Shown in pieces: positions 1 to 64,000 of a stretch of 64,000 nucleotides of DNA. Origin of the DNA: Cytophagales bacterium (GTDB taxonomy: Bacteria > Bacteroidota > Bacteroidia > Cytophagales > Cyclobacteriaceae). Every line of letters begins with the position of its first letter. The stretch's first letter is position 1. Below the pieces are notes generated by a model. It made no database searches and was not told where the DNA came from. It was given only the letters and a program-made list of their open reading frames with translations. Position numbers and translations under genes: made by a program. The DNA lies in assembly GCA_017303805.1 (NCBI GenBank), contig JAFLBQ010000003.1, forward strand, positions 296,821 through 360,820, written 5' to 3'.

Positions 1-1
1 A

Positions 2-199
2 ACGTTGATCTCCAACAGCGACTTTGAAAATTTTAAAGGCGGTTATCAGGGCAAGGGCCATCAATACCTGCAAGGCACCGTGCACCTGGAAAAACTTCTG
101 GAATGGGCCAGCCGGGACGATGTAAGTGTTATTCTGGCGCCACAGCCCAACCTTGCAACCGCCCGGCAACCGGTTGCTGTTGAGCGCCTGCTGGCATAA
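2..199 (+). CDS. C-terminal end of an unrecognised protein (5' end outside window)
   Basis: The frame is open from the first bases of the window and stops at TAA 197-199, so only the last 65 or so residues are visible. A TTG at 5 could be read as a start, but the protein more likely begins upstream. The tail reads as a soluble protein with a GGYQGKGHQYLQG stretch and then a short hydrophobic strand (VSVILAPQPN). I do not recognise the family; it is not NqrE, which usually precedes nqrF. A hairpin terminator follows directly, so it is transcribed separately from nqrF. Confidence 0.6.
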   Translation, partial: TLISNSDFENFKGGYQGKGHQYLQGTVHLEKLLEWASRDDVSVILAPQPNLATARQPVAVERLLA

Positions 200-223
200 T
201 ACTATTACTACTTCAACAACCTA

Positions 224-253
224 CTGGCAATCATCCGATTGCCAGTTTTGTTT
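224..253 (+). terminator. Rho-independent terminator after the first gene
   Basis: Perfect 8-bp stem CTGGCAAT / ATTGCCAG (224-231 and 238-245) with loop CATCCG, followed by TTTTGTTT. It separates the upstream gene from nqrF. Confidence 0.7.
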
Positions 254-313
254 CGGGCCATTACGGCTAACTTTTTCGATGCCTTTCTAATGGGGTGTTT
301 TCGCTCCGTTACC

Positions 314-321
314 TATATTTG
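314..321 (+). promoter_or_regulatory. Bacteroidota -7 promoter box of nqrF
   Basis: TATATTTG matches the TAnnTTTG consensus of the Bacteroidota housekeeping sigma factor and lies 26 bases before the nqrF ATG. No clean TTTG -33 box is seen at the right spacing. Confidence 0.5.
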
Positions 322-347
322 TACCCCAAGGTAAATCGATCTAATCC

Positions 348-1640
348 ATGATAATCTTCACTTCTATTGCGGCCTTTACGGTGGTAATTTTGCTGTTGGT
401 AGGCTTGCTGCTCTTCGCCCAAAAAAGACTGGTACAATCAGGGCCGGTAAAAATTGTAATCAATGGCGAAAAAACAATTACGGTATCGGCCGGAAGTTCT
501 TTACTAACTACGCTGGCCAATGAAAAAATCTTCCTGCCTTCGGCTTGCGGTGGTGGTGGCACCTGCGCCATGTGTAAATGTGTGGTAGAAGCGGGTGGTG
601 GCGATGTGTTGCCAACCGAGGTAGGGCATCTTTCCCGCAAGGAACAAAAAGAACACGTGCGGTTAGGCTGCCAGGTAAAAGTGAAGCAAGACCTTGACAT
701 CCGTATTCCGGAAGAAATTTTTGGTATTAAGAAGTGGGAATGCGAGGTAGTGAGCAACTACAACGTATCTACCTTTATTAAGGAGTTTGTTGTAAAACTG
801 CCACCGGGCGAAACTTTAAAATTTGAGGCCGGTGGTTATATTCAGATTGATGTGCCGGCTCTTACGGTAGATTACAAAACCATAGACATTACCCCGCATC
901 CGGATTTAGGCCATAAGCCCGATGTGTTTCAAGGCGACTGGGATAAGTTTAAGTTGTGGGATCTGAAAATGAAGAACGATGAGCCCATCTTCCGGGCTTA
1001 TTCCATGGCTAACCACCCGGCCGAAGGAAACATTGTGATGTTGAACATTCGGGTAGCAACCCCACCGTGGGACCGGGCCAACAATAAGTGGATGGATGTA
1101 AATCCTGGTATTTGTTCATCGTATGTATTCTCGCGCAAGCCGGGCGATAAAGTAACCGTTTCGGGCCCGTATGGCGAGTTCCACATTAACAAGACTCAGC
1201 GCGAAATGATTTATATAGGCGGTGGTGCCGGCATGGCTCCGTTGCGGGCGCAAATCTTCCACCTGTTTCATACCGAAAAAACAAATCGCAAAGTTTCTTA
1301 TTGGTATGGCGGCCGTTCTAAAAAAGAATTGTTCTATGTAGAACACTTCCGTAAAATCGAACAAGAGTTTTCGAACTTTCAGTTTAACATCGGCCTGTCA
1401 GAACCATTGCCCGAAGACAACTGGAAAGTGAAAAAATCTTTAGACGACAAAGAAGCAGATGGCTACATTGGTTTTATTCACAAGTGTTTATACGATAACT
1501 ACCTGGCCAAACATAAATCGCCCGAGGATGTGGAGTTTTACCTTTGTGGCCCACCCATGATGAATGCCGCAGTTCTTAAAATGCTGGACGATATGGGTAT
1601 TCCGAAAGAGAATGTTCGCTTTGACGACTTTGGAGGGTAA
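348..1640 (+). CDS. nqrF: Na+-translocating NADH:quinone reductase subunit F
   Basis: NqrF is the NADH-oxidising entry subunit of Na+-NQR; it passes electrons through FAD and a 2Fe-2S cluster to the membrane subunits. The 430-residue protein has an N-terminal membrane helix (about 3-24), a plant-type ferredoxin domain with ligands C67, C73, C76 and C108, a FAD-binding motif RAYSMAN (about 215), an NAD-binding glycine stretch [12 protein letters not shown] (about 290) and the C-terminal CGPPMMN motif. Length fits the family. The gene stands alone here, with a terminator before it, its own promoter and a terminator after it, whereas nqrF is often the last gene of an nqrABCDEF operon. The other subunits are not in this window. 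Identification is secure. Confidence 0.96.
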
Positions 1641-1661
1641 TCTCATCCCAGATTTAAAATT

Positions 1662-1690
1662 AAAGGAGGGCTAGGTCTCTCCTTTTTTAT
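1662..1690 (+). terminator. Rho-independent terminator after nqrF
   Basis: Stem AAAGGAG / CTCCTTT (1662-1668, 1679-1685) with a 10-base loop, running into a T-rich tract TTTTATTTT. Confidence 0.65.
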
Positions 1691-1717
1691 TTTATAGGGG
1701 ATGTGTTTTCGATTGAT

Positions 1718-1725
1718 TAGTTTTG
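1718..1725 (+). promoter_or_regulatory. Bacteroidota -7 promoter box of the arginase-like gene
   Basis: TAGTTTTG fits TAnnTTTG and sits 16 bases before the ATG at 1742. No good -33 TTTG is present. Confidence 0.45.
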
Positions 1726-1741
1726 TTTAAAGATCGTGCGC

Positions 1742-2902
1742 ATGGACCTAACCATCCTCTTCTCTCCGATTGACGAATCTATTTATCAAAAAAACTATGC
1801 ACCCAACTCGTTATTCAAAAGCATGCGGGTGTATGGCGATAAAATGCCCGACTATAAAGACAGTCACATTGCCTTGATTGGTGTAAGGGAAGGACGTGGA
1901 AGTACCAGCAACCCGGGTGCTGCGTATGGCCCCGATGAAATCCGGAAGAAATTATATCACCTAAAAAAAGGAACCGGGGCCTATCGAATTGTGGACCTCG
2001 GCAATCTTAAACCCGGCATCGACCTGGACGAAACCTATGTGCGCCTGAGTGAAGTGTGCCGCATTTTGTTAGAGCACAACGTGTTGCCCCTCATTCTTGG
2101 AGGCACACACGATCTTGATTACGGACAGTTTAGGGGTTATGAAGAAATGGAAAAACTGGTGAGCCTGCTCAACATCGATGCCTTTCTTGATCTGGACGAT
2201 CACCGCGAAGCAGACAAAGCCAACCAGCACATTCATAAAATTCTTTTACACGAACCCAACTATCTGCTGAGTTACACCCATCTTGCCCACCAGCTTTACC
2301 TGATTGACCCGGCTTCGGTTGCTATTTTGGAGAAACTCTACTTCGAAGCGTTTCGCGTGGGGCAAATGCGCACTAACCTGGCCGAGATGGAGCCCGCCAT
2401 TCGCAATGCCGACTTAATGAGTTTTGATATTACGGCCATTCGCTCTTCCGATGCCCCGGGCAATGCCAATGCACAACCTTTTGGGCTTACAGGCGAAGAA
2501 GCTTGCCAACTTTGTTGGTATGCCGGCATGAATGAAAAATTAAGCTCCGTGGGGATTTACGAATACAATCCGGAACTGGATGATGCCCACAAGAAAACCG
2601 CCTCTGTAATCGCCACCATGATCTGGTATTTTGTGGAAGGGTTCTACCATCGCAAAAACGAACACAACTTCCGTAGCAACGATTTTCTGAAGTACGTGGT
2701 GGCCATGCCTGCCCAACCCGAAACCATTACCTTTTATAAAAGTAAGCTCACGGAAAAGTGGTGGTTGGAGGTAGCCTATCATCAACCCGGGGCCCGCTAT
2801 GCCCGCAACAGCATTGTTCCTTGCAGCTATACCGATTATCAAACAGCCACCAAAGGCGATGTGCCCGAAAGGTACATTTCAACGCTGGCGCGATTTAGTT
2901 AA
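1742..2902 (+). CDS. Arginase/formimidoylglutamase-superfamily protein with degenerate metal site
   Basis: The 386-residue protein is homologous to arginases and formimidoylglutamases, Mn2+ ureohydrolases. The fold markers are the GGTHDLDYG motif (about 118-126), a DAFLDLDDH stretch where the family normally has DAHxD, and SFDITAIRSSDAPGN where it normally has SxDxDxxDP. Thus one His remains but the DAHxD histidine and at least one aspartate of the third motif are replaced. Related proteins with this altered motif are, to my recollection, widespread in Bacteroidota and annotated formimidoylglutamase; whether they are enzymes is unclear. I chose ATG 1742 rather than GTG 1736 because of the promoter spacing. 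The 3' end overlaps the convergent Nramp gene by 8 bases. Confidence 0.85.
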   Translation: MDLTILFSPIDESIYQKNYAPNSLFKSMRVYGDKMPDYKDSHIALIGVREGRGSTSNPGAAYGPDEIRKKLYHLKKGTGAYRIVDLGNLKPGIDLDETYVRLSEVCRILLEHNVLPLILGGTHDLDYGQFRGYEEMEKLVSLLNIDAFLDLDDHREADKANQHIHKILLHEPNYLLSYTHLAHQLYLIDPASVAILEKLYFEAFRVGQMRTNLAEMEPAIRNADLMSFDITAIRSSDAPGNANAQPFGLTGEEACQLCWYAGMNEKLSSVGIYEYNPELDDAHKKTASVIATMIWYFVEGFYHRKNEHNFRSNDFLKYVVAMPAQPETITFYKSKLTEKWWLEVAYHQPGARYARNSIVPCSYTDYQTATKGDVPERYISTLARFS

Positions 2903-4160
2903 CGTTAACTTTTCCTTTGAATAATTGAACAACCAGCAGGCCCACCGCTACGGCTGCCACAATCACTACCACCATCGGGTTACCGGAACCCAGATTAAAT
3001 GCACTTACAATTGCTTTGTCCACATTGTTTAAACCGATAAACAACGTGAGGGCAAAAATCAATAGCAGCACCCCGTTATACCATTTCTTGTGTTGATGTT
3101 GCACCGCTACAAGGTGCGCATCGTTCACCAACAAAATCAAAAACCAGGTTAGCAGCGGAAGCACAAGTCCGTTTAATGCTTGTGCCGTTAGAATAACGGG
3201 TATTGGTTTTACATTGCTAATGCCAAAACAAAAGCCGGTTAGTAATACCAGTGCCCACACCAGCCGCGTACTGCGTTTACTTTCGGCACCTAATACATTG
3301 TTAGCAATAAGCGAGGCGGCATATGGAGCTGTAAGCGTTGAAGAAAATCCTGCGGCAAACAAACCGGCACCTAATACCCAATTGCCCCACACTCCTAAAT
3401 CCGCTTGTAGTTTTTCTGCGAACAATCCAAACGATGTAAACCCGCCTGCATGTGCACCGGCCAAAAGAATGCACGCAGTAACCAAACCACCCACCAAAAC
3501 GGAAATAGTTAACCCGATTCGCATAAGCGGAATGGTAGTACCCTTGCTGATGGCAGACCCGATAAAAATATTGTAAGGCACAATGGTGGTGCCCACCAAG
3601 GCTAACGCAATCCACTCGCTACCGGCAGGCAATGCCGGAATAAGCGCGTGTTGAAACAGCGCGCCTGTGGTAAACTCTGCACGCCAGGCCAACACACCGA
3701 ACGAAGCAGCCATAATTGCCACCAAAGCCATCATGATAGCAGAAATAAACTTGCTGCCACCTGCCCATAGTATGCAGCCGGCACTAATTGTAATAGCGAT
3801 AGTAAACCAGCGCCCATCGCCCGGCAGCAATAAGCTTAAGCCCGAAACTGCACCCAGAATATTTCCTGCCTCGTATGCCGCGCAGCCCAGCAAAACCGGA
3901 AATGCCACCAACCATTTAAGCCAGCGTAGTTTAAATTTTTTCTCGATGCACTGGCCAAACGTTAACCCGCTGCTGATTATTACCCGAGCCGAAACTTCCT
4001 GCAATACAATGCATGCAAGTGTTGCAAATACAACTGCCCACAGTAACCGCAATTGAAACCCGGCACCGGCTGTTAAAGCCGTGGTAATGGTGCCCGGCCC
4101 GATAAACGCTGCCGAAATGATTGACCATAACACTACACTTTTAATTCTGTCGAGTTTCAT
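2895..4160 (-). CDS. Nramp-family divalent metal transporter homologue, atypical metal site
   Basis: A 421-residue, highly hydrophobic protein with about 11 membrane helices and the Nramp (SLC11) layout. In canonical members helix 1 carries DPGN and helix 6 carries MPHN, which coordinate Mn2+/Fe2+. Here the matching motifs read GPGT (residues 21-24) and VPYN (194-197), so the helix-1 Asp and Asn and the helix-6 Met and His are all changed. It is therefore an Nramp-fold protein whose substrate cannot be assumed to be Mn2+. The open frame extends to a TTG at 4190, but ATG 4160 starts just before helix 1 and is preferred. It is divergent from the DoxX gene. Confidence 0.85.
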   Translation of the reverse strand: MKLDRIKSVVLWSIISAAFIGPGTITTALTAGAGFQLRLLWAVVFATLACIVLQEVSARVIISSGLTFGQCIEKKFKLRWLKWLVAFPVLLGCAAYEAGNILGAVSGLSLLLPGDGRWFTIAITISAGCILWAGGSKFISAIMMALVAIMAASFGVLAWRAEFTTGALFQHALIPALPAGSEWIALALVGTTIVPYNIFIGSAISKGTTIPLMRIGLTISVLVGGLVTACILLAGAHAGGFTSFGLFAEKLQADLGVWGNWVLGAGLFAAGFSSTLTAPYAASLIANNVLGAESKRSTRLVWALVLLTGFCFGISNVKPIPVILTAQALNGLVLPLLTWFLILLVNDAHLVAVQHQHKKWYNGVLLLIFALTLFIGLNNVDKAIVSAFNLGSGNPMVVVIVAAVAVGLLVVQLFKGKVNVN

Positions 4161-4252
4161 GCCACCTAAAAATATAGGTTTGAACTTCAATCTGCATCAT
4201 CCTTATAAAAGTATTGGTTGTCTGCAATTGCCAGAGTTTGTACCTTCCACAT

Positions 4253-4627
4253 ATGCGAACCGAAAAGATAGCCTTACTCATAATCCGTTTTGCTGCGGCC
4301 GGCACCATGCTACTACATGGCATTGCCCGAATTGTAAATGCGGGCGTTACTCCGTTTGATGGATTTTTGACAGGTTTTGGTTTTCCTGCTTATACCGCAT
4401 GGGCAATAACTATTTTTGAAATTGGTGCGGCCCTGGCGTTACTGCTTAATAAATGGGTAGCTGTAATTTGTACTTTGTTTATACTTCAACTGTTGATGGG
4501 AATAATTTTAGTGCACGGCCGCGAAGGGTGGTTTGTGGTGGGTGCCGGAAGAAATGGAGTAGAGTACAGTGTGCTGCTGATTCTCTGTTTTGTCAGCACC
4601 GCGTTAGCTTCAAGAAAATCGAATTAA
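4253..4627 (+). CDS. DoxX-family small membrane protein
   Basis: Predicted 124-residue integral membrane protein with four helices. The pattern of an N-terminal helix ending RFAAAGTMLLHGIARI, a central FEIGAALALLL helix and a short basic tail is typical of DoxX-type proteins. DoxX proteins are linked to redox or thiol homeostasis, but this copy has no informative neighbour. ATG 4253 is chosen over the longer frame from 4214 because it begins right before the first hydrophobic segment. Confidence 0.82.
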   Translation: MRTEKIALLIIRFAAAGTMLLHGIARIVNAGVTPFDGFLTGFGFPAYTAWAITIFEIGAALALLLNKWVAVICTLFILQLLMGIILVHGREGWFVVGAGRNGVEYSVLLILCFVSTALASRKSN

Positions 4628-4648
4628 AAATTTTTATAGTGCTCTTAC

Positions 4649-4680
4649 TTTGAGGTTAGCCCTAAACCATTTTACATTTG
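4649..4680 (+). promoter_or_regulatory. Full Bacteroidota promoter of a small transcript before rtcB
   Basis: TTTG at 4649-4652, a 20-base spacer and TACATTTG at 4673-4680: both consensus elements at normal spacing. The start of transcription should lie near 4684-4687, i.e. almost on the ATG of a 25-codon frame. Confidence 0.6.
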
Positions 4681-4684
4681 CACC

Positions 4685-4811
4685 ATGCTACGAGTAACAA
4701 TGCGATATCAAGGTAACAAACCAGCAAGTGATTGCGTTTGTAGGCCACGGATTTTCAGTTGATCAATACCTGATCACAAACTGAAAACCCGGGCTGCGTC
4801 CGGGTTTTTTT
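4685..4811 (+). ncRNA. Candidate small RNA or leader transcript upstream of rtcB
   Basis: A promoter and a strong terminator delimit a transcript of about 125 nt. It contains an internal stem TTCAGTT / AACTGAA (4754-4760, 4779-4785) enclosing GATCA / TGATC, then the terminator hairpin. A 25-codon frame (ATG 4685 to TGA 4760-4762) starts at the predicted 5' end and stops at the base of the first stem, an arrangement like an attenuator leader peptide. No known RNA family was recognised. It could be an independent sRNA or a leader controlling rtcB, which starts 89 bases after the terminator. Confidence 0.4.
4784..4811 (+). terminator. Strong Rho-independent terminator
   Basis: Stem AAAACCCGG / CCGGGTTTT around the loop GCTGCGT, followed by an unbroken run of T (4805-4811). 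It ends the small transcript before rtcB. Confidence 0.8.
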
Positions 4812-4899
4812 ATTTCATCTCGGACAATTAAAAAAACAAAACATCGGTACACGATGCGTGGCATTGTTTTGCCCAAAGCAAAAAACAATTATTTACACA

Positions 4900-6315
4900 A
4901 TGAAAAGAAAAATAGTAAGTGGTAAAGACCTGATTAAATTAAGTTACCCAGAAGGAAAAGCAATCGGTACTGCTATTAATACCATATTGAAATACTTTCG
5001 CAGAAGCGAGAAAGAAGAAATATACGATGCGTTAAAAGCTGTGTTGGCTAACCCCAAAGCTTTTGTGCAAGATTCTATCTGGAGCAAAACAGCATTGGCA
5101 CTTGCACCTTCTGAAAAAAAATCGTTGGTGCATGAGTTGTTGAAAAACAGAATCGACTATCAGATTTACGGAGGTGCTGAAATTGAAGAAGGTGCGCGTA
5201 ACCAAATGGAAATTGCCATGAAGTTACCCATTACGGTGGCCGGAGCTTTAATGCCCGATGCGCACCAGGGTTATGGTTTACCAATTGGTGGTGTGTTGGC
5301 TACGCATAATGCAGTTATACCATATGGTGTTGGGGTGGATATAGGCTGCCGGATGTGCTTAACCGCATACCCGCTCGATGAAAAGTTTTTAACCAGACAT
5401 CAGGCCAACCTGAATCAAATACTGGTGGACACAACCTGTTTTGGCAGGGCCGTATTTAAACGACCGAAAGGGCATGAAGTGCTTGACCGGACTTTGTTTA
5501 ATGAAATAACTCTGCTGAAAAATTTACAAGGCAGAGCCGCCATGCAGATTGGATCATCAGGAAGTGGAAATCATTTTGTTGAATTTGGGTTGCTTGAATT
5601 GCCGGAACGTAACGAATGGAAGCTGGCAAGTGGCAACTATGTAGCGGTGCTTTCACATTCAGGTTCGCGTGGGTTAGGCGCAGAAATAGCAAGGCACTAT
5701 ACGCGCGTGGCAAAAGAAACTTGTCACTTACCTGGCGAAGCAGCTAACCTGGCGTGGCTCGATTTAAACACGGAAGCCGGACAGGAATATTGGCTTGCCA
5801 TGAATTTAGCAGGTGACTATGCTTCGGCTAATCACCATCAGATTCATGAACGAATTGCGGCAGCGTTAGGTGAGCAACCGCTGTTACAAGTTGAGAACCA
5901 CCACAACTTTGCGTGGAAGGAAACGCTTGGTGAAGGCACCGAAGTAATTGTGCATCGCAAAGGCGCTACACCGGCTGGTGAAGGGGCGCTGGGAATTATT
6001 CCAGGCTCCATGACTTCGCCCGGGTATATCGTGAAGGGCAAAGGCAATGCTGCCTCTATCAACTCTGCCTCGCACGGGGCGGGCAGGGTAATGTCGCGGA
6101 GTGCCGCAAAGAATACCATCACCAAAAAAATGCTGAAGCAGGAATTGCTAAAGCATGAAGTGGAATTGATTGGCGGTGGTCTGGACGAGGCGCCTATGGT
6201 TTACAAAGACATCCGGAAAGTAATGCACTACCAGGTTGAACTTGTAGAAGTGCTCGGAACGTTTACCCCGAAGATTGTAAGAATGTGTGGCGATGATTCG
6301 CCCGCTGAAGATTAA
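4900..6315 (+). CDS. rtcB: RNA-splicing ligase RtcB
   Basis: RtcB joins RNA 2',3'-cyclic phosphate or 3'-phosphate ends to 5'-OH ends using GTP and Mn2+. The 471-residue protein shows the family signatures in order: PDAHQGYGLPIGG, GVGVDIGCRM (metal ligands Asp and Cys), SGNHFVEFG, LSHSGSRGLG, ENHHNFAW and the SHGAGRVMSR motif containing the His that takes GMP. Length is that of bacterial RtcB proteins. The frame is open back to 4858, but ATG 4900 gives the usual N-terminus. Neither rtcA nor an archease gene is adjacent. A degenerate heptad repeat lies between its stop and the next gene. Confidence 0.95.
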   Translation: MKRKIVSGKDLIKLSYPEGKAIGTAINTILKYFRRSEKEEIYDALKAVLANPKAFVQDSIWSKTALALAPSEKKSLVHELLKNRIDYQIYGGAEIEEGARNQMEIAMKLPITVAGALMPDAHQGYGLPIGGVLATHNAVIPYGVGVDIGCRMCLTAYPLDEKFLTRHQANLNQILVDTTCFGRAVFKRPKGHEVLDRTLFNEITLLKNLQGRAAMQIGSSGSGNHFVEFGLLELPERNEWKLASGNYVAVLSHSGSRGLGAEIARHYTRVAKETCHLPGEAANLAWLDLNTEAGQEYWLAMNLAGDYASANHHQIHERIAAALGEQPLLQVENHHNFAWKETLGEGTEVIVHRKGATPAGEGALGIIPGSMTSPGYIVKGKGNAASINSASHGAGRVMSRSAAKNTITKKMLKQELLKHEVELIGGGLDEAPMVYKDIRKVMHYQVELVEVLGTFTPKIVRMCGDDSPAED

Positions 6316-6373
6316 AAAGCAGAAAGCAATAAAGCGTTAAGCTTCCTGCTTTCCGCTTTAAACACTTTACGCT
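6316..6373 (+). repeat. Degenerate heptanucleotide array with inverted halves
   Basis: Between rtcB and the TPR gene the sequence falls into 7-base units with GC at positions 4-5: AAAGCAG, AAAGCAA, (T), AAAGCGT, TAAGCTT, CCTGCTT, TCCGCTT, then two weaker units. The first half carries AAAGC and the second GCTT, so the array turns into its reverse complement around AAGCTT. No coding sense. It resembles the other heptad arrays at 17368, 19145 and 52550 in period but not in sequence. Confidence 0.5.
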
Positions 6374-6383
6374 TTTTAAAATT

Positions 6384-6884
6384 ATGGAATTACAATGGAT
6401 GAATATACACCTGACTCAGGCAGAGCAGATGTTCTACAATAATCAGGTACCAGAGGGTTTGGCCGTATTGCAAAACCTGTTGTATGAAGAACCAGGCTAT
6501 GCGCAGTTGCATAACCATTTAGGCTGGGCATACTTGTACTACACACAGGATATGGCGCAGGCAGAGCTGCACCTGAAGCTGGCCATCCGGTTCAATGTCG
6601 CGTATGCACCGCCATACCTGCACCTGGGTAACCTATTGATCCGGTTGGCACGGTACACCGAAGCGCTGGAATACCTGCACAAAGGTTTGCACCAGCAGCA
6701 AGCCAATAAAGTTGCCTTTTTAGAGGTGCTGGCACAGGTGTATGAACTGCGGAGGGATTTTACCAACGCGATAAAGCACTACAAACAAGCGCTGGTTGCC
6801 ACTACCGGGTTTGAGACAGGCCAACTGATGGAAGGCATTAAAAGATGCCAGAAAAAAAGATGGACGATGCTGTTTGCGTTTTAA
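6384..6884 (+). CDS. TPR-repeat protein
   Basis: A 166-residue soluble protein made of about four tetratricopeptide repeats, seen from the regular pattern of small and aromatic residues (for example HNHLGWAYLYYTQDMAQAEL, PPYLHLGNLLIRLARYTEAL, LEVLAQVYELRRDFTNAI). TPRs mediate protein contacts; no catalytic domain and no signal peptide is present. The last residues are basic (KRCQKKR). It may be co-transcribed with rtcB, 68 bases upstream, and is closed by a strong terminator. Specific function unknown. Confidence 0.82.
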   Translation: MELQWMNIHLTQAEQMFYNNQVPEGLAVLQNLLYEEPGYAQLHNHLGWAYLYYTQDMAQAELHLKLAIRFNVAYAPPYLHLGNLLIRLARYTEALEYLHKGLHQQQANKVAFLEVLAQVYELRRDFTNAIKHYKQALVATTGFETGQLMEGIKRCQKKRWTMLFAF

Positions 6885-6885
6885 T

Positions 6886-6917
6886 AAAATAGGGCGGTGC
6901 ATACCGCCCTATTTTTC
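6886..6917 (+). terminator. Strong Rho-independent terminator
   Basis: Perfect 13-bp stem AAAATAGGGCGGT / ACCGCCCTATTTT (6886-6898, 6903-6915) with loop GCAT and T-rich end. Confidence 0.88.
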
Positions 6918-6971
6918 TTACAACCAAAGTATTGGTTTTAGTAGCTTTAAGATTCTTAAACACATTAAACC

Positions 6972-8048
6972 TTGAAAACTATCCTTCTTGTTGCGGGAGT
7001 CTTTATTTTTCTTTTTGTAGCCTATCTTGTTAGTCTTTTTTTCCGTGTGGGAAAACCGGTTAATGCTGCGCGTTCCGATTCGTACTATCATCACCGATGG
7101 AAAAATAAAATTATCTATTCGCCCATGGGCAACTGGTTTGAGTTGGGGTACAGCGAACTGGAAGCCGACCCGAAAACGTTTACCGTACTTTCCAAAGAAT
7201 TTGCGAAAGATCACCAACATGGTTATTGGAAAGATGCCATTCAAAATGTTGAGCATGCCAGTTTTACCGTTGACGACCAGGGGGTACCCAAAGATGCCCA
7301 CCATGTTTACTATCATTTGGAATATGGAGATTCGTTGCAGCGTATTGACGGTGCCGACCCACAAAGTTATGAGAGCTACCAACCTTTAAATAATAAATGG
7401 AACTACTACGCCTGGGGCCGCGATAAAAATCAAATCTACCTCAATGGTAAAAAGATTGCGGTTGATCGGGCCACGTTTACTGTACTCAATGCAACCATAG
7501 CCACAGACTCAGCCAGCATTTACATTATTCAGCGCGACTACAATCAGGTTGGTGGGGCACGTACCGGAGTGCAGGTGTTACAAAAAGCTGCACATCCCGG
7601 GGGATTACCCCGTGTAATTTCCGAAAACTATGTGCAGTTTACTAACCAACTCGTGTTATCAAACTGGAAGGTTGACTTTGCCCTACTTACCTTCGAGCAC
7701 ATTGAGTCTATAAGAATTATTGATGACCGGAACCTTGTTGTTAACACCACGCTGGTAAGCGATGGCGAGCGCATGGCGGAAGTGGATATTGCCACCCTTG
7801 AAATTCTGAATCGGGATTATTTAAAAGATAAACACCACGTGTTTTACGACCGTAAAAAAATTGCAGAAGCCGATGCTGAAACTTTTACATTGGTATTTGA
7901 GGACTACGCAAAAGATAAGACCCACGTGTATTTTAAAGATCAGGTTTTGAAAGATGCTAACCCGGCAACAATTACTTACAACTATGCGGCTGGCGTTGCA
8001 ACCGATGGGAAACTCCGGTTTAAAGATGGCGTGGTGGTTGAGGAATAA
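6972..8048 (+). CDS. DKNYY-repeat protein with N-terminal membrane anchor
   Basis: A 358-residue protein with one N-terminal hydrophobic helix (about 3-23) followed by a beta-rich domain of repeated units in which phrases such as KDKHHVFYDRKKI, KDKTHVYFKDQVL and RDKNQIYLNGKKI recur. This pattern is the DKNYY family, found mostly in Bacteroidota and a few Proteobacteria, of unknown function. The start is TTG at 6972: a stop codon lies two codons upstream and no ATG precedes the anchor helix. It is probably an extracytoplasmic, membrane-tethered protein. Confidence 0.8.
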   Translation: MKTILLVAGVFIFLFVAYLVSLFFRVGKPVNAARSDSYYHHRWKNKIIYSPMGNWFELGYSELEADPKTFTVLSKEFAKDHQHGYWKDAIQNVEHASFTVDDQGVPKDAHHVYYHLEYGDSLQRIDGADPQSYESYQPLNNKWNYYAWGRDKNQIYLNGKKIAVDRATFTVLNATIATDSASIYIIQRDYNQVGGARTGVQVLQKAAHPGGLPRVISENYVQFTNQLVLSNWKVDFALLTFEHIESIRIIDDRNLVVNTTLVSDGERMAEVDIATLEILNRDYLKDKHHVFYDRKKIAEADAETFTLVFEDYAKDKTHVYFKDQVLKDANPATITYNYAAGVATDGKLRFKDGVVVEE

Positions 8049-8054
8049 AGGTTG

Positions 8055-9197
8055 TTATGCCACCACTTCGTCAAACGCCTTCACAAACGCCTTCATCTCC
8101 TCTAACGTGCCAATACTTACCCGGCACCATTCTTTGCCCTGGTAATCCCACACGCGGATTTGAAAGCCCCGCTTCAGCGTTTCGGCCAAAATAGTTTTGC
8201 CATCTTTGGGTGCAGGAAACAATACACAGTTGGTGCGCGATTGGCCATGAAACCAACCCTTCTGATCGAGGTAGTGTTGAAAGAAATTTAAGGCTTCGTT
8301 GTTTTTGGTGCGCGTAAGTTTGGTAAACTCTTTATCGGTAAGTGAAACTTTAGCTGCCGTTAGCCCCGCCTGATTAATTACCGGCCCCATCTGGTACTGC
8401 GCAAGTTTTTTAATTAACTCCGGCTGACCGATAGCATACCCCAGGCGCAAGCCTGCCAGCCCATACACTTTGGAGAATGTACGCGACACAATAACATTAT
8501 GTCCTTTTTGTACCAACGCAACAGCCGAGCGCTGCTCGCTTGGCTCCAGAAACTCCAGATAGGCTTCGTCTGAAAAAACCACCGTTTTCCTACTCATCTC
8601 TTCGCAGAAGTCGAGGTACTTTTTACCTTCGATTACCGTGCCGGTAGGGTTGTTGGGGTTGCATAAAAACATTAACCTGGTATCCGGCTTGACGGCCGAT
8701 GCCAGTGCATTCAGGTCATGTTTGTGATACTCGTCTAAATCCACTTTATCCCACCGGGCATGAAGTTTCTCAGCATAGTCCATCAACGATCGAAACGTGG
8801 GATAAGCTGACAGTACCGCTCCGCCCTCTAACCCAATGGCCATACCTGCCAGGCACAAGGTTTCGGAAGAACCATTCACAACCAGAATATGCTCGGGCGA
8901 AACGCCTTCTTTCTCAGCCAACACTTTTTTGAATTCTGAAACAGGTTCAAATGCATACCGGTTAAATTCACCCATACCTTGCTGCAGGGCTTTGCGCGCC
9001 AGGGCAGAGGGGCCGTACGGATTTTCGTTGGAGCCTAACCGAACAATATGGCCATTTGCACTCGGGATAAATTCTCCTTCGGCAGTGCTAACAGGACTCG
9101 CTAACAATTGGTTTACCCACGAGGCGGAAATTGCCAACCCCCCGGTGAGCGCCAGCGATGACTTAAACCAGGTTCTGCGATTTATTGAGTTATTCAT
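8055..9197 (-). CDS. HisC-like aminotransferase with twin-arginine signal
   Basis: The 380-residue protein is a fold-type I PLP aminotransferase closest to histidinol-phosphate aminotransferases: LGSNENPYGPS near the N-terminus, NPNNPTGT in the middle, SDEAYLEF, and the PLP lysine in SRTFSKVYGLAGLRLGY. Unlike cytoplasmic HisC it begins with NRRTWFKSSLALTGG and a hydrophobic stretch, a twin-arginine (Tat) type signal, ending near ASPVSTA. Export of a folded, cofactor-loaded enzyme fits the Tat route. No his genes are nearby, so a role in histidine synthesis is unlikely; the substrate is unknown. It is convergent with the DKNYY gene. Confidence 0.85.
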   Translation of the reverse strand: MNNSINRRTWFKSSLALTGGLAISASWVNQLLASPVSTAEGEFIPSANGHIVRLGSNENPYGPSALARKALQQGMGEFNRYAFEPVSEFKKVLAEKEGVSPEHILVVNGSSETLCLAGMAIGLEGGAVLSAYPTFRSLMDYAEKLHARWDKVDLDEYHKHDLNALASAVKPDTRLMFLCNPNNPTGTVIEGKKYLDFCEEMSRKTVVFSDEAYLEFLEPSEQRSAVALVQKGHNVIVSRTFSKVYGLAGLRLGYAIGQPELIKKLAQYQMGPVINQAGLTAAKVSLTDKEFTKLTRTKNNEALNFFQHYLDQKGWFHGQSRTNCVLFPAPKDGKTILAETLKRGFQIRVWDYQGKEWCRVSIGTLEEMKAFVKAFDEVVA

Positions 9198-9242
9198 ACG
9201 TGTGGAATTTCATCTTGAAATAGTACGTTCGCAAAGAGTTTC

Positions 9243-9482
9243 TTACTGTTCAATTTCATCGTACCCAACTTTTAGCAACAAGTACGCAACAACGCCCATT
9301 ACTAAAATGAAGATTGAAGCCAAGACAGGAATACTCCATTCAAATTCAATCTTACCCATCACAGCTTTTATAATCCACACCAGGAGTGTAACAAACATTG
9401 CTATGGCACCTATGGCAGCCCCCATACCATAATAAATGGCTAAGCCGCCATTTACCCTACGTCCTGCTTTTTTCCAATTCAT
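9243..9482 (-). CDS. Small membrane protein of unknown function
   Basis: A 79-residue protein with two clear membrane helices (about 18-40 and 50-71), a basic N-terminus (MNWKKAGRR) and an acidic tail (YDEIEQ). It starts one base after the stop of the upstream gene at 9484, so it is the last gene of the unit msrC / MutS-like / unknown. No family recognised. Confidence 0.65.
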   Translation of the reverse strand: MNWKKAGRRVNGGLAIYYGMGAAIGAIAMFVTLLVWIIKAVMGKIEFEWSIPVLASIFILVMGVVAYLLLKVGYDEIEQ

Positions 9483-9483
9483 A

Positions 9484-10203
9484 TTACCACCGTGGTTTTT
9501 GATAGTAAGTTACGTAAGATTCGCCATCCAACACAATCATTGGGTCGCCAGTTTTGGGGTGATTTACTTTTTGTAGCTGATAAGAGCCCTGGCCCCGGGT
9601 TTGGGAGTTATAAAAAATGCGGTCACCTTGAACCCACCACGTGCCCTGATCGTTGCTTTGCGATGAAGTACCGGCAAAAAAGGCATCGGTATTGGTATCC
9701 ATGCTGCGCTCAGACGCATATTGGTACGTGCCATTGCCATTCAATACAATGCAGGTGCTGGAGCTTACGCCTCCGCTATTGGTGCTGGTTACATTTGTCC
9801 AACACCATTTGCCTACCAACTCAGGCGCAGTGCGGTTGCCACCGGATTGAGTTGGTTGGCTTTGCCCGGCTTGACCGCCTGCTCCGCGTGTATATGTAAA
9901 TTGCTGCCCATTAGCCGTAAGATTTAGCTGGTTGCCTTTCAGACTATACGCCAGCATGGCATTGCCCTGGGGTGTAATTAAGGTTATATGTCCTTGTGAT
10001 AGCTGGTATTGAAACGTGTTTCCAAGGTAGATACACTGCCCGTTATTCTTGAACTCAATCGTCTCGCCATGGCCGCTCCAAACTCCGATAACCTCGTTAC
10101 CGGTTTGCGTAGTTTTGGGTTGCGATTGCTGAGGCGCCACGGACTGCACCTGTGCGGCTTGGTTGGATGTTCCACCTCGGGTAAAAACAATGCTTGCATC
10201 CAA
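9484..10203 (-). CDS. Protein with two lipocalin-like beta domains, unknown function
   Basis: About 239 residues. After a Q/S-rich segment there are two tryptophan-rich beta domains: the first begins VIGVWSGHGETIEFKNNG, the second ELVGKWCWTNVTS and ends in YVTYYQKPRW. The GxW opening and short strands resemble lipocalin-like domains used as copper- or ligand-binding modules in Bacteroidota, but I cannot assign one. The only in-frame start after the MutS stop is a TTG at 10203; there is no signal peptide, and the frame is open further upstream into the MutS gene, so the true start is uncertain. Confidence 0.6.
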   Translation of the reverse strand: MDASIVFTRGGTSNQAAQVQSVAPQQSQPKTTQTGNEVIGVWSGHGETIEFKNNGQCIYLGNTFQYQLSQGHITLITPQGNAMLAYSLKGNQLNLTANGQQFTYTRGAGGQAGQSQPTQSGGNRTAPELVGKWCWTNVTSTNSGGVSSSTCIVLNGNGTYQYASERSMDTNTDAFFAGTSSQSNDQGTWWVQGDRIFYNSQTRGQGSYQLQKVNHPKTGDPMIVLDGESYVTYYQKPRW

Positions 10204-10235
10204 ATCGCCACCGGAAAGCGTAAGATGCCCTGTAA

Positions 10236-12017
10236 TTAAATAATTCCCATTTTTCGCATGAGGAAAGTAGCGTTGGCTTTTTGCGCTACGCCAGCATGCA
10301 ATGTATAATCAAATGCCAGTTGATCGTTTTCTATTTTACCTTCAAAGCAAGCAGTTGCAATTTGCTGCGGATATTCTTGCTGCAATACACTCAACGCAAT
10401 ATCATGAGTGGCTAAAATAGTCAACGCATTTCTGTCTTTTAACCTTTTCAGTAACTTAAGCGAACCCAACTGCTTATCCGTAGAGTTTGTGCCTTTCAGA
10501 ATTTCATCCAACAGGATAAACATGGGCGTGCCGGCCTCCAACTCCCGCACAATGGATTGAAGCCGGTTTAGCTCTGCAAAAAAATACGATTGATGTTCTT
10601 GCAATGAATCGGTTGTGCGCATGCCGGTTCGCAATCGTAACAACGGAGTTTGCCATACCCGTGCACACACTGGTGACCCAATCTGCCCCAGCACAAAATT
10701 TACACCCAGTGCCCGCAAAAATGTACTCTTACCTGCCATGTTAGCCCCGGTAATTAAATACACGTTTTGCGGATGGCCGATCCCAAAATTATTACCAACA
10801 CGCTCCGCATCAGGAATAAGCATGTGCCCGATCGCCTCGCCCTTCAGCATCAAATTCTCTGTTACTTCAGCGAATGCAAAACCCGGATGGTTAGCATGTA
10901 GCGTAGCCAACGAAACGAGGCTATCCCACTCAGCCAGTGACTCGAGCCAGCCGGGCAACACATGGGCATTTTTAGCGCGCCACTTTTCCAACTTACTTAC
11001 TGTATGGAAATCGTAGAGGAACAATCCATTGCCCAGTTGCATGGCCAGTGGATTCATGCGAGCCTCCAGGGCATTAACCAATGCCGAAAATTCTTTTACA
11101 CGGTTGAATGCACTGGTAGCGGTAACCTGATGCCGGTGCATCATTTCTGAGTTGAACTTTTCATTTGAAAGGAGCTCAAAAATTTTTGCATAGTTGTTCA
11201 ATATTTTGCCGCCCGCAACCAACGTAGTTTGAATAGCCGTAATACGTTTGCCGTAAACTGAGGCTATAGCCAGTTGAACGGTCATCATACCCAATGCAAG
11301 CAAGAAATAATTGAAGGTAAGAATAACAAAGGCAGTAATGCCCAAGGTAATGGCTGGTAGCACCCACCGCAGCAGGGTGTTTGCCCGGTTTTTATAAAAG
11401 ATCGGCTCGGCTCGCAGCCAGGCTAACAAACCACGCACATCAAACCCGGCATCATTAATCTGTTTACCAATAGCCCAAACTTGCTGCCGTAGTTCAAGAT
11501 GCGATGCCAGTTCGCGCACCGCTTCCTGCCGCTGATTTACTTCTTGCCGCGAATAATTCGGAAACTTCATATCACTGGCTAACCGGCTTTCGCCAATATG
11601 AGTACCGCACCGGTTAAGGTATTGAAAAACAGAACCCGGCCCGAATAAATCCAGATCATGACTATAAGGATGCTGCACCTCGGCAAAAGCCTGGCCATCT
11701 GCAAACTCTATCGAATCAAAACTGAGGGCCCTGGCTTCGCGTTGATTAAGCAGGCTGAGATAGGCGAATTGTTCTTTGAGCGCGCGGGCTGCAGTTTGTT
11801 TACGTACCAACAGTATAAAGCCGGCAATGGGTAAGATTACGGCATAATAAAAATCCGGTTGCGATAACCCGAGATAACTAATTACTGCAATCAGCAACAC
11901 AAAGCCAACGCGTAACCAGGCGTAAAGCTTAATCTGCTTTTCAATTGCTTCGCTTTCCTTTTGAAATTGTTGGGCGCGTTGCTGGTAGAAGGCAACCGTA
12001 GGTGTACCGGCTGTCAT
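10236..12017 (-). CDS. Membrane-anchored MutS-like ATPase
   Basis: 593 residues. The C-terminal third is a MutS-type ABC ATPase domain with Walker A GANMAGKST, the YFFAELNRL region, Walker B and signature DEILKGTNSTD, and the switch motif ATHD. The middle has the helical clamp/lever part. Two hydrophobic hairpins (about 31-68 and 222-255) predict four membrane helices, and the mismatch-recognition N-domain is absent. This is a MutS-related family of Bacteroidota and some Firmicutes, distinct from MutS1 and MutS2, of unknown biological role. Its ATG overlaps the TAA of msrC by one base (TAATG), indicating translational coupling. Confidence 0.85.
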   Translation of the reverse strand: MTAGTPTVAFYQQRAQQFQKESEAIEKQIKLYAWLRVGFVLLIAVISYLGLSQPDFYYAVILPIAGFILLVRKQTAARALKEQFAYLSLLNQREARALSFDSIEFADGQAFAEVQHPYSHDLDLFGPGSVFQYLNRCGTHIGESRLASDMKFPNYSRQEVNQRQEAVRELASHLELRQQVWAIGKQINDAGFDVRGLLAWLRAEPIFYKNRANTLLRWVLPAITLGITAFVILTFNYFLLALGMMTVQLAIASVYGKRITAIQTTLVAGGKILNNYAKIFELLSNEKFNSEMMHRHQVTATSAFNRVKEFSALVNALEARMNPLAMQLGNGLFLYDFHTVSKLEKWRAKNAHVLPGWLESLAEWDSLVSLATLHANHPGFAFAEVTENLMLKGEAIGHMLIPDAERVGNNFGIGHPQNVYLITGANMAGKSTFLRALGVNFVLGQIGSPVCARVWQTPLLRLRTGMRTTDSLQEHQSYFFAELNRLQSIVRELEAGTPMFILLDEILKGTNSTDKQLGSLKLLKRLKDRNALTILATHDIALSVLQQEYPQQIATACFEGKIENDQLAFDYTLHAGVAQKANATFLMRKMGII

Positions 12018-12511
12018 TACAATAGTTTTTCAATCAACCGCATTACCTGCAAAAGGTAGTTTTCATCTATACTGTCAAAATCATTCAGCTTATCGCTGTC
12101 CACATCTAATACCAATGCTACTTCATTATTCTTAAATGCAGGCAACACAATTTCTGATTTGGAGGCTGAGCTACAGGCAATGTGGCCGGGAAAGGCCTCC
12201 ACATCAGGAACGATGATAACCGACTTTTCCTTCCAGCTTGTACCACATACGCCTTTGCCTAGGCCAATCCGGGTGCAGGCAATCGGCCCTTGAAAGGGCC
12301 CTAACACCAACTCTTGTTTATTCGCACCGTCTTTTACAAGGTAAAATCCTACCCAGAAAAAATCCATTGTTTGTTTAAGCGCTGCCGCGATGTTGGCCAG
12401 GTTGGCGGTAAGGTCTGTTTCGCCCAGAGTCAGAGCCTCGAGTTGAGGTAGTAAAGTTTTATAGCGCGATGTTTTATCCGATTCAGTCGCTATTAACAGG
12501 TTTTCGGCCAT
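12017..12511 (-). CDS. msrC: Free methionine-(R)-sulfoxide reductase (GAF domain)
   Basis: The 164-residue single GAF-domain protein reduces free methionine-R-sulfoxide in the cytoplasm. Family motifs are present: WVGFYLV, GPFQGPIACTRIGLGKGVCG with the first two conserved cysteines, and HIACSSASKSEIVLP with the third. Length and cysteine spacing match fRMsr proteins. It is the first gene of a minus-strand unit with the MutS-like ATPase; the two are coupled by a TAATG overlap. The functional link between them is not known. Confidence 0.9.
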   Translation of the reverse strand: MAENLLIATESDKTSRYKTLLPQLEALTLGETDLTANLANIAAALKQTMDFFWVGFYLVKDGANKQELVLGPFQGPIACTRIGLGKGVCGTSWKEKSVIIVPDVEAFPGHIACSSASKSEIVLPAFKNNEVALVLDVDSDKLNDFDSIDENYLLQVMRLIEKLL

Positions 12512-12545
12512 GGATCAATTGATTTCGATCACAAAAATAGCCTTC

Positions 12546-12620
12546 TCATGCCTGGTAAAAAAGCAGAATGATAATGATGGCTATTACTACCCCGATAATT
12601 TGAATAACGCTTTTGCGCAT
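12546..12620 (-). CDS. Possible 24-residue membrane microprotein
   Basis: A short frame ATG 12620 to TGA 12546 encodes a positively charged start (MRKS) followed by an almost pure Ile/Val/Leu helix and a polar end (FYQA). It lies between msrC and the divergent DUF4230 gene. Many Bacteroidota genomes carry such single-helix microproteins, but no ribosome-binding site or clear promoter is visible, so this is only a candidate. Confidence 0.3.
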   Translation of the reverse strand: MRKSVIQIIGVVIAIIIILLFYQA

Positions 12621-12674
12621 GGGTTTAAAGCACGGGCGGGACTTTTGCCAAAACAAAAGGTGGCTTAATTACCT

Positions 12675-12682
12675 TACCTTTG
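12675..12682 (+). promoter_or_regulatory. Bacteroidota -7 box of the DUF4230 gene
   Basis: TACCTTTG matches TAnnTTTG and ends six bases before the ATG at 12689, so the mRNA would have almost no leader. Confidence 0.5.
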
Positions 12683-12688
12683 CAGGGT

Positions 12689-13330
12689 ATGGCACGTTAT
12701 CTTAAACTCATCATCGCTCTGATAATAACGGGTACGCTGGCAGCTTTTGTGTTGCTGGTAATTATTCCGGAGCGATTAGCAAGAAGTGGTTACGAAGCTG
12801 CCAAAACGCTGAGCAAGGATTTTAAGAAAGCTTTTCAATTTACACCCGAAATTCGCGTTGAAAATACCGTGGTATTAAATCAACAAACCAGTGTATTGGA
12901 ACTTGCTGTGCTCGCACAAAATTTTCAACACACCTATGCGCATACCAACACCTGGCTTGGCAGTACCAAAAAAATCAACATCAGCGGCAACTTTACTGCA
13001 AAGGTTGGTTTTAACCTGAACGAAAAATTCCAAATTACCCTGCACGATAAAAAAGCCATTGTAGTATTGCCTGCGCCTCAGCTACTATCGCTTGAAGCGC
13101 GTGGAGATATTACCTACCGCGATGAAAATGGTTTGTGGAATTGGGTAAACACCGAAGACCGGACCGCAGCCACGAATGCCTTTATATTAGATGCCAAAAC
13201 ATACGCACAGCAAACAGATTTTATAAAAGATGCCCGCGTGCGGGCAGAAGAACAAATCCGGAATTTATTGGCTCCCCATGTAAACGAAGTGGTGTTTGAA
13301 TATAGCGTGGCGCTTCCTCCACCGCTATAA
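12689..13330 (+). CDS. DUF4230 membrane-anchored protein
   Basis: A 213-residue protein with an N-terminal membrane helix (about 6-27, LIIALIITGTLAAFVLLVII) and a single extracytoplasmic domain of the DUF4230 family, a beta/alpha domain common in Bacteroidota and Firmicutes with no known function. The C-terminal helix is rich in charged residues. ATG 12689 is preferred over the TTG at 12680, which overlaps the promoter box. It stands alone between divergent msrC and a convergent PLP-enzyme gene. Confidence 0.8.
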   Translation: MARYLKLIIALIITGTLAAFVLLVIIPERLARSGYEAAKTLSKDFKKAFQFTPEIRVENTVVLNQQTSVLELAVLAQNFQHTYAHTNTWLGSTKKINISGNFTAKVGFNLNEKFQITLHDKKAIVVLPAPQLLSLEARGDITYRDENGLWNWVNTEDRTAATNAFILDAKTYAQQTDFIKDARVRAEEQIRNLLAPHVNEVVFEYSVALPPPL

Positions 13331-13343
13331 AAATTACCGGGTT

Positions 13344-14870
13344 TTAAACCTTGCCGGGATAAATAGTAGAGCCTGTATTGATGATCAGGATCTTTTCGTC
13401 TTTCGGAACTTCATCGCGCATTTGTAATAGCAAGGCAAGACCTGCAATACCCGATGGTTCGCAGCGGATAGATTGTTTCCGCGCTATTTCCAGCGCCTCT
13501 TCCACAAAATTTTCATCCACATCTAAAATCCCCGAAAGGTTACCAATACGCTCATTTTGAATCAGTGAATTGATATAGAACTGGTAATCGTCCAGCGAAG
13601 GTAAATAATAAGAAAACAATTTATCTAACCGCGAGCTGGCATCGTGGGTGGTGGCACCTAAAAAATTGCACGCATTGATTTTTTTAATATCGCCCAAAAA
13701 CCGCGGGTCGTGTTTATAAATACTGTTGTTGAATTCGCGTTCGGCAATAATTAAGATATTCACAAACAAATCGCCCGTGCCAAACGGTACAAAGCAATAG
13801 GCCGGGTTTTCGTTCAACACCTCGTACGAAAGCCAGTCATAATAATTGTCATTGAACCGATCCAGAATTTCGCGATACGTAATGTCAATACCTTCCTTGT
13901 TGTTGGTTAGCTCTTTTATCTCTTTGCCGGTAAGGGAGCGCGCACCCAAATCCGTTTCGTACACCTCGCAGCCCATTTGGCGCAGCGATTCCTTAATGGT
14001 TGCACTAATGCGATTATCCAGTAACACCTTTAGTTTGGTGTTTACTTTGTACAGATTAAAAAAATGCTGTATGGCTGCTGCAGCGCTGCCTGATGAAATG
14101 ATAGAGACTTCTTTAATATTGTACCGTTTGGATTTAATCAGTACCTCCCACGCCATGCGGGCTTTATGTGTGCCGGTTGGGTTCGTACTTTCATCTTTCA
14201 GCCACACGTTGGTAAAACCCGGCACATCAATTCTAAAAGTATTGGATGCCGGAAAGCGGGGCTCATAAAACGGGCGGGGCGGAAACTCCGGCTTGGAAGG
14301 ATCGTTGAGTGAAGGTACGTATAAGCCGTCAATCATATCATCGCTACTGCGCGCCTGTTCGTCATCAATCTGTTCTTTGATTATGTCGAGCTCTTTCTTC
14401 GACAATTTTTCGAACAACACATTGGCAATTTTTGCGGCAAACGAATCAACGTTATCGGCACCTATTCCTTTGGCCGCTTCGGGTTCTGCTTCGGCCTCGT
14501 CTCCTTCTCCATCCAGCAGGGCTTTGAATTTATCGGTAAACTTTGCGTGGATGAGGTTATTCCAATCAAACTGGTTTTGTGTAGCAAACAGCGCCAGCAG
14601 GTTACGCAGCGATTGCGTTGCCCCGGGCGGACTTTTCAAATTAAAAGCTCTGCGTAACAAATCTTCTGATGGCCCTTGCGGATAGGCAAGCGAAAGCTGC
14701 GGGTCGAGCGAAGGAGTACTCTTAACAAACTCCTTCACGGCCTTTTGCAATCCATGTATAAAACTCCAGCGCCCGGTACCCACCGATTCGTGGAAACCCG
14801 TGCGCGCCAGTTGCTCACGAATCAAATCAAGAATTTCTTTAGGGATGCGTTTTGCCGATGCTTTTTTCAT
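13344..14870 (-). CDS. Fold-type II PLP-dependent enzyme with long N-terminal extension
   Basis: 508 residues. The part after residue 190 is a threonine-synthase/cysteine-synthase type (fold II) PLP enzyme: the cofactor lysine lies in LKDESTNPTGTHKAR, followed by a SSGSAAAA phosphate/substrate loop, PFGTGDLF, CEPSGIAGLALLL and a terminal NTGS loop. The N-terminal 190 residues are helical, with an acidic stretch (GEGDEAEAEPEAA), and do not match the short N-domain of ordinary threonine synthase. The reaction is not clear: no threonine, cysteine or tryptophan genes are close. It is the last gene after lspA on this strand. Confidence 0.8.
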   Translation of the reverse strand: MKKASAKRIPKEILDLIREQLARTGFHESVGTGRWSFIHGLQKAVKEFVKSTPSLDPQLSLAYPQGPSEDLLRRAFNLKSPPGATQSLRNLLALFATQNQFDWNNLIHAKFTDKFKALLDGEGDEAEAEPEAAKGIGADNVDSFAAKIANVLFEKLSKKELDIIKEQIDDEQARSSDDMIDGLYVPSLNDPSKPEFPPRPFYEPRFPASNTFRIDVPGFTNVWLKDESTNPTGTHKARMAWEVLIKSKRYNIKEVSIISSGSAAAAIQHFFNLYKVNTKLKVLLDNRISATIKESLRQMGCEVYETDLGARSLTGKEIKELTNNKEGIDITYREILDRFNDNYYDWLSYEVLNENPAYCFVPFGTGDLFVNILIIAEREFNNSIYKHDPRFLGDIKKINACNFLGATTHDASSRLDKLFSYYLPSLDDYQFYINSLIQNERIGNLSGILDVDENFVEEALEIARKQSIRCEPSGIAGLALLLQMRDEVPKDEKILIINTGSTIYPGKV

Positions 14871-14946
14871 TTGCGAGATAAGGTCGTTTTATCTATGCAC
14901 AATACCAACTCATTGGCACAATTACCATCCGCTTTGGCATAAGAAT

Positions 14947-15609
14947 TTAATCTTTCGATGCCGGGGTTTCGCCCACCGATGGAGTTTCTGGTGTTACCAG
15001 CACTTGATCCTGCTCGGGCAGTGGGGTTGGTGGCGTGGCTTCTTTGAAGAAACGCTTTTGCGAAAACAAAATAATAACCACCCCTATAAATATCGAGGAG
15101 TCTGCAATATTGAACACAGGGCTAAAAAATTCAAAGTAGTCACCCCCTACTCCCGGCACCCATGCGGGCCATTGAAACTGAAACAATGGAAAATACAACA
15201 TATCAATTACCTGCCCATGAAACCAGGGCGTAGGTACACCCAAAGGTGCATTGTGCAGGTACACGCCATAAAACGTACTGTCTATTACATTGCCGATAGC
15301 CCCACCCAGTATTAGCGTCAGGCAAACCAGAAAACCTTTGTGTGCATGCTTCTGCACCATCTTTACAATGTAGAAACTTATGCCAATCATGGCGCAAATT
15401 CTAAAGATGGTTAGGGCCAACTTACCAAACTCGCTCTCCCACCGTATGCCAAAGGCCATGCCGGGGTTTAGCAGGTAATGCAACCGAAACCACGTACCCA
15501 GTACATTTATTTCCTGGTGTATGTACATATTGTGGTACACCAATAACTTACTGGTTTGATCAATGGCTATTATCAACAGGGCTATCAAAAAATATTTTGC
15601 GTACTTCAT
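14947..15609 (-). CDS. lspA: Lipoprotein signal peptidase (signal peptidase II)
   Basis: LspA removes signal peptides from diacylglyceryl-modified prolipoproteins in the inner membrane. The 220-residue protein has four membrane helices and the two catalytic aspartates in GNVIDSTFYG and FNIADSSI. It is longer than typical LspA because of a periplasmic segment (about 125-155, PWFHGQVIDMLYFPLF) and a proline-rich soluble tail, both usual in Bacteroidota. It follows ileS by 15 bases; the ileS-lspA pair is conserved in many bacteria. Confidence 0.94.
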   Translation of the reverse strand: MKYAKYFLIALLIIAIDQTSKLLVYHNMYIHQEINVLGTWFRLHYLLNPGMAFGIRWESEFGKLALTIFRICAMIGISFYIVKMVQKHAHKGFLVCLTLILGGAIGNVIDSTFYGVYLHNAPLGVPTPWFHGQVIDMLYFPLFQFQWPAWVPGVGGDYFEFFSPVFNIADSSIFIGVVIILFSQKRFFKEATPPTPLPEQDQVLVTPETPSVGETPASKD

Positions 15610-15624
15610 GCGAATAGGCTCTTC

Positions 15625-18600
15625 TTAGTTAGCAGTAATCTTCAACTTTATTGTGTACTCGTCCATTTCCACCTGTGTGGAGTCAGCAACCGCTTCTTTT
15701 AGCTCCAACGAAAGTGCTTGCGTTTCGGTGCGGATGTAGTCCTGATGTTCGGCCAGGGCAGCCGATACAACCTCACCGTTTTTCTCTACCTCAATCAAAA
15801 TCTTATCCAATACTTCCAGGCCCATGTCTTTACGCAGGTTCTGCACGCGGTTTACAAAATCGCGGGCAATACCCTCGCGTTTAAGCACATCCGTTACGGT
15901 AATATCCAGTGCTACGGTTAATCCGCTTTCAGAAGCTACAGCCCATCCGGCAATATCTTCCGAACTAATCAGCACCTCATCCAGCGTTAGGTTAAATCCA
16001 TCTTTCGTTAACGCGCCTGTCTTTTCTATAGTTTGTATTTCCGCTTGTGTAAACGTATTAATCACAGCCGAAACTTCTTTCATTTTGGGGCCGTATTGCT
16101 TACCCAATTTTGCAAAATTGGGTTTTACCTTTTTTACCAACAGGCCAGAGGCATCGTCCACATACTGAATTTCCTTTACGTTAACTTCTGTTTTTATAAT
16201 GGCCTCCACGGTGCGTACCCGCTGCGCAAATTTTTCGTCAACTACCGGAAGCAGTATTTTTTGCAACGGAGTGCGCACTTTTACTTTATTGTTTTTGCGA
16301 ATGGAGTGTACCAACGAGCAAATACGTTGGGCATAGTCCATCGACATTTCCAGTTCTTTGTCCTTTCTGTTTCCTTCCGGTTTTGTTAATAAGGTATGAT
16401 GAACAGACTCATACCGCAATGGGGTATTGAATTGCTTTGCGCGACTGCGAATGTTATCGGAAAGGTTTTTATACAACCACTCGCTAAAGAATGGCGCAAT
16501 GGGCGCCATCAATTGTGCCGTTACCATTAAACACTCATACAACGTTTCGTAGGCGGCCTTCTTGTCGTTCGAAAGTTCACCGCGGCTGGCCGGTTGCCAG
16601 AAACGCTTTCGGTTTAAGCGCACATACCAGTTTGAAATCTGGTCGTTTACGAATTCCTGAATGGCGCGGGCCGCTTTGGTAGGTTCGTAATCGGCATAGG
16701 CTGCTATTACTTCCTCAATTAACGATTGCTCTTTGGCAATGATCCATTTATCCAACGGAGCCAGATCAGCAAACGGCACATTGTTCATCTCATCTTTTAC
16801 AAACCCATCGATGTTGGCATACAACACAAAGAAAGAGTACGTGTTGATGAGGGTACCGAAGAACCTGCGTTGGGTTTCTTCCACTCCGGAAAAGTCAAAC
16901 TTGAGGTTGTCCCACGGTGGTGCGTTCTCCATCATATACCAGCGCACTACATCGGGGCCGTATTTGGCAAGAGCATCGAATGGGTTTACCACATTGCCTT
17001 TGCTCTTGCTCATTTTGTTCCCATTCTTATCCAACACCAGGCCGTTGGAGATTACATTTTTAAATGAAACTCCGCCATTGCCTACTTTTTTGTTAACGGC
17101 TTTGATCTCGTCACTGCTTTCGCTTAGCATAACCGCTATCGCGTGAAGTGTAAAGAACCAGCCCCGGGTTTGATCTACACCCTCCGCAATAAAATCGGCC
17201 GGATAACTTTTCTCAAAGATGTCTTTATTCTCAAATGGGAAATGCCATTGTGCATACGGCATAGCACCACTATCAAACCATACATCAATCAGGTCGGCTT
17301 CGCGGTACATCGGTTCGCCTTTGCTGCTTACCAAAATAATCTCATCTACGTACGGGCGGTGCAAATCGAATTCAGAATTTAGAATTTCGAATTTAGAATT
17401 TTGGATTCCGGATTGCTTAGCGCGTGCAATCTCCGCTTGCAGTTGCTCAATCGAACCAATGCAAATTTCTTCTTTACCATCTTTGGTGCGCCAGATCGGT
17501 AGTGGAGTTCCCCAATAGCGCGAACGCGACAAGTTCCAATCCACCAAATTCTCCAACCAGTTTCCAAAGCGACCGGTTCCGGTGCTTTCGGGTTTCCAGT
17601 TAATGGTTTTGTTCAACGCAACCATTTTATCTTTCAACGCTGTGGTGCGAATAAACCAGCTATCCAATGGATAATACAGCACGGGCTTGTCGGTACGCCA
17701 GCAATGCGGGTAAGTGTGTTCGTACTTCTCTACTTTAAAAGCTTTGTTTTCTTCTTTTAAGATAATGGAGATGATGACATCGGTATTTTTATAATCCGCG
17801 TGGCTCTCATCCTCGTTGGTGTAATTCTTTACGTAAAAATCATCTGCGCCAAGCGGCTTGTGCGTTTTAATGTTGTACCTGGCCACACCGGCTTCTAAGC
17901 CTTCACCAATCTGATTAATGAATTTTCCTTTGCGATCAACGGTTGGTACTTCATTGCCGCCCTCATCTTTAATAGTAAGCGCGGGCACACCATTTTGTTT
18001 CGCGGCCCGAAAGTCATCGGCACCAAACGTAGGTGAGATGTGTACCACACCGGTACCATCTTCGGTAGTCACAAAATCTCCGGCAATTACCTGAAACGCG
18101 TTATCAGCATCGTAAAACGGTTGAATGTAGGGCATCAGTTGCTCGTAGCGCACACCGAGCAGTTGCTTACCGGTAAACTCCTGCACCACCTCGAAGGGGA
18201 TTGCTTTATCGCCAGCTTTGTAAGCCTCCAGCTTCAGGTCTTTATTTTTATCAGAAAAATATTTGCTGAAAAGATCTTTGGCCAACACTACACTAACCGG
18301 TTTGTGTGTGTAGGGATTAAATGTATTAACCTGAACATACTTAATCTTCTCGCCTACTGCCAGGGCCGTGTTCGAGGGAAGTGTCCACGGTGTGGTGGTC
18401 CAAGCGAGGATAAAAGTTTCGCGATCTGCTTTGAGTAAAAATTCCGACTTCGCATCACGCTTCACTTTGAATTGCGCAACAATGGTCGTGTCTTTTACAT
18501 CTTTGTAGGTACCCGGCAAATTCAACTCGTGCGAACTTAAGCCAGTACCTGCCGCTGGCGAATACGGTTGAATGGTGTAGCCTTTGTACAATAACTGTTT

Positions 18601-19107
18601 ATCATACAATTGCTTTAAAATCCACCAAAGTGATTCGATGTATTCTTTCTCGTACGTGATGTATGGTTTTTCCAGGTCAACCCAATAGCCCATTTTGGTG
18701 GTCAGGTCATCCCATTGATCCTTATACTTCATTACCGTTTCGCGGCACTTCTTATTGTACTCTTCAATGGAAATCTTCTTACCAATATCGTCTTTGGTAA
18801 TGCCCAGTTCCTTTTCTACCTGTAACTCTACCGGCAAACCGTGGGTATCCCATCCGCCTTTGCGTTTTACCTGGTAACCTTGTAATGTTTTAAACCGGCA
18901 GAAAATATCCTTTACAGTACGGGCCATTACGTGGTGAATGCCGGGGGTACCGTTGGCCGATGGCGGCCCTTCATAAAAAGTAAATGTATCGGCACCTTCG
19001 CGCACGCTTACCGACTTCTCAAAAATTTTCTCTTTTTTCCAGAATTCGAGTATTTCGGTGGCCACCTGGGCCAGATTCAAGTCTTTTATTTCTCTGTATT
19101 TACTCAC
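15625..19107 (-). CDS. ileS: Isoleucyl-tRNA synthetase
   Basis: Class I synthetase charging tRNA-Ile. The 1160-residue protein has the HIGH-type motif in NGTPGIHHVMART, the editing (CP1) domain with TWTTPWTLPSNTAL, the WFDSGAMPYAQWHFP segment, the KMSKSKGNVVNPFDAL motif and the anticodon-binding domain. The long form without a C-terminal zinc motif fits the type shared by Bacteroidota and eukaryotic cytosol. A loop just before FDLHRPYVDEIIL is encoded by a 49-base heptad repeat (17368-17416), giving low-complexity NSKFEILNSEF. Transcribed with lspA. Confidence 0.96.
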   Translation of the reverse strand: MSKYREIKDLNLAQVATEILEFWKKEKIFEKSVSVREGADTFTFYEGPPSANGTPGIHHVMARTVKDIFCRFKTLQGYQVKRKGGWDTHGLPVELQVEKELGITKDDIGKKISIEEYNKKCRETVMKYKDQWDDLTTKMGYWVDLEKPYITYEKEYIESLWWILKQLYDKQLLYKGYTIQPYSPAAGTGLSSHELNLPGTYKDVKDTTIVAQFKVKRDAKSEFLLKADRETFILAWTTTPWTLPSNTALAVGEKIKYVQVNTFNPYTHKPVSVVLAKDLFSKYFSDKNKDLKLEAYKAGDKAIPFEVVQEFTGKQLLGVRYEQLMPYIQPFYDADNAFQVIAGDFVTTEDGTGVVHISPTFGADDFRAAKQNGVPALTIKDEGGNEVPTVDRKGKFINQIGEGLEAGVARYNIKTHKPLGADDFYVKNYTNEDESHADYKNTDVIISIILKEENKAFKVEKYEHTYPHCWRTDKPVLYYPLDSWFIRTTALKDKMVALNKTINWKPESTGTGRFGNWLENLVDWNLSRSRYWGTPLPIWRTKDGKEEICIGSIEQLQAEIARAKQSGIQNSKFEILNSEFDLHRPYVDEIILVSSKGEPMYREADLIDVWFDSGAMPYAQWHFPFENKDIFEKSYPADFIAEGVDQTRGWFFTLHAIAVMLSESSDEIKAVNKKVGNGGVSFKNVISNGLVLDKNGNKMSKSKGNVVNPFDALAKYGPDVVRWYMMENAPPWDNLKFDFSGVEETQRRFFGTLINTYSFFVLYANIDGFVKDEMNNVPFADLAPLDKWIIAKEQSLIEEVIAAYADYEPTKAARAIQEFVNDQISNWYVRLNRKRFWQPASRGELSNDKKAAYETLYECLMVTAQLMAPIAPFFSEWLYKNLSDNIRSRAKQFNTPLRYESVHHTLLTKPEGNRKDKELEMSMDYAQRICSLVHSIRKNNKVKVRTPLQKILLPVVDEKFAQRVRTVEAIIKTEVNVKEIQYVDDASGLLVKKVKPNFAKLGKQYGPKMKEVSAVINTFTQAEIQTIEKTGALTKDGFNLTLDEVLISSEDIAGWAVASESGLTVALDITVTDVLKREGIARDFVNRVQNLRKDMGLEVLDKILIEVEKNGEVVSAALAEHQDYIRTETQALSLELKEAVADSTQVEMDEYTIKLKITAN
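17368..17416 (-). repeat. Seven-unit heptanucleotide array inside ileS
   Basis: On the plus strand: GAATTCA, GAATTTA, GAATTTC, GAATTTA, GAATTTT, GGATTCC, GGATTGC, seven exact 7-base steps with consensus GAATTNN. It is translated in frame as a loop of ileS (NSKFEILNSEF region). Three heptads equal seven codons, so multiples of three units preserve the frame. Confidence 0.8.
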
Positions 19108-19144
19108 GGTTACCCAAAATAAGGCCGCAATTTAGGACATTTTG

Positions 19145-19209
19145 GGGGATTGGGAAGAAGGGAATTGGGCATTGGGAAATAGGTATTAGGCATTTGGGAA
19201 TTGAGGTTT
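19145..19209. repeat. Degenerate heptanucleotide array between ileS and the Uma2 gene
   Basis: Units GGGGATT, GGGAAGA, (A) GGGAATT, GGGCATT, GGGAAAT, AGGTATT, AGGCATT, (T) GGGAATT, GAGGTTT. The period is 7 with two one-base slips. It lies in the intergenic space where the divergent ileS and Uma2 transcripts start. Confidence 0.7.
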
Positions 19210-19234
19210 GGATGAGCTGTGTTAACTTTAATGT

Positions 19235-19855
19235 ATGAAAGCAGAGGAGCCGGATTTGACTTTATCGTACACGTATGCCGACTACCTGAAATGGGATTTG
19301 CCGCAAATGGTAGAATTGATACGAGGTAAGGTTTATAAAATGTCGCCAGCACCTACTTCCAGGCATCAAAGAATTTCCGGTAATTTATTCGGCTTCATCA
19401 AATATTTTCTGAGGAAGAAAAAATGCGAAGTATTCTCAGCCCCTTTTGATGTTCGTCTTCCCCGAAAGAGCAAAGCCAATGAAGATATAATTACCGTAGT
19501 ACAGCCCGACATCTGTGTGATTTGCGACCCAACCAAAATTGATACACGTGGTTGCTTAGGTGCTCCAGATTGGGTAATTGAAATTCTTTCGAAGCATACT
19601 TCAGCTAAAGACCTGAACGAAAAATTTGAAGTTTACGAAGAAGCCGGAGTAAAAGAATATTGGGTGGTGCATCCCGGAGAGCAAACTGTGCTGGTTTATA
19701 CTTTGAATGATGGTGGAACGTACGAAGGTATTTTAAAACCTTATGTTCGTACCGATAAAGTACAACCTAAAACCTTGCCCGGACTAACCATTGACCTTAC
19801 AGAAATTTTTGAACTTCCGGAGCCAGAAGATGAAAGCAATTACGTGCGGCTTTAA
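19235..19855 (+). CDS. Uma2-family (DUF820) nuclease-fold protein
   Basis: A 206-residue protein of the Uma2 family, PD-(D/E)xK nuclease fold. Typical marks are LIRGKVYKMSPAPTSRHQRI near the N-terminus, VVQPDICVICDP with the first acidic residue and GAPDWVIEILS with the second, then the EKFEVYEEAGVKEYWVV motif. The family is abundant in cyanobacteria and also in Cytophagales; nuclease activity is inferred from fold, biological role is unknown and it may be mobile. It starts 25 bases after a heptad array and is convergent with the RND gene. Confidence 0.88.
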   Translation: MKAEEPDLTLSYTYADYLKWDLPQMVELIRGKVYKMSPAPTSRHQRISGNLFGFIKYFLRKKKCEVFSAPFDVRLPRKSKANEDIITVVQPDICVICDPTKIDTRGCLGAPDWVIEILSKHTSAKDLNEKFEVYEEAGVKEYWVVHPGEQTVLVYTLNDGGTYEGILKPYVRTDKVQPKTLPGLTIDLTEIFELPEPEDESNYVRL

Positions 19856-19861
19856 CTTAGT

Positions 19862-22312
19862 TTACTCAGCCGAGCCGTTCCGGTCGTGAATTTTTATTTT
19901 GCTCAGGTCAATCGACTCATCATCTTGCTCGCCATAAAACGAACTGTCAAAATCGTCAATCGGTAACCGCTCTTTACTCTTGCGCGGTTTATCAAAAGTC
20001 ATGATTAATGCCGGAAGTAAGATGAGGTTTGTGAACATGGAAATGATAAGCGTGGTGGAAGTAAGCAATCCCAATGCCACGGTGCCGCCAAAATCGCTGA
20101 AGGCAAAAATGATAAAGCCGGCAAATAACACTACCGAAGTATAAATAATACTTTTACCAGTTTCTAAAATACTTTCGCTTACGGAACGGGGCACAAAAAA
20201 TCCACTCGACAAAAGTTCTTGTCGGTACTTAGCTAGAAACCGAATCGAGTTATCCACCGAAATACCAAACGTAATACTAAAAATTAATGCGGTGCTCGCT
20301 TTAAGCGGAATATGGAAATACCCCATTAAGCCCGCGGTTATCATTAACGCAATCAGGTTGGGAATAAGCGAGATGATAATCATGCGGGCGTTGGCAAACA
20401 GAATAGCCATAGAAAGTGTAATGAGAATGGCCGCCAGAATTAAACTCTCGGTTAAATTTTCGATCAGAAATTTATTTCCTTTAATAAATATTTTTGAAGA
20501 GCCGGTAACGGTTACCCGCACGGTATCACTTTCGGCCCGTAAAATTTTTTTCAGATGGGCCACCAGGATATCGGCCTTGGGCTCAATTACCTGGTGCACC
20601 AACGAATCCATTTTAATGGAACCAATATCGGCCATCTGCATGGAGATGCGCATTTTACTATAGGTGGTATCTACAAACGATTTGAAAAGGCCGCTGTTGT
20701 CGCGCTGGCCCGTAAGGTAATCCAATACAAACTTGGCCTCGATATCGGATGAAGGCAACGCATAGCGCTCGGGGTTATTGTTAAAAAACGCTTGCCGCGA
20801 TGCTTTGATTAAAGCAAGTATGGAGAGCGGTCGCGAAGTTACGTCAATCGAGTCGAGCGAACTTTCAAACTTATCAATCTCGCGGGCAATGCGCAGGTTT
20901 TGCAAAGGGCGCCTGCGCGCTGTCTGCAGGTCCACTTCAATTTCCAAAGGCATAATGCCGCTGAAATTCTCTTCAACAAATTTCAAGTCGCGTTTAATGT
21001 CGCTGTCTTCCGGAATATCGTCAACCATAAACGAAACCGAATACAGCCTGGACATGCCCACCAGCGCCAACAGGGTAATGCCCACCGTAGCCCCATAAAT
21101 AAGCAGCCGATGGCGATGAACCATTAAATCGATTAATCGCACAAAGCCGCCCAGAATTTTAAAGTCAAGGTGCTTAAGATGTTTTTGGTTGGGCTCCGGC
21201 ATCCACGAAAGTATGCCCGGTATCATAATCAGGCTAACCAGAAACAAGGCGATAATGTTAATACCGGCTACTATACCAAACTCGCGCAGGATAATAATAT
21301 CGGTGGTGAGTAAAGTAAGAAACCCGATTGCCACCGTTAGGTTGGTTAAGAAAGTAGCAAGGCCCATTTTCATTACCACGGCCTGTATGGCTTCCATTTT
21401 ATTCTTCCGGTTTACAAACTCTACATGGTATTTGTTGAGCAGGTAAATAGCATTGGTTATTCCAATCGTAACAATTACGGGTGGTATAAGCCCGCTTAGC
21501 AAACTGATTTTAAATCCAAACAAGGCAATGGTACCAATTGTCCAGATTACCACCACCCCTATCATAATCATAGAAAAAATAACCGCTCGTATAGAGCGGA
21601 AAAATAACAGCATGATTACACCGGTAACTATGGCCGACAAATACAGGAAGAACGAGAGCTCTTTGCGCACCTGCTCGGCCATTACCGACCGCACAAAAGG
21701 CAACCCGGCATAATGAATTTTTATCCCGGTTTGTTCGGTGAATTCTTTGCCCAGCTTAATAAGGGCATTGGTAATTGTAATGCGCTTGGCAGAATTAGCA
21801 TACTCTTTCTTTAAGGATGCCAGCACCAGGTTAGCCCCGTTCGTGGTGTTTACCAATTGGCCCATGTAAAACAATTGATTGCGGGCAATAGCCAACAGGC
21901 TATCTAACTGTTGCTGCGAAGCAAGCGTATCCGGAAACAGCGGCACCAGTTTAAACTGCTTCTTAACGGTATCTTTTTCTATAATCCGCAGCAGCGGCAA
22001 TGAAAGCACTTCATTAATTCCTTCCAGCTTGCGAAGCTCGTTACTCAGGTCTTCCAGCCTTTGAAAATTATCCAATTGGTACATGGCGCTGTCTTTGATG
22101 CCCAGCGCCATCATGTTACCATCTTCACCAAACTGTTGCTTAAACCGATTAAAGAAAACCATATCGGGGTCTTCTAACGGAACAGTGCGGGCAAAATCAT
22201 AACTCATTTGCACCTTTGTGGCGTAGTAGCCCATCACAACCGTAATTGCACCAATAAATGCAATTAGCGTAATTCTGTTTCTGATTATGAACAAGGCAAC
22301 TTTAGACCACAT
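19862..22312 (-). CDS. RND-superfamily (HAE3/MMPL-type) efflux permease
   Basis: An 816-residue permease with two repeats of one leading helix, a large periplasmic loop and a bundle of membrane helices (about 10-30, 210-385, 405-430 and 620-770). The SSD-like region with GLIPPVIVTIGITNAIYLLN and its second-half counterpart FSITFGISVDNSIRF marks the HAE3/MMPL group, thought to export lipids or hopanoid-like compounds. No membrane-fusion or outer-membrane partner is adjacent. The start codon follows a short intergenic region and the C-terminal tail is acidic. Confidence 0.9.
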   Translation of the reverse strand: MWSKVALFIIRNRITLIAFIGAITVVMGYYATKVQMSYDFARTVPLEDPDMVFFNRFKQQFGEDGNMMALGIKDSAMYQLDNFQRLEDLSNELRKLEGINEVLSLPLLRIIEKDTVKKQFKLVPLFPDTLASQQQLDSLLAIARNQLFYMGQLVNTTNGANLVLASLKKEYANSAKRITITNALIKLGKEFTEQTGIKIHYAGLPFVRSVMAEQVRKELSFFLYLSAIVTGVIMLLFFRSIRAVIFSMIMIGVVVIWTIGTIALFGFKISLLSGLIPPVIVTIGITNAIYLLNKYHVEFVNRKNKMEAIQAVVMKMGLATFLTNLTVAIGFLTLLTTDIIILREFGIVAGINIIALFLVSLIMIPGILSWMPEPNQKHLKHLDFKILGGFVRLIDLMVHRHRLLIYGATVGITLLALVGMSRLYSVSFMVDDIPEDSDIKRDLKFVEENFSGIMPLEIEVDLQTARRRPLQNLRIAREIDKFESSLDSIDVTSRPLSILALIKASRQAFFNNNPERYALPSSDIEAKFVLDYLTGQRDNSGLFKSFVDTTYSKMRISMQMADIGSIKMDSLVHQVIEPKADILVAHLKKILRAESDTVRVTVTGSSKIFIKGNKFLIENLTESLILAAILITLSMAILFANARMIIISLIPNLIALMITAGLMGYFHIPLKASTALIFSITFGISVDNSIRFLAKYRQELLSSGFFVPRSVSESILETGKSIIYTSVVLFAGFIIFAFSDFGGTVALGLLTSTTLIISMFTNLILLPALIMTFDKPRKSKERLPIDDFDSSFYGEQDDESIDLSKIKIHDRNGSAE

Positions 22313-22417
22313 AGGCTGAGCGAACTACCAGGTAACTATTTAGGTGGCCAAAACTAAGGAATTTTGATTAAGAATCGGCTTTTTAAATCGCGTTCTTGTC
22401 AGCGAAAAGCTTAACTA

Positions 22418-22744
22418 TCAATGCGAAACCACCTTTAAACCGACTATGGAAATTATAAGCGTACTGATAAAGAATATACGCCAGAAATCGGCTGGCTCTT
22501 TGAAAAAGAAAATGCCTATTAACACAGTACCCACTGCTCCAATACCCGTCCATACGGCATAGGCTGTACCGATGGGTAAGGTTTGTGCAGCCTTGTATAG
22601 TAAGATCATGCTGATGGTAAGACAAACAAAAAATCCACCGAGCCAATACCACGAAGTAACACCCGTGGTTTCTTTGGCTTTACCCAGGCACGATGCAAAA
22701 CCTACTTCAAACAAACCTGCTATAATGAGAATGATCCAGTTCAT
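22418..22744 (-). CDS. SMR-family exporter, guanidinium (Gdx/SugE) type
   Basis: A 108-residue, four-helix small multidrug resistance protein. The membrane-embedded carboxylate is E13 in IIAGLFEVGFA, and the helix 3 motif GTAYAVWTGIGAVGT is the SMR signature. The sequence around E13 looks more like the SugE/Gdx guanidinium exporters than EmrE, but this is by resemblance only. Gdx genes are often under guanidine riboswitches; none is visible. The ATG begins two bases after the dgt stop, so it is co-transcribed with dgt. Confidence 0.88.
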   Translation of the reverse strand: MNWIILIIAGLFEVGFASCLGKAKETTGVTSWYWLGGFFVCLTISMILLYKAAQTLPIGTAYAVWTGIGAVGTVLIGIFFFKEPADFWRIFFISTLIISIVGLKVVSH

Positions 22745-22746
22745 AA

Positions 22747-24072
22747 TTAAACGGCAAAGCCCTTTATCTTTTTATACAAACTTATGGCGTATCGATCGGT
22801 TAGCCCCGAAACAAAATCTACAACGTAACGTGCCATCGTGTAATGATCGGTAGCCTGACGGATGTTTAACCGGATGTCTTCCGGCAACAGCAACGCCAGG
22901 TTATCATGCTTGCGCGATTTTTTGTTTTCGAGGGCATAGATTCCGGTAGTTAAAAATTCTTCCAATAACCCCGGCAACACCTTGTGGCCGGCTGCTTCAA
23001 TTTCTACTACCTGCCGGGCCCGGTAAATTTGATCCACCGAAAGAGAAATAATAGCCTTCAAGCCCTGTTTCGATGGACACAAATCCGCCAATGCATGATT
23101 AAACTTACCGGCTAAAATTTCAGGTTCGCTATCCAGAAACAACGCTGCGCATTCGTCCATTAAATCGCCAATGGCAAGGGCCCGTAAAAAACCAATCTTC
23201 TCCTGGCGGCTTGCAAGCTGATCGAGTTTGCCCACCTTGGACTTACTTTTCGTAATTATGTTTTCAAAAAGTGCTTTGGCCATTTCGTACTGCACCAGGC
23301 CCAGGCTACACGCATCTTCCAGGTCGATAATACTATAGCAGATATCATCAGCGGCTTCTACCAGGTAGGTTAACGGATGGCGCTCTGTTACGCCTGTAGC
23401 AACATGGTGTAGTTGCAGCGTACCGGTTACTTCATTAAAGATGGTTCTCTCCGACTGGAAGTAACCAAATTTTTTCTGGCTGCGTTTTTTCTTATCGCGA
23501 TCCGGAAACAAAGCCGGGCATGGATATTTTGTAAACGCACCTAGCGTGGCAAACGTAAGCTTTAAACCATATTGATTCTTATTGAGAATCCGAAAGCCTT
23601 GGGCGTTGCCCTCGAATGTAATGAGATCGGCCCATTCGGCATCGCGCACATGTTGTTGTAACGATTTTCCGGTTGGATGATGCTTAAAAAAATCGGAGAT
23701 GGCATCTTCACCGGCATGACCAAACGGTGGATTGCCCACATCGTGCGTAAGCGAAGCGGCCGAAACAATAGCGCCAAAATCAAACAATGAAAAATCGGTG
23801 CGCAACTCCGGGTGGCGCTGCAAAATCACATCACCCACACGTCTGCCCAGCGACCGGCCCACACTGCTTACTTCTAAACTGTGTGTAAGGCGCGTATGTA
23901 CAAAGTCGTGCTCGGGCAACGGGTGAACTTGCGTTTTATCTTGCAGCTTGCGAAACGGATGTGAAAAAATAATCCGATCGTAATCCTGCTCGAATGCACT
24001 GCGCGATGCCTCGTTAGAAAGTTGTTGCTTTTGCCCGCTGCGCTGTGCGGAAAGTAAATGTTTCCAGTTCAT
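22747..24072 (-). CDS. dgt: dGTP triphosphohydrolase (dNTPase, HD domain)
   Basis: Hydrolyses dGTP, or dNTPs, to the nucleoside and triphosphate. The 441-residue protein has the HD-domain metal motifs HTRLTHSLEV and AASLTHDVGNPPFGH plus the SNEASRSAFEQDYDRIIFSHPFR type opening region of bacterial dGTPases. The open frame reaches 24153, but ATG 24072 (MNWKHLL) gives the usual N-terminus. It is followed directly by the SMR gene. Confidence 0.93.
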   Translation of the reverse strand: MNWKHLLSAQRSGQKQQLSNEASRSAFEQDYDRIIFSHPFRKLQDKTQVHPLPEHDFVHTRLTHSLEVSSVGRSLGRRVGDVILQRHPELRTDFSLFDFGAIVSAASLTHDVGNPPFGHAGEDAISDFFKHHPTGKSLQQHVRDAEWADLITFEGNAQGFRILNKNQYGLKLTFATLGAFTKYPCPALFPDRDKKKRSQKKFGYFQSERTIFNEVTGTLQLHHVATGVTERHPLTYLVEAADDICYSIIDLEDACSLGLVQYEMAKALFENIITKSKSKVGKLDQLASRQEKIGFLRALAIGDLMDECAALFLDSEPEILAGKFNHALADLCPSKQGLKAIISLSVDQIYRARQVVEIEAAGHKVLPGLLEEFLTTGIYALENKKSRKHDNLALLLPEDIRLNIRQATDHYTMARYVVDFVSGLTDRYAISLYKKIKGFAV

Positions 24073-24327
24073 GGTGAGGCAAAAATAGAAAACAAATCGG
24101 CTATAAACATTTAGGGTCTTTTTATATCCGGTATATTGGAAAAGAGTAATCAATCACACCCTTTATCAAGACTTTGAAGGTAGGCCAATACCAGAGATAA
24201 ATAAATCAGTATTGCGTGTATTTAGGAAGGGGAAAAGACGAGGGACAAGACAATAAACTAACCGACTGAACAACTAAAAATTGTATTTTTGAGGAAGACA
24301 AGACAATGTAACAAGTGAAACAAAAGG

Positions 24328-24781
24328 ATTTACATAGACACTTCAGTTTTCGGTGGTTACTTTGACGAAGAATTCAAAGAACATACAGTTCCTTTATTTA
24401 ACAGAGTTAAAGGCGGTGAATTTTGTAATCCTCTACTCGACTGTAACTCAGGACGAACTTGAGAACGCTCCTGAAAAAGTAAAAGACCTTGTAAAAAGTC
24501 TTAGAGCCGACCTGACAGAATTTATTGAAACAACAGACGAAGCAATTGACCTGGCGACCGAATACCTTACTAAAAAAGTTGTTGGGCAGACAAGTCTTGC
24601 GGACTGCTTACACATAGCCTTAGCGACTATAAACCGTGCAGACTTTTTAGTTAGTTGGAACTTCAAACACATAGTGAACATTGAAAGAATAAGGGTTTAC
24701 AACTCTATCAACATTAAAAACGGTTACAAACAGTTAGAAATACGTTCACCAAGAGAATTTGAAAAATATGAAGACGACTGA
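24328..24781 (+). pseudogene. PIN-domain (VapC-type) toxin gene broken by frameshift
   Basis: Two overlapping frames together give a complete PIN-domain protein. Frame one (from 24328) reads IYIDTSVFGGYFDEEF and ends VKGGE; frame two continues FVILYSTVTQDELENAPEKV through TSLADCLHIALA and ADFLVSWNFKHI. They join if one T is removed from the TTTT run at 24421-24424. The acidic residues of a PIN active site are present (IDTS, ADCLH, ADF). In addition, no start codon is in frame with the N-terminal part: the GTG at 24315 is out of frame and a stop precedes it. PIN toxins are RNases; this one is probably inactive, unless the frameshift is a read error. Confidence 0.7.
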
Positions 24782-24917
24782 AAAAACATTTGATGCTGTA
24801 AAATTTATGCGTCAACAACGAGATAGATTGAGCGAGAAGTTATCCAAAATGACAAAGGAAGAAATATTGGAATACTTCAATAAACGCAAGACACAGACAA
24901 CAAAGCCCTGTGCCTGA
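24768..24917 (+). CDS. Antitoxin-like small protein next to the PIN gene
   Basis: ATG 24768 to TGA 24915-24917 encodes 49 residues, overlapping the PIN frame by 14 bases. The charged helical sequence (FMRQQRDRLSEKLSKMTKEE) and position right after a PIN-domain gene fit the small antitoxin-like partner found in Bacteroidota PIN modules; assignment is by context. It is too short for most ORF callers. The frame is intact although the toxin is broken. Confidence 0.6.
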   Translation: MKTTEKTFDAVKFMRQQRDRLSEKLSKMTKEEILEYFNKRKTQTTKPCA

Positions 24918-25051
24918 CAGATAAAGATTTGTTTTGTTGCGCATATGTATGTTGGGAATGCTTATTGGATAACCAATACTTTATTCTTAGTGGAGTCTTC
25001 GCAAACGTAGTTGCAATAAGATGGAATCTAATAATTATTTTTAATATCAAT

Positions 25052-25077
25052 CGCGGAGTCCGAAGCGAGACTCCGCG
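25052..25077. repeat. REP-like palindromic hairpin in the accessory patch
   Basis: Perfect 9-bp stem CGCGGAGTC / GACTCCGCG with loop CGAAGCGA. It is GC-rich in an AT-rich surrounding and lacks a T tract, so it is more like a dispersed palindromic element than a terminator. Confidence 0.5.
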
Positions 25078-25181
25078 TGGAACAGAATAATTGACCACGA
25101 ATGAAAGAAGAGCCACTAACAACGGTTTTGCGTCAGGCGGGGGTAACGGGAAAAAACATTTCATAATAAGGAATTGAACCT

Positions 25182-25769
25182 ATGAGAAAATTGATTTTGG
25201 CTATGTGTACTACGCTGGATGGAATTGTTACTGACGAATTGAGCTGGATGCAACCTGATACTGACCAATCGTGGGATAGTTTTTTTGAAATGCTGGAAAA
25301 TGTTGACCTGCTCATACTTGGTAACGGTATGTGGAAGGATTATCGGGACCATTGGAAAAAGGTATTGACGAATGAAATCGGATTTGACAAAAATGAAATC
25401 CGATATGCCCGCTATGCCCGTAACACTAAGCATATTGTGTATTCATCTACCTTACAAAACACAGGTTGGGAAAATGCAAGTATTGAATGCGGTGACTTAA
25501 TTGAATTTATACATCGAATCAAATCTGAGCCTGGAAAAGATATTCAAATTGTAGGCGGTGCAAAATTTGCCTCAAGCCTTATCAATACTGGTTTAGTTGA
25601 TATGTTCCGAATTATGATTAATCCGGTTATTTTAGGAAAAGGAAAATCTCTTTATAGTAACCTATCAACTCATTATAACCTTGAATGTTTTAAAGTAGAA
25701 CATTTTAATAATGGTGTAGTAACGCTTTCATACAAGCAACTTGATACAGAAAAAGCAACGAACCGCTAA
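25182..25769 (+). CDS. RibD C-terminal / dihydrofolate reductase-like protein
   Basis: A 195-residue protein of the DHFR-like RibD-C family: N-terminal MRKLILAMCTTLDGIVTDE, a LILGNGMWKDY segment, and the NADPH-site strand IQIVGGAKFASSLINTGLVDMFRIMINPVILGKG in pieces. Such stand-alone proteins are NADPH-dependent reductases of unknown substrate and are often found as mobile accessory genes. Codon use is AT-richer than neighbouring genes. Short similar sequences (CTAAC followed by CGG and a TTT-rich stretch) flank it at 25116 and 25766, which may mark a cassette. Confidence 0.82.
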   Translation: MRKLILAMCTTLDGIVTDELSWMQPDTDQSWDSFFEMLENVDLLILGNGMWKDYRDHWKKVLTNEIGFDKNEIRYARYARNTKHIVYSSTLQNTGWENASIECGDLIEFIHRIKSEPGKDIQIVGGAKFASSLINTGLVDMFRIMINPVILGKGKSLYSNLSTHYNLECFKVEHFNNGVVTLSYKQLDTEKATNR

Positions 25770-25819
25770 CGGGTTTAAATAAACACTATAAGGCGTTTAC
25801 TTTTCCTTCACTTAAGCCC

Positions 25820-26410
25820 TCACTCCTTCAATACCAGATCAATACACATTACCGCAGCCATAATTAACATGCGCAAGGGATTGTCTGCCGGTACATCGTT
25901 ACTGATCTGAAGAATGTAATTATCGGCTGAGGTGAAAAGCTCTTTTCCCAGGCCGCTCCACTTTTTAGTTACCAGTGCAAACTCTTTACCATCCTGCGAC
26001 ACAAACCGGAAATCCCAACTGGTCCATTTGCCCTTGAGCATACACAGCGGGCGCTCGCTGGCGTCCAGCACCTCAAACTTTCCACCTATGCTGAAAAATT
26101 TCTGCTTGAATTTTCCAATCAACGTACCGCGTTCGTCTAAAACCTCTACGGTTGATAGAAATAAGGAAACGCCACGTTTAACAGTAATAATCGTATTGCC
26201 TTCCGGAGTTTTAATGTCAATTTCAAAAGGCGTCATCCGTTTGTAGTCGGTAAACCGAAACATTTTGGTGAAGAAGCCTAACCGCTCTTCGCGGGCCTGA
26301 AGAATTATTTGTTTGGTATCCGGATCGTAGATATCAAAACTATTGGCGGCCTTAAAAACTTTAACGTGCTCTTTAACGAAATAAAGGTTTTTGTTTAATG
26401 TCGGGTGCAT
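25820..26410 (-). CDS. LURP-one/scramblase-like protein
   Basis: The 196-residue protein resembles the tubby-like beta-barrel family that includes phospholipid scramblases and plant LURP-one proteins: a chain of short strands such as FDIYDPDTKQII, LSTVEVLDERGTLIGKFKQK and WDFRFVSQDGKEFALVTKKWSG, closing with a hydrophobic helix (LRMLIMAAVMCIDLVL) that fills the barrel. Function in bacteria is unknown. Its start overlaps the 3' end of the MtfA-like gene by 38 bases, so it belongs to the glyS operon. Confidence 0.75.
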   Translation of the reverse strand: MHPTLNKNLYFVKEHVKVFKAANSFDIYDPDTKQIILQAREERLGFFTKMFRFTDYKRMTPFEIDIKTPEGNTIITVKRGVSLFLSTVEVLDERGTLIGKFKQKFFSIGGKFEVLDASERPLCMLKGKWTSWDFRFVSQDGKEFALVTKKWSGLGKELFTSADNYILQISNDVPADNPLRMLIMAAVMCIDLVLKE

Positions 26411-27155
26411 AATGTGTGGCGGGGTCTTGTTTAAATAGTTCTGCTAAAATACTATAAAGTCGGGGCTGTGCCTGCTGAAAGGGTTTGGGTCGCTCGAAAA
26501 AATTTTCAACAGCTACGGCAAAAAATTCTTCCATATTATCGAAGGCATACTTTCTGAAAAAATGATCTTGATTGGCTTGAAGATTTGCCATTTCACTTTC
26601 GGCATATCGTTCAATCGCCTGCACCAGGTCGTTATCCAACACTTCATAGTCAACGGCTTTGTGCTCGAGCCATAACGCATGGGCAAACTCGTGTAATAAC
26701 AGGTTAATGCCATCGTCATCGTGTTTTAATCCTTCGGCAATGCCGCGCCAACTAAATACTATAGTTTGTAAGGCGGGGTTTACTTCACCTTTGTGCCTGC
26801 GGTTGGTAATGCGCGAGTTGTAGTAGTCGGGATAAACAATGATGCGCTTAAAGTAAGAAAGGCCTTTGTTTTTTGTTGGCAGAAAGAGCAGCAATTGCGC
26901 AGCGGCACAGGAAATAATGGCGCGCATGGCACGCGTAAGCTTAATGCGATCGCGGGGCACAAATTCAAAGTACTCGTAATGATCGCGGGCTAATTTTAGA
27001 AATTTAATTTTTTGCGACCACGGCAACGAAGTATAGTAGGCATAGCGGTGATTTAAAAAGCGATGAAAGATAGGGCCGTAATAAAAACGAAAGCGCAACT
27101 CCTGATACCCCAGGTACAGAAGTCGCGCCATAGCTGCAAACAAGGCAGCTTTCAC
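26373..27155 (-). CDS. MtfA-like zinc metallopeptidase (M90)
   Basis: A 260-residue protein with the zinc-binding HEFAHALW motif (HExxH) near residue 158, and a downstream glutamate in the MEEFFAVAVENFFERP helix, as in the MtfA/M90 family. MtfA in Enterobacteria regulates glucose uptake by binding Mlc; outside that group it is simply a putative peptidase. An N-terminal hydrophobic stretch is present. GTG 27155 directly follows the glyS stop; ATG 27131 is an alternative start. Confidence 0.82.
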   Translation of the reverse strand: MKAALFAAMARLLYLGYQELRFRFYYGPIFHRFLNHRYAYYTSLPWSQKIKFLKLARDHYEYFEFVPRDRIKLTRAMRAIISCAAAQLLLFLPTKNKGLSYFKRIIVYPDYYNSRITNRRHKGEVNPALQTIVFSWRGIAEGLKHDDDGINLLLHEFAHALWLEHKAVDYEVLDNDLVQAIERYAESEMANLQANQDHFFRKYAFDNMEEFFAVAVENFFERPKPFQQAQPRLYSILAELFKQDPATHYAPDIKQKPLFR

Positions 27156-27156
27156 T

Positions 27157-28698
27157 CTATATTTTCTTTAGAAGTTCGGCCATGGAAACAGACTCTGCAA
27201 TAATGGTTTTTACGTCTTGAATAGCCACCCGCTCTTGTTTCATCGTATCGCGGTTGCGAATGGTTACGGTATTGTCTTGCAGCGTTTGATGATCGACCGT
27301 AATACAATACGGAGTGCCAATGGCATCTTGCCTGCGGTAACGTTTGCCTATGGCATCCTTCTCTTCATAAAAGCAGCGGAAGTCAAACTTCAATAAGTTC
27401 ATAATTTCGGTTGCCTTCTCCGGTAGGCCATCTTTCTTCATCAGTGGAAGAATGGCTACTTTATTGGGCGCCAGCGGTGCCGGAATTTTTAACACCACAC
27501 GCTCGCTGCCGTCCTCCAGTTTCTCTTCCTTGTAAGATGAAGCCAACACCGAAAGAAACATGCGGTCTAACCCCACCGAAGTTTCTACTACATACGGAAT
27601 GTAGTTTTGATTATCTTCTGAATCGAAATACTGTAGCTTTTTACCGGAATACTTTTCGTGGCTCTTTAAATCAAAATCGGTGCGACTGTGAATGCCTTCT
27701 AACTCGCGGAAGCCCATCGGGAAATTAAACTGAATGTCGCATGCCGCGTTGGCATAGTGAGCCAAATTTAAATGATCGTGGTAGCGGTAATTGTCATGCC
27801 CAAGACCTAATGCCTGATGCCACTTTAGTCTTTTCTCCTTCCAGTATTCGTACCACTTCATTTCCTCGCCTGGCTTCACAAAAAACTGCATTTCCATTTG
27901 CTCAAACTCGCGCATGCGAAAGATGAACTGGCGGGCTACAATTTCGTTGCGGAATGCTTTGCCGATTTGGGCTATGCCAAAAGGAATTTTCATGCGGCCG
28001 GTTTTCTGCACATTTAAAAAGTTTACAAAAATTCCCTGGGCTGTTTCGGGGCGCAGGTAAATTTTGTTGGCGTCATCGGCCACCGAACCCATTTCGGTAG
28101 AGAACATGAGGTTGAACTGGCGCACATCGGTCCAGTTTTTTGTTCCGGAAATCGGGTCAACAATTTCAAGATCATCTACCAGTTGTTTCATGGCCGCCAT
28201 GTTGTTATTAGCCATGGCTGTTTTTAACCGTTCGTTTATTTCATCAATTTTTTTCTGGTACTCTACCACGCGGGCGTTGGTACTCACAAACATGGTGCGA
28301 TCAAAGTTATCGAAGCGCTTCGCGGCTTTCTCTACTTCCTTCTCTATTTTCTCTTCCAGCTTTTCAATTACACCCTCAATTAGCTGATCGGCCCGGTAAC
28401 GCTTTTTAGAATCTTTGTTATCGATCATCGGGTCGTTAAAAGCATCTACGTGGCCGCTTGCTTTCCAGGTGGTGGGGTGCATAAAAATAGCGGCATCAAT
28501 ACCCACAATGTTGTCGTGCAACAGGGTCATAAACTTCCACCAATATTCTTTGAGGTTGTTTTTTAACTCGGCCCCGTTTTGGCCATAATCGTACACGGCA
28601 CTCAGGCCATCGTAAATTTCGCTGCTGGGGAAAATAAACCCATACTCTTTGGCATGGGAGATTACATTTTTAAAAAGATTGTCTTCGGTAGTTGCCAT
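27157..28698 (-). CDS. glyS: Glycyl-tRNA synthetase (homodimeric type)
   Basis: Class II synthetase of the alpha2 type used by Bacteroidota, Firmicutes and eukaryotes. The 513-residue protein shows AKEYGFIFPSSEIYDGL at the N-terminus, the LRPETAQGIFVNF motif 2 region, IAQIGKAFRNEI and the C-terminal anticodon domain (NKVAILPLMKK). The frame extends to 28797, but ATG 28698 (MATTEDN) gives the normal start. It leads an operon with the MtfA-like and scramblase-like genes. Confidence 0.95.
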   Translation of the reverse strand: MATTEDNLFKNVISHAKEYGFIFPSSEIYDGLSAVYDYGQNGAELKNNLKEYWWKFMTLLHDNIVGIDAAIFMHPTTWKASGHVDAFNDPMIDNKDSKKRYRADQLIEGVIEKLEEKIEKEVEKAAKRFDNFDRTMFVSTNARVVEYQKKIDEINERLKTAMANNNMAAMKQLVDDLEIVDPISGTKNWTDVRQFNLMFSTEMGSVADDANKIYLRPETAQGIFVNFLNVQKTGRMKIPFGIAQIGKAFRNEIVARQFIFRMREFEQMEMQFFVKPGEEMKWYEYWKEKRLKWHQALGLGHDNYRYHDHLNLAHYANAACDIQFNFPMGFRELEGIHSRTDFDLKSHEKYSGKKLQYFDSEDNQNYIPYVVETSVGLDRMFLSVLASSYKEEKLEDGSERVVLKIPAPLAPNKVAILPLMKKDGLPEKATEIMNLLKFDFRCFYEEKDAIGKRYRRQDAIGTPYCITVDHQTLQDNTVTIRNRDTMKQERVAIQDVKTIIAESVSMAELLKKI

Positions 28699-28753
28699 AA
28701 GGCGCAAAGATAGAAATAGAAAAATGCTGCGTTGCGGTGCCTCCCAAGATTTT

Positions 28754-29485
28754 TCAAGAACCCGTTGGTAACCGAAGGGTAAAGATTGCACCTTCACCTG
28801 GTGTGGACTCCAGGCGGATTGTTCCGTTAAGCCGGGCTACAATTTCGTGTACAATATAAAGCCCCAGCCCGGAGCCAGTAGAGTCTTCCGAACCCCGGTA
28901 AAACATGCTGAATATTTTCTTATGATGCTCTGCGGATATGCCTTGTCCATTGTCCTTCACCCAAATAATGAGATGCTGATTCTCCAAATGGGCGCCAACT
29001 GCAACTGTACAGATGGGCTTATGCCGATCGGCATATTTAAAGGAATTGCTGATCAGGTTATTTAACAATATTTTTAATCGGGTAGCATCGGTGGTAATTT
29101 CAAGACCAGCATCGATGTGTATTTCAATAGTCTGTTTATGAACAGGCCCCATAAACTTCAGATCATCTAAAATTCTTTGTACTAATGGCCGCAATGCAAA
29201 TTTTTCTTCGCGAAGCGTTAGTCGTTCATTTCGAGTAAAGTCTATGATTTCTTTAATTAACAAATCCATGCTCTGAATCCTTTCATGCATCATGGCATGG
29301 CATTTTTTCAGTTCTTCCTTATGTGAGGTTCGCCCTGCAATGTCGAGCAAGCCCAACAACGAAGTAAGAGGTGCACGTAATTCGTGCGAGGCACTGTAAA
29401 CAAACCTATCCAATTCGCGATTAGTTTTTGAAAGGAGCGTATTCTTTTTCAGGATCTCCTTTTCGGAATGAAAATTTAAATCCAT
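28754..29485 (-). CDS. Histidine kinase catalytic half (3' part of a split gene)
   Basis: 243 residues containing a HisKA dimerisation domain with phosphoacceptor H34 in FVYSASHELRAPLTSLLG and a HATPase domain with NNLISNSFKY (N box), KDNGQGIS (G1) and GSGLGLYIV (G2). It corresponds to residues about 185-426 of the intact paralogue at 30064-31344. Its ATG overlaps the stop of the upstream membrane half (TAATG). Restoring one T in the T6 tract just before the junction would fuse both into a 423-residue kinase. As it stands, it would be a soluble kinase or coupled second subunit. Confidence 0.8.
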   Translation of the reverse strand: MDLNFHSEKEILKKNTLLSKTNRELDRFVYSASHELRAPLTSLLGLLDIAGRTSHKEELKKCHAMMHERIQSMDLLIKEIIDFTRNERLTLREEKFALRPLVQRILDDLKFMGPVHKQTIEIHIDAGLEITTDATRLKILLNNLISNSFKYADRHKPICTVAVGAHLENQHLIIWVKDNGQGISAEHHKKIFSMFYRGSEDSTGSGLGLYIVHEIVARLNGTIRLESTPGEGAIFTLRLPTGS

Positions 29486-30024
29486 TAAAAAATAAAGCTA
29501 ATGTCGCGGTACTCGGGCGCATTAATTCTTTCCATATCTGCTCCGGATAATGTAAATACCGGTAATGGAAACAGGTAGGCCGACAAAAATAAGAACACTA
29601 GAAAAATACAAAACAGGATTACATAAAAACGGTATTTATATCCGAAGAAAACCATCGAGGTTAGCCCCGTCATAATAAAATAAACAAACACACCCGACTG
29701 AGATGAATCATTCACCGCAAAAAAATAGGTCATTATTCCTATCAGCAATAAAAATGTAAGACTGGATGTCAGGCCTTTATTAAGGCGGTTTAACCAAATG
29801 CATAAAATCGAAAAAGTTGCTACTGCCAAGTAAGCAGGCACAAGAATGTAAATGCCCTGCAGCGAATCGAAAATGATATAAACCAACACCACCAGAAAGC
29901 ATAACAGGGCCAGTTGGCCGCGCAAAATCGCAACCTTTAGTTGCGCCCGGGATTCGGTTTCTGATTTTCCAATAAGCAAACGCTTTAGCACCCTGTTATA
30001 AATTTTCCAAAAAAACTTGGGCAA
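29485..30024 (-). CDS. Histidine kinase membrane-sensor half (5' part of a split gene)
   Basis: 179 residues with a basic N-terminus and about five membrane helices, the same 5-6 helix sensor seen in the intact paralogue at 30064-31344 (compare AILRGQLALLCFLVVLVY with AILRGHLIVLCLLVGVVY). It stops at TAA within ATTTTTTAATGG, exactly where the paralogue enters its last helix and coiled coil. No phosphotransfer domain is left in this reading frame. Confidence 0.75.
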   Translation of the reverse strand: MPKFFWKIYNRVLKRLLIGKSETESRAQLKVAILRGQLALLCFLVVLVYIIFDSLQGIYILVPAYLAVATFSILCIWLNRLNKGLTSSLTFLLLIGIMTYFFAVNDSSQSGVFVYFIMTGLTSMVFFGYKYRFYVILFCIFLVFLFLSAYLFPLPVFTLSGADMERINAPEYRDISFIF

Positions 30025-30063
30025 AGATAGGCTTTCTAACGGGCTCGGGTAAAAACCAAGTTT

Positions 30064-31344
30064 TTAACGGTTCTCCGGCAAGGTTACCATAAATACCGAG
30101 CCTTGGCCCAGCGTAGATTTAAACTGAATGGTACCATGGAGGCGCGCAAGGGTTTCCTTTACAATGTACAATCCCAGGCCCGAGCCCGTGGATTGCTCGG
30201 ATGCCCTATAAAACATTTCAAAAATTCTGGACTGATGTTCGGGCGCAATCCCCACACCATTATCTGAAATTGTAATGGTGGTGTCTTGGCCTTCGGCCGC
30301 CACCGCTATGGCCACTTCCGGATGTTCTTTTTGAGGATCGAAATATTTAAAAGCGTTGCCTACCAGGTTATGTAACACTACATTTAACCGGGCTTTGTCG
30401 GTAACTACAGTGTAACCTGCAGGTATTGTTAGTCGCACGTATATCGACTCATAGCCATCTGCAAATTTCAAATCATCAATTACCTCATTCAATAAATCGG
30501 CTATCAGAATAGATTCACAGTTTAACTCCTTTCGCGCATTACGCGAAAAATCTATAATCTCTCGGATGAACGCATCCATATTGTGTACCCGGTCTTTCAT
30601 CATCACCAGGCACTCCTGAATTTCTTCGGCACTAGTTGATTTTTGCGTTACCTCTATTAGGCCCAACAACGAGCGGAGCGGGGCCCGCAAATCGTGACTG
30701 GCGCTGTACACAAATCGGTCTAACTCCTGATTGGTTTTTGCCAGCAACTCATTCTTATCCAGAATTTCCTTTTCGATGGACTGATTGATGCCCATTAAAA
30801 AATAAATTAACGAGATGCCCGAGGCCAGGGCAATGCAGAAGTTAATAGCAAAGTTGGTTTGGATGTACGCTTCGCTATAGGTATTAACCTGCCGGATGGT
30901 AATGCCGCCCCAATAGGAAAGAAAAAACAAGCCTACAGAAAGCAACACAAAAAACAGTGACCAGCGCCTCTCTTTGATGCCAAACAACGTAATGGCTGTC
31001 ATACCTACAATAACAAAAAACATGTAAACGCCCGATCGGTATTGGTCGTTCGATGCAAACAAAAAAACAATTACGTTAATGGTAGCCACAAACAGCACGT
31101 TGGCCAACTTGTACTTGCCAATTCGGTTGAGGTATAAGGTTAGCAGGCCTGTGATAATTACAGCAACATAGTAGGGCTCGTTGCCACGTATATCTGTTGC
31201 CATGTCAATAGCGAGGTAAACCACCCCCACCAGCAAGCAGAGCACAATCAAGTGGCCCCTTAAAATTGCATGCTTATATTCAACCCACGAAGCAACGTAG
31301 TTGGACTTGCCAATAATGAAGTTTCGAAACCGCTTGCCAAACAT
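30064..31344 (-). CDS. Membrane sensor histidine kinase
   Basis: 426 residues: about six membrane helices (30-190), a short coiled coil, HisKA with H217 in FVYSASHDLRAPLRSLLG, and HATPase with VLHNLVGNAFKY, SDNGVGIA and GSGLGLYIV. No periplasmic sensor domain is visible, so the signal is probably sensed within or near the membrane. It lies 39 bases upstream of its split paralogue on the same strand. No response regulator is adjacent. It is divergent from the universal stress protein gene. Confidence 0.93.
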   Translation of the reverse strand: MFGKRFRNFIIGKSNYVASWVEYKHAILRGHLIVLCLLVGVVYLAIDMATDIRGNEPYYVAVIITGLLTLYLNRIGKYKLANVLFVATINVIVFLFASNDQYRSGVYMFFVIVGMTAITLFGIKERRWSLFFVLLSVGLFFLSYWGGITIRQVNTYSEAYIQTNFAINFCIALASGISLIYFLMGINQSIEKEILDKNELLAKTNQELDRFVYSASHDLRAPLRSLLGLIEVTQKSTSAEEIQECLVMMKDRVHNMDAFIREIIDFSRNARKELNCESILIADLLNEVIDDLKFADGYESIYVRLTIPAGYTVVTDKARLNVVLHNLVGNAFKYFDPQKEHPEVAIAVAAEGQDTTITISDNGVGIAPEHQSRIFEMFYRASEQSTGSGLGLYIVKETLARLHGTIQFKSTLGQGSVFMVTLPENR

Positions 31345-31418
31345 GGGTAGGTGTTTGTTCCAAATTAAGTGGTTTTTTAAATCGGATATTATTTAGCCTA
31401 TTTATTATTTTCGAAGCC

Positions 31419-32267
31419 GTGATCCATTTTGATACAATAGGTTTGGCGGTGGCGTTTTCACCTACAGCAACCGCCATGTTGGCCGAAGCCCAGCGCTTGG
31501 CTGTTTATTTTGAGTCTAAGTTGGTTTTGATTCATGTTGGGGCGCGCAGCCCGGAAGTAGAGCAACGCATGGAAGCCTTGCTAAAAGCGGCCGGTGTTGG
31601 CAAAAGCGGAGTAACGATTTTATGGAAATCGGGCGAACCGGCAAAGCAAATCTTAGATGCCTGCAAAAGTGAAAAAATTGATCTGTTGCTGGCCGGAGCA
31701 CTGAAGAAAGAAAACCTTGTAAACCATTACCTCGGTACCATCGCACGAAAAATTTTACACCGCGCGCCTTGCTCGGTCTTAATGATCACGCATCCTTCTG
31801 TAGAAGAAACTCCCTTAAAAAATATTGTAGTAAACGCTGAAGACAGCCCCTATATAGAAGAGGCCATACGGGTTGCCTGCCAATGGCCCGTAGCAGAAAA
31901 GCCGTGGGTACATATTGTGCGCGAACTGAAATTGTTAGGCCTGGCGTTGGCAGCACACGAGCAATGCAGCGAAGAAGAATACGAACAACAAAAGCAAAAA
32001 ATGATTCGCACCGAAATTGAATCGGTGGAGAAGTTGTTACAGCGCATTCCGCACAACCATAGTAAGATCAATATCAAGGTTGTTTCCGGCAAGGCCGGTT
32101 TTGAACTTGGCCGCTTTGCCGAACGCAAAGAGGCAGACTTGCTTATTTTAGGTGCGCCCCCGCGCAGGTTCTCTTTTATCTCGCGCGTATTTCCGCACGA
32201 CCAGGAATATATCTTCAACGAGTTGCCGTGCAATGTACTCATGCTTCAACCCCGTAAAAACGCATGA
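31419..32267 (+). CDS. Tandem universal stress protein
   Basis: 282 residues formed by two UspA-type Rossmann-like domains (about 1-135 and 140-280). The first ends HRAPCSVLMI, the second ELPCNVLML, the usual last strand of Usp domains; the ATP-binding loop G-2x-G-9x-G(S/T) is not evident in either, so nucleotide binding is doubtful. The start is GTG 31419. The gene overlaps the Kef-type antiporter by ATGA, and Usp-antiporter pairs are common, which suggests a role in regulating ion exchange. Confidence 0.88.
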   Translation: MIHFDTIGLAVAFSPTATAMLAEAQRLAVYFESKLVLIHVGARSPEVEQRMEALLKAAGVGKSGVTILWKSGEPAKQILDACKSEKIDLLLAGALKKENLVNHYLGTIARKILHRAPCSVLMITHPSVEETPLKNIVVNAEDSPYIEEAIRVACQWPVAEKPWVHIVRELKLLGLALAAHEQCSEEEYEQQKQKMIRTEIESVEKLLQRIPHNHSKINIKVVSGKAGFELGRFAERKEADLLILGAPPRRFSFISRVFPHDQEYIFNELPCNVLMLQPRKNA

Positions 32268-33490
32268 CCAAGCTAAGTCAATTTGAAGTAATGGGGTTGC
32301 TCATTCAATTGGGCACTATGTTAATAATGGGGCGGCTGTTTGCCGAACTTGCCCGTAAGCTCAAACAGCCGGCAGTTATTGGCGAAATTCTGGCGGGTAT
32401 AATTCTGGGGCCTACCATCCTGGGCATGGTAAACCCCGCATGGTTTCAAAGTCTGTTTCCTGCTGGCTCTGCTTCGCTGGTGCTGGATGGCTTTGTGCAG
32501 GTAGCCGTTGTGATGTTGTTGTTCATTGCCGGGCTTGAGGTAGATCTGCACATAGTGCTGCAACAAGGAAGGCAAGCGCTTTATACCAGTTCATTGGGTC
32601 TTGTTATCCCTTTCGCAATCGGGTTTATAATCCCCTACCTCTTTCCAACTTTTTTTGGAAGCATGGATGCCGGCCGGCACCTGGCCTTTGCACTTTTTAT
32701 GGGCACTTCCATGGCTATCACGGCCCTGCCTGTAATTGCGCGCATTCTTATGGATTTAAACATCTTCAAATCCCGTATGGGGATGCTCGTAATTTCTTCA
32801 GCAATGATCAACGATTTAATCGGGTGGTTAATTTTTTCGGTGGTATTGGGAATGATTGGCAAAGAACAAAATCTCTCGGTGTGGAATACCGTGTTGTTTA
32901 CCGTTGGGTTTACCGCCTTCATGCTTACGGTGGGGCGCTGGCTGATTAACCGCGGCTTACCGTGGGTAAATAAAAACCTGGCGTGGCCCGGGGGTTTGCT
33001 TTCGCTGGCATTGGCAACCTGCTTTTTAGCTGCGGCCTACACAGAATACCTTGGCATACACGCCATCTTTGGGGCATTTATTGCCGGGGTTGCGTTGGGC
33101 GATTCGCAGCATTTAAGCGAACGCGCAAAAGAAATTGTTCATCAGTTTATCAATAACATTTTTGCTCCGTTGTTTTTTGTCTCAATCGGACTAAAAGTAA
33201 ACTTCATCAAAAATTTTGATCTCACCTTAACGGTGGTCATAATCGCCATAGCCTTTGCCGGCAAAATTATTGGCAGCGGCTGGGGCACGCGCCTGGGTGG
33301 CTTTAGCTGGCGCGAGTCGATGGCTGCTGCCTTTGGTATGAATGCACGCGGTGCCATGGAAATTATCCTCGGCCTGGTGGCGTTGGATAGCGGGCTCATT
33401 AACGAAAGAGTATTTGTATCGTTGGTGATTATGGCGCTTGTTACGAGCATGACCAGCGGCCCCTTAATGAAGTGGATGCTAAAAAAATGA
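32264..33490 (+). CDS. Cation:proton antiporter, CPA2/Kef type
   Basis: 408 residues with about 12 membrane helices. Characteristic pieces are PAVIGEILAGIILGPTILG in the first helices, DGFVQVAVVMLLFIAGLEVD (the conserved acidic residue region), SSAMINDLIGWLI and NARGAMEIILG near the end. It is a Na+/H+ or K+/H+ exchanger of the CPA2 family; there is no C-terminal TrkA-N domain. Translationally coupled to the Usp gene, which may act as its regulator. Confidence 0.9.
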   Translation: MTKLSQFEVMGLLIQLGTMLIMGRLFAELARKLKQPAVIGEILAGIILGPTILGMVNPAWFQSLFPAGSASLVLDGFVQVAVVMLLFIAGLEVDLHIVLQQGRQALYTSSLGLVIPFAIGFIIPYLFPTFFGSMDAGRHLAFALFMGTSMAITALPVIARILMDLNIFKSRMGMLVISSAMINDLIGWLIFSVVLGMIGKEQNLSVWNTVLFTVGFTAFMLTVGRWLINRGLPWVNKNLAWPGGLLSLALATCFLAAAYTEYLGIHAIFGAFIAGVALGDSQHLSERAKEIVHQFINNIFAPLFFVSIGLKVNFIKNFDLTLTVVIIAIAFAGKIIGSGWGTRLGGFSWRESMAAAFGMNARGAMEIILGLVALDSGLINERVFVSLVIMALVTSMTSGPLMKWMLKK

Positions 33491-33495
33491 TTAGC

Positions 33496-34155
33496 TTAAC
33501 TTATTGCATTCGATAAGAAATCATTCAACGGCTTTATAACCCTGGCAATCTCAGCCGCCTGCTTAACAAACTTTTTATCTAACACTTCTTTATCCATAAA
33601 GTAATGCGACACAATAAAACTTTTGTGTTTCAACAAATCAATTTGCGGATGGTCTTTCGGATAGCCTTTGGGGGCGGTTTTCAGTTTATCAAAATCGTCT
33701 AAGCCTGCGAAATACTTCTTAAACTTTTTGTCGGTTATAATTTTTAAAAACCCTTTGGTATTGTAATCAATCTCCTGCCGGATTTTTGCCAGGTTACCAG
33801 AGTCTGGCATGTAAAACCCACCGGCTATAAAACTCTTTCCGGGTTCTATATGCAGGTAGTAACCGGGTTCTTGTTCCATTTTTCCTTTCGGTGAAAGCCC
33901 CGCCCCCATGTTTACTTTATACGGTCGTTTGTCTTTGCTAAACCGCACATCGCGGTAAATACGAAAGGCCAGCTTGCGCGGATTTAATCCAGCCAGGCTA
34001 TCGTCAAATTTTAATAGTTCTTTATGGAAAGCCTCCACAAAATCATCGAACAAATTTTTAGCTTCCAGATATTTGGGTTTGTTTTTCTCAAACCACTCGC
34101 GGTTGTTGTTTTTGGCTATTGATTTGAGAAACGATTGAATACGACTGAAGTTCAT
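33496..34155 (-). CDS. DUF2461 family protein
   Basis: A 219-residue soluble protein of the DUF2461 family, recognised by NNNREWFEKNKPKYLEAK near the N-terminus, LAFRIYRDVRFSKDKRPYK in the middle and GYYLHIEPGKSFIAGGFY. The family is widespread in bacteria and fungi with no known activity. It is the last gene of the murF unit, 12 bases after the GH172 gene, and is convergent with the antiporter. Confidence 0.88.
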   Translation of the reverse strand: MNFSRIQSFLKSIAKNNNREWFEKNKPKYLEAKNLFDDFVEAFHKELLKFDDSLAGLNPRKLAFRIYRDVRFSKDKRPYKVNMGAGLSPKGKMEQEPGYYLHIEPGKSFIAGGFYMPDSGNLAKIRQEIDYNTKGFLKIITDKKFKKYFAGLDDFDKLKTAPKGYPKDHPQIDLLKHKSFIVSHYFMDKEVLDKKFVKQAAEIARVIKPLNDFLSNAIS

Positions 34156-34167
34156 AACTGTTATTAA

Positions 34168-35364
34168 TCAATATTTTTCGGGCAAGTTTTTTACGCGTTC
34201 GAATGCCGGTTGAATAGCCGGAAGTCTGTTAACCGGGGCATCCAAATAAAAGTAGGCTGTAGCCGAAACATCATCGCTGCGATAAAAGTTTGTCCATCCG
34301 TGTGGAAAATCTTCATCTGTTAATTTAGGTGCCGGGCTGCGTTCAAAAAGTTTTACCAACTCTTTATCGGTGGCTACCGTAACCGGAATTAAAGATGCCC
34401 CGTTGGCAACGTAGCTGCGTACCTTGTCGGTCATTTCACCACCCATTAGTTGAATGGTAACTTTACATGCCGAAGAAAAATAAACCGGATCGGGAATGTG
34501 GTAGCGATAAAAAGCCCACTGCCGGTTTGCTTCGTCTGCCACTAAACAACCCTGGTATCGATGCACAAACTGTCCTTGCCCCCAGCCGGTACCAATGTAA
34601 TCTTCGGTGCCTGTTCCGTTGAGGGTAGGAAGATCTCTATCGCCATCGGTATAAATTTTTACTTCGCCTTCGCCCCACCAACTTTTTTCATACAGCGCAT
34701 CGGTAATAATGCCCACGTTGGTGCCAAGGTACCGGCCCTTGCCGGTTACCGTGGGGAGTATTACAAAATCTTTAGCGAGTTCGGGTTTCTCTACCCGATT
34801 CCACCACGCATGAAAGTACAACACATCTGCCTTGTGCGATTTTACCTGCTGAAAATTTATATCGTAGAAAAGATTTACCGTTGTATTACTTTCATTCACC
34901 AGTACAACGCGGGCGCCTTTGCGGTAGGGCATGGGAATGTAACTGGTAAAAGACCTTCCTTCCGGATCGGAGAACAAGGCATTCTCGAATGCTATTTTTC
35001 GCCCTAACGCTAACCCAAAAAAATCGCCCAATGGAACAGACACTGCCGGTGTGGTGGCCCCATCCCAAAACATTTCGATTTTAATAGCCCGCAGCACCTG
35101 CGGACTTCTATCACTAATCGTAAGCCACATGCGTTGAATAACTCCGGCACCGGTGGTACTCAATAAAGTTTTTGTTTCGCCCGGTGCAAACATTTCGTTC
35201 GGGTGGCCCTTCGCCCGGTTATTTTCAATGCCGCCCTTGCCTTTTGCGCCTGTTGGATTTTCAAAGCTGGCCCACCGGGTTTCGGCCGCTGGCATTTTGT
35301 ACAGCTCTTGTGCAACCAGTTGGTGAGCACCCAAAAGCAATAAGGCAGTAAATAGGCGGATCAT
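34168..35364 (-). CDS. Secreted GH172 (DUF2961) glycoside hydrolase
   Basis: 398 residues with a signal peptide (LFTALLLLGAHQLVAQ) and a DUF2961 domain, now glycoside hydrolase family 172, whose characterised members act on fructo- and arabinofuranosides, including difructose dianhydride. Family marks are the opening ETRWASFENPTGAKGKGG, WWGEGEVKIYTDGD and GTGTEDYIGTGWG with conserved acidic residues. Its substrate here is unknown. It lies in the murF unit, 5 bases after a small gene. Confidence 0.88.
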   Translation of the reverse strand: MIRLFTALLLLGAHQLVAQELYKMPAAETRWASFENPTGAKGKGGIENNRAKGHPNEMFAPGETKTLLSTTGAGVIQRMWLTISDRSPQVLRAIKIEMFWDGATTPAVSVPLGDFFGLALGRKIAFENALFSDPEGRSFTSYIPMPYRKGARVVLVNESNTTVNLFYDINFQQVKSHKADVLYFHAWWNRVEKPELAKDFVILPTVTGKGRYLGTNVGIITDALYEKSWWGEGEVKIYTDGDRDLPTLNGTGTEDYIGTGWGQGQFVHRYQGCLVADEANRQWAFYRYHIPDPVYFSSACKVTIQLMGGEMTDKVRSYVANGASLIPVTVATDKELVKLFERSPAPKLTDEDFPHGWTNFYRSDDVSATAYFYLDAPVNRLPAIQPAFERVKNLPEKY

Positions 35365-35369
35365 AAAAG

Positions 35370-35639
35370 TTACATAACAGGTAATGAAACAGATTGAGCG
35401 AGAATGGTTTCGTGCCGGCTGGACACAGAGAGTTGCTGCTTACTTTTACAATAAAACACCAGGCCTTTATAAGCAGTTAAATATGTAAAAGTTGTTCCCA
35501 AAAAAGTAACACTGGCTGTTACTACTGCTAACCCTTCATTTCGATTCAGCAGGTTTTGGAAATCTTCTGGCGCAAGGCGAACAAACACGCCATTCATTTT
35601 TAAAGCCTGTCGCGATGCATGTGCATTGTGTGGTATCAT
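35370..35639 (-). CDS. Small protein of unknown function
   Basis: 89 residues from ATG 35639, or 75 from an inner Met (MNGVFVRLAPEDFQNLL). The sequence alternates strand-like segments (AVVTASVTFLGTTFTYLTAYKGLVFYCKSK) without membrane helix or signal peptide. Tight spacing with murF (18 bases) and the GH172 gene (5 bases) supports it as a real gene. No family recognised. Confidence 0.6.
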   Translation of the reverse strand: MIPHNAHASRQALKMNGVFVRLAPEDFQNLLNRNEGLAVVTASVTFLGTTFTYLTAYKGLVFYCKSKQQLSVSSRHETILAQSVSLPVM

Positions 35640-35657
35640 ATCCAATAAATATCAGGG

Positions 35658-36941
35658 TTATAAATATTCAACTATCGTTTCCAAGCCAATTCCACGCGAT
35701 GCTTTTACCAAAATGGTGGCTTCCGAAATCGGATTCTGCTTTAATGCCGCAATCAATTCTTCCTTGCGTTCAAAGTAAAGCGCCTGTGGAAAACTATTCT
35801 TAGCTTCCTTCATTAATCCGCCACATAAATATACCCGATCAAAATTTTTACTTTTCAATAATTCCCCCGCGCGGCTATGCTCTTTTGCAGCTTCTTCCTC
35901 CAGTTCAAACATATCGCCTACAATCGCCACTTTCTTTTTAGCTTTCATAGCAGCCAGATTTTCAATAGCTGCTTCCATCGAGCTGGGGTTAGCGTTGTAC
36001 GCATCTAATATTATGGTGTTGGTTGCCTTGCTAATCACCTGCGAGCGCATATTGCCGGGTACGTAATCGGCAATTGCCAGATTTGCTGCTGCTGCGGGTA
36101 CTCCAAAAAACTTTCCAATGCACAAAGCCACCGCCACATTCTCGAAATTATAGGCACCCATCAACTGCGTTTGTACTATTGCCCCGGCTTCCGTTTTAAA
36201 GCGGATAAACGGATCGGCATCCACTAACTCAGCATGGTAATAATCGCCAGCAGCCGGATAGAAATAGGGATGCGCAAACCGCTTAGCCATGTTGGCCAGA
36301 ATCGTGTTTTGCGAATTGATAAAGACCGTGCCGTTAGTAGTTATCAAATGTTGATACAATTCCGACTTTCCACGAATAATATTTTCAAAACCACCAAAGG
36401 TGCCAATATGCGCTTTGCCGATGTTGGTAATAAATCCATGCGTGGGATTGGCGATGGAACACAACAATGCGATTTCTCCCAGGTGGTTGGCTCCCATTTC
36501 AACTACTGCCAACTCATACGAATTGTCGATTGCCAAAATGGTAAGGGGCACGCCAATGTGATTATTGAGATTGCCTTTGGTGGCATACGTTTTAAATTTT
36601 TTGCTTACTACAGCTTGCACTAATTCTTTGCTGGTGGTTTTACCATTCGAGCCCGTAAGGCCAATTACCGGTATCTTTAATTGGTTGCGATGGTGGCGCG
36701 CCAATGCCTGCAAGGTTGCCAACACCTCATCAACCACAATACAACGGGCATCGGTTGCGTACTGTGCCTCATCTATTACAGCGTAGGCTGCGCCTTTTTC
36801 CAATGCCTGCGCAGCAAACTCGTTGGCATTAAACTTATCTCCGCGCAACGCAAAAAAAATTGAACCGGGTATAATCTGCCGGGTATCGGTTGAAATTTTG
36901 CCGGCTTGTAAAAAGCGTTGGTAGAGCTCTTGAAGTTGCAT
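35658..36941 (-). CDS. murF: UDP-N-acetylmuramoyl-tripeptide:D-Ala-D-Ala ligase
   Basis: MurF adds D-Ala-D-Ala to the cytoplasmic peptidoglycan precursor. The 427-residue protein has the STDTRQIIPGSIFFAL N-domain, the ATP loop GLTGSNGKTTSKE, the NNHIGVPLTIL motif with ELAVVEMGANHLGEI, and the C-domain DAYNANPSSM. ATG 36941 is used rather than the longer frame to 36971, as it gives MQLQELYQRF. It is not in a dcw cluster; it heads a unit with an unknown gene, GH172 and DUF2461. Confidence 0.94.
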   Translation of the reverse strand: MQLQELYQRFLQAGKISTDTRQIIPGSIFFALRGDKFNANEFAAQALEKGAAYAVIDEAQYATDARCIVVDEVLATLQALARHHRNQLKIPVIGLTGSNGKTTSKELVQAVVSKKFKTYATKGNLNNHIGVPLTILAIDNSYELAVVEMGANHLGEIALLCSIANPTHGFITNIGKAHIGTFGGFENIIRGKSELYQHLITTNGTVFINSQNTILANMAKRFAHPYFYPAAGDYYHAELVDADPFIRFKTEAGAIVQTQLMGAYNFENVAVALCIGKFFGVPAAAANLAIADYVPGNMRSQVISKATNTIILDAYNANPSSMEAAIENLAAMKAKKKVAIVGDMFELEEEAAKEHSRAGELLKSKNFDRVYLCGGLMKEAKNSFPQALYFERKEELIAALKQNPISEATILVKASRGIGLETIVEYL

Positions 36942-37022
36942 ACGTTTTTGTGGAACTAAACTATCTTGCAAGCAAGATAACAGGTAGGCAGGCGCAAGCG
37001 TTATAGCAGAGAAAATATTTTT

Positions 37023-39188
37023 ATGAGAACAACCGGGCTGGTAGGTTTTTTGTTTTTGTCGGTTGCTGCCGTTGGTCAGTTCAATTACACTATCAAACAG
37101 GGAATTCCGGTTGAAGAAAATGGAAATGTTTTAACCATGCCCTGGGCGGGGGGAATCAATGCGGCCCAGTTTAACACCATAGATCTGAATGGTGACTCTA
37201 AAGACGATCTTGTTGTTTTTGATCGTACCTCCAATAAGCTATTCACCTTTATTAATATCAACAACCAGTATCAATACGCTCCGCACTACGAGTCGCTCTT
37301 CCCTCCCCTAACGCATTGGGTTTTGCTGCGCGATCTGAATTGCGATGGCAAAAAAGATTTGTTTACAAGCGACCCGTTCGGGATGGTGGCGTATGTGAAT
37401 ACAACCCGGCCGGGCCAACTGCTTTCGTGGCGCCCCTACGATCCGGGCCGTCCCATTCTTACCAAAGGTTTCACTTCCAATGTAAACTTACAGCTTAACG
37501 CCTCGGATATTCCGGTTATCGATGATATTGATGGCGATGGCGACCTGGACATTTTAAATGTTCGCTTTGTAGGAATCGGCACCATTGAGTACCATAAAAA
37601 CCTGAGTATGGAACGCACCGGCACGTGCGATTCGCTGCAATTAGAACGCATAACTCAAACCTTTGGCAACCTGGAAGAATGCCAATGCAACTTTGCCTTT
37701 GGCGGTGAGCCTTGCCCCACTTCGGGAGGGCGCACCCAACATGCCGGTGGCAAAGCCATGCTTACACTCGATACGGATAACGATGGTGACAAAGATCTGC
37801 TGTTCAGTGAAGAAACCTGCACGGCTCTTTCCTTTTTGGAAAACAAAGGCACACCTGAAACCGCCAACATGGATAGCTTTACAACTTTTCCGGCCAGCAA
37901 TCCCATCAACTTCATGATTTTTCCGGCTGCCTTTTACGAAGATGTGGACTTCGATGGTAAACCGGATTTGATAGCCTCGCCCAATGTGTATGCCCGCACG
38001 TTTACCAGCGCAATCAACTTTAAGGAGTCGGCCTGGTTTTATAAAAACACTGGCACCACCGCGTTGCCTCAATTTACTTTGCAACAGAAAAATTTTTTAC
38101 AAGCCAACATGATTGATGTGGGCGACTATGCGGTGCCCGCCTTTTTTGATGCCGATGGCGATGGCGACCTCGATCTGTTTATCAGCAACTATGCCGATGT
38201 GGCCTTTGCCAGCCGCATTCGCTTTTATGAAAATACCGGCACACCTTCCGAGCCTGCTTTTAGCTTACGCTCGGAAGACTTTGGCGGATTTTCTTCATCT
38301 CCGCTTTTCAATCTTAAAATTCAGTTTGCCGACCTGAATGCCGATGGCCGCCCCGACCTGGTGTTTACCGGCACAAATATGTTCAATGGCCAAACCACCC
38401 TTGCTTTTTTACCCAACAAAGCAACCACCGGCATTAACATAAGCGGGCAAACAGTACAAGCTGTAAGTGTATCCATAGGCCAGCAAGAAAACATTTTGAT
38501 TTATGATCTCGACCAGGATGGCAAACCCGACATGTTTATTGGTAAAGCCAACGGGGCTGTACAATACTGGCGCAACACCGGCAGCACACAGCCCGCATTC
38601 ACGTTAACAAACGCAAGCTACCTCGGCTTTGGCGCCACTACCGACAGGCAAAATCCTACCCTTGCAATTGGCGATTTGAATGCCGATGGCCGCGCAGATC
38701 TTATAGTGGGCAACCAACGGGGCGAACTTAGTATTTACAGCGACATCCGCGCACAGAATCCGGTGGTGGGTCTCACGCAAATTATCTATAATCCGCTTAC
38801 CGAAACCTCCGAATCGCGTAACCTGGGTGCCCGTGTGTGGCCGGCAATTACTAACCTTACCAATAGCGACATGCCTGCCATTGTGTGTGGCACTTTAACA
38901 GGTGGATTACTCTATTTAAAGAATACCGAAAGCACAGGCTTACCACCTGTTCCGGTTATCAATCTTTATCCTAACCCGGTGGGCCGCAACGCCACCCTTA
39001 CTCTGGAAACCGACCAAGATATGACGGTGGAATTTTTCTCTATGATTGGTCAGCGAATCTCGGTTCCACATTTTGTTCCCGCCAATCAGCCTTTTCAAGT
39101 TGCAGTTTCGGGTATGGCTGCCGGTATTTATCTTGCGCGCTTTTCCTGGCAAGGGAAAACCGTTGCCAGGCGTTTTGTTATTAACTGA
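37023..39188 (+). CDS. VCBS/FG-GAP repeat protein secreted by the type IX system
   Basis: 721 residues with a signal peptide (LVGFLFLSVAAVGQ), about nine calcium-binding FG-GAP/VCBS units, each with a D-x-(D/N)-x-D-G motif (DLNGDSKDDL, DIDGDGDLDI, DTDNDGDKDL, DADGDGDLDL, DLNADGRPDL, DLNADGRADL and others), forming a beta-propeller, and a C-terminal type A sorting domain from NLYPNPVGRN to KTVARRFVIN. Such proteins pass the outer membrane through the T9SS and are released or anchored at the surface, often as adhesins. Starts at ATG 37023. Confidence 0.92.
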   Translation: MRTTGLVGFLFLSVAAVGQFNYTIKQGIPVEENGNVLTMPWAGGINAAQFNTIDLNGDSKDDLVVFDRTSNKLFTFININNQYQYAPHYESLFPPLTHWVLLRDLNCDGKKDLFTSDPFGMVAYVNTTRPGQLLSWRPYDPGRPILTKGFTSNVNLQLNASDIPVIDDIDGDGDLDILNVRFVGIGTIEYHKNLSMERTGTCDSLQLERITQTFGNLEECQCNFAFGGEPCPTSGGRTQHAGGKAMLTLDTDNDGDKDLLFSEETCTALSFLENKGTPETANMDSFTTFPASNPINFMIFPAAFYEDVDFDGKPDLIASPNVYARTFTSAINFKESAWFYKNTGTTALPQFTLQQKNFLQANMIDVGDYAVPAFFDADGDGDLDLFISNYADVAFASRIRFYENTGTPSEPAFSLRSEDFGGFSSSPLFNLKIQFADLNADGRPDLVFTGTNMFNGQTTLAFLPNKATTGINISGQTVQAVSVSIGQQENILIYDLDQDGKPDMFIGKANGAVQYWRNTGSTQPAFTLTNASYLGFGATTDRQNPTLAIGDLNADGRADLIVGNQRGELSIYSDIRAQNPVVGLTQIIYNPLTETSESRNLGARVWPAITNLTNSDMPAIVCGTLTGGLLYLKNTESTGLPPVPVINLYPNPVGRNATLTLETDQDMTVEFFSMIGQRISVPHFVPANQPFQVAVSGMAAGIYLARFSWQGKTVARRFVIN

Positions 39189-39201
39189 TTGTAGTGCTTG
39201 C

Positions 39202-39855
39202 ATGAATTCATTTGCCGTTGTGTTTGATATGGACGGGGTAATTATAGATAGCAACCCGTATCATAAAATTTCGTTGCGCCAATTTTGCGAAAAGTATGGC
39301 TACCATTTTTCAGACGAAGAATTGATAAAACGAATTTATGGCCGCACCAACAACGAGTGGATTACCAACCTGTTTGGTGCCATGCCTAAAGAAAAGTTGT
39401 TGCAGTTAGGCGAAGAAAAGGAAGCCTTGTTTCGCGCGTTGTACAAAGATGCGATAAAACCAGTAGCGGGCTTGCCCGATTTTTTGGAGAAGCTATCGCA
39501 CCAGCAGGTGCCATGTGCTATTGGCACTTCGGCCCCGCGTAGCAATGTAGATTTTGTGTTGGATCGCACCCTGCTGCGAAAATATTTTTCAGCAATACTT
39601 GATCAGGCTCACGTAACGGAGGGCAAACCCAATCCTGAAATTTATTTGAAAACCGCGCAGGCCTTAAACTTGCCTGCATCTCAAACTATTGTAATTGAAG
39701 ACTCGCTCTCGGGCATTGAAGCTGCCCAAAGGGCCGGAGCGCGCGTGGTTGGCATAACCACAACACATACCCCTGCCGAACTAAAACATTGCGATCTGGT
39801 AATTGCGGATTTTACCCAGTTGGAAGTAGCCGACCTGGCCGTTTTACTGGCCTGA
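39202..39855 (+). CDS. HAD-superfamily phosphatase, beta-phosphoglucomutase-like
   Basis: 217 residues with the HAD motifs FDMDGVIIDS (nucleophile and acid Asp), GTSAPRSN (motif II), the lysine of TEGKPNPEIY and VIEDSLSGIEAA (motif III). The alpha-helical cap after motif I places it with beta-phosphoglucomutase and related sugar phosphatases. Substrate unknown. ATG 39202 is chosen; the frame opens earlier over the preceding gene. It is convergent with the response regulator. Confidence 0.9.
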   Translation: MNSFAVVFDMDGVIIDSNPYHKISLRQFCEKYGYHFSDEELIKRIYGRTNNEWITNLFGAMPKEKLLQLGEEKEALFRALYKDAIKPVAGLPDFLEKLSHQQVPCAIGTSAPRSNVDFVLDRTLLRKYFSAILDQAHVTEGKPNPEIYLKTAQALNLPASQTIVIEDSLSGIEAAQRAGARVVGITTTHTPAELKHCDLVIADFTQLEVADLAVLLA

Positions 39856-39858
39856 ATT

Positions 39859-40494
39859 TTATTGCACCAGGTTATTGGCAAACGCATACTTGATGAGCCC
39901 CACCAACGTACCCGTATTGGTTTTACGGAAGATATTTTTTCGGTGAGTTTCTACCGTGCGTTCACTAATAAAAAGTTTGTCTGCTATCTGTTTATTGGAA
40001 AATTCTTTCGCGATTAAATTAAGTACTTCCCGCTCGCGCGTAGTGAGTAGTTCTTCCGGGTGGTTGCCCACATCCGAAAGCAACATGCGGGTTATTTCCG
40101 CACTTACATAAGGCATACCCCGCATAATCTGGTGCAAAGCATTTTTTAGTTCCACCTGTTCAATACTTTTTAATAAGTAGCCATCTACTCCTTCTTTTAA
40201 AATTTGTCGCACAAGGGCAGCTTCATCGTGCATGCTTAAGATAACCCTTTTGGTGCCCGGTTGCTTTGCTTTTACCCAGCCGCATAAATCCAGGCCAGTG
40301 GAATCGGGCAACCGGTAATCGGTTAGTACTATATCGGCACGCTTTGTTTGCAGAATTTGAATGGCCTCTTCAGCGCTTGCAGCCACAGCTACAATTTCAA
40401 AATTGGCATCTTGTTCAAACATAGATCGCAGGCCATCCAGTACAATCCGATGATCGTCCACCAATAAAAGTCGAATGGGTCGGGTAAGGTGCAT
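39859..40494 (-). CDS. NarL/LuxR-type response regulator
   Basis: 211 residues: a receiver domain with DDHR acidic pair, phosphoacceptor D in VLTDYRLPD, and K in YLLKSI, followed by a LuxR-type helix-turn-helix (LTTREREVLNLIAKEFSNKQI and SERTVETHRKNIFRK). The likely partner is the HisKA_3 kinase at 41190-43004, on the same strand two genes upstream. Confidence 0.93.
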   Translation of the reverse strand: MHLTRPIRLLLVDDHRIVLDGLRSMFEQDANFEIVAVAASAEEAIQILQTKRADIVLTDYRLPDSTGLDLCGWVKAKQPGTKRVILSMHDEAALVRQILKEGVDGYLLKSIEQVELKNALHQIMRGMPYVSAEITRMLLSDVGNHPEELLTTREREVLNLIAKEFSNKQIADKLFISERTVETHRKNIFRKTNTGTLVGLIKYAFANNLVQ

Positions 40495-40512
40495 GCATTT
40501 GAAATTTCTGGT

Positions 40513-41112
40513 TTAAAGATACGACCTTCTGCTTTTTGCTAAAGCTGTTGATGCACTTAATGGATCGGCAGGCAAAAATTGCAGTGGAATCTGATCGGGT
40601 TTATAAATGTTTGGGAAGCGGCCCCAATTAAAGAGCACCAACAAACCGAGCGCACCCATCGACACCAAAATTGCCAGCCCAATAAAGTTGAGCGGGCTTA
40701 GTCGCAAATACTCCAACACCAGGGCTACCCCAAACGAAAGTAAAACCAATACACACCCCCACGTAACCAACGCATTTAGTTTACTGCCACACTCATATTC
40801 AGCAGTGCTCTTCTCTTTTAGATGGTAGTGCAAGATTCGCACAAAGGTGGTGTATTGTCTTGATCGATCTTCGTACGCCCGGCCCGACAAATAATACTGA
40901 TTGCTGACGGTAACAGGCAACTGTCCATCGGGTTGAATGGTAATTAAAAACTTGTTGCGGGTACGACTCAGGCGCACAGAGGTTACGTTGGCGTAGGGAA
41001 TAGAGCGCTCGGCTTCGTTGGTTTGAATCATCAGGTTATAATCTGATAATAAAACGGTACACGGCTTTTCGTTTGCACTATTCTTAAAGGTATATGCGGC
41101 AGAAGCTTTCAC
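40513..41112 (-). CDS. Two-helix membrane protein between kinase and regulator
   Basis: 199 residues. The N-terminal half is beta-rich and soluble (CTVLLSDYNLMIQ, VTSVRLSRTRNKFLITIQ), resembling a PH-like fold, followed by two membrane helices (about 115-134 and 140-160) and a cytoplasmic tail. Not a known family to me. Its place between a NarL-type kinase and its regulator suggests an accessory part of the same system; this is inference from position. Confidence 0.6.
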   Translation of the reverse strand: MKASAAYTFKNSANEKPCTVLLSDYNLMIQTNEAERSIPYANVTSVRLSRTRNKFLITIQPDGQLPVTVSNQYYLSGRAYEDRSRQYTTFVRILHYHLKEKSTAEYECGSKLNALVTWGCVLVLLSFGVALVLEYLRLSPLNFIGLAILVSMGALGLLVLFNWGRFPNIYKPDQIPLQFLPADPLSASTALAKSRRSYL

Positions 41113-41145
41113 TTTGGCAAAGTACCAGCGTTATAGAATGGTTTA

Positions 41146-41189
41146 AATACCCGCCAACGGGTATTGGTACTCCGTGGCAGTACGGAGTA
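41146..41189. repeat. Two adjacent hairpins between the kinase and membrane-protein genes
   Basis: Stem AATACCCG / CGGGTATT (41146-41153, 41158-41165, loop CCAA) followed by TACTCCGT / ACGGAGTA (41168-41175, 41182-41189, loop GGCAGT), directly after the kinase stop codon on the minus strand. No T tract follows. May stabilise the mRNA or form a dispersed element. Confidence 0.6.
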
Positions 41190-43004
41190 TTACGCTGCCT
41201 GCGCCAGGGCCAGGGGCACAGTAGCCACCAGGGTTGTGCCTCTGCGGCCGGGTTGGGTGTCTATTTCAATGGTGCCTTTAATCATATGCAGGCGCGAGTT
41301 AATATTTTTCCAACCATTGCCGGTGCCGGCTGTAAGGTTGTTGATCTCAAAACCATTTCCATTGTCTTCAATGGTCAGCACGAGTTCGTCCGGGTGTTGC
41401 ACCAGTTGAATGGCCACCTGGCTTGCCTGCCCATATTTTAAGATGTTATTAACCCACTCCTGGCAAATGCGGTACAAGGCAATCCGCAGGTCATCGGCCA
41501 TCTTTAGTTCCAGATCAAAAGTTTGCACCGAAACCGCTACGGTTTCGCTCCGGTTAATACGGGCTGCAAATTCCTTTAAGGCCTCCTCCAAACCGCTTTT
41601 AACCAATACCTGAGGCATCAGGTTAAAAGCGATGTTGCGTATCTCAAGATTCATTTCGTTTAACACCTGCAATGCATGCGCTACGGTGGGTCTTTCAATT
41701 TTCTCTTTTGATAGCGTGAGCCGCAAAGCCGAGATCATCTGGCCAAAACCATCGTGCAAGTCGGCTGCAAAGCGTTTGCGTTCTTCTTCTTGCGATGCAA
41801 TCACGGCCTTCAATTGGCCTTCGCGCAAAGCAGCCCGCGTAGCCTGCAATTCGGCTTGTTGTTTTAGCTGCAACCGGTTTTTCCATAAATAGCCCAACGC
41901 TACTATTAAACCCAACATAAAGAGCAGCGCCACAATAGCCCACATTCGCTGCGCCAACTGCGAGTCTTTCAATTCATTTTCCTGCTGCAACACCAGAATT
42001 TGATTTTCCTTTTTAACGGTCTCGTATTTTGCCTGCATCTCTTGTATTACCTTGGCCTTATCCAGATTAAAGAGGCTATCGCTTAACGCGTGGTGTTTTA
42101 TCTGATACTCATAGGCCGATTTGTAATCATGCTGCTGTAGGTGTGCTTCCGCCAACGCGCCCAGGGTAAACCGAACCAGATCAGTGTAGCCAATATCCTG
42201 GCCTTGTTGCAGGCCCAGTTGCAACGAAGCAATAGCTTCCTTGATTTTTTTACTATGCAAAAAAACTTCGCCTTTTGTTACCGCATTAACAGCAACACCC
42301 TGCTTATCACCTATTTTTTGGCGGATAAGCGTTGACTCGTCTATATATTTTAGCGCAAGGGGTAGGTCGCCCTGGTGCAATGCAATCTCAGATAGATCGA
42401 GGAGCACATAGCCCAGACCCACGCTATCGGCAGTTTGTTTTCTAATCTGGTACACCTCCAGGTAGTATGGTCGCGCCTCCTCAATTTTTCCTCTTCGCGA
42501 AAGAAAAGCTCCGCGGTGAGCCAGCGAGGTACCTAACCTTGTAAGGTCATTTGCTTCGCGTGCTGCGCTTTCTGCTATATCGAGGCAAGCCAGTGCTCTT
42601 TCCAACTCGTTTTGCTTGTGATAGAAAACCGCCATCTCGTTATTTACTGCGGCAATTCCACTTTTATTATTCAACATTTCGAACAACGAAAGCGACCGAA
42701 AGTATTTTTCCGGCACATGCTCGTAATCGCCAGAAAGGTATGTTACCAGGCCCCAATTCATTTGCGCATACGCCTCGTCTTGCTGCCAGCCCATTTCGGC
42801 CGCTTTACCCGCGGCCCAGGCAGCTAGGGTTTTGGCGTTATTAAAATCGGCACTGTAGAGCGCGTAGAAGTTCTGGTTAATAAACTGCAACCGTTGTTGC
42901 TCGGTCATCCCACGGGTTCGGGCTACCGTGCTGGCAGAATCAAACTGGCGGGCTGCTGCCGAAACAGAAAAAAGAATTAGTAAACCTATCCAGTGGGCTT
43001 TCAT
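41190..43004 (-). CDS. TPR-sensor histidine kinase, NarL partner type
   Basis: 604 residues: signal peptide (LLILFSVSAAARQ), about six TPR units in the periplasm, a coiled coil, one membrane helix (about 350-370, WAIVALLFMLGLIVALGYLW), a HisKA_3 dimerisation domain with the phosphoacceptor in RKRFAADLHDGFGQM, and a HATPase domain (RICQEWVNNILKY, EDNGNGFE). This is the typical Bacteroidota sensor paired with LuxR-type regulators, here the one at 39859. Upstream, a 205-base divergent region separates it from rpmB. Confidence 0.92.
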   Translation of the reverse strand: MKAHWIGLLILFSVSAAARQFDSASTVARTRGMTEQQRLQFINQNFYALYSADFNNAKTLAAWAAGKAAEMGWQQDEAYAQMNWGLVTYLSGDYEHVPEKYFRSLSLFEMLNNKSGIAAVNNEMAVFYHKQNELERALACLDIAESAAREANDLTRLGTSLAHRGAFLSRRGKIEEARPYYLEVYQIRKQTADSVGLGYVLLDLSEIALHQGDLPLALKYIDESTLIRQKIGDKQGVAVNAVTKGEVFLHSKKIKEAIASLQLGLQQGQDIGYTDLVRFTLGALAEAHLQQHDYKSAYEYQIKHHALSDSLFNLDKAKVIQEMQAKYETVKKENQILVLQQENELKDSQLAQRMWAIVALLFMLGLIVALGYLWKNRLQLKQQAELQATRAALREGQLKAVIASQEEERKRFAADLHDGFGQMISALRLTLSKEKIERPTVAHALQVLNEMNLEIRNIAFNLMPQVLVKSGLEEALKEFAARINRSETVAVSVQTFDLELKMADDLRIALYRICQEWVNNILKYGQASQVAIQLVQHPDELVLTIEDNGNGFEINNLTAGTGNGWKNINSRLHMIKGTIEIDTQPGRRGTTLVATVPLALAQAA

Positions 43005-43138
43005 GGTTTAAGGGTTAGTGGGTGCTGGCAAAACCTTAAATATAGAGTTCGTTAAATCGAATGACAAAATACATAAGGTATTGAAAATCATTGCTTTAAT
43101 CCTTAACTGGCCAATCCAGTCATTAATTTAAAATCTGC

Positions 43139-43171
43139 TTTGGATAATTGGGGTTCATTTGCCGATATTTG
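43139..43171 (+). promoter_or_regulatory. Promoter of the rpmB-rpmG-DUF4295 operon
   Basis: TTTG at 43139-43142, a 21-base spacer and GATATTTG at 43164-43171 (one mismatch to TAnnTTTG), 38 bases before the rpmB ATG. Confidence 0.5.
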
Positions 43172-43209
43172 CAGTCCTTTTTAAGAAGGGGTAAAAACAT
43201 TAAAGACTT

Positions 43210-43449
43210 ATGGCACGAGTTTGTCAAATAACCGGTAAGAGACCGCAGGTTGGAAATAACGTATCGCATGCGAACAACAAGACCAAGCGCAGGTTTTATC
43301 CTAACCTTCAGACCAAACGTTTCTTTATTCCGGAAGAAAACAAGTGGATTACCTTGAAGCTCTCTACCAAGGCGCTTAAAACCATTAACCTGAAGGGAAT
43401 TACCGCGGTGTTAAAAGAAGCGAAGGCGAAAGGAACCCTTTCCATTTAA
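43210..43449 (+). CDS. rpmB: 50S ribosomal protein L28
   Basis: 79 residues of bL28: [20 protein letters not shown] at the start, the basic [13 protein letters not shown] segment and SLKAL-type end. First gene of the rpmB-rpmG-DUF4295 group. Confidence 0.95.
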
Positions 43450-43470
43450 AACGAATAACCAGTTTGCAGT

Positions 43471-43653
43471 ATGGCAAAGAAAGGCAACAGAATACAAGTA
43501 ATTTTAGAGTGCACGGAGCACAAAACTTCGGGCCAGGCTGGCATGAGCCGCTACATTACTACCAAAAACCGTAAAAACACCACCGAACGGATTGAATTAA
43601 AAAAATACAATCCGGTGTTGAAAAAATATACCGTTCACAAAGAAATTAAATAA
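43471..43653 (+). CDS. rpmG: 50S ribosomal protein L33
   Basis: 60 residues of bL33: [39 protein letters not shown] and a basic end. It lacks the paired CxxC zinc motifs, the usual zinc-free form in Bacteroidota. Confidence 0.94.
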
Positions 43654-43655
43654 TC

Positions 43656-43814
43656 ATGGCAAAGAAAGTAGTTGCTACCCTTAAGAAAGCCGATGGTAAG
43701 AATTACGCCAAAGTAATTCGCGCGGTTCGCTCTGAAAAAACCGGGGCTTATATCTTCAAAGAAGAGATTGTTGCATCAGACCTTGTCAAGGAAACGTTGG
43801 CAAAAAAAGGTTAA
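43656..43814 (+). CDS. DUF4295 protein, ribosome-associated
   Basis: A 52-residue basic protein (MAKKVVATLKKADGKNYAKV, AYIFKEEIVASDLV), two bases after the rpmG stop, too short for many ORF callers. It is the Bacteroidota-specific DUF4295 family, always near L28 and L33; from memory, a small Bacteroidota-specific ribosomal protein named bL38 was seen in a ribosome structure and this family is the likely match, which I cannot confirm here. Confidence 0.88.
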   Translation: MAKKVVATLKKADGKNYAKVIRAVRSEKTGAYIFKEEIVASDLVKETLAKKG

Positions 43815-43840
43815 GCCAACGCCAACAAAAAAGTTTAGGA

Positions 43841-43868
43841 AAGTCCCCTGTGAGGGACTTTTTTATTT
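43841..43868 (+). terminator. Rho-independent terminator after the L28-L33 operon
   Basis: Stem AAGTCCC / GGGACTT (43841-43847, 43854-43860), loop CTGTGA, followed by TTTTATTTT. Confidence 0.8.
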
Positions 43869-43887
43869 TACTTACTAACTTCACCGC

Positions 43888-44847
43888 ATGTCTTTTTTAT
43901 CCAACCTGTTTTCGAAAGAGAAAAAAGATAGCCTCGACAAGGGCCTTGAAAAATCGAAAGAAAGTTTTTTCGGGAAACTGGGCAAGGCCATTGCTGGTAA
44001 GACCACAGTTGATGACGAAGTGCTGGATAGCCTCGAGGAAACTTTGGTTTCGTCTGATGTGGGCATTACCACCACGCTAAAAATAATTGAACGCATTCAG
44101 GCGCGTGTGGCCCGCGATAAATACCTGGGCACAGCCGAATTGGATAAAATCCTGAAGGAAGAAATCGCTGGCCTGCTGGCTGAAAGCAACACCGGTAATT
44201 CCGATTTTGAAATTCCCAAAGAAAAAAAGCCTTACGTGCTGATGGTGGTGGGTGTAAACGGAGTAGGTAAAACTACCACCATCGGAAAGCTTTCGGCACA
44301 GTTTAAGAAAAGTGGAAAATCGGTAGTGCTGGGGGCGGCCGATACGTTTCGTGCAGCCGCAGTAGATCAGTTGAAACTTTGGGGCGAGCGTGTGGGCGTA
44401 CCTGTAATTGCAAGAGGAATGAACACCGACCCGTCTGCGGTAGCTTACGATGCTGTTGATTATGGCGCTAAGGAAAATGCCGATGTGATAATTATTGATA
44501 CAGCCGGACGGTTACACACCAAAGTAAACCTGATGGCTGAATTATCGAAAATCAAACGTGTAATGCAAAAAGTTATTCCCGATGCACCGCACGATGTAAT
44601 GTTAGTATTGGATGGAAGTACCGGGCAGAATGCGGTAATACAGGCGCGCGAGTTTACCAAAGCCACCGATGTTTCGTGTTTGGCGATTACCAAATTAGAC
44701 GGCACCGCTAAGGGCGGGGTAGTAATTGGCATAAGCGATGAGTTTAAGATACCCGTACGGTACATTGGCGTAGGTGAAAAAGTGGACGACCTACAGGTGT
44801 TTAATAAAAATGAGTTTGTGGATTCGTTGTTTAAACGAATGGGCTAG
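43888..44847 (+). CDS. ftsY: Signal recognition particle receptor FtsY
   Basis: 319-residue SRP receptor GTPase, docking ribosome-SRP complexes at the membrane. N-domain (about 25-100), then G-domain with GVNGVGKTTT (G1), DTFRAAAVDQL, DTAGR (G3), TKLDGTAKGG (G4) and the GVGEKVDDL end. As usual in Bacteroidota, the acidic A-domain is short, here a Lys/Glu-rich start with FLSNLFSKEKK. It follows the ribosomal operon but after a terminator. Confidence 0.95.
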   Translation: MSFLSNLFSKEKKDSLDKGLEKSKESFFGKLGKAIAGKTTVDDEVLDSLEETLVSSDVGITTTLKIIERIQARVARDKYLGTAELDKILKEEIAGLLAESNTGNSDFEIPKEKKPYVLMVVGVNGVGKTTTIGKLSAQFKKSGKSVVLGAADTFRAAAVDQLKLWGERVGVPVIARGMNTDPSAVAYDAVDYGAKENADVIIIDTAGRLHTKVNLMAELSKIKRVMQKVIPDAPHDVMLVLDGSTGQNAVIQAREFTKATDVSCLAITKLDGTAKGGVVIGISDEFKIPVRYIGVGEKVDDLQVFNKNEFVDSLFKRMG

Positions 44848-44861
44848 CTTAAATACATGAG

Positions 44862-45560
44862 TTAATCAGCAGAATTTTTGATGCATTTGCAAGTTGTGTT
44901 GCTTGTTTTGCAACAGGCATAATATCCATCTGAACACGTAACTGAACAAGAAGTACCAATTGGCCCGATAGTATCACCAATTGAGCATGAAGTTGCACCA
45001 GGTCCGCCCGAAGTGCAGGTTTCACTGCCTCCACCCGGGAGTTTCGATATGCTATTTGCCCTATTAAATTCCCCCAAGTAATCGAAGGCGCTTGCTTGCT
45101 CAATTCCCGTATCTATTACCCATTCGCCTTTTGTTTTAGAGAAGCCATAGCCCAAGTGCGATGAAATATTTTGTTTTCCTACCTTATCTACTATTTTTTT
45201 CAAAAGAATACCATTCTCCTTAGTATCAACGCCAATAAATATCCATTTTTTGTCGGATTTAATCAGGATTCCATTTTTAAATAATATTGATTGTTGAGAT
45301 GTTGACTTTGGGATTATTCTATCAATTTTTTCCGTCTGCAATACATATGCGGCCTGGTAAAATTGAGATTTGCTTGAAGATACCTGGAGAACTATTATCT
45401 CTTGGTTTTCAGTTGACTGAATTTTAAGAGGATTAGATTGATATACTCCTCCAACTGATTTTGACAATTCGAGCGGGTCAACAGTCGCTAATTCATTTGT
45501 ACTGTCACACGAAATATTAACGATAAAAGTTATCATTAAAATCGAAAAAATTTTTTTCAT
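44862..45560 (-). CDS. Lipoprotein with Cys-rich C-terminal module
   Basis: 232 residues from ATG 45560. The N-terminus is a lipoprotein signal (KIFSILMITFIVNISC, Cys at the cleavage site). The middle is a soluble alpha/beta domain (EIIVLQVSSSKSQFYQAA, KKWIFIGVD). After a GGGS-type joint, the last 55 residues hold eight cysteines in the pattern ETC, ATSC, GTSC, SVTC, YYACC, TTC, KC, i.e. four possible disulfides. Similar GGPG...SC...SVTC...YYACC tails appear, from memory, in other Bacteroidota secreted proteins with no assigned role. The frame opens further upstream, but the signal sequence fixes the start. AT-richer than neighbours, so perhaps accessory. Confidence 0.7.
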   Translation of the reverse strand: MKKIFSILMITFIVNISCDSTNELATVDPLELSKSVGGVYQSNPLKIQSTENQEIIVLQVSSSKSQFYQAAYVLQTEKIDRIIPKSTSQQSILFKNGILIKSDKKWIFIGVDTKENGILLKKIVDKVGKQNISSHLGYGFSKTKGEWVIDTGIEQASAFDYLGEFNRANSISKLPGGGSETCTSGGPGATSCSIGDTIGPIGTSCSVTCSDGYYACCKTSNTTCKCIKNSAD

Positions 45561-45633
45561 ACTTGATAAGTTTGCGAACGAAAACCAAATTACTTCCAAA
45601 GAAATTCTTAAACAACTAATCACTACCCTTTAA

Positions 45634-45780
45634 GGCGTAGTATTCCAAGCGAAATGTTCAGAATTTTGCATTATTCAAAAAGGAAAATCCAACCTTACCC
45701 AGTACAGTGTTTGTAATTTGCTGGAAATTGGAATTGACCTCAAAGATTTTTTAATACGTTACAAAAAGGAAAAAAACTAG
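45634..45780 (+). pseudogene. Possible remnant of a helix-turn-helix regulator
   Basis: A 48-codon frame preceded by a stop ends in QKGKSNLTQYSVCNLLEIGIDLK-like residues and a basic tail (LIRYKKEKN), recalling the second half of an Xre-type helix-turn-helix protein. No start codon or full domain is present. A weak call. Confidence 0.22.
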
Positions 45781-45799
45781 CCTTGTAAGATCTTACAAG
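45770..45799 (-). terminator. Perfect 18-bp palindrome with T tract on the minus strand
   Basis: CTTGTAAGATCTTACAAG (45782-45799) is a perfect palindrome. Read on the minus strand it lies after the DUF6048 stop and is followed by GCTAG and seven T, a plausible terminator. Confidence 0.45.
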
Positions 45800-45814
45800 T
45801 ATTAACATTTTTAC

Positions 45815-46483
45815 TCAGTGCCTCTCAAACGGCACCCGCCAAAACACCTGGTAGTTAAAGCCCCAATACAAGCCTTTAAAAGGCAATCCATAGCCAGGAA
45901 TATCATACGAATCGAAGGCTGAGGTACCGCTGGTATGCGGCAAAAATTTCATGCGGGCCGTGTAGCCCATCCAAAAGCCACGCCATACTTTTACCCGTAA
46001 GCCAGTTGTTAATTCGGCCCAGCCAGCCCGGGCACCCGCATTAGAAAGTGTTTGCTGAACCACGGGGAAAAGATCGGGAGTAAGGGTATAACTAACCTGT
46101 TCGCTGTACGAAGCACGGCCATACCGAAACCCTATAAAGAACATATTTTTATCAGGGTCTTTCAACAGGAAGTTGATATCCATACCAATGCGTGCATAGC
46201 GACCGCTGTTAGTGTACATTCCATTTACGAGCGGCTGCTTCCGTTTCCAGGAGCCTAACTCTACAACCGGATAAAAACGACCCAGATCTATATCGGCATT
46301 CAACTCCCATCCCGTTAAGGGCACGCGGGCTATTGTTTTTCCAAGCGCAATTAAATCGGTGCCTACCCGTAAACCTGTGGGCTTTCGAAATCCACGCAGT
46401 GAATCAGCCGGCTGACTGTAGGCGGCCAGAGTTACCAGTAGCAATAAACTACTCCATCCTGATCTTAACATTGATGCCGCCAT
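45815..46483 (-). CDS. DUF6048 family outer-membrane-type protein
   Basis: 222 residues with a signal peptide (LLLLVTLAAYSQ) and a series of amphipathic strands ending in an aromatic residue (GFNYQVFWRVPFERH), suggesting a small outer-membrane beta-barrel. This fits the DUF6048 family of Bacteroidota. Its start overlaps the 3' end of the DUF6452 gene by 35 bases; the two families are regularly paired. Function unknown. Confidence 0.82.
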   Translation of the reverse strand: MAASMLRSGWSSLLLLVTLAAYSQPADSLRGFRKPTGLRVGTDLIALGKTIARVPLTGWELNADIDLGRFYPVVELGSWKRKQPLVNGMYTNSGRYARIGMDINFLLKDPDKNMFFIGFRYGRASYSEQVSYTLTPDLFPVVQQTLSNAGARAGWAELTTGLRVKVWRGFWMGYTARMKFLPHTSGTSAFDSYDIPGYGLPFKGLYWGFNYQVFWRVPFERH

Positions 46484-46889
46484 TGGTTGTTAATCGGGGG
46501 TTGGAAATAGTTACTTGTGCAAACGTGGTGGTGGTAAGTTGTAAATCATTGAGGTAAGCCAGGGCACCACAGTCTTTGGAAACCACCTGGGTTTCTACCT
46601 GATAGGTTAATGCAAGGGTGTGCATTTGCGTACCCATGTAAAATGTAATCAGCACTTCGGTTGCCTGCGGATTTAGCGGTAACTGAAAAGTTTGCAGCCC
46701 TGTTTCGGGAATCAGATAGGCGTTTAAACCCGAAATGGCTATTGAATCAACTGCCACTGTAACCAGTGTGCCGCTGGTGTTGTAAAAGCCCATGGCCACC
46801 TTGCTGGTAGAGGTGTCAAAACAATCGGGCCCCGAAAGACAACCCCACAACCCGGCGACTAAAATCCAACAGAACCGAACGATTTTCAA
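46449..46889 (-). CDS. DUF6452 family lipoprotein
   Basis: About 146 residues. N-terminus KIVRFCWILVAGLWGC is a lipoprotein signal with Cys at the expected site; the rest is a beta-sandwich-like domain (LNAYLIPETGLQTFQLPLN, TEVLITFYMG). This is the DUF6452 family, paired with DUF6048, so a lipoprotein plus barrel pair at the outer membrane is likely. Both possible starts are TTG; 46889 is chosen because 46895 would lie only about 12 bases from the promoter box. Confidence 0.78.
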   Translation of the reverse strand: MKIVRFCWILVAGLWGCLSGPDCFDTSTSKVAMGFYNTSGTLVTVAVDSIAISGLNAYLIPETGLQTFQLPLNPQATEVLITFYMGTQMHTLALTYQVETQVVSKDCGALAYLNDLQLTTTTFAQVTISNPRLTTNGGINVKIRME

Positions 46890-46906
46890 ATACAATAAGT
46901 TTGCTG

Positions 46907-46914
46907 CAAATATA
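46907..46914 (-). promoter_or_regulatory. Bacteroidota -7 box of the DUF6452-DUF6048 pair
   Basis: On the minus strand TATATTTG, a full TAnnTTTG match, ending 17 bases before the TTG start at 46889. Confidence 0.55.
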
Positions 46915-46952
46915 CCTTGCCTTCGTCAAACTTAAGTGCATGAAGCATTTCG

Positions 46953-46960
46953 TATTTTTG
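46953..46960 (+). promoter_or_regulatory. Bacteroidota -7 box of rimO
   Basis: TATTTTTG fits TAnnTTTG and ends 17 bases before the GTG start of rimO. Together with the box at 46907 it forms a short divergent promoter region. Confidence 0.5.
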
Positions 46961-46977
46961 CAGGCTAATTATCGATT

Positions 46978-48288
46978 GTGAAAACCAAAGGCTCAAAAAA
47001 GACCAAAGTAAACATTGTAACCCTGGGATGTTCCAAAAACCTGGTGGATTCGGAAGTGCTTTTAACCCAACTTCGTGGAAACGGAATTGATACCACCCAC
47101 GAATCGAAAAAAGACGATGCCAACATTGTAGTAATAAACACCTGCGGCTTTATCGATAATGCAAAGCAAGAATCGATTGATACCATTTTACGGTATGTAG
47201 ATGCCAAAGAAGAAGGCATTGTGGAAAAAGTGTATGTAACGGGCTGCCTTTCGGAACGCTATAAAGATGATTTACAAAAAGAAATCCCGGATGTGGATGC
47301 CTGGTTTGGTACCCGCGATTTATCGCGCCTGCTAAAACAACTCAATGCCAATTACAAACACGAATTGGTGGGCGAGCGGATTCTTACCAACCCCAGCCAC
47401 TTTGCTTATCTAAAAATTTCTGAAGGGTGCGACAGGCCCTGTTCGTTTTGTGCCATTCCACTCATGCGGGGCAAACACATTTCTAAGCCCATGGAGGAAT
47501 TGGTATTGGAGGCAAAGAACCTTGCCAAAAAAGGAACGAAGGAATTGCTGCTGATTGCGCAAGATTCTACGTACTATGGGCTAGACTTATATAAAAAACG
47601 AAACCTGGCCGAACTACTGAAACGCCTTTCTGATGTGGAAGGTATTGACTGGATACGGCTGCACTATGCATTTCCAACCGGCTTTCCTTTAGATGTACTG
47701 GAGGTAATGGCTACCCGACCCAACATTTGCAATTACCTGGACATTCCGTTGCAACACGGCAGCACGCGCATGTTACAGTTGATGAAGCGCGGCACCACAC
47801 GCGAAAAAACAGAAGCGTTGTTACAAACCATTCGCGAAAAAGTGCCGGGCATTGCCATTCGTACTACTTTTATTGCGGGCCACCCGGGCGAAACCGAGGC
47901 CGAGTTTGAAGAGATGCTGAAGTTTGTTGAAACTTCGCGCTTCGACCGGTTGGGTGTGTTCGCCTACTCGCACGAAGAAAATACCCACGCCCACTCAATG
48001 CCAGACGATGTGCCCGCAGCCACAAAACAAGAACGCGTGGATCGCCTGATGGATTTGCAACAAGGTATTTCGCTTGAATTAAATCAAGCAAAGGTTGGTA
48101 ACATCTATAAGGTGTTGATTGATCGCAAAGAGGGCGGCAACTTTTATGGCCGCACCGAATTCGATTCGCCCGAAGTAGATAACGAAGTGATTCTTGATGC
48201 TAGCAAAAACTATTTGCGCATTGGCGATTTTGTTACTGCCAAGATTGCAGCCGCCAGCGAATTTGATTTGATTGGCGAACCGGTTTAA
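46978..48288 (+). CDS. rimO: Ribosomal protein S12 methylthiotransferase
   Basis: RimO adds a methylthio group to an aspartate of ribosomal protein S12. The 436-residue protein has the UPF0004 domain cysteines (TLGCSKNLVDSE, NTCGFID, VTGCLSERY), the radical-SAM cluster EGCDRPCSFCAIP, and a C-terminal TRAM domain (GNIYKVLIDRKEGGNFYGRT). The GCSKNLVDSE motif separates it from MiaB. Start is GTG 46978, supported by the nearby promoter box. Confidence 0.95.
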   Translation: MKTKGSKKTKVNIVTLGCSKNLVDSEVLLTQLRGNGIDTTHESKKDDANIVVINTCGFIDNAKQESIDTILRYVDAKEEGIVEKVYVTGCLSERYKDDLQKEIPDVDAWFGTRDLSRLLKQLNANYKHELVGERILTNPSHFAYLKISEGCDRPCSFCAIPLMRGKHISKPMEELVLEAKNLAKKGTKELLLIAQDSTYYGLDLYKKRNLAELLKRLSDVEGIDWIRLHYAFPTGFPLDVLEVMATRPNICNYLDIPLQHGSTRMLQLMKRGTTREKTEALLQTIREKVPGIAIRTTFIAGHPGETEAEFEEMLKFVETSRFDRLGVFAYSHEENTHAHSMPDDVPAATKQERVDRLMDLQQGISLELNQAKVGNIYKVLIDRKEGGNFYGRTEFDSPEVDNEVILDASKNYLRIGDFVTAKIAAASEFDLIGEPV

Positions 48289-48387
48289 CACGATTTTAAC
48301 AAACGTGCTACTCCATAATTTTTAATTACGAACTTTATTAAAAAATAGACGTTATTCGGGATATGTTTTCACACACCTGTTGTTAGT

Positions 48388-49953
48388 ATGCGCATTCAGA
48401 AACTGGAACTGGCCGATACGCAAGCCTTCTCTACTTTTTTTCTCGATTACATTCATGAAAAAGAAATTCTAAAGCCGTTCTATTCGCTTTATCCGCGCAT
48501 CGAAAATTTTAAAACCCAGATAGAAACCAAAGCCCAATCGTTTCCGCAAACCAACCGAAATATTTTAACTGCTGTATTGCTGGAACAATACAAGGAACTT
48601 AAGGTATCCAATGCCACACAACATAACATTGCATCGCTTAAAAGTGAAACCACATTTACTGTTACCACCGGCCATCAATTAAATATTTTTACGGGGCCGC
48701 TTTACTTCGTGTACAAAATTGTAACAGTACTAAACGCCTGTAAAAAATTAAAGCAACAGTTTCCCGCTTACCATTTTGTGCCGGTATATTGGATGGCTTC
48801 AGAAGATCATGATTATGAAGAGATAAAATATTTTCGGGCTGCCGGAAAAAAATACATTTGGGAAACCGATCAGACAGGTGCAGTAGGTCGCTTCAATCCT
48901 AAATCTATTGAAAAACTGTTCGATCAGGTTGCTGGTGATATTTCTGTCTTTAAGAATGCGTATTCCAAAAACAAAACCTTAAGTAGCGCGGTAAGGCAGT
49001 ATGTAAACGATCTGTTTGGCAAGGAGGGATTAGTGGTGATTGATGCCGATGCTCCTGAACTAAAAAAGCTGCTTATACCGGTAATGAAAGCCGATATACT
49101 CGATGCCACTCCGGCCACCTTGGTTAATCAAACCAATCAGCAGTTGGAAAAATCGGGGTATCATCCCCAGGTAAATGCCCGCGACATAAATTTTTTTTAT
49201 TTAAAAGACTCCCTTCGCAGCCGGATCGAAAAACGTGGGGAAGTTTTTCAGGTGCTGGATTCAAAGATTTCATTTACGGTTGATCAACTAGTTGCACAAA
49301 TTGAAAACAACCCGGAAGAGTTTAGTCCGAATGTAATTCTGCGCCCGCTTTACCAGGAATTGATTTTGCCCAACCTGGCTTACATTGGGGGTCCGGCAGA
49401 GTTGGTGTATTGGCTCGAACTCAAAAAAGTATTTGATCATTTTAAACAACCTTTTCCCATTTTAATGCCGCGCAACTTTGCGTTGGTGGTTGATGCCCCC
49501 ACAACCAGGAAGATGATTAAAACCGGTATCGATTTAAAAATGTACTTCGCGCAAAAGAATTTTATTTTTAACCATTGGACGCTGCAAAATTCTACCCAAG
49601 AACTTACGCTAGGCAAAGAAATAGAGCAGGCCACTGCGTTGTTTAAAAATCTGCAAGCGCGGGCTACTTCAATAGACCCTACGCTTTCGCAGTTTGTAGG
49701 AGCACAGGCTCAGCGCACCGCCTATGCACTTAGCCGGATAGAACAAAAAATGCTGCGGGCAGAAAAACGGAAGCACGCAGAAAAACTACAACAAATTGAG
49801 GCCGTTAAAGATGCGCTGTTTCCGAATGGAAATTTACAAGAACGCACCGACAACCTGTTAAATTTTTATCCGGCTGATCCTTCCTTTATTCAACACTTGC
49901 TTACGCATTTCGATCCGTTTGATTTTCGCTTTCATACGCTGAGCTATGAATAA
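48388..49953 (+). CDS. bshC: Bacillithiol biosynthesis cysteine-adding enzyme BshC
   Basis: BshC is the last enzyme of bacillithiol synthesis, joining cysteine to glucosaminyl-malate. The 521-residue protein carries TTGHQLNIFTGPLYFVYKIV, a nucleotide-binding-like motif, VPVYWMASEDHDYEEI, and NLAYIGGPAELVYWLE, plus a long C-terminal coiled coil (about 420-480). It shows that this organism uses bacillithiol. It overlaps the next gene by 8 bases. Confidence 0.94.
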   Translation: MRIQKLELADTQAFSTFFLDYIHEKEILKPFYSLYPRIENFKTQIETKAQSFPQTNRNILTAVLLEQYKELKVSNATQHNIASLKSETTFTVTTGHQLNIFTGPLYFVYKIVTVLNACKKLKQQFPAYHFVPVYWMASEDHDYEEIKYFRAAGKKYIWETDQTGAVGRFNPKSIEKLFDQVAGDISVFKNAYSKNKTLSSAVRQYVNDLFGKEGLVVIDADAPELKKLLIPVMKADILDATPATLVNQTNQQLEKSGYHPQVNARDINFFYLKDSLRSRIEKRGEVFQVLDSKISFTVDQLVAQIENNPEEFSPNVILRPLYQELILPNLAYIGGPAELVYWLELKKVFDHFKQPFPILMPRNFALVVDAPTTRKMIKTGIDLKMYFAQKNFIFNHWTLQNSTQELTLGKEIEQATALFKNLQARATSIDPTLSQFVGAQAQRTAYALSRIEQKMLRAEKRKHAEKLQQIEAVKDALFPNGNLQERTDNLLNFYPADPSFIQHLLTHFDPFDFRFHTLSYE

Positions 49954-50521
49954 GGCTGAGCTACGAAAAATCTATCTGCAAAAGAGGCAGGCGCTCTCCG
50001 AAGCGGAATATGCGCAGCTAAATTTTCAGCTCTATCAACAATTCTTTGCCCACATCGATCTTTCATTCGTAAAAGTCATTCACACTTTTCTCCCGCTTTC
50101 GTCCAAACACGAACCTGACACCTGGTTAATCATCGACCGGCTGCGCAGAGAATTTCCACATATCCGAATCTCCATTCCCAAAACAAAGCCTGAAAGCAAC
50201 GAACTCGAAAATTTTTACTTTGAAGGCCTGCATCAATTGGTTACCAACGCGTGGGGCATTCCGGAGCCACGGCAAGGCATACCAACCGAAACCGAAAGGA
50301 TTGACCTGGTACTAGTTCCTCTATTGACATTTGATAAGGCCGGGCATCGTGTGGGGTATGGCAAAGGTTTTTACGATCGGTTTTTAAAGCAATGCCGACC
50401 TGCCTGCCTCAAGGTGGGGCTATCGCTTTTTGATGTGGAAGAAAATCTGATTGATACAACCGACTTTGATGTGCCCTTGGATTCGTGCATTACTCCGGCC
50501 GGAATAATCAACTTTGCATAG
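49946..50521 (+). CDS. 5-formyltetrahydrofolate cyclo-ligase
   Basis: 191 residues. Converts 5-formyl-THF to 5,10-methenyl-THF with ATP. The family motif RVGYGKGFYDRFL is present near residue 132, with a basic ATP-site N-terminus (KAELRKIYLQKRQAL) and LVLVPLLTFDKAG. Overlaps bshC by 8 bases and the convergent EamA gene by 14 bases. Confidence 0.93.
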   Translation: MNKAELRKIYLQKRQALSEAEYAQLNFQLYQQFFAHIDLSFVKVIHTFLPLSSKHEPDTWLIIDRLRREFPHIRISIPKTKPESNELENFYFEGLHQLVTNAWGIPEPRQGIPTETERIDLVLVPLLTFDKAGHRVGYGKGFYDRFLKQCRPACLKVGLSLFDVEENLIDTTDFDVPLDSCITPAGIINFA

Positions 50522-51422
50522 CAGACGAAGCCAAGCGGCTTCTTAACTTTTGCAGATTGGGGTAATTGAACACGACCAACGCTACCACAATAATGGCATA
50601 CCCAATAGCTTGCAAGGCAGTAATGGTTTCTCCAAAAACCAGAAAGGCAATTACAAAATTCATAAGCGGATTTATGTAGAGCAGTATGCCCACGGTAGTA
50701 GAATTAATTCCATTGAGTGCGTAAAGATTAAGAAACAACGGCAACACCGTAAACACTCCGGCCACACCCACAATTATTCCATAAAAATGAACCGTGTGTG
50801 GCACCACATTTACCAGCACAGGAAAGGCAACCGAAAGTACAAGCAAGGCAAACACCATCTGCACAAACAATACCGACAGGCGATCGAACCCGTTGCTGCT
50901 GCGTTGCGAAATAAGATAGAGGGCATACGATAATGCCACCGCAAAACTATAACCTAACTCGGCTACCGAGTTTAGTGCGAGTAAAACACAACTGATTATG
51001 CATAACACAACAGCCACCCATTGCCCTTGCGAAAGTTTTTCTTTAAGAATAAAATTTCCGAGCACAGCTGTAAGTACCGGACAAATAAAATACGAGAACG
51101 AAGCGGTTTTAATGTTGATGGCATTGATGACGTAAATAAAGATGAGCCAGTTTACAATTAACAACGCGCCCCCGCCTAAAACCAATGCTAACAATTTCTT
51201 GCGCTGGAGTATTGTAAATGATTTAAACCGTGCCACATCCTGCTTTAGTTTGTGCCTGCGCAAGCCCAACAAAATCACGAGCAAAATAATAACCGATGCC
51301 GCAATCCGGAAGTACAGAATCTCGCCCGCAGTGTAAGCCTTTAACGCCCGCAGCGGCAGCGAGAAAAACCCCCACACCACAAATGCCGAAACCGCTGCCG
51401 CATAATGTTTACGAGTATCCAT
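50508..51422 (-). CDS. EamA/RarD-type drug-metabolite transporter
   Basis: 304 residues with ten membrane helices in two five-helix repeats, as in the DMT superfamily. The N-terminal YAAAVSAFVVWGFFSLPLRAL and first-repeat end LKEKLSQGQWVAVVLC place it near the RarD branch. Substrate unknown. ATG 51422 (MDTRKHY) precedes the first helix; the frame opens to 51476. Minus-strand neighbour is the agmatine deiminase. Confidence 0.88.
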   Translation of the reverse strand: MDTRKHYAAAVSAFVVWGFFSLPLRALKAYTAGEILYFRIAASVIILLVILLGLRRHKLKQDVARFKSFTILQRKKLLALVLGGGALLIVNWLIFIYVINAINIKTASFSYFICPVLTAVLGNFILKEKLSQGQWVAVVLCIISCVLLALNSVAELGYSFAVALSYALYLISQRSSNGFDRLSVLFVQMVFALLVLSVAFPVLVNVVPHTVHFYGIIVGVAGVFTVLPLFLNLYALNGINSTTVGILLYINPLMNFVIAFLVFGETITALQAIGYAIIVVALVVFNYPNLQKLRSRLASSAMQS

Positions 51423-51506
51423 AACCGGCCGCGAAGATAGAGAATGCCAAAGCGGCCAAACCAAACCCGGCAACAAAAATTAATTCACTCGATTTCGGTA
51501 CAGTGC

Positions 51507-52544
51507 TTATACCTCCGGCTCTTGCTGGCTCAGGCAATGGAACGACCCCAAGCCCCAGATAATGTCTGTAGAATCGATTCCTATTACCCTTCGGTCTCTA
51601 AAGCAAGACTGTAGAATGTCAAGAGCACGGTCATCATACTTATCGCGGAAAGTAGGAACTACTACATACTTATTGGCAATGTAAAAGTTTGCGTACGAGG
51701 CCGGCAAGCGCTGGTCTTCATAGATTACCGGTGCCGGCATAGGCAATTCCACAATGTTCATCTGCTTTCCATTCTCCAACCGAAGTTTGGTTAACGCGTT
51801 CAGGTTGTCTTGCAGAATTTCGTAGTTCGCATCGGTTTTGTTTTCCTCTACAATAGTTACTACGGTGTCTTCATTCACAAACCGGGTAAGGTCATCGATG
51901 TGGCCATCGGTATCATCGCCAATAATACCATCGCCTAACCACAGAATGTGGTCCACGCCATAATAATCGATCAGGTATTTTTCAATTTGTTCTTGGTTAA
52001 GATGCGGGTTACGATTCTCATTCAGCAAACAGGCCCGCGTAGTTAACAACGTGCCCTTTCCATTAAATTCCACCGAGCCGCCTTCCATTACAATGCCCGG
52101 CTCTACTACCGGAATGTGGTACTGGTTAGCAATCAAAGTGGGGATTACATCATCTAAATCAAACGGTGGATACTTACCACCCCAGGCATTGTAGCCCCAA
52201 TCTACAATCATTTTCTTTTTCTCTTTGGGGTTGATTAAAAACGCTGGGCCATGATCGCGGCACCACGCATCGTTGGTAGGATGTATAAAGAATTGAACGC
52301 TTTTTAAGTCCGCACCAGCTTCGTTCAGGTGGCCTGTAGCCTTTTTAATCATCGCATCGTTTGCCACGTTAATGTTTACCCGTTCTCCTTCGGCCACGCG
52401 CTTGATAAACTCTGCATAGCGCGGATAAATAGTTTCAATTTTACCGGGCCACGATGCTTCTTTATGCGGCCAGCTTAACCATGTTGCCGTGTGTTTGGCA
52501 AATTCGGCCGGGAAGTGAAATCCGAGTTGTTTGGGTGTTTTCAT
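51507..52544 (-). CDS. aguA: Agmatine deiminase
   Basis: Hydrolyses agmatine to N-carbamoylputrescine and ammonia, step one of the two-step route to putrescine. The 345-residue pentein-fold protein has TNDAWCRDHGP with the substrate-binding Asp, WGYNAWGGKYPPFDLDD, VMEGGSVEFNGKG with the catalytic Glu, DDTDGHIDD with the catalytic His, and the nucleophile Cys in GLGSFHCLSQQEP. Note GLGS instead of the more usual GGGN before the Cys. The next gene upstream is the amidase of step two, across a heptad-repeat spacer. Confidence 0.93.
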   Translation of the reverse strand: MKTPKQLGFHFPAEFAKHTATWLSWPHKEASWPGKIETIYPRYAEFIKRVAEGERVNINVANDAMIKKATGHLNEAGADLKSVQFFIHPTNDAWCRDHGPAFLINPKEKKKMIVDWGYNAWGGKYPPFDLDDVIPTLIANQYHIPVVEPGIVMEGGSVEFNGKGTLLTTRACLLNENRNPHLNQEQIEKYLIDYYGVDHILWLGDGIIGDDTDGHIDDLTRFVNEDTVVTIVEENKTDANYEILQDNLNALTKLRLENGKQMNIVELPMPAPVIYEDQRLPASYANFYIANKYVVVPTFRDKYDDRALDILQSCFRDRRVIGIDSTDIIWGLGSFHCLSQQEPEV

Positions 52545-52549
52545 TTTTA

Positions 52550-52628
52550 GTCTTAAGTCGTTAGGCCATAGTCCATAGACTTTAGTTTCTGCTTAACTAA
52601 AGTCTATAGACTCAATACTATGGACTAT
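52550..52628. repeat. Inverted heptanucleotide array filling the aguA-aguB spacer
   Basis: The whole spacer is built of 7-base units: GTCTTAA, GTCGTTA, GGCCATA, GTCCATA, GACTTTA, GTTTCTG, then the complement units TAAAGTC, TATAGAC, TCAATAC, TATGGAC. Arms 52568-52587 and 52595-52628 pair perfectly around the 7-base loop TCTGCTT, apart from a 14-base (two-unit) insertion in the right arm. The transcript would form a long hairpin between the genes. Confidence 0.8.
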
Positions 52629-53507
52629 TTAATCCTCGTCAATAAACCTTTTGGTAATCGGTTGGTACGAATCAATACGCCTGTCGCGCAGGAAAGGCCA
52701 GTGTGTACGAACGCTGTCGGTCTTTTTTAAATCGAGCTCCACTACGTTCACTTCTTCTTTATCGTGCGAGGCCTGGTATAAAACACTTCCCAATGGATTG
52801 GCAATAAAGGAGCCACCCCAAAATTTCATGGCCCCATTTTGTTCAAAGCCTACACGGTTTACGCTCACCACATGCAGACCGTTGGCTACCGCATGGCTGC
52901 GTTGTATGGTTTGCCACGCCCCGTATTGCTCTGTATTGGTTGCTTCATCTTGCGATGTAGCCCAGCCAATAGCGGTTGGGTAAAATAAAACCTCAGCGCC
53001 CATCAGCGCAGTAATGCGCGAGGCCTCCGGATACCACTGATCCCAGCAGATGAGAATTCCAATAGTTGCAAACTTTGTTTTGAATACTTTGTAACCCAAA
53101 TCACCGGGAGTGAAATAAAATTTCTCGTAGTAAGCCGGGTCGTCAGGAATGTGCATTTTTCGATACTTGCCGAGGTACTTTCCATCGGCATCAATTACTG
53201 CGGTGGTGTTATGATAAAGACCTTCGGCCCGTTTTTCAAACAAGGAAGCGATAATTACTACACCAAGTTCTTTTGCTACGTTAGAGAGCGCATCGGTAGA
53301 GGGGCCCGGTATCGCTTCGGCCAACTTAAAGTTTTCATAATCTTCCACATCGCAGAAATACAGCGATGTAAACAATTCCTGCAAGCACACCACCTGTGCC
53401 CCTTTGGCTGCGGCTTCCCGAATGCGTTCAATGGCTTTGGTCAGGTTTTCTTTAGGCGCTGCGGTGCACGTCATCTGCACGGTACCAATTTTTACCTTCT
53501 TGCTCAA
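52629..53507 (-). CDS. aguB: N-carbamoylputrescine amidase (nitrilase family)
   Basis: Second step of agmatine use: N-carbamoylputrescine to putrescine, CO2 and ammonia. The 292-residue carbon-nitrogen hydrolase has the catalytic triad Glu in CLQELFTSLYF, Lys in YRKMHIPDD and Cys in ILICWDQWYPE; the last motif and AIGWATSQ match plant and bacterial N-carbamoylputrescine amidases. The frame is open to 53816, but homology begins at KKVKIGTVQMTC, so a TTG at 53507 is the likely start. Assignment is strengthened by the neighbouring aguA. Confidence 0.93.
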   Translation of the reverse strand: MSKKVKIGTVQMTCTAAPKENLTKAIERIREAAAKGAQVVCLQELFTSLYFCDVEDYENFKLAEAIPGPSTDALSNVAKELGVVIIASLFEKRAEGLYHNTTAVIDADGKYLGKYRKMHIPDDPAYYEKFYFTPGDLGYKVFKTKFATIGILICWDQWYPEASRITALMGAEVLFYPTAIGWATSQDEATNTEQYGAWQTIQRSHAVANGLHVVSVNRVGFEQNGAMKFWGGSFIANPLGSVLYQASHDKEEVNVVELDLKKTDSVRTHWPFLRDRRIDSYQPITKRFIDED

Positions 53508-53609
53508 CTTATTTTTGTTTTGATTTTTAAGCTGTAAAGGTAAAAACTTTGGGGCGATGCGAAATACTATGCTACTTTTAACAATGCAGGTTAATTTTGA
53601 AAAAGTTTT

Positions 53610-54920
53610 ATGACCACTTCGGGTTCTTTTGTTCCTCCCTCCAAGTCCAAATCTGCTGCGGCCGCTTCCGCGCGGGGCCAACTTCAGGTCGATGATTTTA
53701 CCCAAGCTAAAATGACCCGGCTGCGCGGGCAGTTTGCTATTGTAGCCGCAGTGGTGGGCGCTGTATATGCAACCCTTGTGCTTACCATGGGCGAGTACAA
53801 TTTTATACCCTGGCATATCTTGCTAATAGGGGGCAGTGCCCTTTCGTATTACCTAAACAAAGCCGGCCACCATATTGCCTCCACGCTGTTACTGTTTGTT
53901 TTGTGTAATTCGTTTGTTTACCTGTTTAGTTCGGTGGGGCGGCCACAAGACGGCATTTTTTTCTTTTACTTTATTACCAACACCCTGTGCATTGTGCTTA
54001 TTGGCTACCGGTACCAGTGGCTTATTGCCACCTTGGTTTTAATTACGCTCCTGCTGGCAATTTTTGCTTACCTGGTACCTACCCGAATTGCCCCGGTACC
54101 TCAAAACATTACACCACAAATTGAGCGTGGTATTTTTCTGATTAACCTCACTATTAGTTTGTTGTTCGGGTCGTACGTGCTAATAATCCTAATGCGGGTA
54201 AATCATCAGGCCGAGAGCAACCTGATTTCAAAGCACCACGAACTTGCCAAAACCAACGAAGAGTTAGACCGCTTTGTTTACAGCGCGAGCCACGATATGC
54301 GAGCTCCGCTATCGTCTTTATTAGGATTGATAAGCGTGGCCGAAAAAACGCAAACCCCCGATGAAACCGCCCTGTGCCTGAGTATGATGCGACAACGCAT
54401 AGGCGTAATGGAAGGTTTTTTAAAAGAAATAACCGACTACTCGCGCAACGTGCGCACCGTAGTTGAAAAGAAACCGATTAATATTTTGAATGCCGTGCAG
54501 GCATCCCTTAGCAGCTTAAACTTTTTAGACGAGCGCAGCAATATTGAAATTACCTTGCAGGTAGATCCGGAGCTCGTTATTTTTTCTGACGAATCCCGGC
54601 TTCTTGTTGTTCTTAATAACCTGCTTGCAAACGCCATTAAGTACTACGATACCCAAAAAAGCAATCCTGTTATTAAGATTAGCGCCACCATTCATCAATC
54701 GCGCCTAACACTTACCATTGAAGACAACGGGGTGGGCATTAGTGCTGAACATCAGGCAAGAATTTTCGACATGTTTTATCGGGCCACCACCCGGGGCGAA
54801 GGCTCGGGGCTGGGTTTGTACATTGTACGCGAAACCATTCAAAAACTGGGGGGCTTCATTAAGCTACAATCAGTGGCAGGTACCGGAAGTATTTTTACGG
54901 TAACGCTGCCTGTTGCTTAA
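53610..54920 (+). CDS. Membrane sensor histidine kinase
   Basis: 436 residues: Ser/Ala-rich N-terminal tail, about six membrane helices (43-195), coiled coil, HisKA with H228 in FVYSASHDMRAPLSSLLGL and HATPase with VLNNLLANAIKY, EDNGVGIS and GSGLGLYIV. Same architecture as the kinases at 29-31 kb and 56 kb. Orphan: no response regulator adjacent. Divergent from aguB and convergent with mnmD (4-base overlap). Confidence 0.93.
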   Translation: MTTSGSFVPPSKSKSAAAASARGQLQVDDFTQAKMTRLRGQFAIVAAVVGAVYATLVLTMGEYNFIPWHILLIGGSALSYYLNKAGHHIASTLLLFVLCNSFVYLFSSVGRPQDGIFFFYFITNTLCIVLIGYRYQWLIATLVLITLLLAIFAYLVPTRIAPVPQNITPQIERGIFLINLTISLLFGSYVLIILMRVNHQAESNLISKHHELAKTNEELDRFVYSASHDMRAPLSSLLGLISVAEKTQTPDETALCLSMMRQRIGVMEGFLKEITDYSRNVRTVVEKKPINILNAVQASLSSLNFLDERSNIEITLQVDPELVIFSDESRLLVVLNNLLANAIKYYDTQKSNPVIKISATIHQSRLTLTIEDNGVGISAEHQARIFDMFYRATTRGEGSGLGLYIVRETIQKLGGFIKLQSVAGTGSIFTVTLPVA

Positions 54921-55582
54921 TGCTTTACGGCTCGAATCATTTCTCTTTTTCCGGGTGGCCCGGGTAGCGATTGAACGGCTAATCCCAATGCTTTAAGGTC
55001 GCGCTTCAGTTGGCCTTTGGCGCAGTACGTTACCAACATCCCACCGCTGCTCAGGTTTCGAACTGTTTTTTCCAGCATCGCATAGGTCCACATGTCGGGT
55101 TGTTTGTTGGGGGCAAACGCATCGTAATAGATCAGATCAAATTTCAGATCTGGCATTTGAAGCGCTTGCAATGTGCCCTCGTGCTTATACAACCAACCGC
55201 CCGGGGTTACCTGCTGCCAGCTATTCCACGGCAGTGCATGTATTTTTTCAAACAACGCGCTATCGGCTTCGGCATAGTTTAAAGATTGCCACACTTGGTT
55301 GGGCAATGGAAATTTTTCAATTGCGTAGTAGTGTACATTTAAGAATTGCACTTCGGGCAACCGAAAAGTAAGCCACGCATTAAGTGCGGTGCCCAGGCCC
55401 ACCTCCAAAATGGTTAATTCACGATGTTGGTTTTGCTGGCACCAATAGCGCAACCCCTGGTTTATAAAAACATAGTCGGATTCTTGCACGGCTCCGTGCC
55501 GCGAGTGGTAGGTTTCGTCCAGTTCGGCATTGAGTAGAGAATGCGAACCATCTGCGGTTAAAATCACACGCACCTCGGGCAT
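54917..55582 (-). CDS. mnmD: tRNA 5-methylaminomethyl-2-thiouridine methyltransferase (MnmD)
   Basis: Methylates the nm5 group of wobble uridine in tRNAs; it corresponds to the N-terminal domain of MnmC alone. 221 residues with DGSHSLLNAELDETYHSRHG near the N-terminus, SAM-binding ILEVGLGTALNAWL, and the YYDAFAPNKQPDMW catalytic-region motif. The single-domain MnmD form occurs in several bacteria without the FAD-dependent MnmC oxidase domain. Two bases after ispF, so co-transcribed. Confidence 0.9.
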   Translation of the reverse strand: MPEVRVILTADGSHSLLNAELDETYHSRHGAVQESDYVFINQGLRYWCQQNQHRELTILEVGLGTALNAWLTFRLPEVQFLNVHYYAIEKFPLPNQVWQSLNYAEADSALFEKIHALPWNSWQQVTPGGWLYKHEGTLQALQMPDLKFDLIYYDAFAPNKQPDMWTYAMLEKTVRNLSSGGMLVTYCAKGQLKRDLKALGLAVQSLPGPPGKREMIRAVKH

Positions 55583-55584
55583 AC

Positions 55585-56064
55585 TTATCCTTTACGGATT
55601 AATGCAACCGCCATAGCATTCACTCCTTCCTCGCGCCCTACATAGCCTAACTTTTCGTTGGTAGTGGCTTTAATGGATATATCTTCTTCCGCAATATTCA
55701 TGAGTGGCGCCAGCACTTTTTTCATTGCATCGATGTGTGGATTTACTTTGGGTGCCTCCAGGCAAACGGTGCAATCCACATTTTCGATTTGCCAGCCGCG
55801 CTCAGCCAGCATCCGGGTAACGTCCTTCAAAAAGAATTTGCTATCCATACCACTCCAGCGCGCATCGTTGTTAGAATAATGATACCCAATGTCGCGCAGG
55901 TTAGCGGCACCCAGCAAGGCATCGCAAATCGCATGAATCAGTACATCGGCATCGCTATGGCCAACGGCTCCCTTGTGCGCAGGCAGTTGAATGCCCCCGA
56001 GGTAAAAATTCCGGCCTTCTTCTAATTGATGCACATCAAAGCCTAAACCCACGCGAATCTTCAT
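55585..56064 (-). CDS. ispF: 2-C-methyl-D-erythritol 2,4-cyclodiphosphate synthase
   Basis: Non-mevalonate isoprenoid pathway enzyme forming the cyclic diphosphate. The 159-residue protein has the zinc ligands in GFDVHQL and in GHSDADVLIHAICDALLGA, and the C-terminal EKLGYVGREEGVNAMAV segment. Typical length. First gene of a pair with mnmD; divergent from a histidine kinase. Confidence 0.95.
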   Translation of the reverse strand: MKIRVGLGFDVHQLEEGRNFYLGGIQLPAHKGAVGHSDADVLIHAICDALLGAANLRDIGYHYSNNDARWSGMDSKFFLKDVTRMLAERGWQIENVDCTVCLEAPKVNPHIDAMKKVLAPLMNIAEEDISIKATTNEKLGYVGREEGVNAMAVALIRKG

Positions 56065-56132
56065 GCTATTTTTTTATCCAAAAATAATGGTTGCAGGTTC
56101 ATTATTCATTTTATCTTTAACTTGATTTTTGC

Positions 56133-57809
56133 ATGGCTTCCTTTAGAGATTTTCTGGTTGGCAAAACCGACATCCCCTCGCGCACTGACTTTAAATATGC
56201 TATGCTCCGGAGTCAGTTCGCAGCCATTACTCTTTTTGTTGCGGCATTCTACATTGTGTTGGATACCATTAACGGAGTGCGGGTGTTCATTCCGTTTTAT
56301 TTAGTGCTGGCTGCCGGAGGTCTCGTTTCTTTTTTACTAAACCGATACCGCTTTTTTGTTGCCGCATCCATTACCCAAATGCTTCTTATCAATGGGTTGG
56401 TGCTCATCTTTTCAGATGTCGATCATCCGTATGGTGGTGTTTACTTTTACTTTCTTACCTGCTCGGCCGCAGGCCTTATTTTGTTTAGTTACTATAACCG
56501 CGCACTGAGCATTGTGTTTGCGCTGCTCCCGCTCGTGCTGGGCCTGGTAGCTTTCTATGCCGATCTGAATGTGATTCCGGCCCCGAGTTACGAACCCCAC
56601 ATGGTTGAAATAAACTTTGTGTCCAACCTGGTAATCGGTATTCTGGCCAATGGCTTTGTGGTTTATTTTCTGATTAACCGCAATCGCGAAATTGAACAAA
56701 GTTTACTCCAAACTTCCCATGATCTGAAAAAAAGCGAAGAGCGCTTTTTAATGGCCTTGCATGGTACCAAAGCCGGTGTGTACGAATGGCGGATGGCCGA
56801 AAACTCCATCTACGTAAGTACCGATTGGAAACTGCTGTTAGGGTATGAAGCGCACGAGTTGAACAACCTTACCCGCGAAGATTTTTTGCCGTGGGTGTAT
56901 GAAGAAGACCGCATTCGCACCCGCGAATTAATTGCTGCAAACCTCGCAGCGCAAACACCCTATCAAAACCAATTCCGGTTACGCACAAAAAGCGGAGCAT
57001 ACAAGTGGTTTCAGGATAGCGGAGTTTTTAAAAAAGACGAAACCGGCAATGTTATTTTGGTAGGCACACTAATCGATATTGACAGCCGTAAACGAGCCGA
57101 AGAAGAACTGGCCCTAAAGAACCAGCAGCTTGCCAAAACCAACGAAGAGTTAGATCGATTTGTGTACAGCGCCAGCCACGATATGCGCGCACCGCTCAGT
57201 TCGTTGCTGGGGCTTATTCATCTTTCCGAAAAAACCGATCGCCCTGAAGAAGTAGGGTTGTTTTTGCAAATGATGAAAGACCGGATTAAAACCATGGAAG
57301 GATTTATTAAGGAAGTAACCGACTACTCGCGCAACACGCGCTTGGATCTGTTGCCCACTCCCATTAAGCTGGCAACGCTGGCCCACGAGGTGGTACAAAC
57401 CCTGGCCTATTCCGTGGTAAACAAAAAAGTTCGCATTGAAGTGCAAATTGATCCCGCCCTCGAAATCTCCACCGATCCCAGCCGGCTAAAGGTTGTTATC
57501 AATAACCTGGTATCGAATGCCTACAAGTACCACCGCTTCGATCAGCCCGATCCGTTTATACTAATTGATGCTTTAAAAAAGGCAGATCATGTACTGCTGA
57601 GTATAAAGGACAACGGAAAAGGTATTGGCCCTGAACATCACACCCGAATTTTTGACATGTTCTATCGCGCCTCCGAATCGAGCGAAGGCTCGGGGCTGGG
57701 CTTGTACATTGTAAAAGAAACACTCGATAAACTGGAGGGAAGCATTAGCGTGCAGTCAACCGTTGGCGTTGGTTCTGAGTTTTTGGTAACGCTTCCGCTG
57801 AGTTTGTAA
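56133..57809 (+). CDS. Membrane sensor histidine kinase with PAS domain
   Basis: 558 residues: about six membrane helices (29-183), a PAS domain (about 200-325; EERFLMALHGTKAGVYEW, DWKLLLGYEAHEL, FRLRTKSGAYKWFQD), coiled coil, HisKA with H349 in FVYSASHDMRAPLSSLLGL and HATPase (VINNLVSNAYKY, KDNGKGIG, GSGLGLYIV). The PAS is an addition to the sensor shared with the other three kinases in the window. Orphan kinase. Ends three bases before the convergent M16 gene. Confidence 0.93.
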   Translation: MASFRDFLVGKTDIPSRTDFKYAMLRSQFAAITLFVAAFYIVLDTINGVRVFIPFYLVLAAGGLVSFLLNRYRFFVAASITQMLLINGLVLIFSDVDHPYGGVYFYFLTCSAAGLILFSYYNRALSIVFALLPLVLGLVAFYADLNVIPAPSYEPHMVEINFVSNLVIGILANGFVVYFLINRNREIEQSLLQTSHDLKKSEERFLMALHGTKAGVYEWRMAENSIYVSTDWKLLLGYEAHELNNLTREDFLPWVYEEDRIRTRELIAANLAAQTPYQNQFRLRTKSGAYKWFQDSGVFKKDETGNVILVGTLIDIDSRKRAEEELALKNQQLAKTNEELDRFVYSASHDMRAPLSSLLGLIHLSEKTDRPEEVGLFLQMMKDRIKTMEGFIKEVTDYSRNTRLDLLPTPIKLATLAHEVVQTLAYSVVNKKVRIEVQIDPALEISTDPSRLKVVINNLVSNAYKYHRFDQPDPFILIDALKKADHVLLSIKDNGKGIGPEHHTRIFDMFYRASESSEGSGLGLYIVKETLDKLEGSISVQSTVGVGSEFLVTLPLSL

Positions 57810-57812
57810 AAC

Positions 57813-59051
57813 TCAACCTTCCGCACAATAGTATAGCACGTTAGAATTTTCGGGGCGCAAAATTTCTGCTGCTGCTTGCCGAATTGCTGCGAGGTTTACC
57901 TGCGCAATTTTTTTTGTCTCGTGGTTTACCGATTCCACATCGCCCGAAAGCGCGGCAAAGGCGAGGTTCATAGCGCGATTCATTACCTCTACTTTTTCAA
58001 ACTCGAGGGTAGTGAGCGCCTGGTTTTTTGCTTTGGTAAGTTCCTCTTCGGTAGCTCCGGTGGCAATCAATTCATCAATCACAGCATCAATAGCCGCTTC
58101 TCCTGCTTCGGGTTCAATGCCCGTGCTCAGCCGGCCATTTACTACAATCAAACCCGGATCGACCGTGCCCATGGTAAAAGATGAAATAGAAGTAAAAATT
58201 TCTTTCTCCTTCACCAGCTTGTTATACAGCCTGCTGGAGTGCCCCCGCCCCAATACATCGCTTAGTAAATCCGCTGCATGAAAGTCCGCATCAAACCGAC
58301 CCGGCATGTGATAGGCCTTGTACAACGCATGTGCGGGCACCTTTGCTATAACTCGTTCTTGCCGTTTTTGCAATTGTCTGGGCTCGGCAGGCACACTGCG
58401 CACAAGTTTTTTACCAGCCGGTATAGGGCCAAACCATTTCTCGGCTAAGGTTTTTACTTGCGGCACCGTTACATTACCCGCCACTACCAATATGGCATTG
58501 CTGGGTACATAGTGGGTAAAGAAAAAGTCCTTTACATCCTGCAAGGTGGCATTTTCTATATGACTGATTTCTTTGCCGATGGTAGCCCACCGATACGGAT
58601 GTTGGGTGTAAGCCAGCGGCCGGAGTTTCAGCCACACATCCCCGTATGGTTGGTTGAGGTAGCGTTGTTTGAATTCTTCTATCACCACTTTGCGTTGCAC
58701 TTCCAGCACCTGCGGATCGAACGACAAGCTCAACATCCTGTCGCTCTCTAACCAAAAACCCGTTTCGATATTGGCGGCCGGAAGGGTAAGGTAATAATTC
58801 GTAATATCGGTGTTGGTAAAGGCGTTGTTCTCGCCACCCACTTGCTGCAGCGGCTCATCGTACGAGGGTATGTTTACCGAGCCACCAAACATAAGGTGTT
58901 CGAACAAATGAGCGAACCCTGTTTTATCGGGGTGCTCATCGCGCGAGCCTACCTCGTACAAAATGTTCATTACCGCAAGCTGTACGGTAGGGTCTTCATG
59001 CACAATTACGCGCAAGCCATTGGCAAGCGTAAACAAAGTGTAGGGTATCAT
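57813..59051 (-). CDS. M16-family zinc protease
   Basis: 412 residues with the inverted zinc motif HLFEH (HxxEH) at about 50 and a third ligand region in VVIEEFKQRY, followed by an inactive-type C-terminal half (LSTGIEPEAGEAAIDAVID). No signal peptide, so cytoplasmic. Similar to the processing-peptidase-like M16B proteins. ATG 59051 is chosen; the frame opens to 59069. Confidence 0.9.
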   Translation of the reverse strand: MIPYTLFTLANGLRVIVHEDPTVQLAVMNILYEVGSRDEHPDKTGFAHLFEHLMFGGSVNIPSYDEPLQQVGGENNAFTNTDITNYYLTLPAANIETGFWLESDRMLSLSFDPQVLEVQRKVVIEEFKQRYLNQPYGDVWLKLRPLAYTQHPYRWATIGKEISHIENATLQDVKDFFFTHYVPSNAILVVAGNVTVPQVKTLAEKWFGPIPAGKKLVRSVPAEPRQLQKRQERVIAKVPAHALYKAYHMPGRFDADFHAADLLSDVLGRGHSSRLYNKLVKEKEIFTSISSFTMGTVDPGLIVVNGRLSTGIEPEAGEAAIDAVIDELIATGATEEELTKAKNQALTTLEFEKVEVMNRAMNLAFAALSGDVESVNHETKKIAQVNLAAIRQAAAEILRPENSNVLYYCAEG

Positions 59052-59122
59052 CACCTGAATTTGGCGCAAGATAGTTTGGCCGCGTGTTTTTTCTATATTT
59101 TAGCAACCTTGAAACGTCTTTT

Positions 59123-60283
59123 ATGTCGGTTGAGGTAATGTTAATTATTCTGAGTGGGTTGGTCATTTTCAGTTATCTGTTCGACCTGATCGCCAAACAA
59201 TTTAAAATTCCCTCTGTTATTCTGCTCTTGCTTAGTGGTATCGGGTTGCGTTACCTGGCCGTGTGGCTGGAGTTGCCTATTCCTAATTTTGAACCCATTC
59301 TGCCGCTGGTTGGCACAATCGGATTAATTCTGATTGTATTGGAGGGCGCGCTGGAGCTTAAACTGGAGCGCGAAAAAGCGGGCATGATAAAACAATCGCT
59401 TGGGTCGGCTTTTTTTATTTTACTGGCTACCACTACGGGTATTGCATTCTTTTACCACTACGTTACCGGAGCCAACCTGCGCCTCTGTTTTTTAAATGCG
59501 GTTCCGTTAGGCATCATCAGTTCTGCCATTGCCATTCCTTCGGCCGGGGTATTGCCTGGCCATCGCAAAGATTTTATCATCTACGAATCTTCGCTTTCCG
59601 ATATTTTCGGGGTAATCATGTTTAACTTTATGATGGCAAACGAAACCATCGGAATTAATTCATTCATCAGGCTGGGTTGGCAAACCATTCTTATCCTGGT
59701 ACTATCCGCAGTATTTTGTCTTATGCTTCTTTATCTGCTGAAGCGGATTACACACCACCTCAAATTTTTCCTGATTATTGCGGTGCTCATTTTAGTGTAT
59801 GCCATCGGCAAGCATTACCATTTGCCCACTTTGGTTATTGTGCTGGCCTTCGGATTATTTCTCAATAACCTCCACTGGATCCGCCTCGCCTGGTTTAAAA
59901 CTAATTTTAAGTACGATAATTTCTACAAAGACTTTAACCAGCTTAATCAATTGAGTGGCGAAAGTGCGTTTATTGTACGAACGTTTTTCTTTTTAATTTT
60001 CGGGTTTACGCTCAACGTGCCCTCTTTATTTAATCTTTCTGTGCTTATTAACGGAGGCATAATTGTGGCCATTATTTACCTGGTTAGAATTGCATACCAG
60101 AAATTTTTTGTTCCAAAAGCAGGTGTCGCAGAATACTTCCTCTCGCCCCGGGGGCTTATCAGCATCTTATTATTCTTTAGCATTCCGCAAGCACAAAAGT
60201 TAACCGGCATTGAAAATAGTCTTCTGTTTTTTGTAATTCTGGCTACCAGTTTAAATTATGACTTTCGGGCTTGTTTCTGTTAA
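59123..60283 (+). CDS. CPA1-type Na+/H+ antiporter, frameshifted near its 3' end
   Basis: A cation:proton antiporter with about 12 membrane helices: FKIPSVILLLLSGIGLR, GTIGLILIVLEGALELKL, SSAIAIPSAGVLPG and YESSLSDIFG, the last with the acidic ion-site residue. The frame ends abruptly in the last helix (ATSLNYDFRACFC). If one A of the AAA at 60253-60255 is dropped, the helix continues as ATSLIMTFGLVSVKK, then a polar tail, and the stop TGA (60330-60332) overlaps the ATG of the next gene in an ATGA junction. So the intact gene would run to 60332; either a real mutation or a read error. Confidence 0.85.
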   Translation: MSVEVMLIILSGLVIFSYLFDLIAKQFKIPSVILLLLSGIGLRYLAVWLELPIPNFEPILPLVGTIGLILIVLEGALELKLEREKAGMIKQSLGSAFFILLATTTGIAFFYHYVTGANLRLCFLNAVPLGIISSAIAIPSAGVLPGHRKDFIIYESSLSDIFGVIMFNFMMANETIGINSFIRLGWQTILILVLSAVFCLMLLYLLKRITHHLKFFLIIAVLILVYAIGKHYHLPTLVIVLAFGLFLNNLHWIRLAWFKTNFKYDNFYKDFNQLNQLSGESAFIVRTFFFLIFGFTLNVPSLFNLSVLINGGIIVAIIYLVRIAYQKFFVPKAGVAEYFLSPRGLISILLFFSIPQAQKLTGIENSLLFFVILATSLNYDFRACFC

Positions 60284-60328
60284 GAAAGAAGAAACTCCGC
60301 AGGCCCACCCTACGCAACCCGATGCCAC

Positions 60329-62326
60329 ATGAAATTTCAGCGCAAAAAACTTTCAGATGCTACACTGCTTCAATTGTACGAAGCCCTTCTCTTTCCACGC
60401 CTGATAGAAGAAAAAATGCTGGTGCTGCTACGCCAGAATAAAATCAGCAAATGGTTTAGCGGTATCGGGCAGGAGGCTATTTCGGTGGGCATTACCCAAG
60501 CCCTCGAAAAAGACGAATATATTTTACCCATGCATCGCAACCTGGGTGTGTTTACCGGGCGCAACATTCCGTTTGCCAAACTGTTTGCACAATGGCAAGG
60601 CACCGCTTCCGGCTTTACCAAGGGGCGCGATCGCTCGTTTCACTTTGGCAGCAACGAACATCATATCGTAGGTATGATCTCACACCTCGGCCCGCAAAAC
60701 GGAGTAGCCGATGGCATTGCGCTGGCCTCGTTGCTTAACAAAGAGAAAAAAATTACGGTAGTTTTTAATGGTGATGGCGGCACCAGTGAAGGGGATTTTC
60801 ATGAAGCAATTAATGTGGCGGCCGTCTGGAACCTACCCGTAATTTTTGTAATCGAAAACAATGGCTACGGACTTTCCACGCCCAGCAACGAACAGTTTAA
60901 ATGCAAGCAGTTTATTGACAAAGCTATTGGGTATGGAATAGAAGGCGTGCAAGTTGATGGCAATAACGTGTTGGAGGTTTACACGACTGTAAAATCGATT
61001 GCCGAAAAGATGCGCGTAAAACCACAACCTGTTTTGTTAGAGTGCCTCACCTTTAGAATGCGCGGGCACGAAGAAGCCTCGGGCACGAAATACGTTCCTA
61101 AAAAACTGATGGACGAGTGGGCTAAAAAAGATCCGCTCGCCAATTATGAAAGCTTTTTAGTAGATGAAAACCTGCTCGATCAAAAACAGGTGGATGCAAT
61201 TCGTAAAAAATTAAAAAAAGAAATTGAAGCCGGTTTGGCGGAAGCTCTTCAGGAAACCTTACCCACACCCGATACTGAATTGGAGTTAAACGATGTCTAT
61301 GCTCCCTTCAATCAAACCGTTACTCCTCCCCGCTCCACAGCAGAGGGGCCGGGGGTGAGGTTGTCCGAAAAAAGATTTATTGATGCCATTAGCGATGCCC
61401 TGCGCCAAAGTATGGAACGCCACAACAACCTTGTACTAATGGGGCAAGACATTGCCGACTATGGTGGCGTATTTAAGATTACCGAAGGCTTTGTAGAGAA
61501 GTTTGGCAAAGACCGCGTGCGCAACACACCCTTGTGCGAGTCGGCCATACTTGGTGCCGGCCTGGGCTTGTCTATAAAAGGAATGAAGGCTATGGTAGAA
61601 ATGCAGTTTGCAGATTTTGTGTCGGAAGGGATAACGCAAATTGTAAACAATCTTGCCAAAGCCCATTGGCGTTGGGGCCAGCCGGCCGATGTAGTGGTAC
61701 GCATGCCTACGGGTGCCGGTACTGCTGCCGGCCCGTTTCACTCACAAAGCAATGAGGCCTGGTTCTTTCACACGCCAGGCTTAAAGATTGTGTATCCATC
61801 CAACCCTTTCGATGCGAAAGGATTGTTGTGCGCTGCCCTCGAAGACCCTAACCCTTATCTCTACTTCGAACACAAAGCACTTTACCGATCTATTAAAGAT
61901 CAAATTCCGGATGACTACTATACCATCGAAATTGGTAAAGCAAAATTAGTAAGCGAAGGCAACGATCTCTCCATCATTACCTACGGCATGGGCGTGCATT
62001 GGGCACACGAAATTCTTCAGCAACTACCCAATGTGTCGGCCGATGTACTTGACCTGCGCACCTTACTTCCGTGGGATAAGGAGGCGGTAGTGGAAACAGT
62101 AAAGAAAACCCACCGGGTGTTGGTTTTGCACGAAGACACGTTAGCCGGTGGCATTGGTGCCGAGATAGCCGCGTGGATTGGTGAACATGTATTTCAATAC
62201 CTGGACGCGCCCGTTATGCGCGAAGCCAGCCTGGATACTCCCGTTCCCTTTGCAGCAACATTAGAACAGAATTTTTTGCCGAAGGGTCGGTTAAAAGCAA
62301 GAATAGAATCGCTTTTGAAATTCTAA
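60329..62326 (+). CDS. 2-oxoacid dehydrogenase E1, fused alpha and beta subunits
   Basis: 665 residues. The N-terminal half is E1 alpha with the thiamine-diphosphate motif from GDGGTSEGDFHEA to ENNGYGLS; the C-terminal half is E1 beta with GQDIADYGGVFKITEGF, CESAILGAGLGLS, MQFADF and HSQSNEAWFFHTPGLK. This is the decarboxylating component of a branched-chain or related 2-oxoacid dehydrogenase; the alpha-beta fusion is common in Bacteroidota. The linker (about 330-345, PPRSTAEGPGVR) is encoded by a GC-rich palindromic repeat. E2 and E3 genes are not in view. Confidence 0.93.
   Translation: MKFQRKKLSDATLLQLYEALLFPRLIEEKMLVLLRQNKISKWFSGIGQEAISVGITQALEKDEYILPMHRNLGVFTGRNIPFAKLFAQWQGTASGFTKGRDRSFHFGSNEHHIVGMISHLGPQNGVADGIALASLLNKEKKITVVFNGDGGTSEGDFHEAINVAAVWNLPVIFVIENNGYGLSTPSNEQFKCKQFIDKAIGYGIEGVQVDGNNVLEVYTTVKSIAEKMRVKPQPVLLECLTFRMRGHEEASGTKYVPKKLMDEWAKKDPLANYESFLVDENLLDQKQVDAIRKKLKKEIEAGLAEALQETLPTPDTELELNDVYAPFNQTVTPPRSTAEGPGVRLSEKRFIDAISDALRQSMERHNNLVLMGQDIADYGGVFKITEGFVEKFGKDRVRNTPLCESAILGAGLGLSIKGMKAMVEMQFADFVSEGITQIVNNLAKAHWRWGQPADVVVRMPTGAGTAAGPFHSQSNEAWFFHTPGLKIVYPSNPFDAKGLLCAALEDPNPYLYFEHKALYRSIKDQIPDDYYTIEIGKAKLVSEGNDLSIITYGMGVHWAHEILQQLPNVSADVLDLRTLLPWDKEAVVETVKKTHRVLVLHEDTLAGGIGAEIAAWIGEHVFQYLDAPVMREASLDTPVPFAATLEQNFLPKGRLKARIESLLKF
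61323..61363 (+). repeat. GC-rich palindromic repeat forming the E1 linker
   Basis: CTCCTCCCCGCTCC, then ACAGCAG and AGGGGCCGGGGGTGAGG: an imperfect C-rich / G-rich inverted repeat. The GGGGGTGAGGT ending is, from memory, a widespread dispersed element in Bacteroidota and other bacteria. Here it is translated in frame between the two fused E1 domains. Confidence 0.55.
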
Positions 62327-62400
62327 CCGGCACCCCACGTTACCTAATTAAAACCAAGTGTAAATACCTTTCCTTATCTTAGCCTGTTTATTTTCCAATT

Positions 62401-64000
62401 TTGAAGCTCGGTGTTGCTAAAGCCAGATCAGTACAAGGGTTAATCCTTACGGGGTTAGTTTCCCTCTTTTGCCTTTTGGCCAGCCAAACCCTTGCACAGG
62501 ATAAACGGCCCATCAATAACAAATCCACCATTCGGCAAACCAAAGCCAAGTCGGTTAAGCACAAGGAAAAAGCAACCACCAAAGATTTAGCGGGCTATAA
62601 ACTTCGCACAGCCAATCAATCCACAGCCAAACGAGCCGTGCATTCTTCTACCTCGCCCTACAAAGCCACGCGCAGGGCTGGCGATCAGGCCGGTAAACCT
62701 ATTGGCGGCCGGCCGGCCGGCATTCGTTCGCGCACAGCCGAAGCCGGACGCGCCAACATCTATCCGCAAAAAGGTCCGTTTGTCAATCATAATTCAAAAT
62801 CGCCCGAGCGCGCCTATAATAACCGGCAACAACTTTCGCGCTTGGCGCGATTGCAGACCCGGCACGATCCACCCGGTAGTAAAAAACGCATAACCCCCCG
62901 GTCTAATTCGCAAGCGTACGTTACCCGCGGAAGAAAAAATGTGTATTGGGGAAAGTACTCTAAAGGCGAGCGGGCTTTTACTACCGATCTGGCCGGCAGA
63001 CCGCTGCGCACTAAAAACTTCAGAACTCCGGCCAACCCGCTTATGAAAGCCGGAAATCCTTACTATGGCCGCAAAGACCGGGGCGACAGGGCCTATAAGG
63101 GCACATTCCGGTCAGGCTATGCTACAGCCAGCAAGCGGGGTGAGCAAGCCTGGCGGGGCGATATTTCGGGGCAACCCATACGCAGAAGTGCGGGCCGGCC
63201 TAACCAGGTTGCCGGGCAACGGGGCGATAGCCCACGGATAAAGCCGGGCTTTAGCGCGCGCTTACTCAAGAAAGATGTTGGCCGGATAAGCGGCATAAAA
63301 TCCAAAAAAGGTGGGGGCTCGGTAACCGGCTTGTTTCAGTCAAACAAACCACTGCCGCCACGGCAACCGGGCGATGGTGGTCAATTTATGAAGCGCGACT
63401 TTGCCCGCTTAAAAGGTATAAAACCTCAGAAAGGGGGCGGTTCGGTAACCGGGAAAATTCAATCCAACACGCCCTTGCCTCCGCGCCAGCCCGGCAGTGG
63501 TGCCAATTATATGAAGCGCGACTTTGCCCGCCTTAAGGGAATTAAACCCAACAAAGGCGGAGGTTCTGTTACTGGCAAGTACAATTCTAATCAACCGCTT
63601 ACACCGCGTGCACCCGGTGTGGGTGCTAATTTTATCCGCAGAGATTTAAATCGCCTGCAAGGTGTAAAGCCTGTGAAAGGCGGTGGTAGTATCAGTGGCT
63701 TGCGCAGAAACAATAACAATATGCCTATAGCTGTCCGGCAGCCGGTAGATCAACGCGCAGCACGCTTTCAGGTTAACTATAAAGGCTTCATTCCTCAAAA
63801 CAGAGCCAGCAGAAATTTTAGTCAGGAAGGGCTGAGCTACACTGGCAACATCAAATCTGCACGCCCTCAAAAGGGTGGCGGCAGTGTAAGCGGTACGCTA
63901 TGGAATAATAAAGGGCAGCCCTTGCCTCCCAAATATTCTGCCGGTGCGCCCGCAAAATTTCAAGGCAATCTGCAACAAGGGCCCAAGCAATTAAGCCGCT
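62401..64000 (+). CDS. Large secreted basic repeat protein (3' end outside window)
   Basis: An open frame of 533 codons continues past the window end. The TTG start at 62401 is followed by a signal peptide (GLILTGLVSLFCLLASQTLAQ); the in-frame stop upstream at 62380 leaves no ATG. The mature protein is highly basic and glycine-rich. From residue about 280 it consists of units of about 43 residues with the core KGGGSVTG or KGGGSVSG, then PLPPRQPG and FARLKGIKP; earlier parts have weaker Y/W-x-G-x units. No known domain recognised. Promoter and function are unclear; likely a surface or cell-envelope protein. Confidence 0.75.
   Translation, partial: MKLGVAKARSVQGLILTGLVSLFCLLASQTLAQDKRPINNKSTIRQTKAKSVKHKEKATTKDLAGYKLRTANQSTAKRAVHSSTSPYKATRRAGDQAGKPIGGRPAGIRSRTAEAGRANIYPQKGPFVNHNSKSPERAYNNRQQLSRLARLQTRHDPPGSKKRITPRSNSQAYVTRGRKNVYWGKYSKGERAFTTDLAGRPLRTKNFRTPANPLMKAGNPYYGRKDRGDRAYKGTFRSGYATASKRGEQAWRGDISGQPIRRSAGRPNQVAGQRGDSPRIKPGFSARLLKKDVGRISGIKSKKGGGSVTGLFQSNKPLPPRQPGDGGQFMKRDFARLKGIKPQKGGGSVTGKIQSNTPLPPRQPGSGANYMKRDFARLKGIKPNKGGGSVTGKYNSNQPLTPRAPGVGANFIRRDLNRLQGVKPVKGGGSISGLRRNNNNMPIAVRQPVDQRAARFQVNYKGFIPQNRASRNFSQEGLSYTGNIKSARPQKGGGSVSGTLWNNKGQPLPPKYSAGAPAKFQGNLQQGPKQLSR

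What the first reader, a model, noticed from the sequence alone, without database searches (positions are those of the whole stretch)
17368..17416. A seven-unit, 7-base repeat translated in frame inside isoleucyl-tRNA synthetase
Seven exact 7-base steps (GAATTNN) encode the loop NSKFEILNSEF in ileS. An essential synthetase carrying what looks like an inserted short-period array is unusual. With the arrays at 6316, 19145 and 52550 it suggests a family of 7-base-period sequences spreading through this genome, each with its own motif. The period resembles the heptanucleotide repeats (STRR) of cyanobacteria, but the degeneracy and motif variety differ.
Basis: partly seen in the sequence, partly recalled or inferred. 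Interest (0 to 1): 0.75.

Follow-up and report, generated by a model that had tools for sequence, protein, structure and literature searches.

The report
Seven-base repeats overwriting a synthetase loop
A run of repeated seven-letter DNA words sits inside an essential bacterial gene, and in related bacteria the same spot holds other seven-letter words, in several cases words that are scattered through that bacterium's own genome, which suggests that such repeats are copied from place to place and not only grown on the spot.

Summary
The array is real: seven 7-base steps at 17368-17416 (five GAATT, two GGATT), in frame in ileS, far above simulations and synonymous recodings. In a 464-kb sample of this genome 10 of 11 period-7 arrays are in spacers; the eleventh is this one. 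In relatives the same IleRS loop carries at least six heptad motifs without detectable phylogenetic signal, and 43 of 60 tree rows have none. In the 11 closest pairs the loop is kept (6) or wholly replaced (5). In 16 genomes the loop's motif was among the motifs most abundant elsewhere in the same genome for classes B-E (best of 3360 arrangements); a pre-stated replication agreed for three of six genomes, three of 60 arrangements being as good. For the window's own genome the motif is too common to be informative. Best reading: a permissive coding site overwritten by dispersed, partly genome-specific heptad repeats; the copying step is inferred. The kind is known (heptanucleotide repeats, Xanthomonas GGGAATC); motif replacement inside an essential gene and genome 'dialects' look new.

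The parts
17368..17416 (-). seven-step 7-base array read in frame as the IleRS loop before DLHRP
15625..19107 (-). ileS, isoleucyl-tRNA synthetase, 1160 aa
   Evidence: Pfam tRNA-synt_1, Anticodon_1
19160..19210 (.). spacer array of GGGNATT type directly upstream of ileS, one orientation only, no hairpin
   Evidence: z +1.45
52538..52628 (.). two arms of 7-base repeats (TAGTCNN type) in opposite orientation, hairpin
   Evidence: z -3.6
6312..6379 (.). spacer hairpin with weak 7-base arms (AAAGCNN type)
   Evidence: z -4.8; period-7 score 11 is within the range of simulations

Best explanation
The loop before DLHRP in IleRS is a permissive coding site that has repeatedly been overwritten, in frame, by arrays of a dispersed family of degenerate 7-base repeats. 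The family lives mainly in spacers, part of it as two arms in opposite orientation that form a hairpin. Genomes differ in which heptad motifs they hold, and the motif in the IleRS loop tends to be one that is dispersed in the same genome. Mechanism, inferred: stretches are copied between sites at the DNA level (template switching or ectopic conversion during repair or replication), then lengthened, shortened and worn by slippage and point mutation; arrays survive only where sequence is free, that is in spacers and in tolerant loops read without a stop. Some loop alleles then pass between species by ordinary short-tract recombination. Shown: excess, spacer bias, motif replacement, and the motif match for part of the genomes. 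Not shown: the copying act, any protein that does it, any use to the cell.
For: Spacer-biased period-7 excess: 10 spacer and 1 coding array in 464 kb, simulations 0.06 and 0. At least six motif classes at one loop, 10 changes on the tree against 10.6 for shuffled labels. Of the 11 closest pairs, loop kept in 6 (0.88-1.00) and replaced in 5 (0.19-0.26; four events, since two pairs share L040), flanks 0.83-0.95; sharp edges in L012/L040 and L050/L058. Loop class against dispersed hits in 16 genomes: ranks 1 (tied), 1, 1, 3, 1 (tied) for B, C, D, D, E; 1 of 3360 arrangements as good; 6 of 200000 random placements. Replication: rank 1 for L043, L045 (C) and L050 (D). Fast change of motif set: G010 and G011, ileS 0.89 alike, have D 17 and 0, B 2 and 26. 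Similarity between dispersed copies is almost confined to the arrays.
Against: Replication failed for class B (L033 rank 4, L059 rank 3 of 13) and was weak for L040 (rank 4); 3 of 60 arrangements are as good as the true one. In L043 the reversed control pattern scored 31 against 35. In the own genome, G008 and G017 the loop motif ranks 9, 8 and 5 of 16. Relatedness is not corrected for: sisters L050 and L058 are both rich in D. Hits overlap, so counts are not numbers of sites. In L004/L033 the replaced block begins about 30 codons before DLHRP and includes sequence that is no array, which points to exchange of whole loop alleles. At lower identity loops of intermediate likeness exist (0.57, L007/L033).
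Confidence: 0.5

Rival explanations
1. Local slippage only: each array grows by 7-base slippage from a chance seed on the spot, as proposed for heptamers in print, and the loop merely tolerates it.
For: Same-site length change with the same motif, 83 against 33 bases in G012/G023; polymerase-slippage proposal for heptamers (PMC4692102, PMC4679880); loop varies in length and sequence in general.
Against: Does not predict one motif at many sites of a genome and none in near relatives (class D: 4 of 16 and 3 of 13 genomes have any hit), inverted pairs, or wholesale change of motif at a fixed place.
Confidence: 0.22
2. Allele exchange: old, divergent loop alleles are shuffled between species by homologous recombination in ileS; the repeats are passengers and the match with the genome's motifs is chance or shared descent.
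For: L033 and L059 have identical loops while the genes are 0.87 alike; L004 and L033 are 0.93-1.00 alike around different loops. Two alternating loop types (GI.N and GLM) recur on the tree.
Against: L030 and L045 share a motif (loop 0.88) without raised likeness of the flanks; the motif match.
Confidence: 0.18
3. Selected elements: heptads are binding sites or terminator hairpins under selection, and the IleRS copy also acts at RNA or DNA level.
For: 14 of 44 stretches fold better than shuffles at z below -2; paired sites fold strongly, z -4.5 to -9.5; many arrays lie close to gene ends.
Against: 30 of 44 do not; 10 of 15 dispersed sites with strict chains have one orientation only; motifs replace one another; 43 of 60 IleRS rows have no array.
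Confidence: 0.1

Closest known systems
Heptameric GGGAATC / (GGGANTN)n repeats of Xanthomonas (PMC4692102; passages and sections 10 and 16 read)
   Same: 7-base degenerate units, dispersed on both strands, 89-93% intergenic, often as inverted pairs (70 and 75 cases), changing between close relatives.
   Different: One G-rich motif there; here many motifs, differing by genome, and replacement of one motif by another inside an essential gene.
TAACTGA repeats of Beggiatoaceae, Cyanobacteria and five Bacteroidetes (PMC4679880; passages and sections 3 and 12 read)
   Same: Heptamer direct repeats, mostly intergenic, present in Bacteroidetes; one pair lies in a purC gene; other heptamers are mentioned in the same spacers.
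   Different: One fixed heptamer, mostly just upstream of start codons; here degenerate units and many motifs.
Cyanobacterial STRR heptamers, including copies in RNase P RNA genes (recalled; only a reference title seen; paper not held)
   Same: 7-base repeats placed inside a functional gene.
   Different: Other phylum, fixed motifs; not compared by sequence here.
Rickettsia palindromic elements (recalled; only search listings seen)
   Same: Hairpin-forming repeats found in frame in protein genes.
   Different: A family with conserved sequence, as recalled; here only the period and a varying motif are shared.

Membership tests
heptanucleotide simple-sequence repeats of bacteria | period of 7 over several units | tested here: met
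heptanucleotide simple-sequence repeats of bacteria | dispersed, mainly intergenic | tested here: met
   10 of 11 arrays in a 464-kb sample
heptanucleotide simple-sequence repeats of bacteria | near-exact copies of one unit | tested here: not met
   units of the window array differ at two or more positions; the same holds for many arrays, though some relatives have exact arrays
GGGAATC type of Xanthomonas | inverted pairs of arrays close together | tested here: inconclusive
   5 of 15 dispersed sites with strict chains; 2 of 4 window arrays by folding; not the 19160 array
GGGAATC type of Xanthomonas | G-rich unit able to form quadruplexes | tested here: not met
   GAATTNN, TAGTCNN, CAATTGA, ATCCAGN units; GGGNATT at 19160 is the nearest
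cyanobacterial STRR | cyanobacterial host and STRR units | tested here: not met
   relatives are Cytophagales (record titles); STRR units recalled, not compared
MITE or other mobile element | conserved ends or flanks shared by copies | tested here: not met
   20 sites compared: likeness lies in the arrays, some alignments run on by up to about 25 bases, one 21-base match lies outside
MITE or other mobile element | target-site duplication | not tested
   no empty sites were aligned
conserved IleRS sequence feature | loop conserved in other IleRS | tested here: not met

The most novel reading that the evidence does not exclude
Each of these genomes runs its own 'dialect' of 7-base words that is actively copied to new sites by a DNA-level process with a fixed 7-base register, so that even an essential gene's loop is rewritten in the local dialect when a lineage changes its words: a dispersal mechanism for sequence that belongs to no known class of mobile element.
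Probability: 0.3. Interest if true: 0.85.

Novelty: new variant of a known kind. Interest (0 to 1): 0.6.

Why it matters
Why 7-base repeats are over-represented in bacteria is open; in the papers seen here the proposals are polymerase slippage and a speculative effect on polymerase choice. A coding site that is rewritten between sister species, with fixed flanks and a reading frame, records single replacement events cleanly, and motif sets that change within about 10% divergence can separate local growth from copying between sites.

Tried and rejected
Conserved IleRS motif: rejected. Protein-level repeat: rejected by synonymous recoding. Mobile element with conserved ends: not seen. Two free positions per unit as a general rule: mismatches in the two most variable columns 0.63 against 0.55 expected over 32 arrays, 5 of 32 at P<0.05, combined P 0.07; not established. 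A general hairpin role: 14 of 44 stretches at z below -2, the window's ileS and 19160 arrays being counted twice in that set. Synteny of G000 (264 kb) and G008 (280 kb): 7 blocks, 30 kb, too broken for a site-by-site comparison. Three closer pairs gave few arrays: one kept identical (G002/G032), one changed in length (G012/G023), others seen in one genome only. AlphaFold model (mean pLDDT 73.7, pTM 0.57, 25 sequences): poor in parts of the catalytic core, about 54 at residues 571-580; weak support for a loop. GAATTNN x4 in 58 relatives: 53 have a match, controls are mostly lower but equal or higher in some (G050 134/138, G025 3/14, G027 4/13, G013 5/8, G016 2/5). GAATTNN x5 over the phylum: 99 of 198 have a match, controls mostly lower, not in all (G230 17/15, G061 10/14). 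The reversed control is not free of heptads: for class B it has 12 hits in G000 against 0, for class C 75 in L066 against 0. Other families (351 kb): 19 period-7 arrays, one of them an N-filled locus (L198) that adds one to every period, and 10 from one genome (L184); the remaining 8 do not exceed period 6 (10, 9 without the N locus), so an excess in other families rests on L184 and. Far relatives around ileS: 3 period-7 arrays in 40 loci, no more than other periods. Rows dropped: tree of 60 of 111 aligned sequences, identical ones and most far relatives left out; L060, L061, L062, L064 left out.

Full report
What is there. 17368-17416 consists of seven steps of seven bases, five beginning GAATT and two GGATT. 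It is read on the minus strand as part of IQNSKFEILNSEF in a 1160-residue isoleucyl-tRNA synthetase. Scored by matches at distance seven (+1/-1) it reaches 26; the best of 30 first-order simulations of the window is 13. No other period from 4 to 15 reaches 26 in the window; the same array gives 19 at period 14. The genome holds one further stretch like it at E up to 0.001, a spacer array on another contig, 88% alike over 40 bases.

It is a DNA repeat. Synonymous recoding of 16 residues reached the observed score in 12 of 20000 trials; elsewhere in this ileS the best period-7 score is 6. In the ileS genes of 110 loci (duplicates of species included), arrays at score 12 or more number 18 in this loop and 1 elsewhere at period 7; periods 5, 6, 8, 9, 10, 11 and 13 give none in the loop and 0 to 3 elsewhere.

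Genome context. I took 20 stretches of 20 kb plus the window, 464 kb in all; a simple gene caller made for this puts 91.7% in genes. At score 13 or more there are 10 period-7 arrays in spacers and 1 in a gene, the one in ileS; other periods up to 21 give 0 or 1 in spacers, except 14 (3) and 21 (4), multiples of 7. Second-order simulations gave on average 0.06 in spacer DNA (100 runs, at most 1) and none in coding DNA (10 runs); the chance of so few in genes is about 1.6e-10. Around ileS in 36 near relatives there are 19 period-7 arrays, other periods 0 to 2 apart from 14 (7); in 40 far relatives 3, no more than other periods. Samples from other families are mixed and rest on one rich genome, L184. 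100 kb of E. coli K-12 has none at score 11. The spacer just upstream of ileS shows the same habit: AATNCCC-type arrays in L033, L034, L057, L059, L069, ATTGTCC-type in L043 and L045, TTCGTAN-type in L047 and L063.

The same loop in relatives. The loop before DLHRP holds AATTC-type arrays in the window's genome, L004, L006, L065 and L055; ATGGTCN in L033, L059, L015; CAATTGA in L030, L043, L045, L040; ATCCAGN in L009, L050, L020; CATCTCA in L014; GTCNACA in L058; classes were assigned by eye at score 10 or more. The other 43 of 60 tree rows score lower, some of them (L005, L010, L011, L105) looking like worn forms. On a tree built without the loop the class changes at least 10 times among the 17 array-bearing rows; shuffled labels give 10.6 on average and 122 of 300 shuffles give 10 or fewer. 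The tree is a quick one with 13 of 57 inner branches open.

Replacement, not slow drift, in close pairs. Of the 11 pairs with overall nucleotide identity of at least 0.885, six have loops 0.88-1.00 alike and five 0.19-0.26, the level of unrelated loops (median 0.29); two of the five share L040, so they are four events. In L012/L040 and L050/L058 identity is 0.88-1.00 from 120 to 22 codons before DLHRP, 0.19 in the loop, and then 0.70 and 0.87 over the next 20 codons and 0.92 and 0.95 after that. In L004/L033 the flanks are 0.93-1.00, but the replaced block begins about 30 codons before DLHRP and is not all array. L015/L049 differs: L049 has a long insertion that is no repeat. Part of the change is plain exchange: L033 and L059 have identical loops though the genes are 0.87 alike. 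In pairs further apart loops of intermediate likeness occur.

Whose motif lands in the loop. I searched 16 genomes of the genus for the loop classes as dispersed patterns. B: G024, loop B, 28 hits; G011 26; others 0 to 5. C: G026, loop C, 41; next G033 19. D: G019 and G030, loop D, 23 and 14; G010 17; G033, loop like worn D, 3; the other twelve 0. E: G034, loop E, 24; G024 22; G008 16 in one array; others 0 to 10. A is common in nearly all. Without the loop's own hits the loop-bearing genomes rank 1 (tied), 1, 1, 3 and 1 (tied) for B, C, D, D, E, and 9, 8 and 5 for A; only the true one of 3360 label arrangements reaches its score. I then wrote predictions down and searched 13 further genomes. 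C was highest in L043 and L045, 35 each, with a reversed control of 31 in L043; D was highest in L050, 36, with its sister L058 at 25; B was low in L033 and L059 (4 and 5, two of each the loop itself) and highest in L049 (15); L040 had 8 for C, rank 4. 3 of 60 arrangements are as good as the true one. Relatedness is not corrected for.

Anatomy of dispersed copies. Of twenty sites of classes C, D and B from G026, G019 and G024, most lie between or at the ends of open frames. Likeness between copies lies in the arrays, running on by up to about 25 bases in some and with one 21-base match elsewhere. Under a strict unit definition 15 sites have chains; 5 have two arms in opposite orientation within 100 bases and fold strongly (z -4.5 to -9.5), 10 have one orientation, 5 of the 20 sites had no strict chain. 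In the window 52538-52628 and 6312-6379 are hairpins, 19160-19210 is not.

Mechanism. Seven-base slippage accounts for length change and wear and is the proposal in print for heptamers. It does not by itself account for one motif at many sites of a genome with none in a near relative, for inverted pairs, or for a change of motif in a fixed place. Copying between sites does, with selection against arrays in most coding sequence. That step is inferred; nothing here shows what carries it out.

Known and new. The kind is known: degenerate, dispersed, often inverted heptamers in Xanthomonas, TAACTGA in some Bacteroidetes, heptamer-derived satellites (passages of PMC6749651). Paper searches that turned up no account of motif replacement in a coding loop, or of many-motif heptads in Bacteroidota, are; the library lacks most subscription journals, and Mrazek 2007 was not held.

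Noticed in passing
L105, ileS residues near 214 of the window's numbering (locus 3642-3667): A second in-frame 7-base array in IleRS of one relative (FKLIQDSKFKTLF), in another loop that varies between relatives.
   Followed up: partly
L049 and L072-L076, L108, IleRS loop: Long insertions that are no 7-base repeats in the same IleRS loop, so the site takes insertions in general.
   Followed up: no
L184 (G037:C1:1-20000): One 20-kb stretch of another family with 10 period-7 arrays at score 13 or more, of several motifs.
   Followed up: no
L263 354-638 (G024:C46): A 285-base spacer block in which several different heptad motifs follow one another end to end.
   Followed up: no
G012:C105:12220-12302 and G023:C1 near 1966163: Same spacer, same motif, 83 against 33 bases in two genomes about 94% alike.
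   Followed up: partly
window 19235-19855: A Uma2-family putative restriction endonuclease gene directly beside the 19160 array.
   Followed up: no
window 63382-63608: A tandem repeat of period 123, 1.9 copies.
   Followed up: no
window 6312-6379 against G008 C24 (script strand): At about the same distance from ileS, G008 has a spacer array of another motif (AAATCNN-like); that the sites correspond was inferred from the offset only.
   Followed up: no
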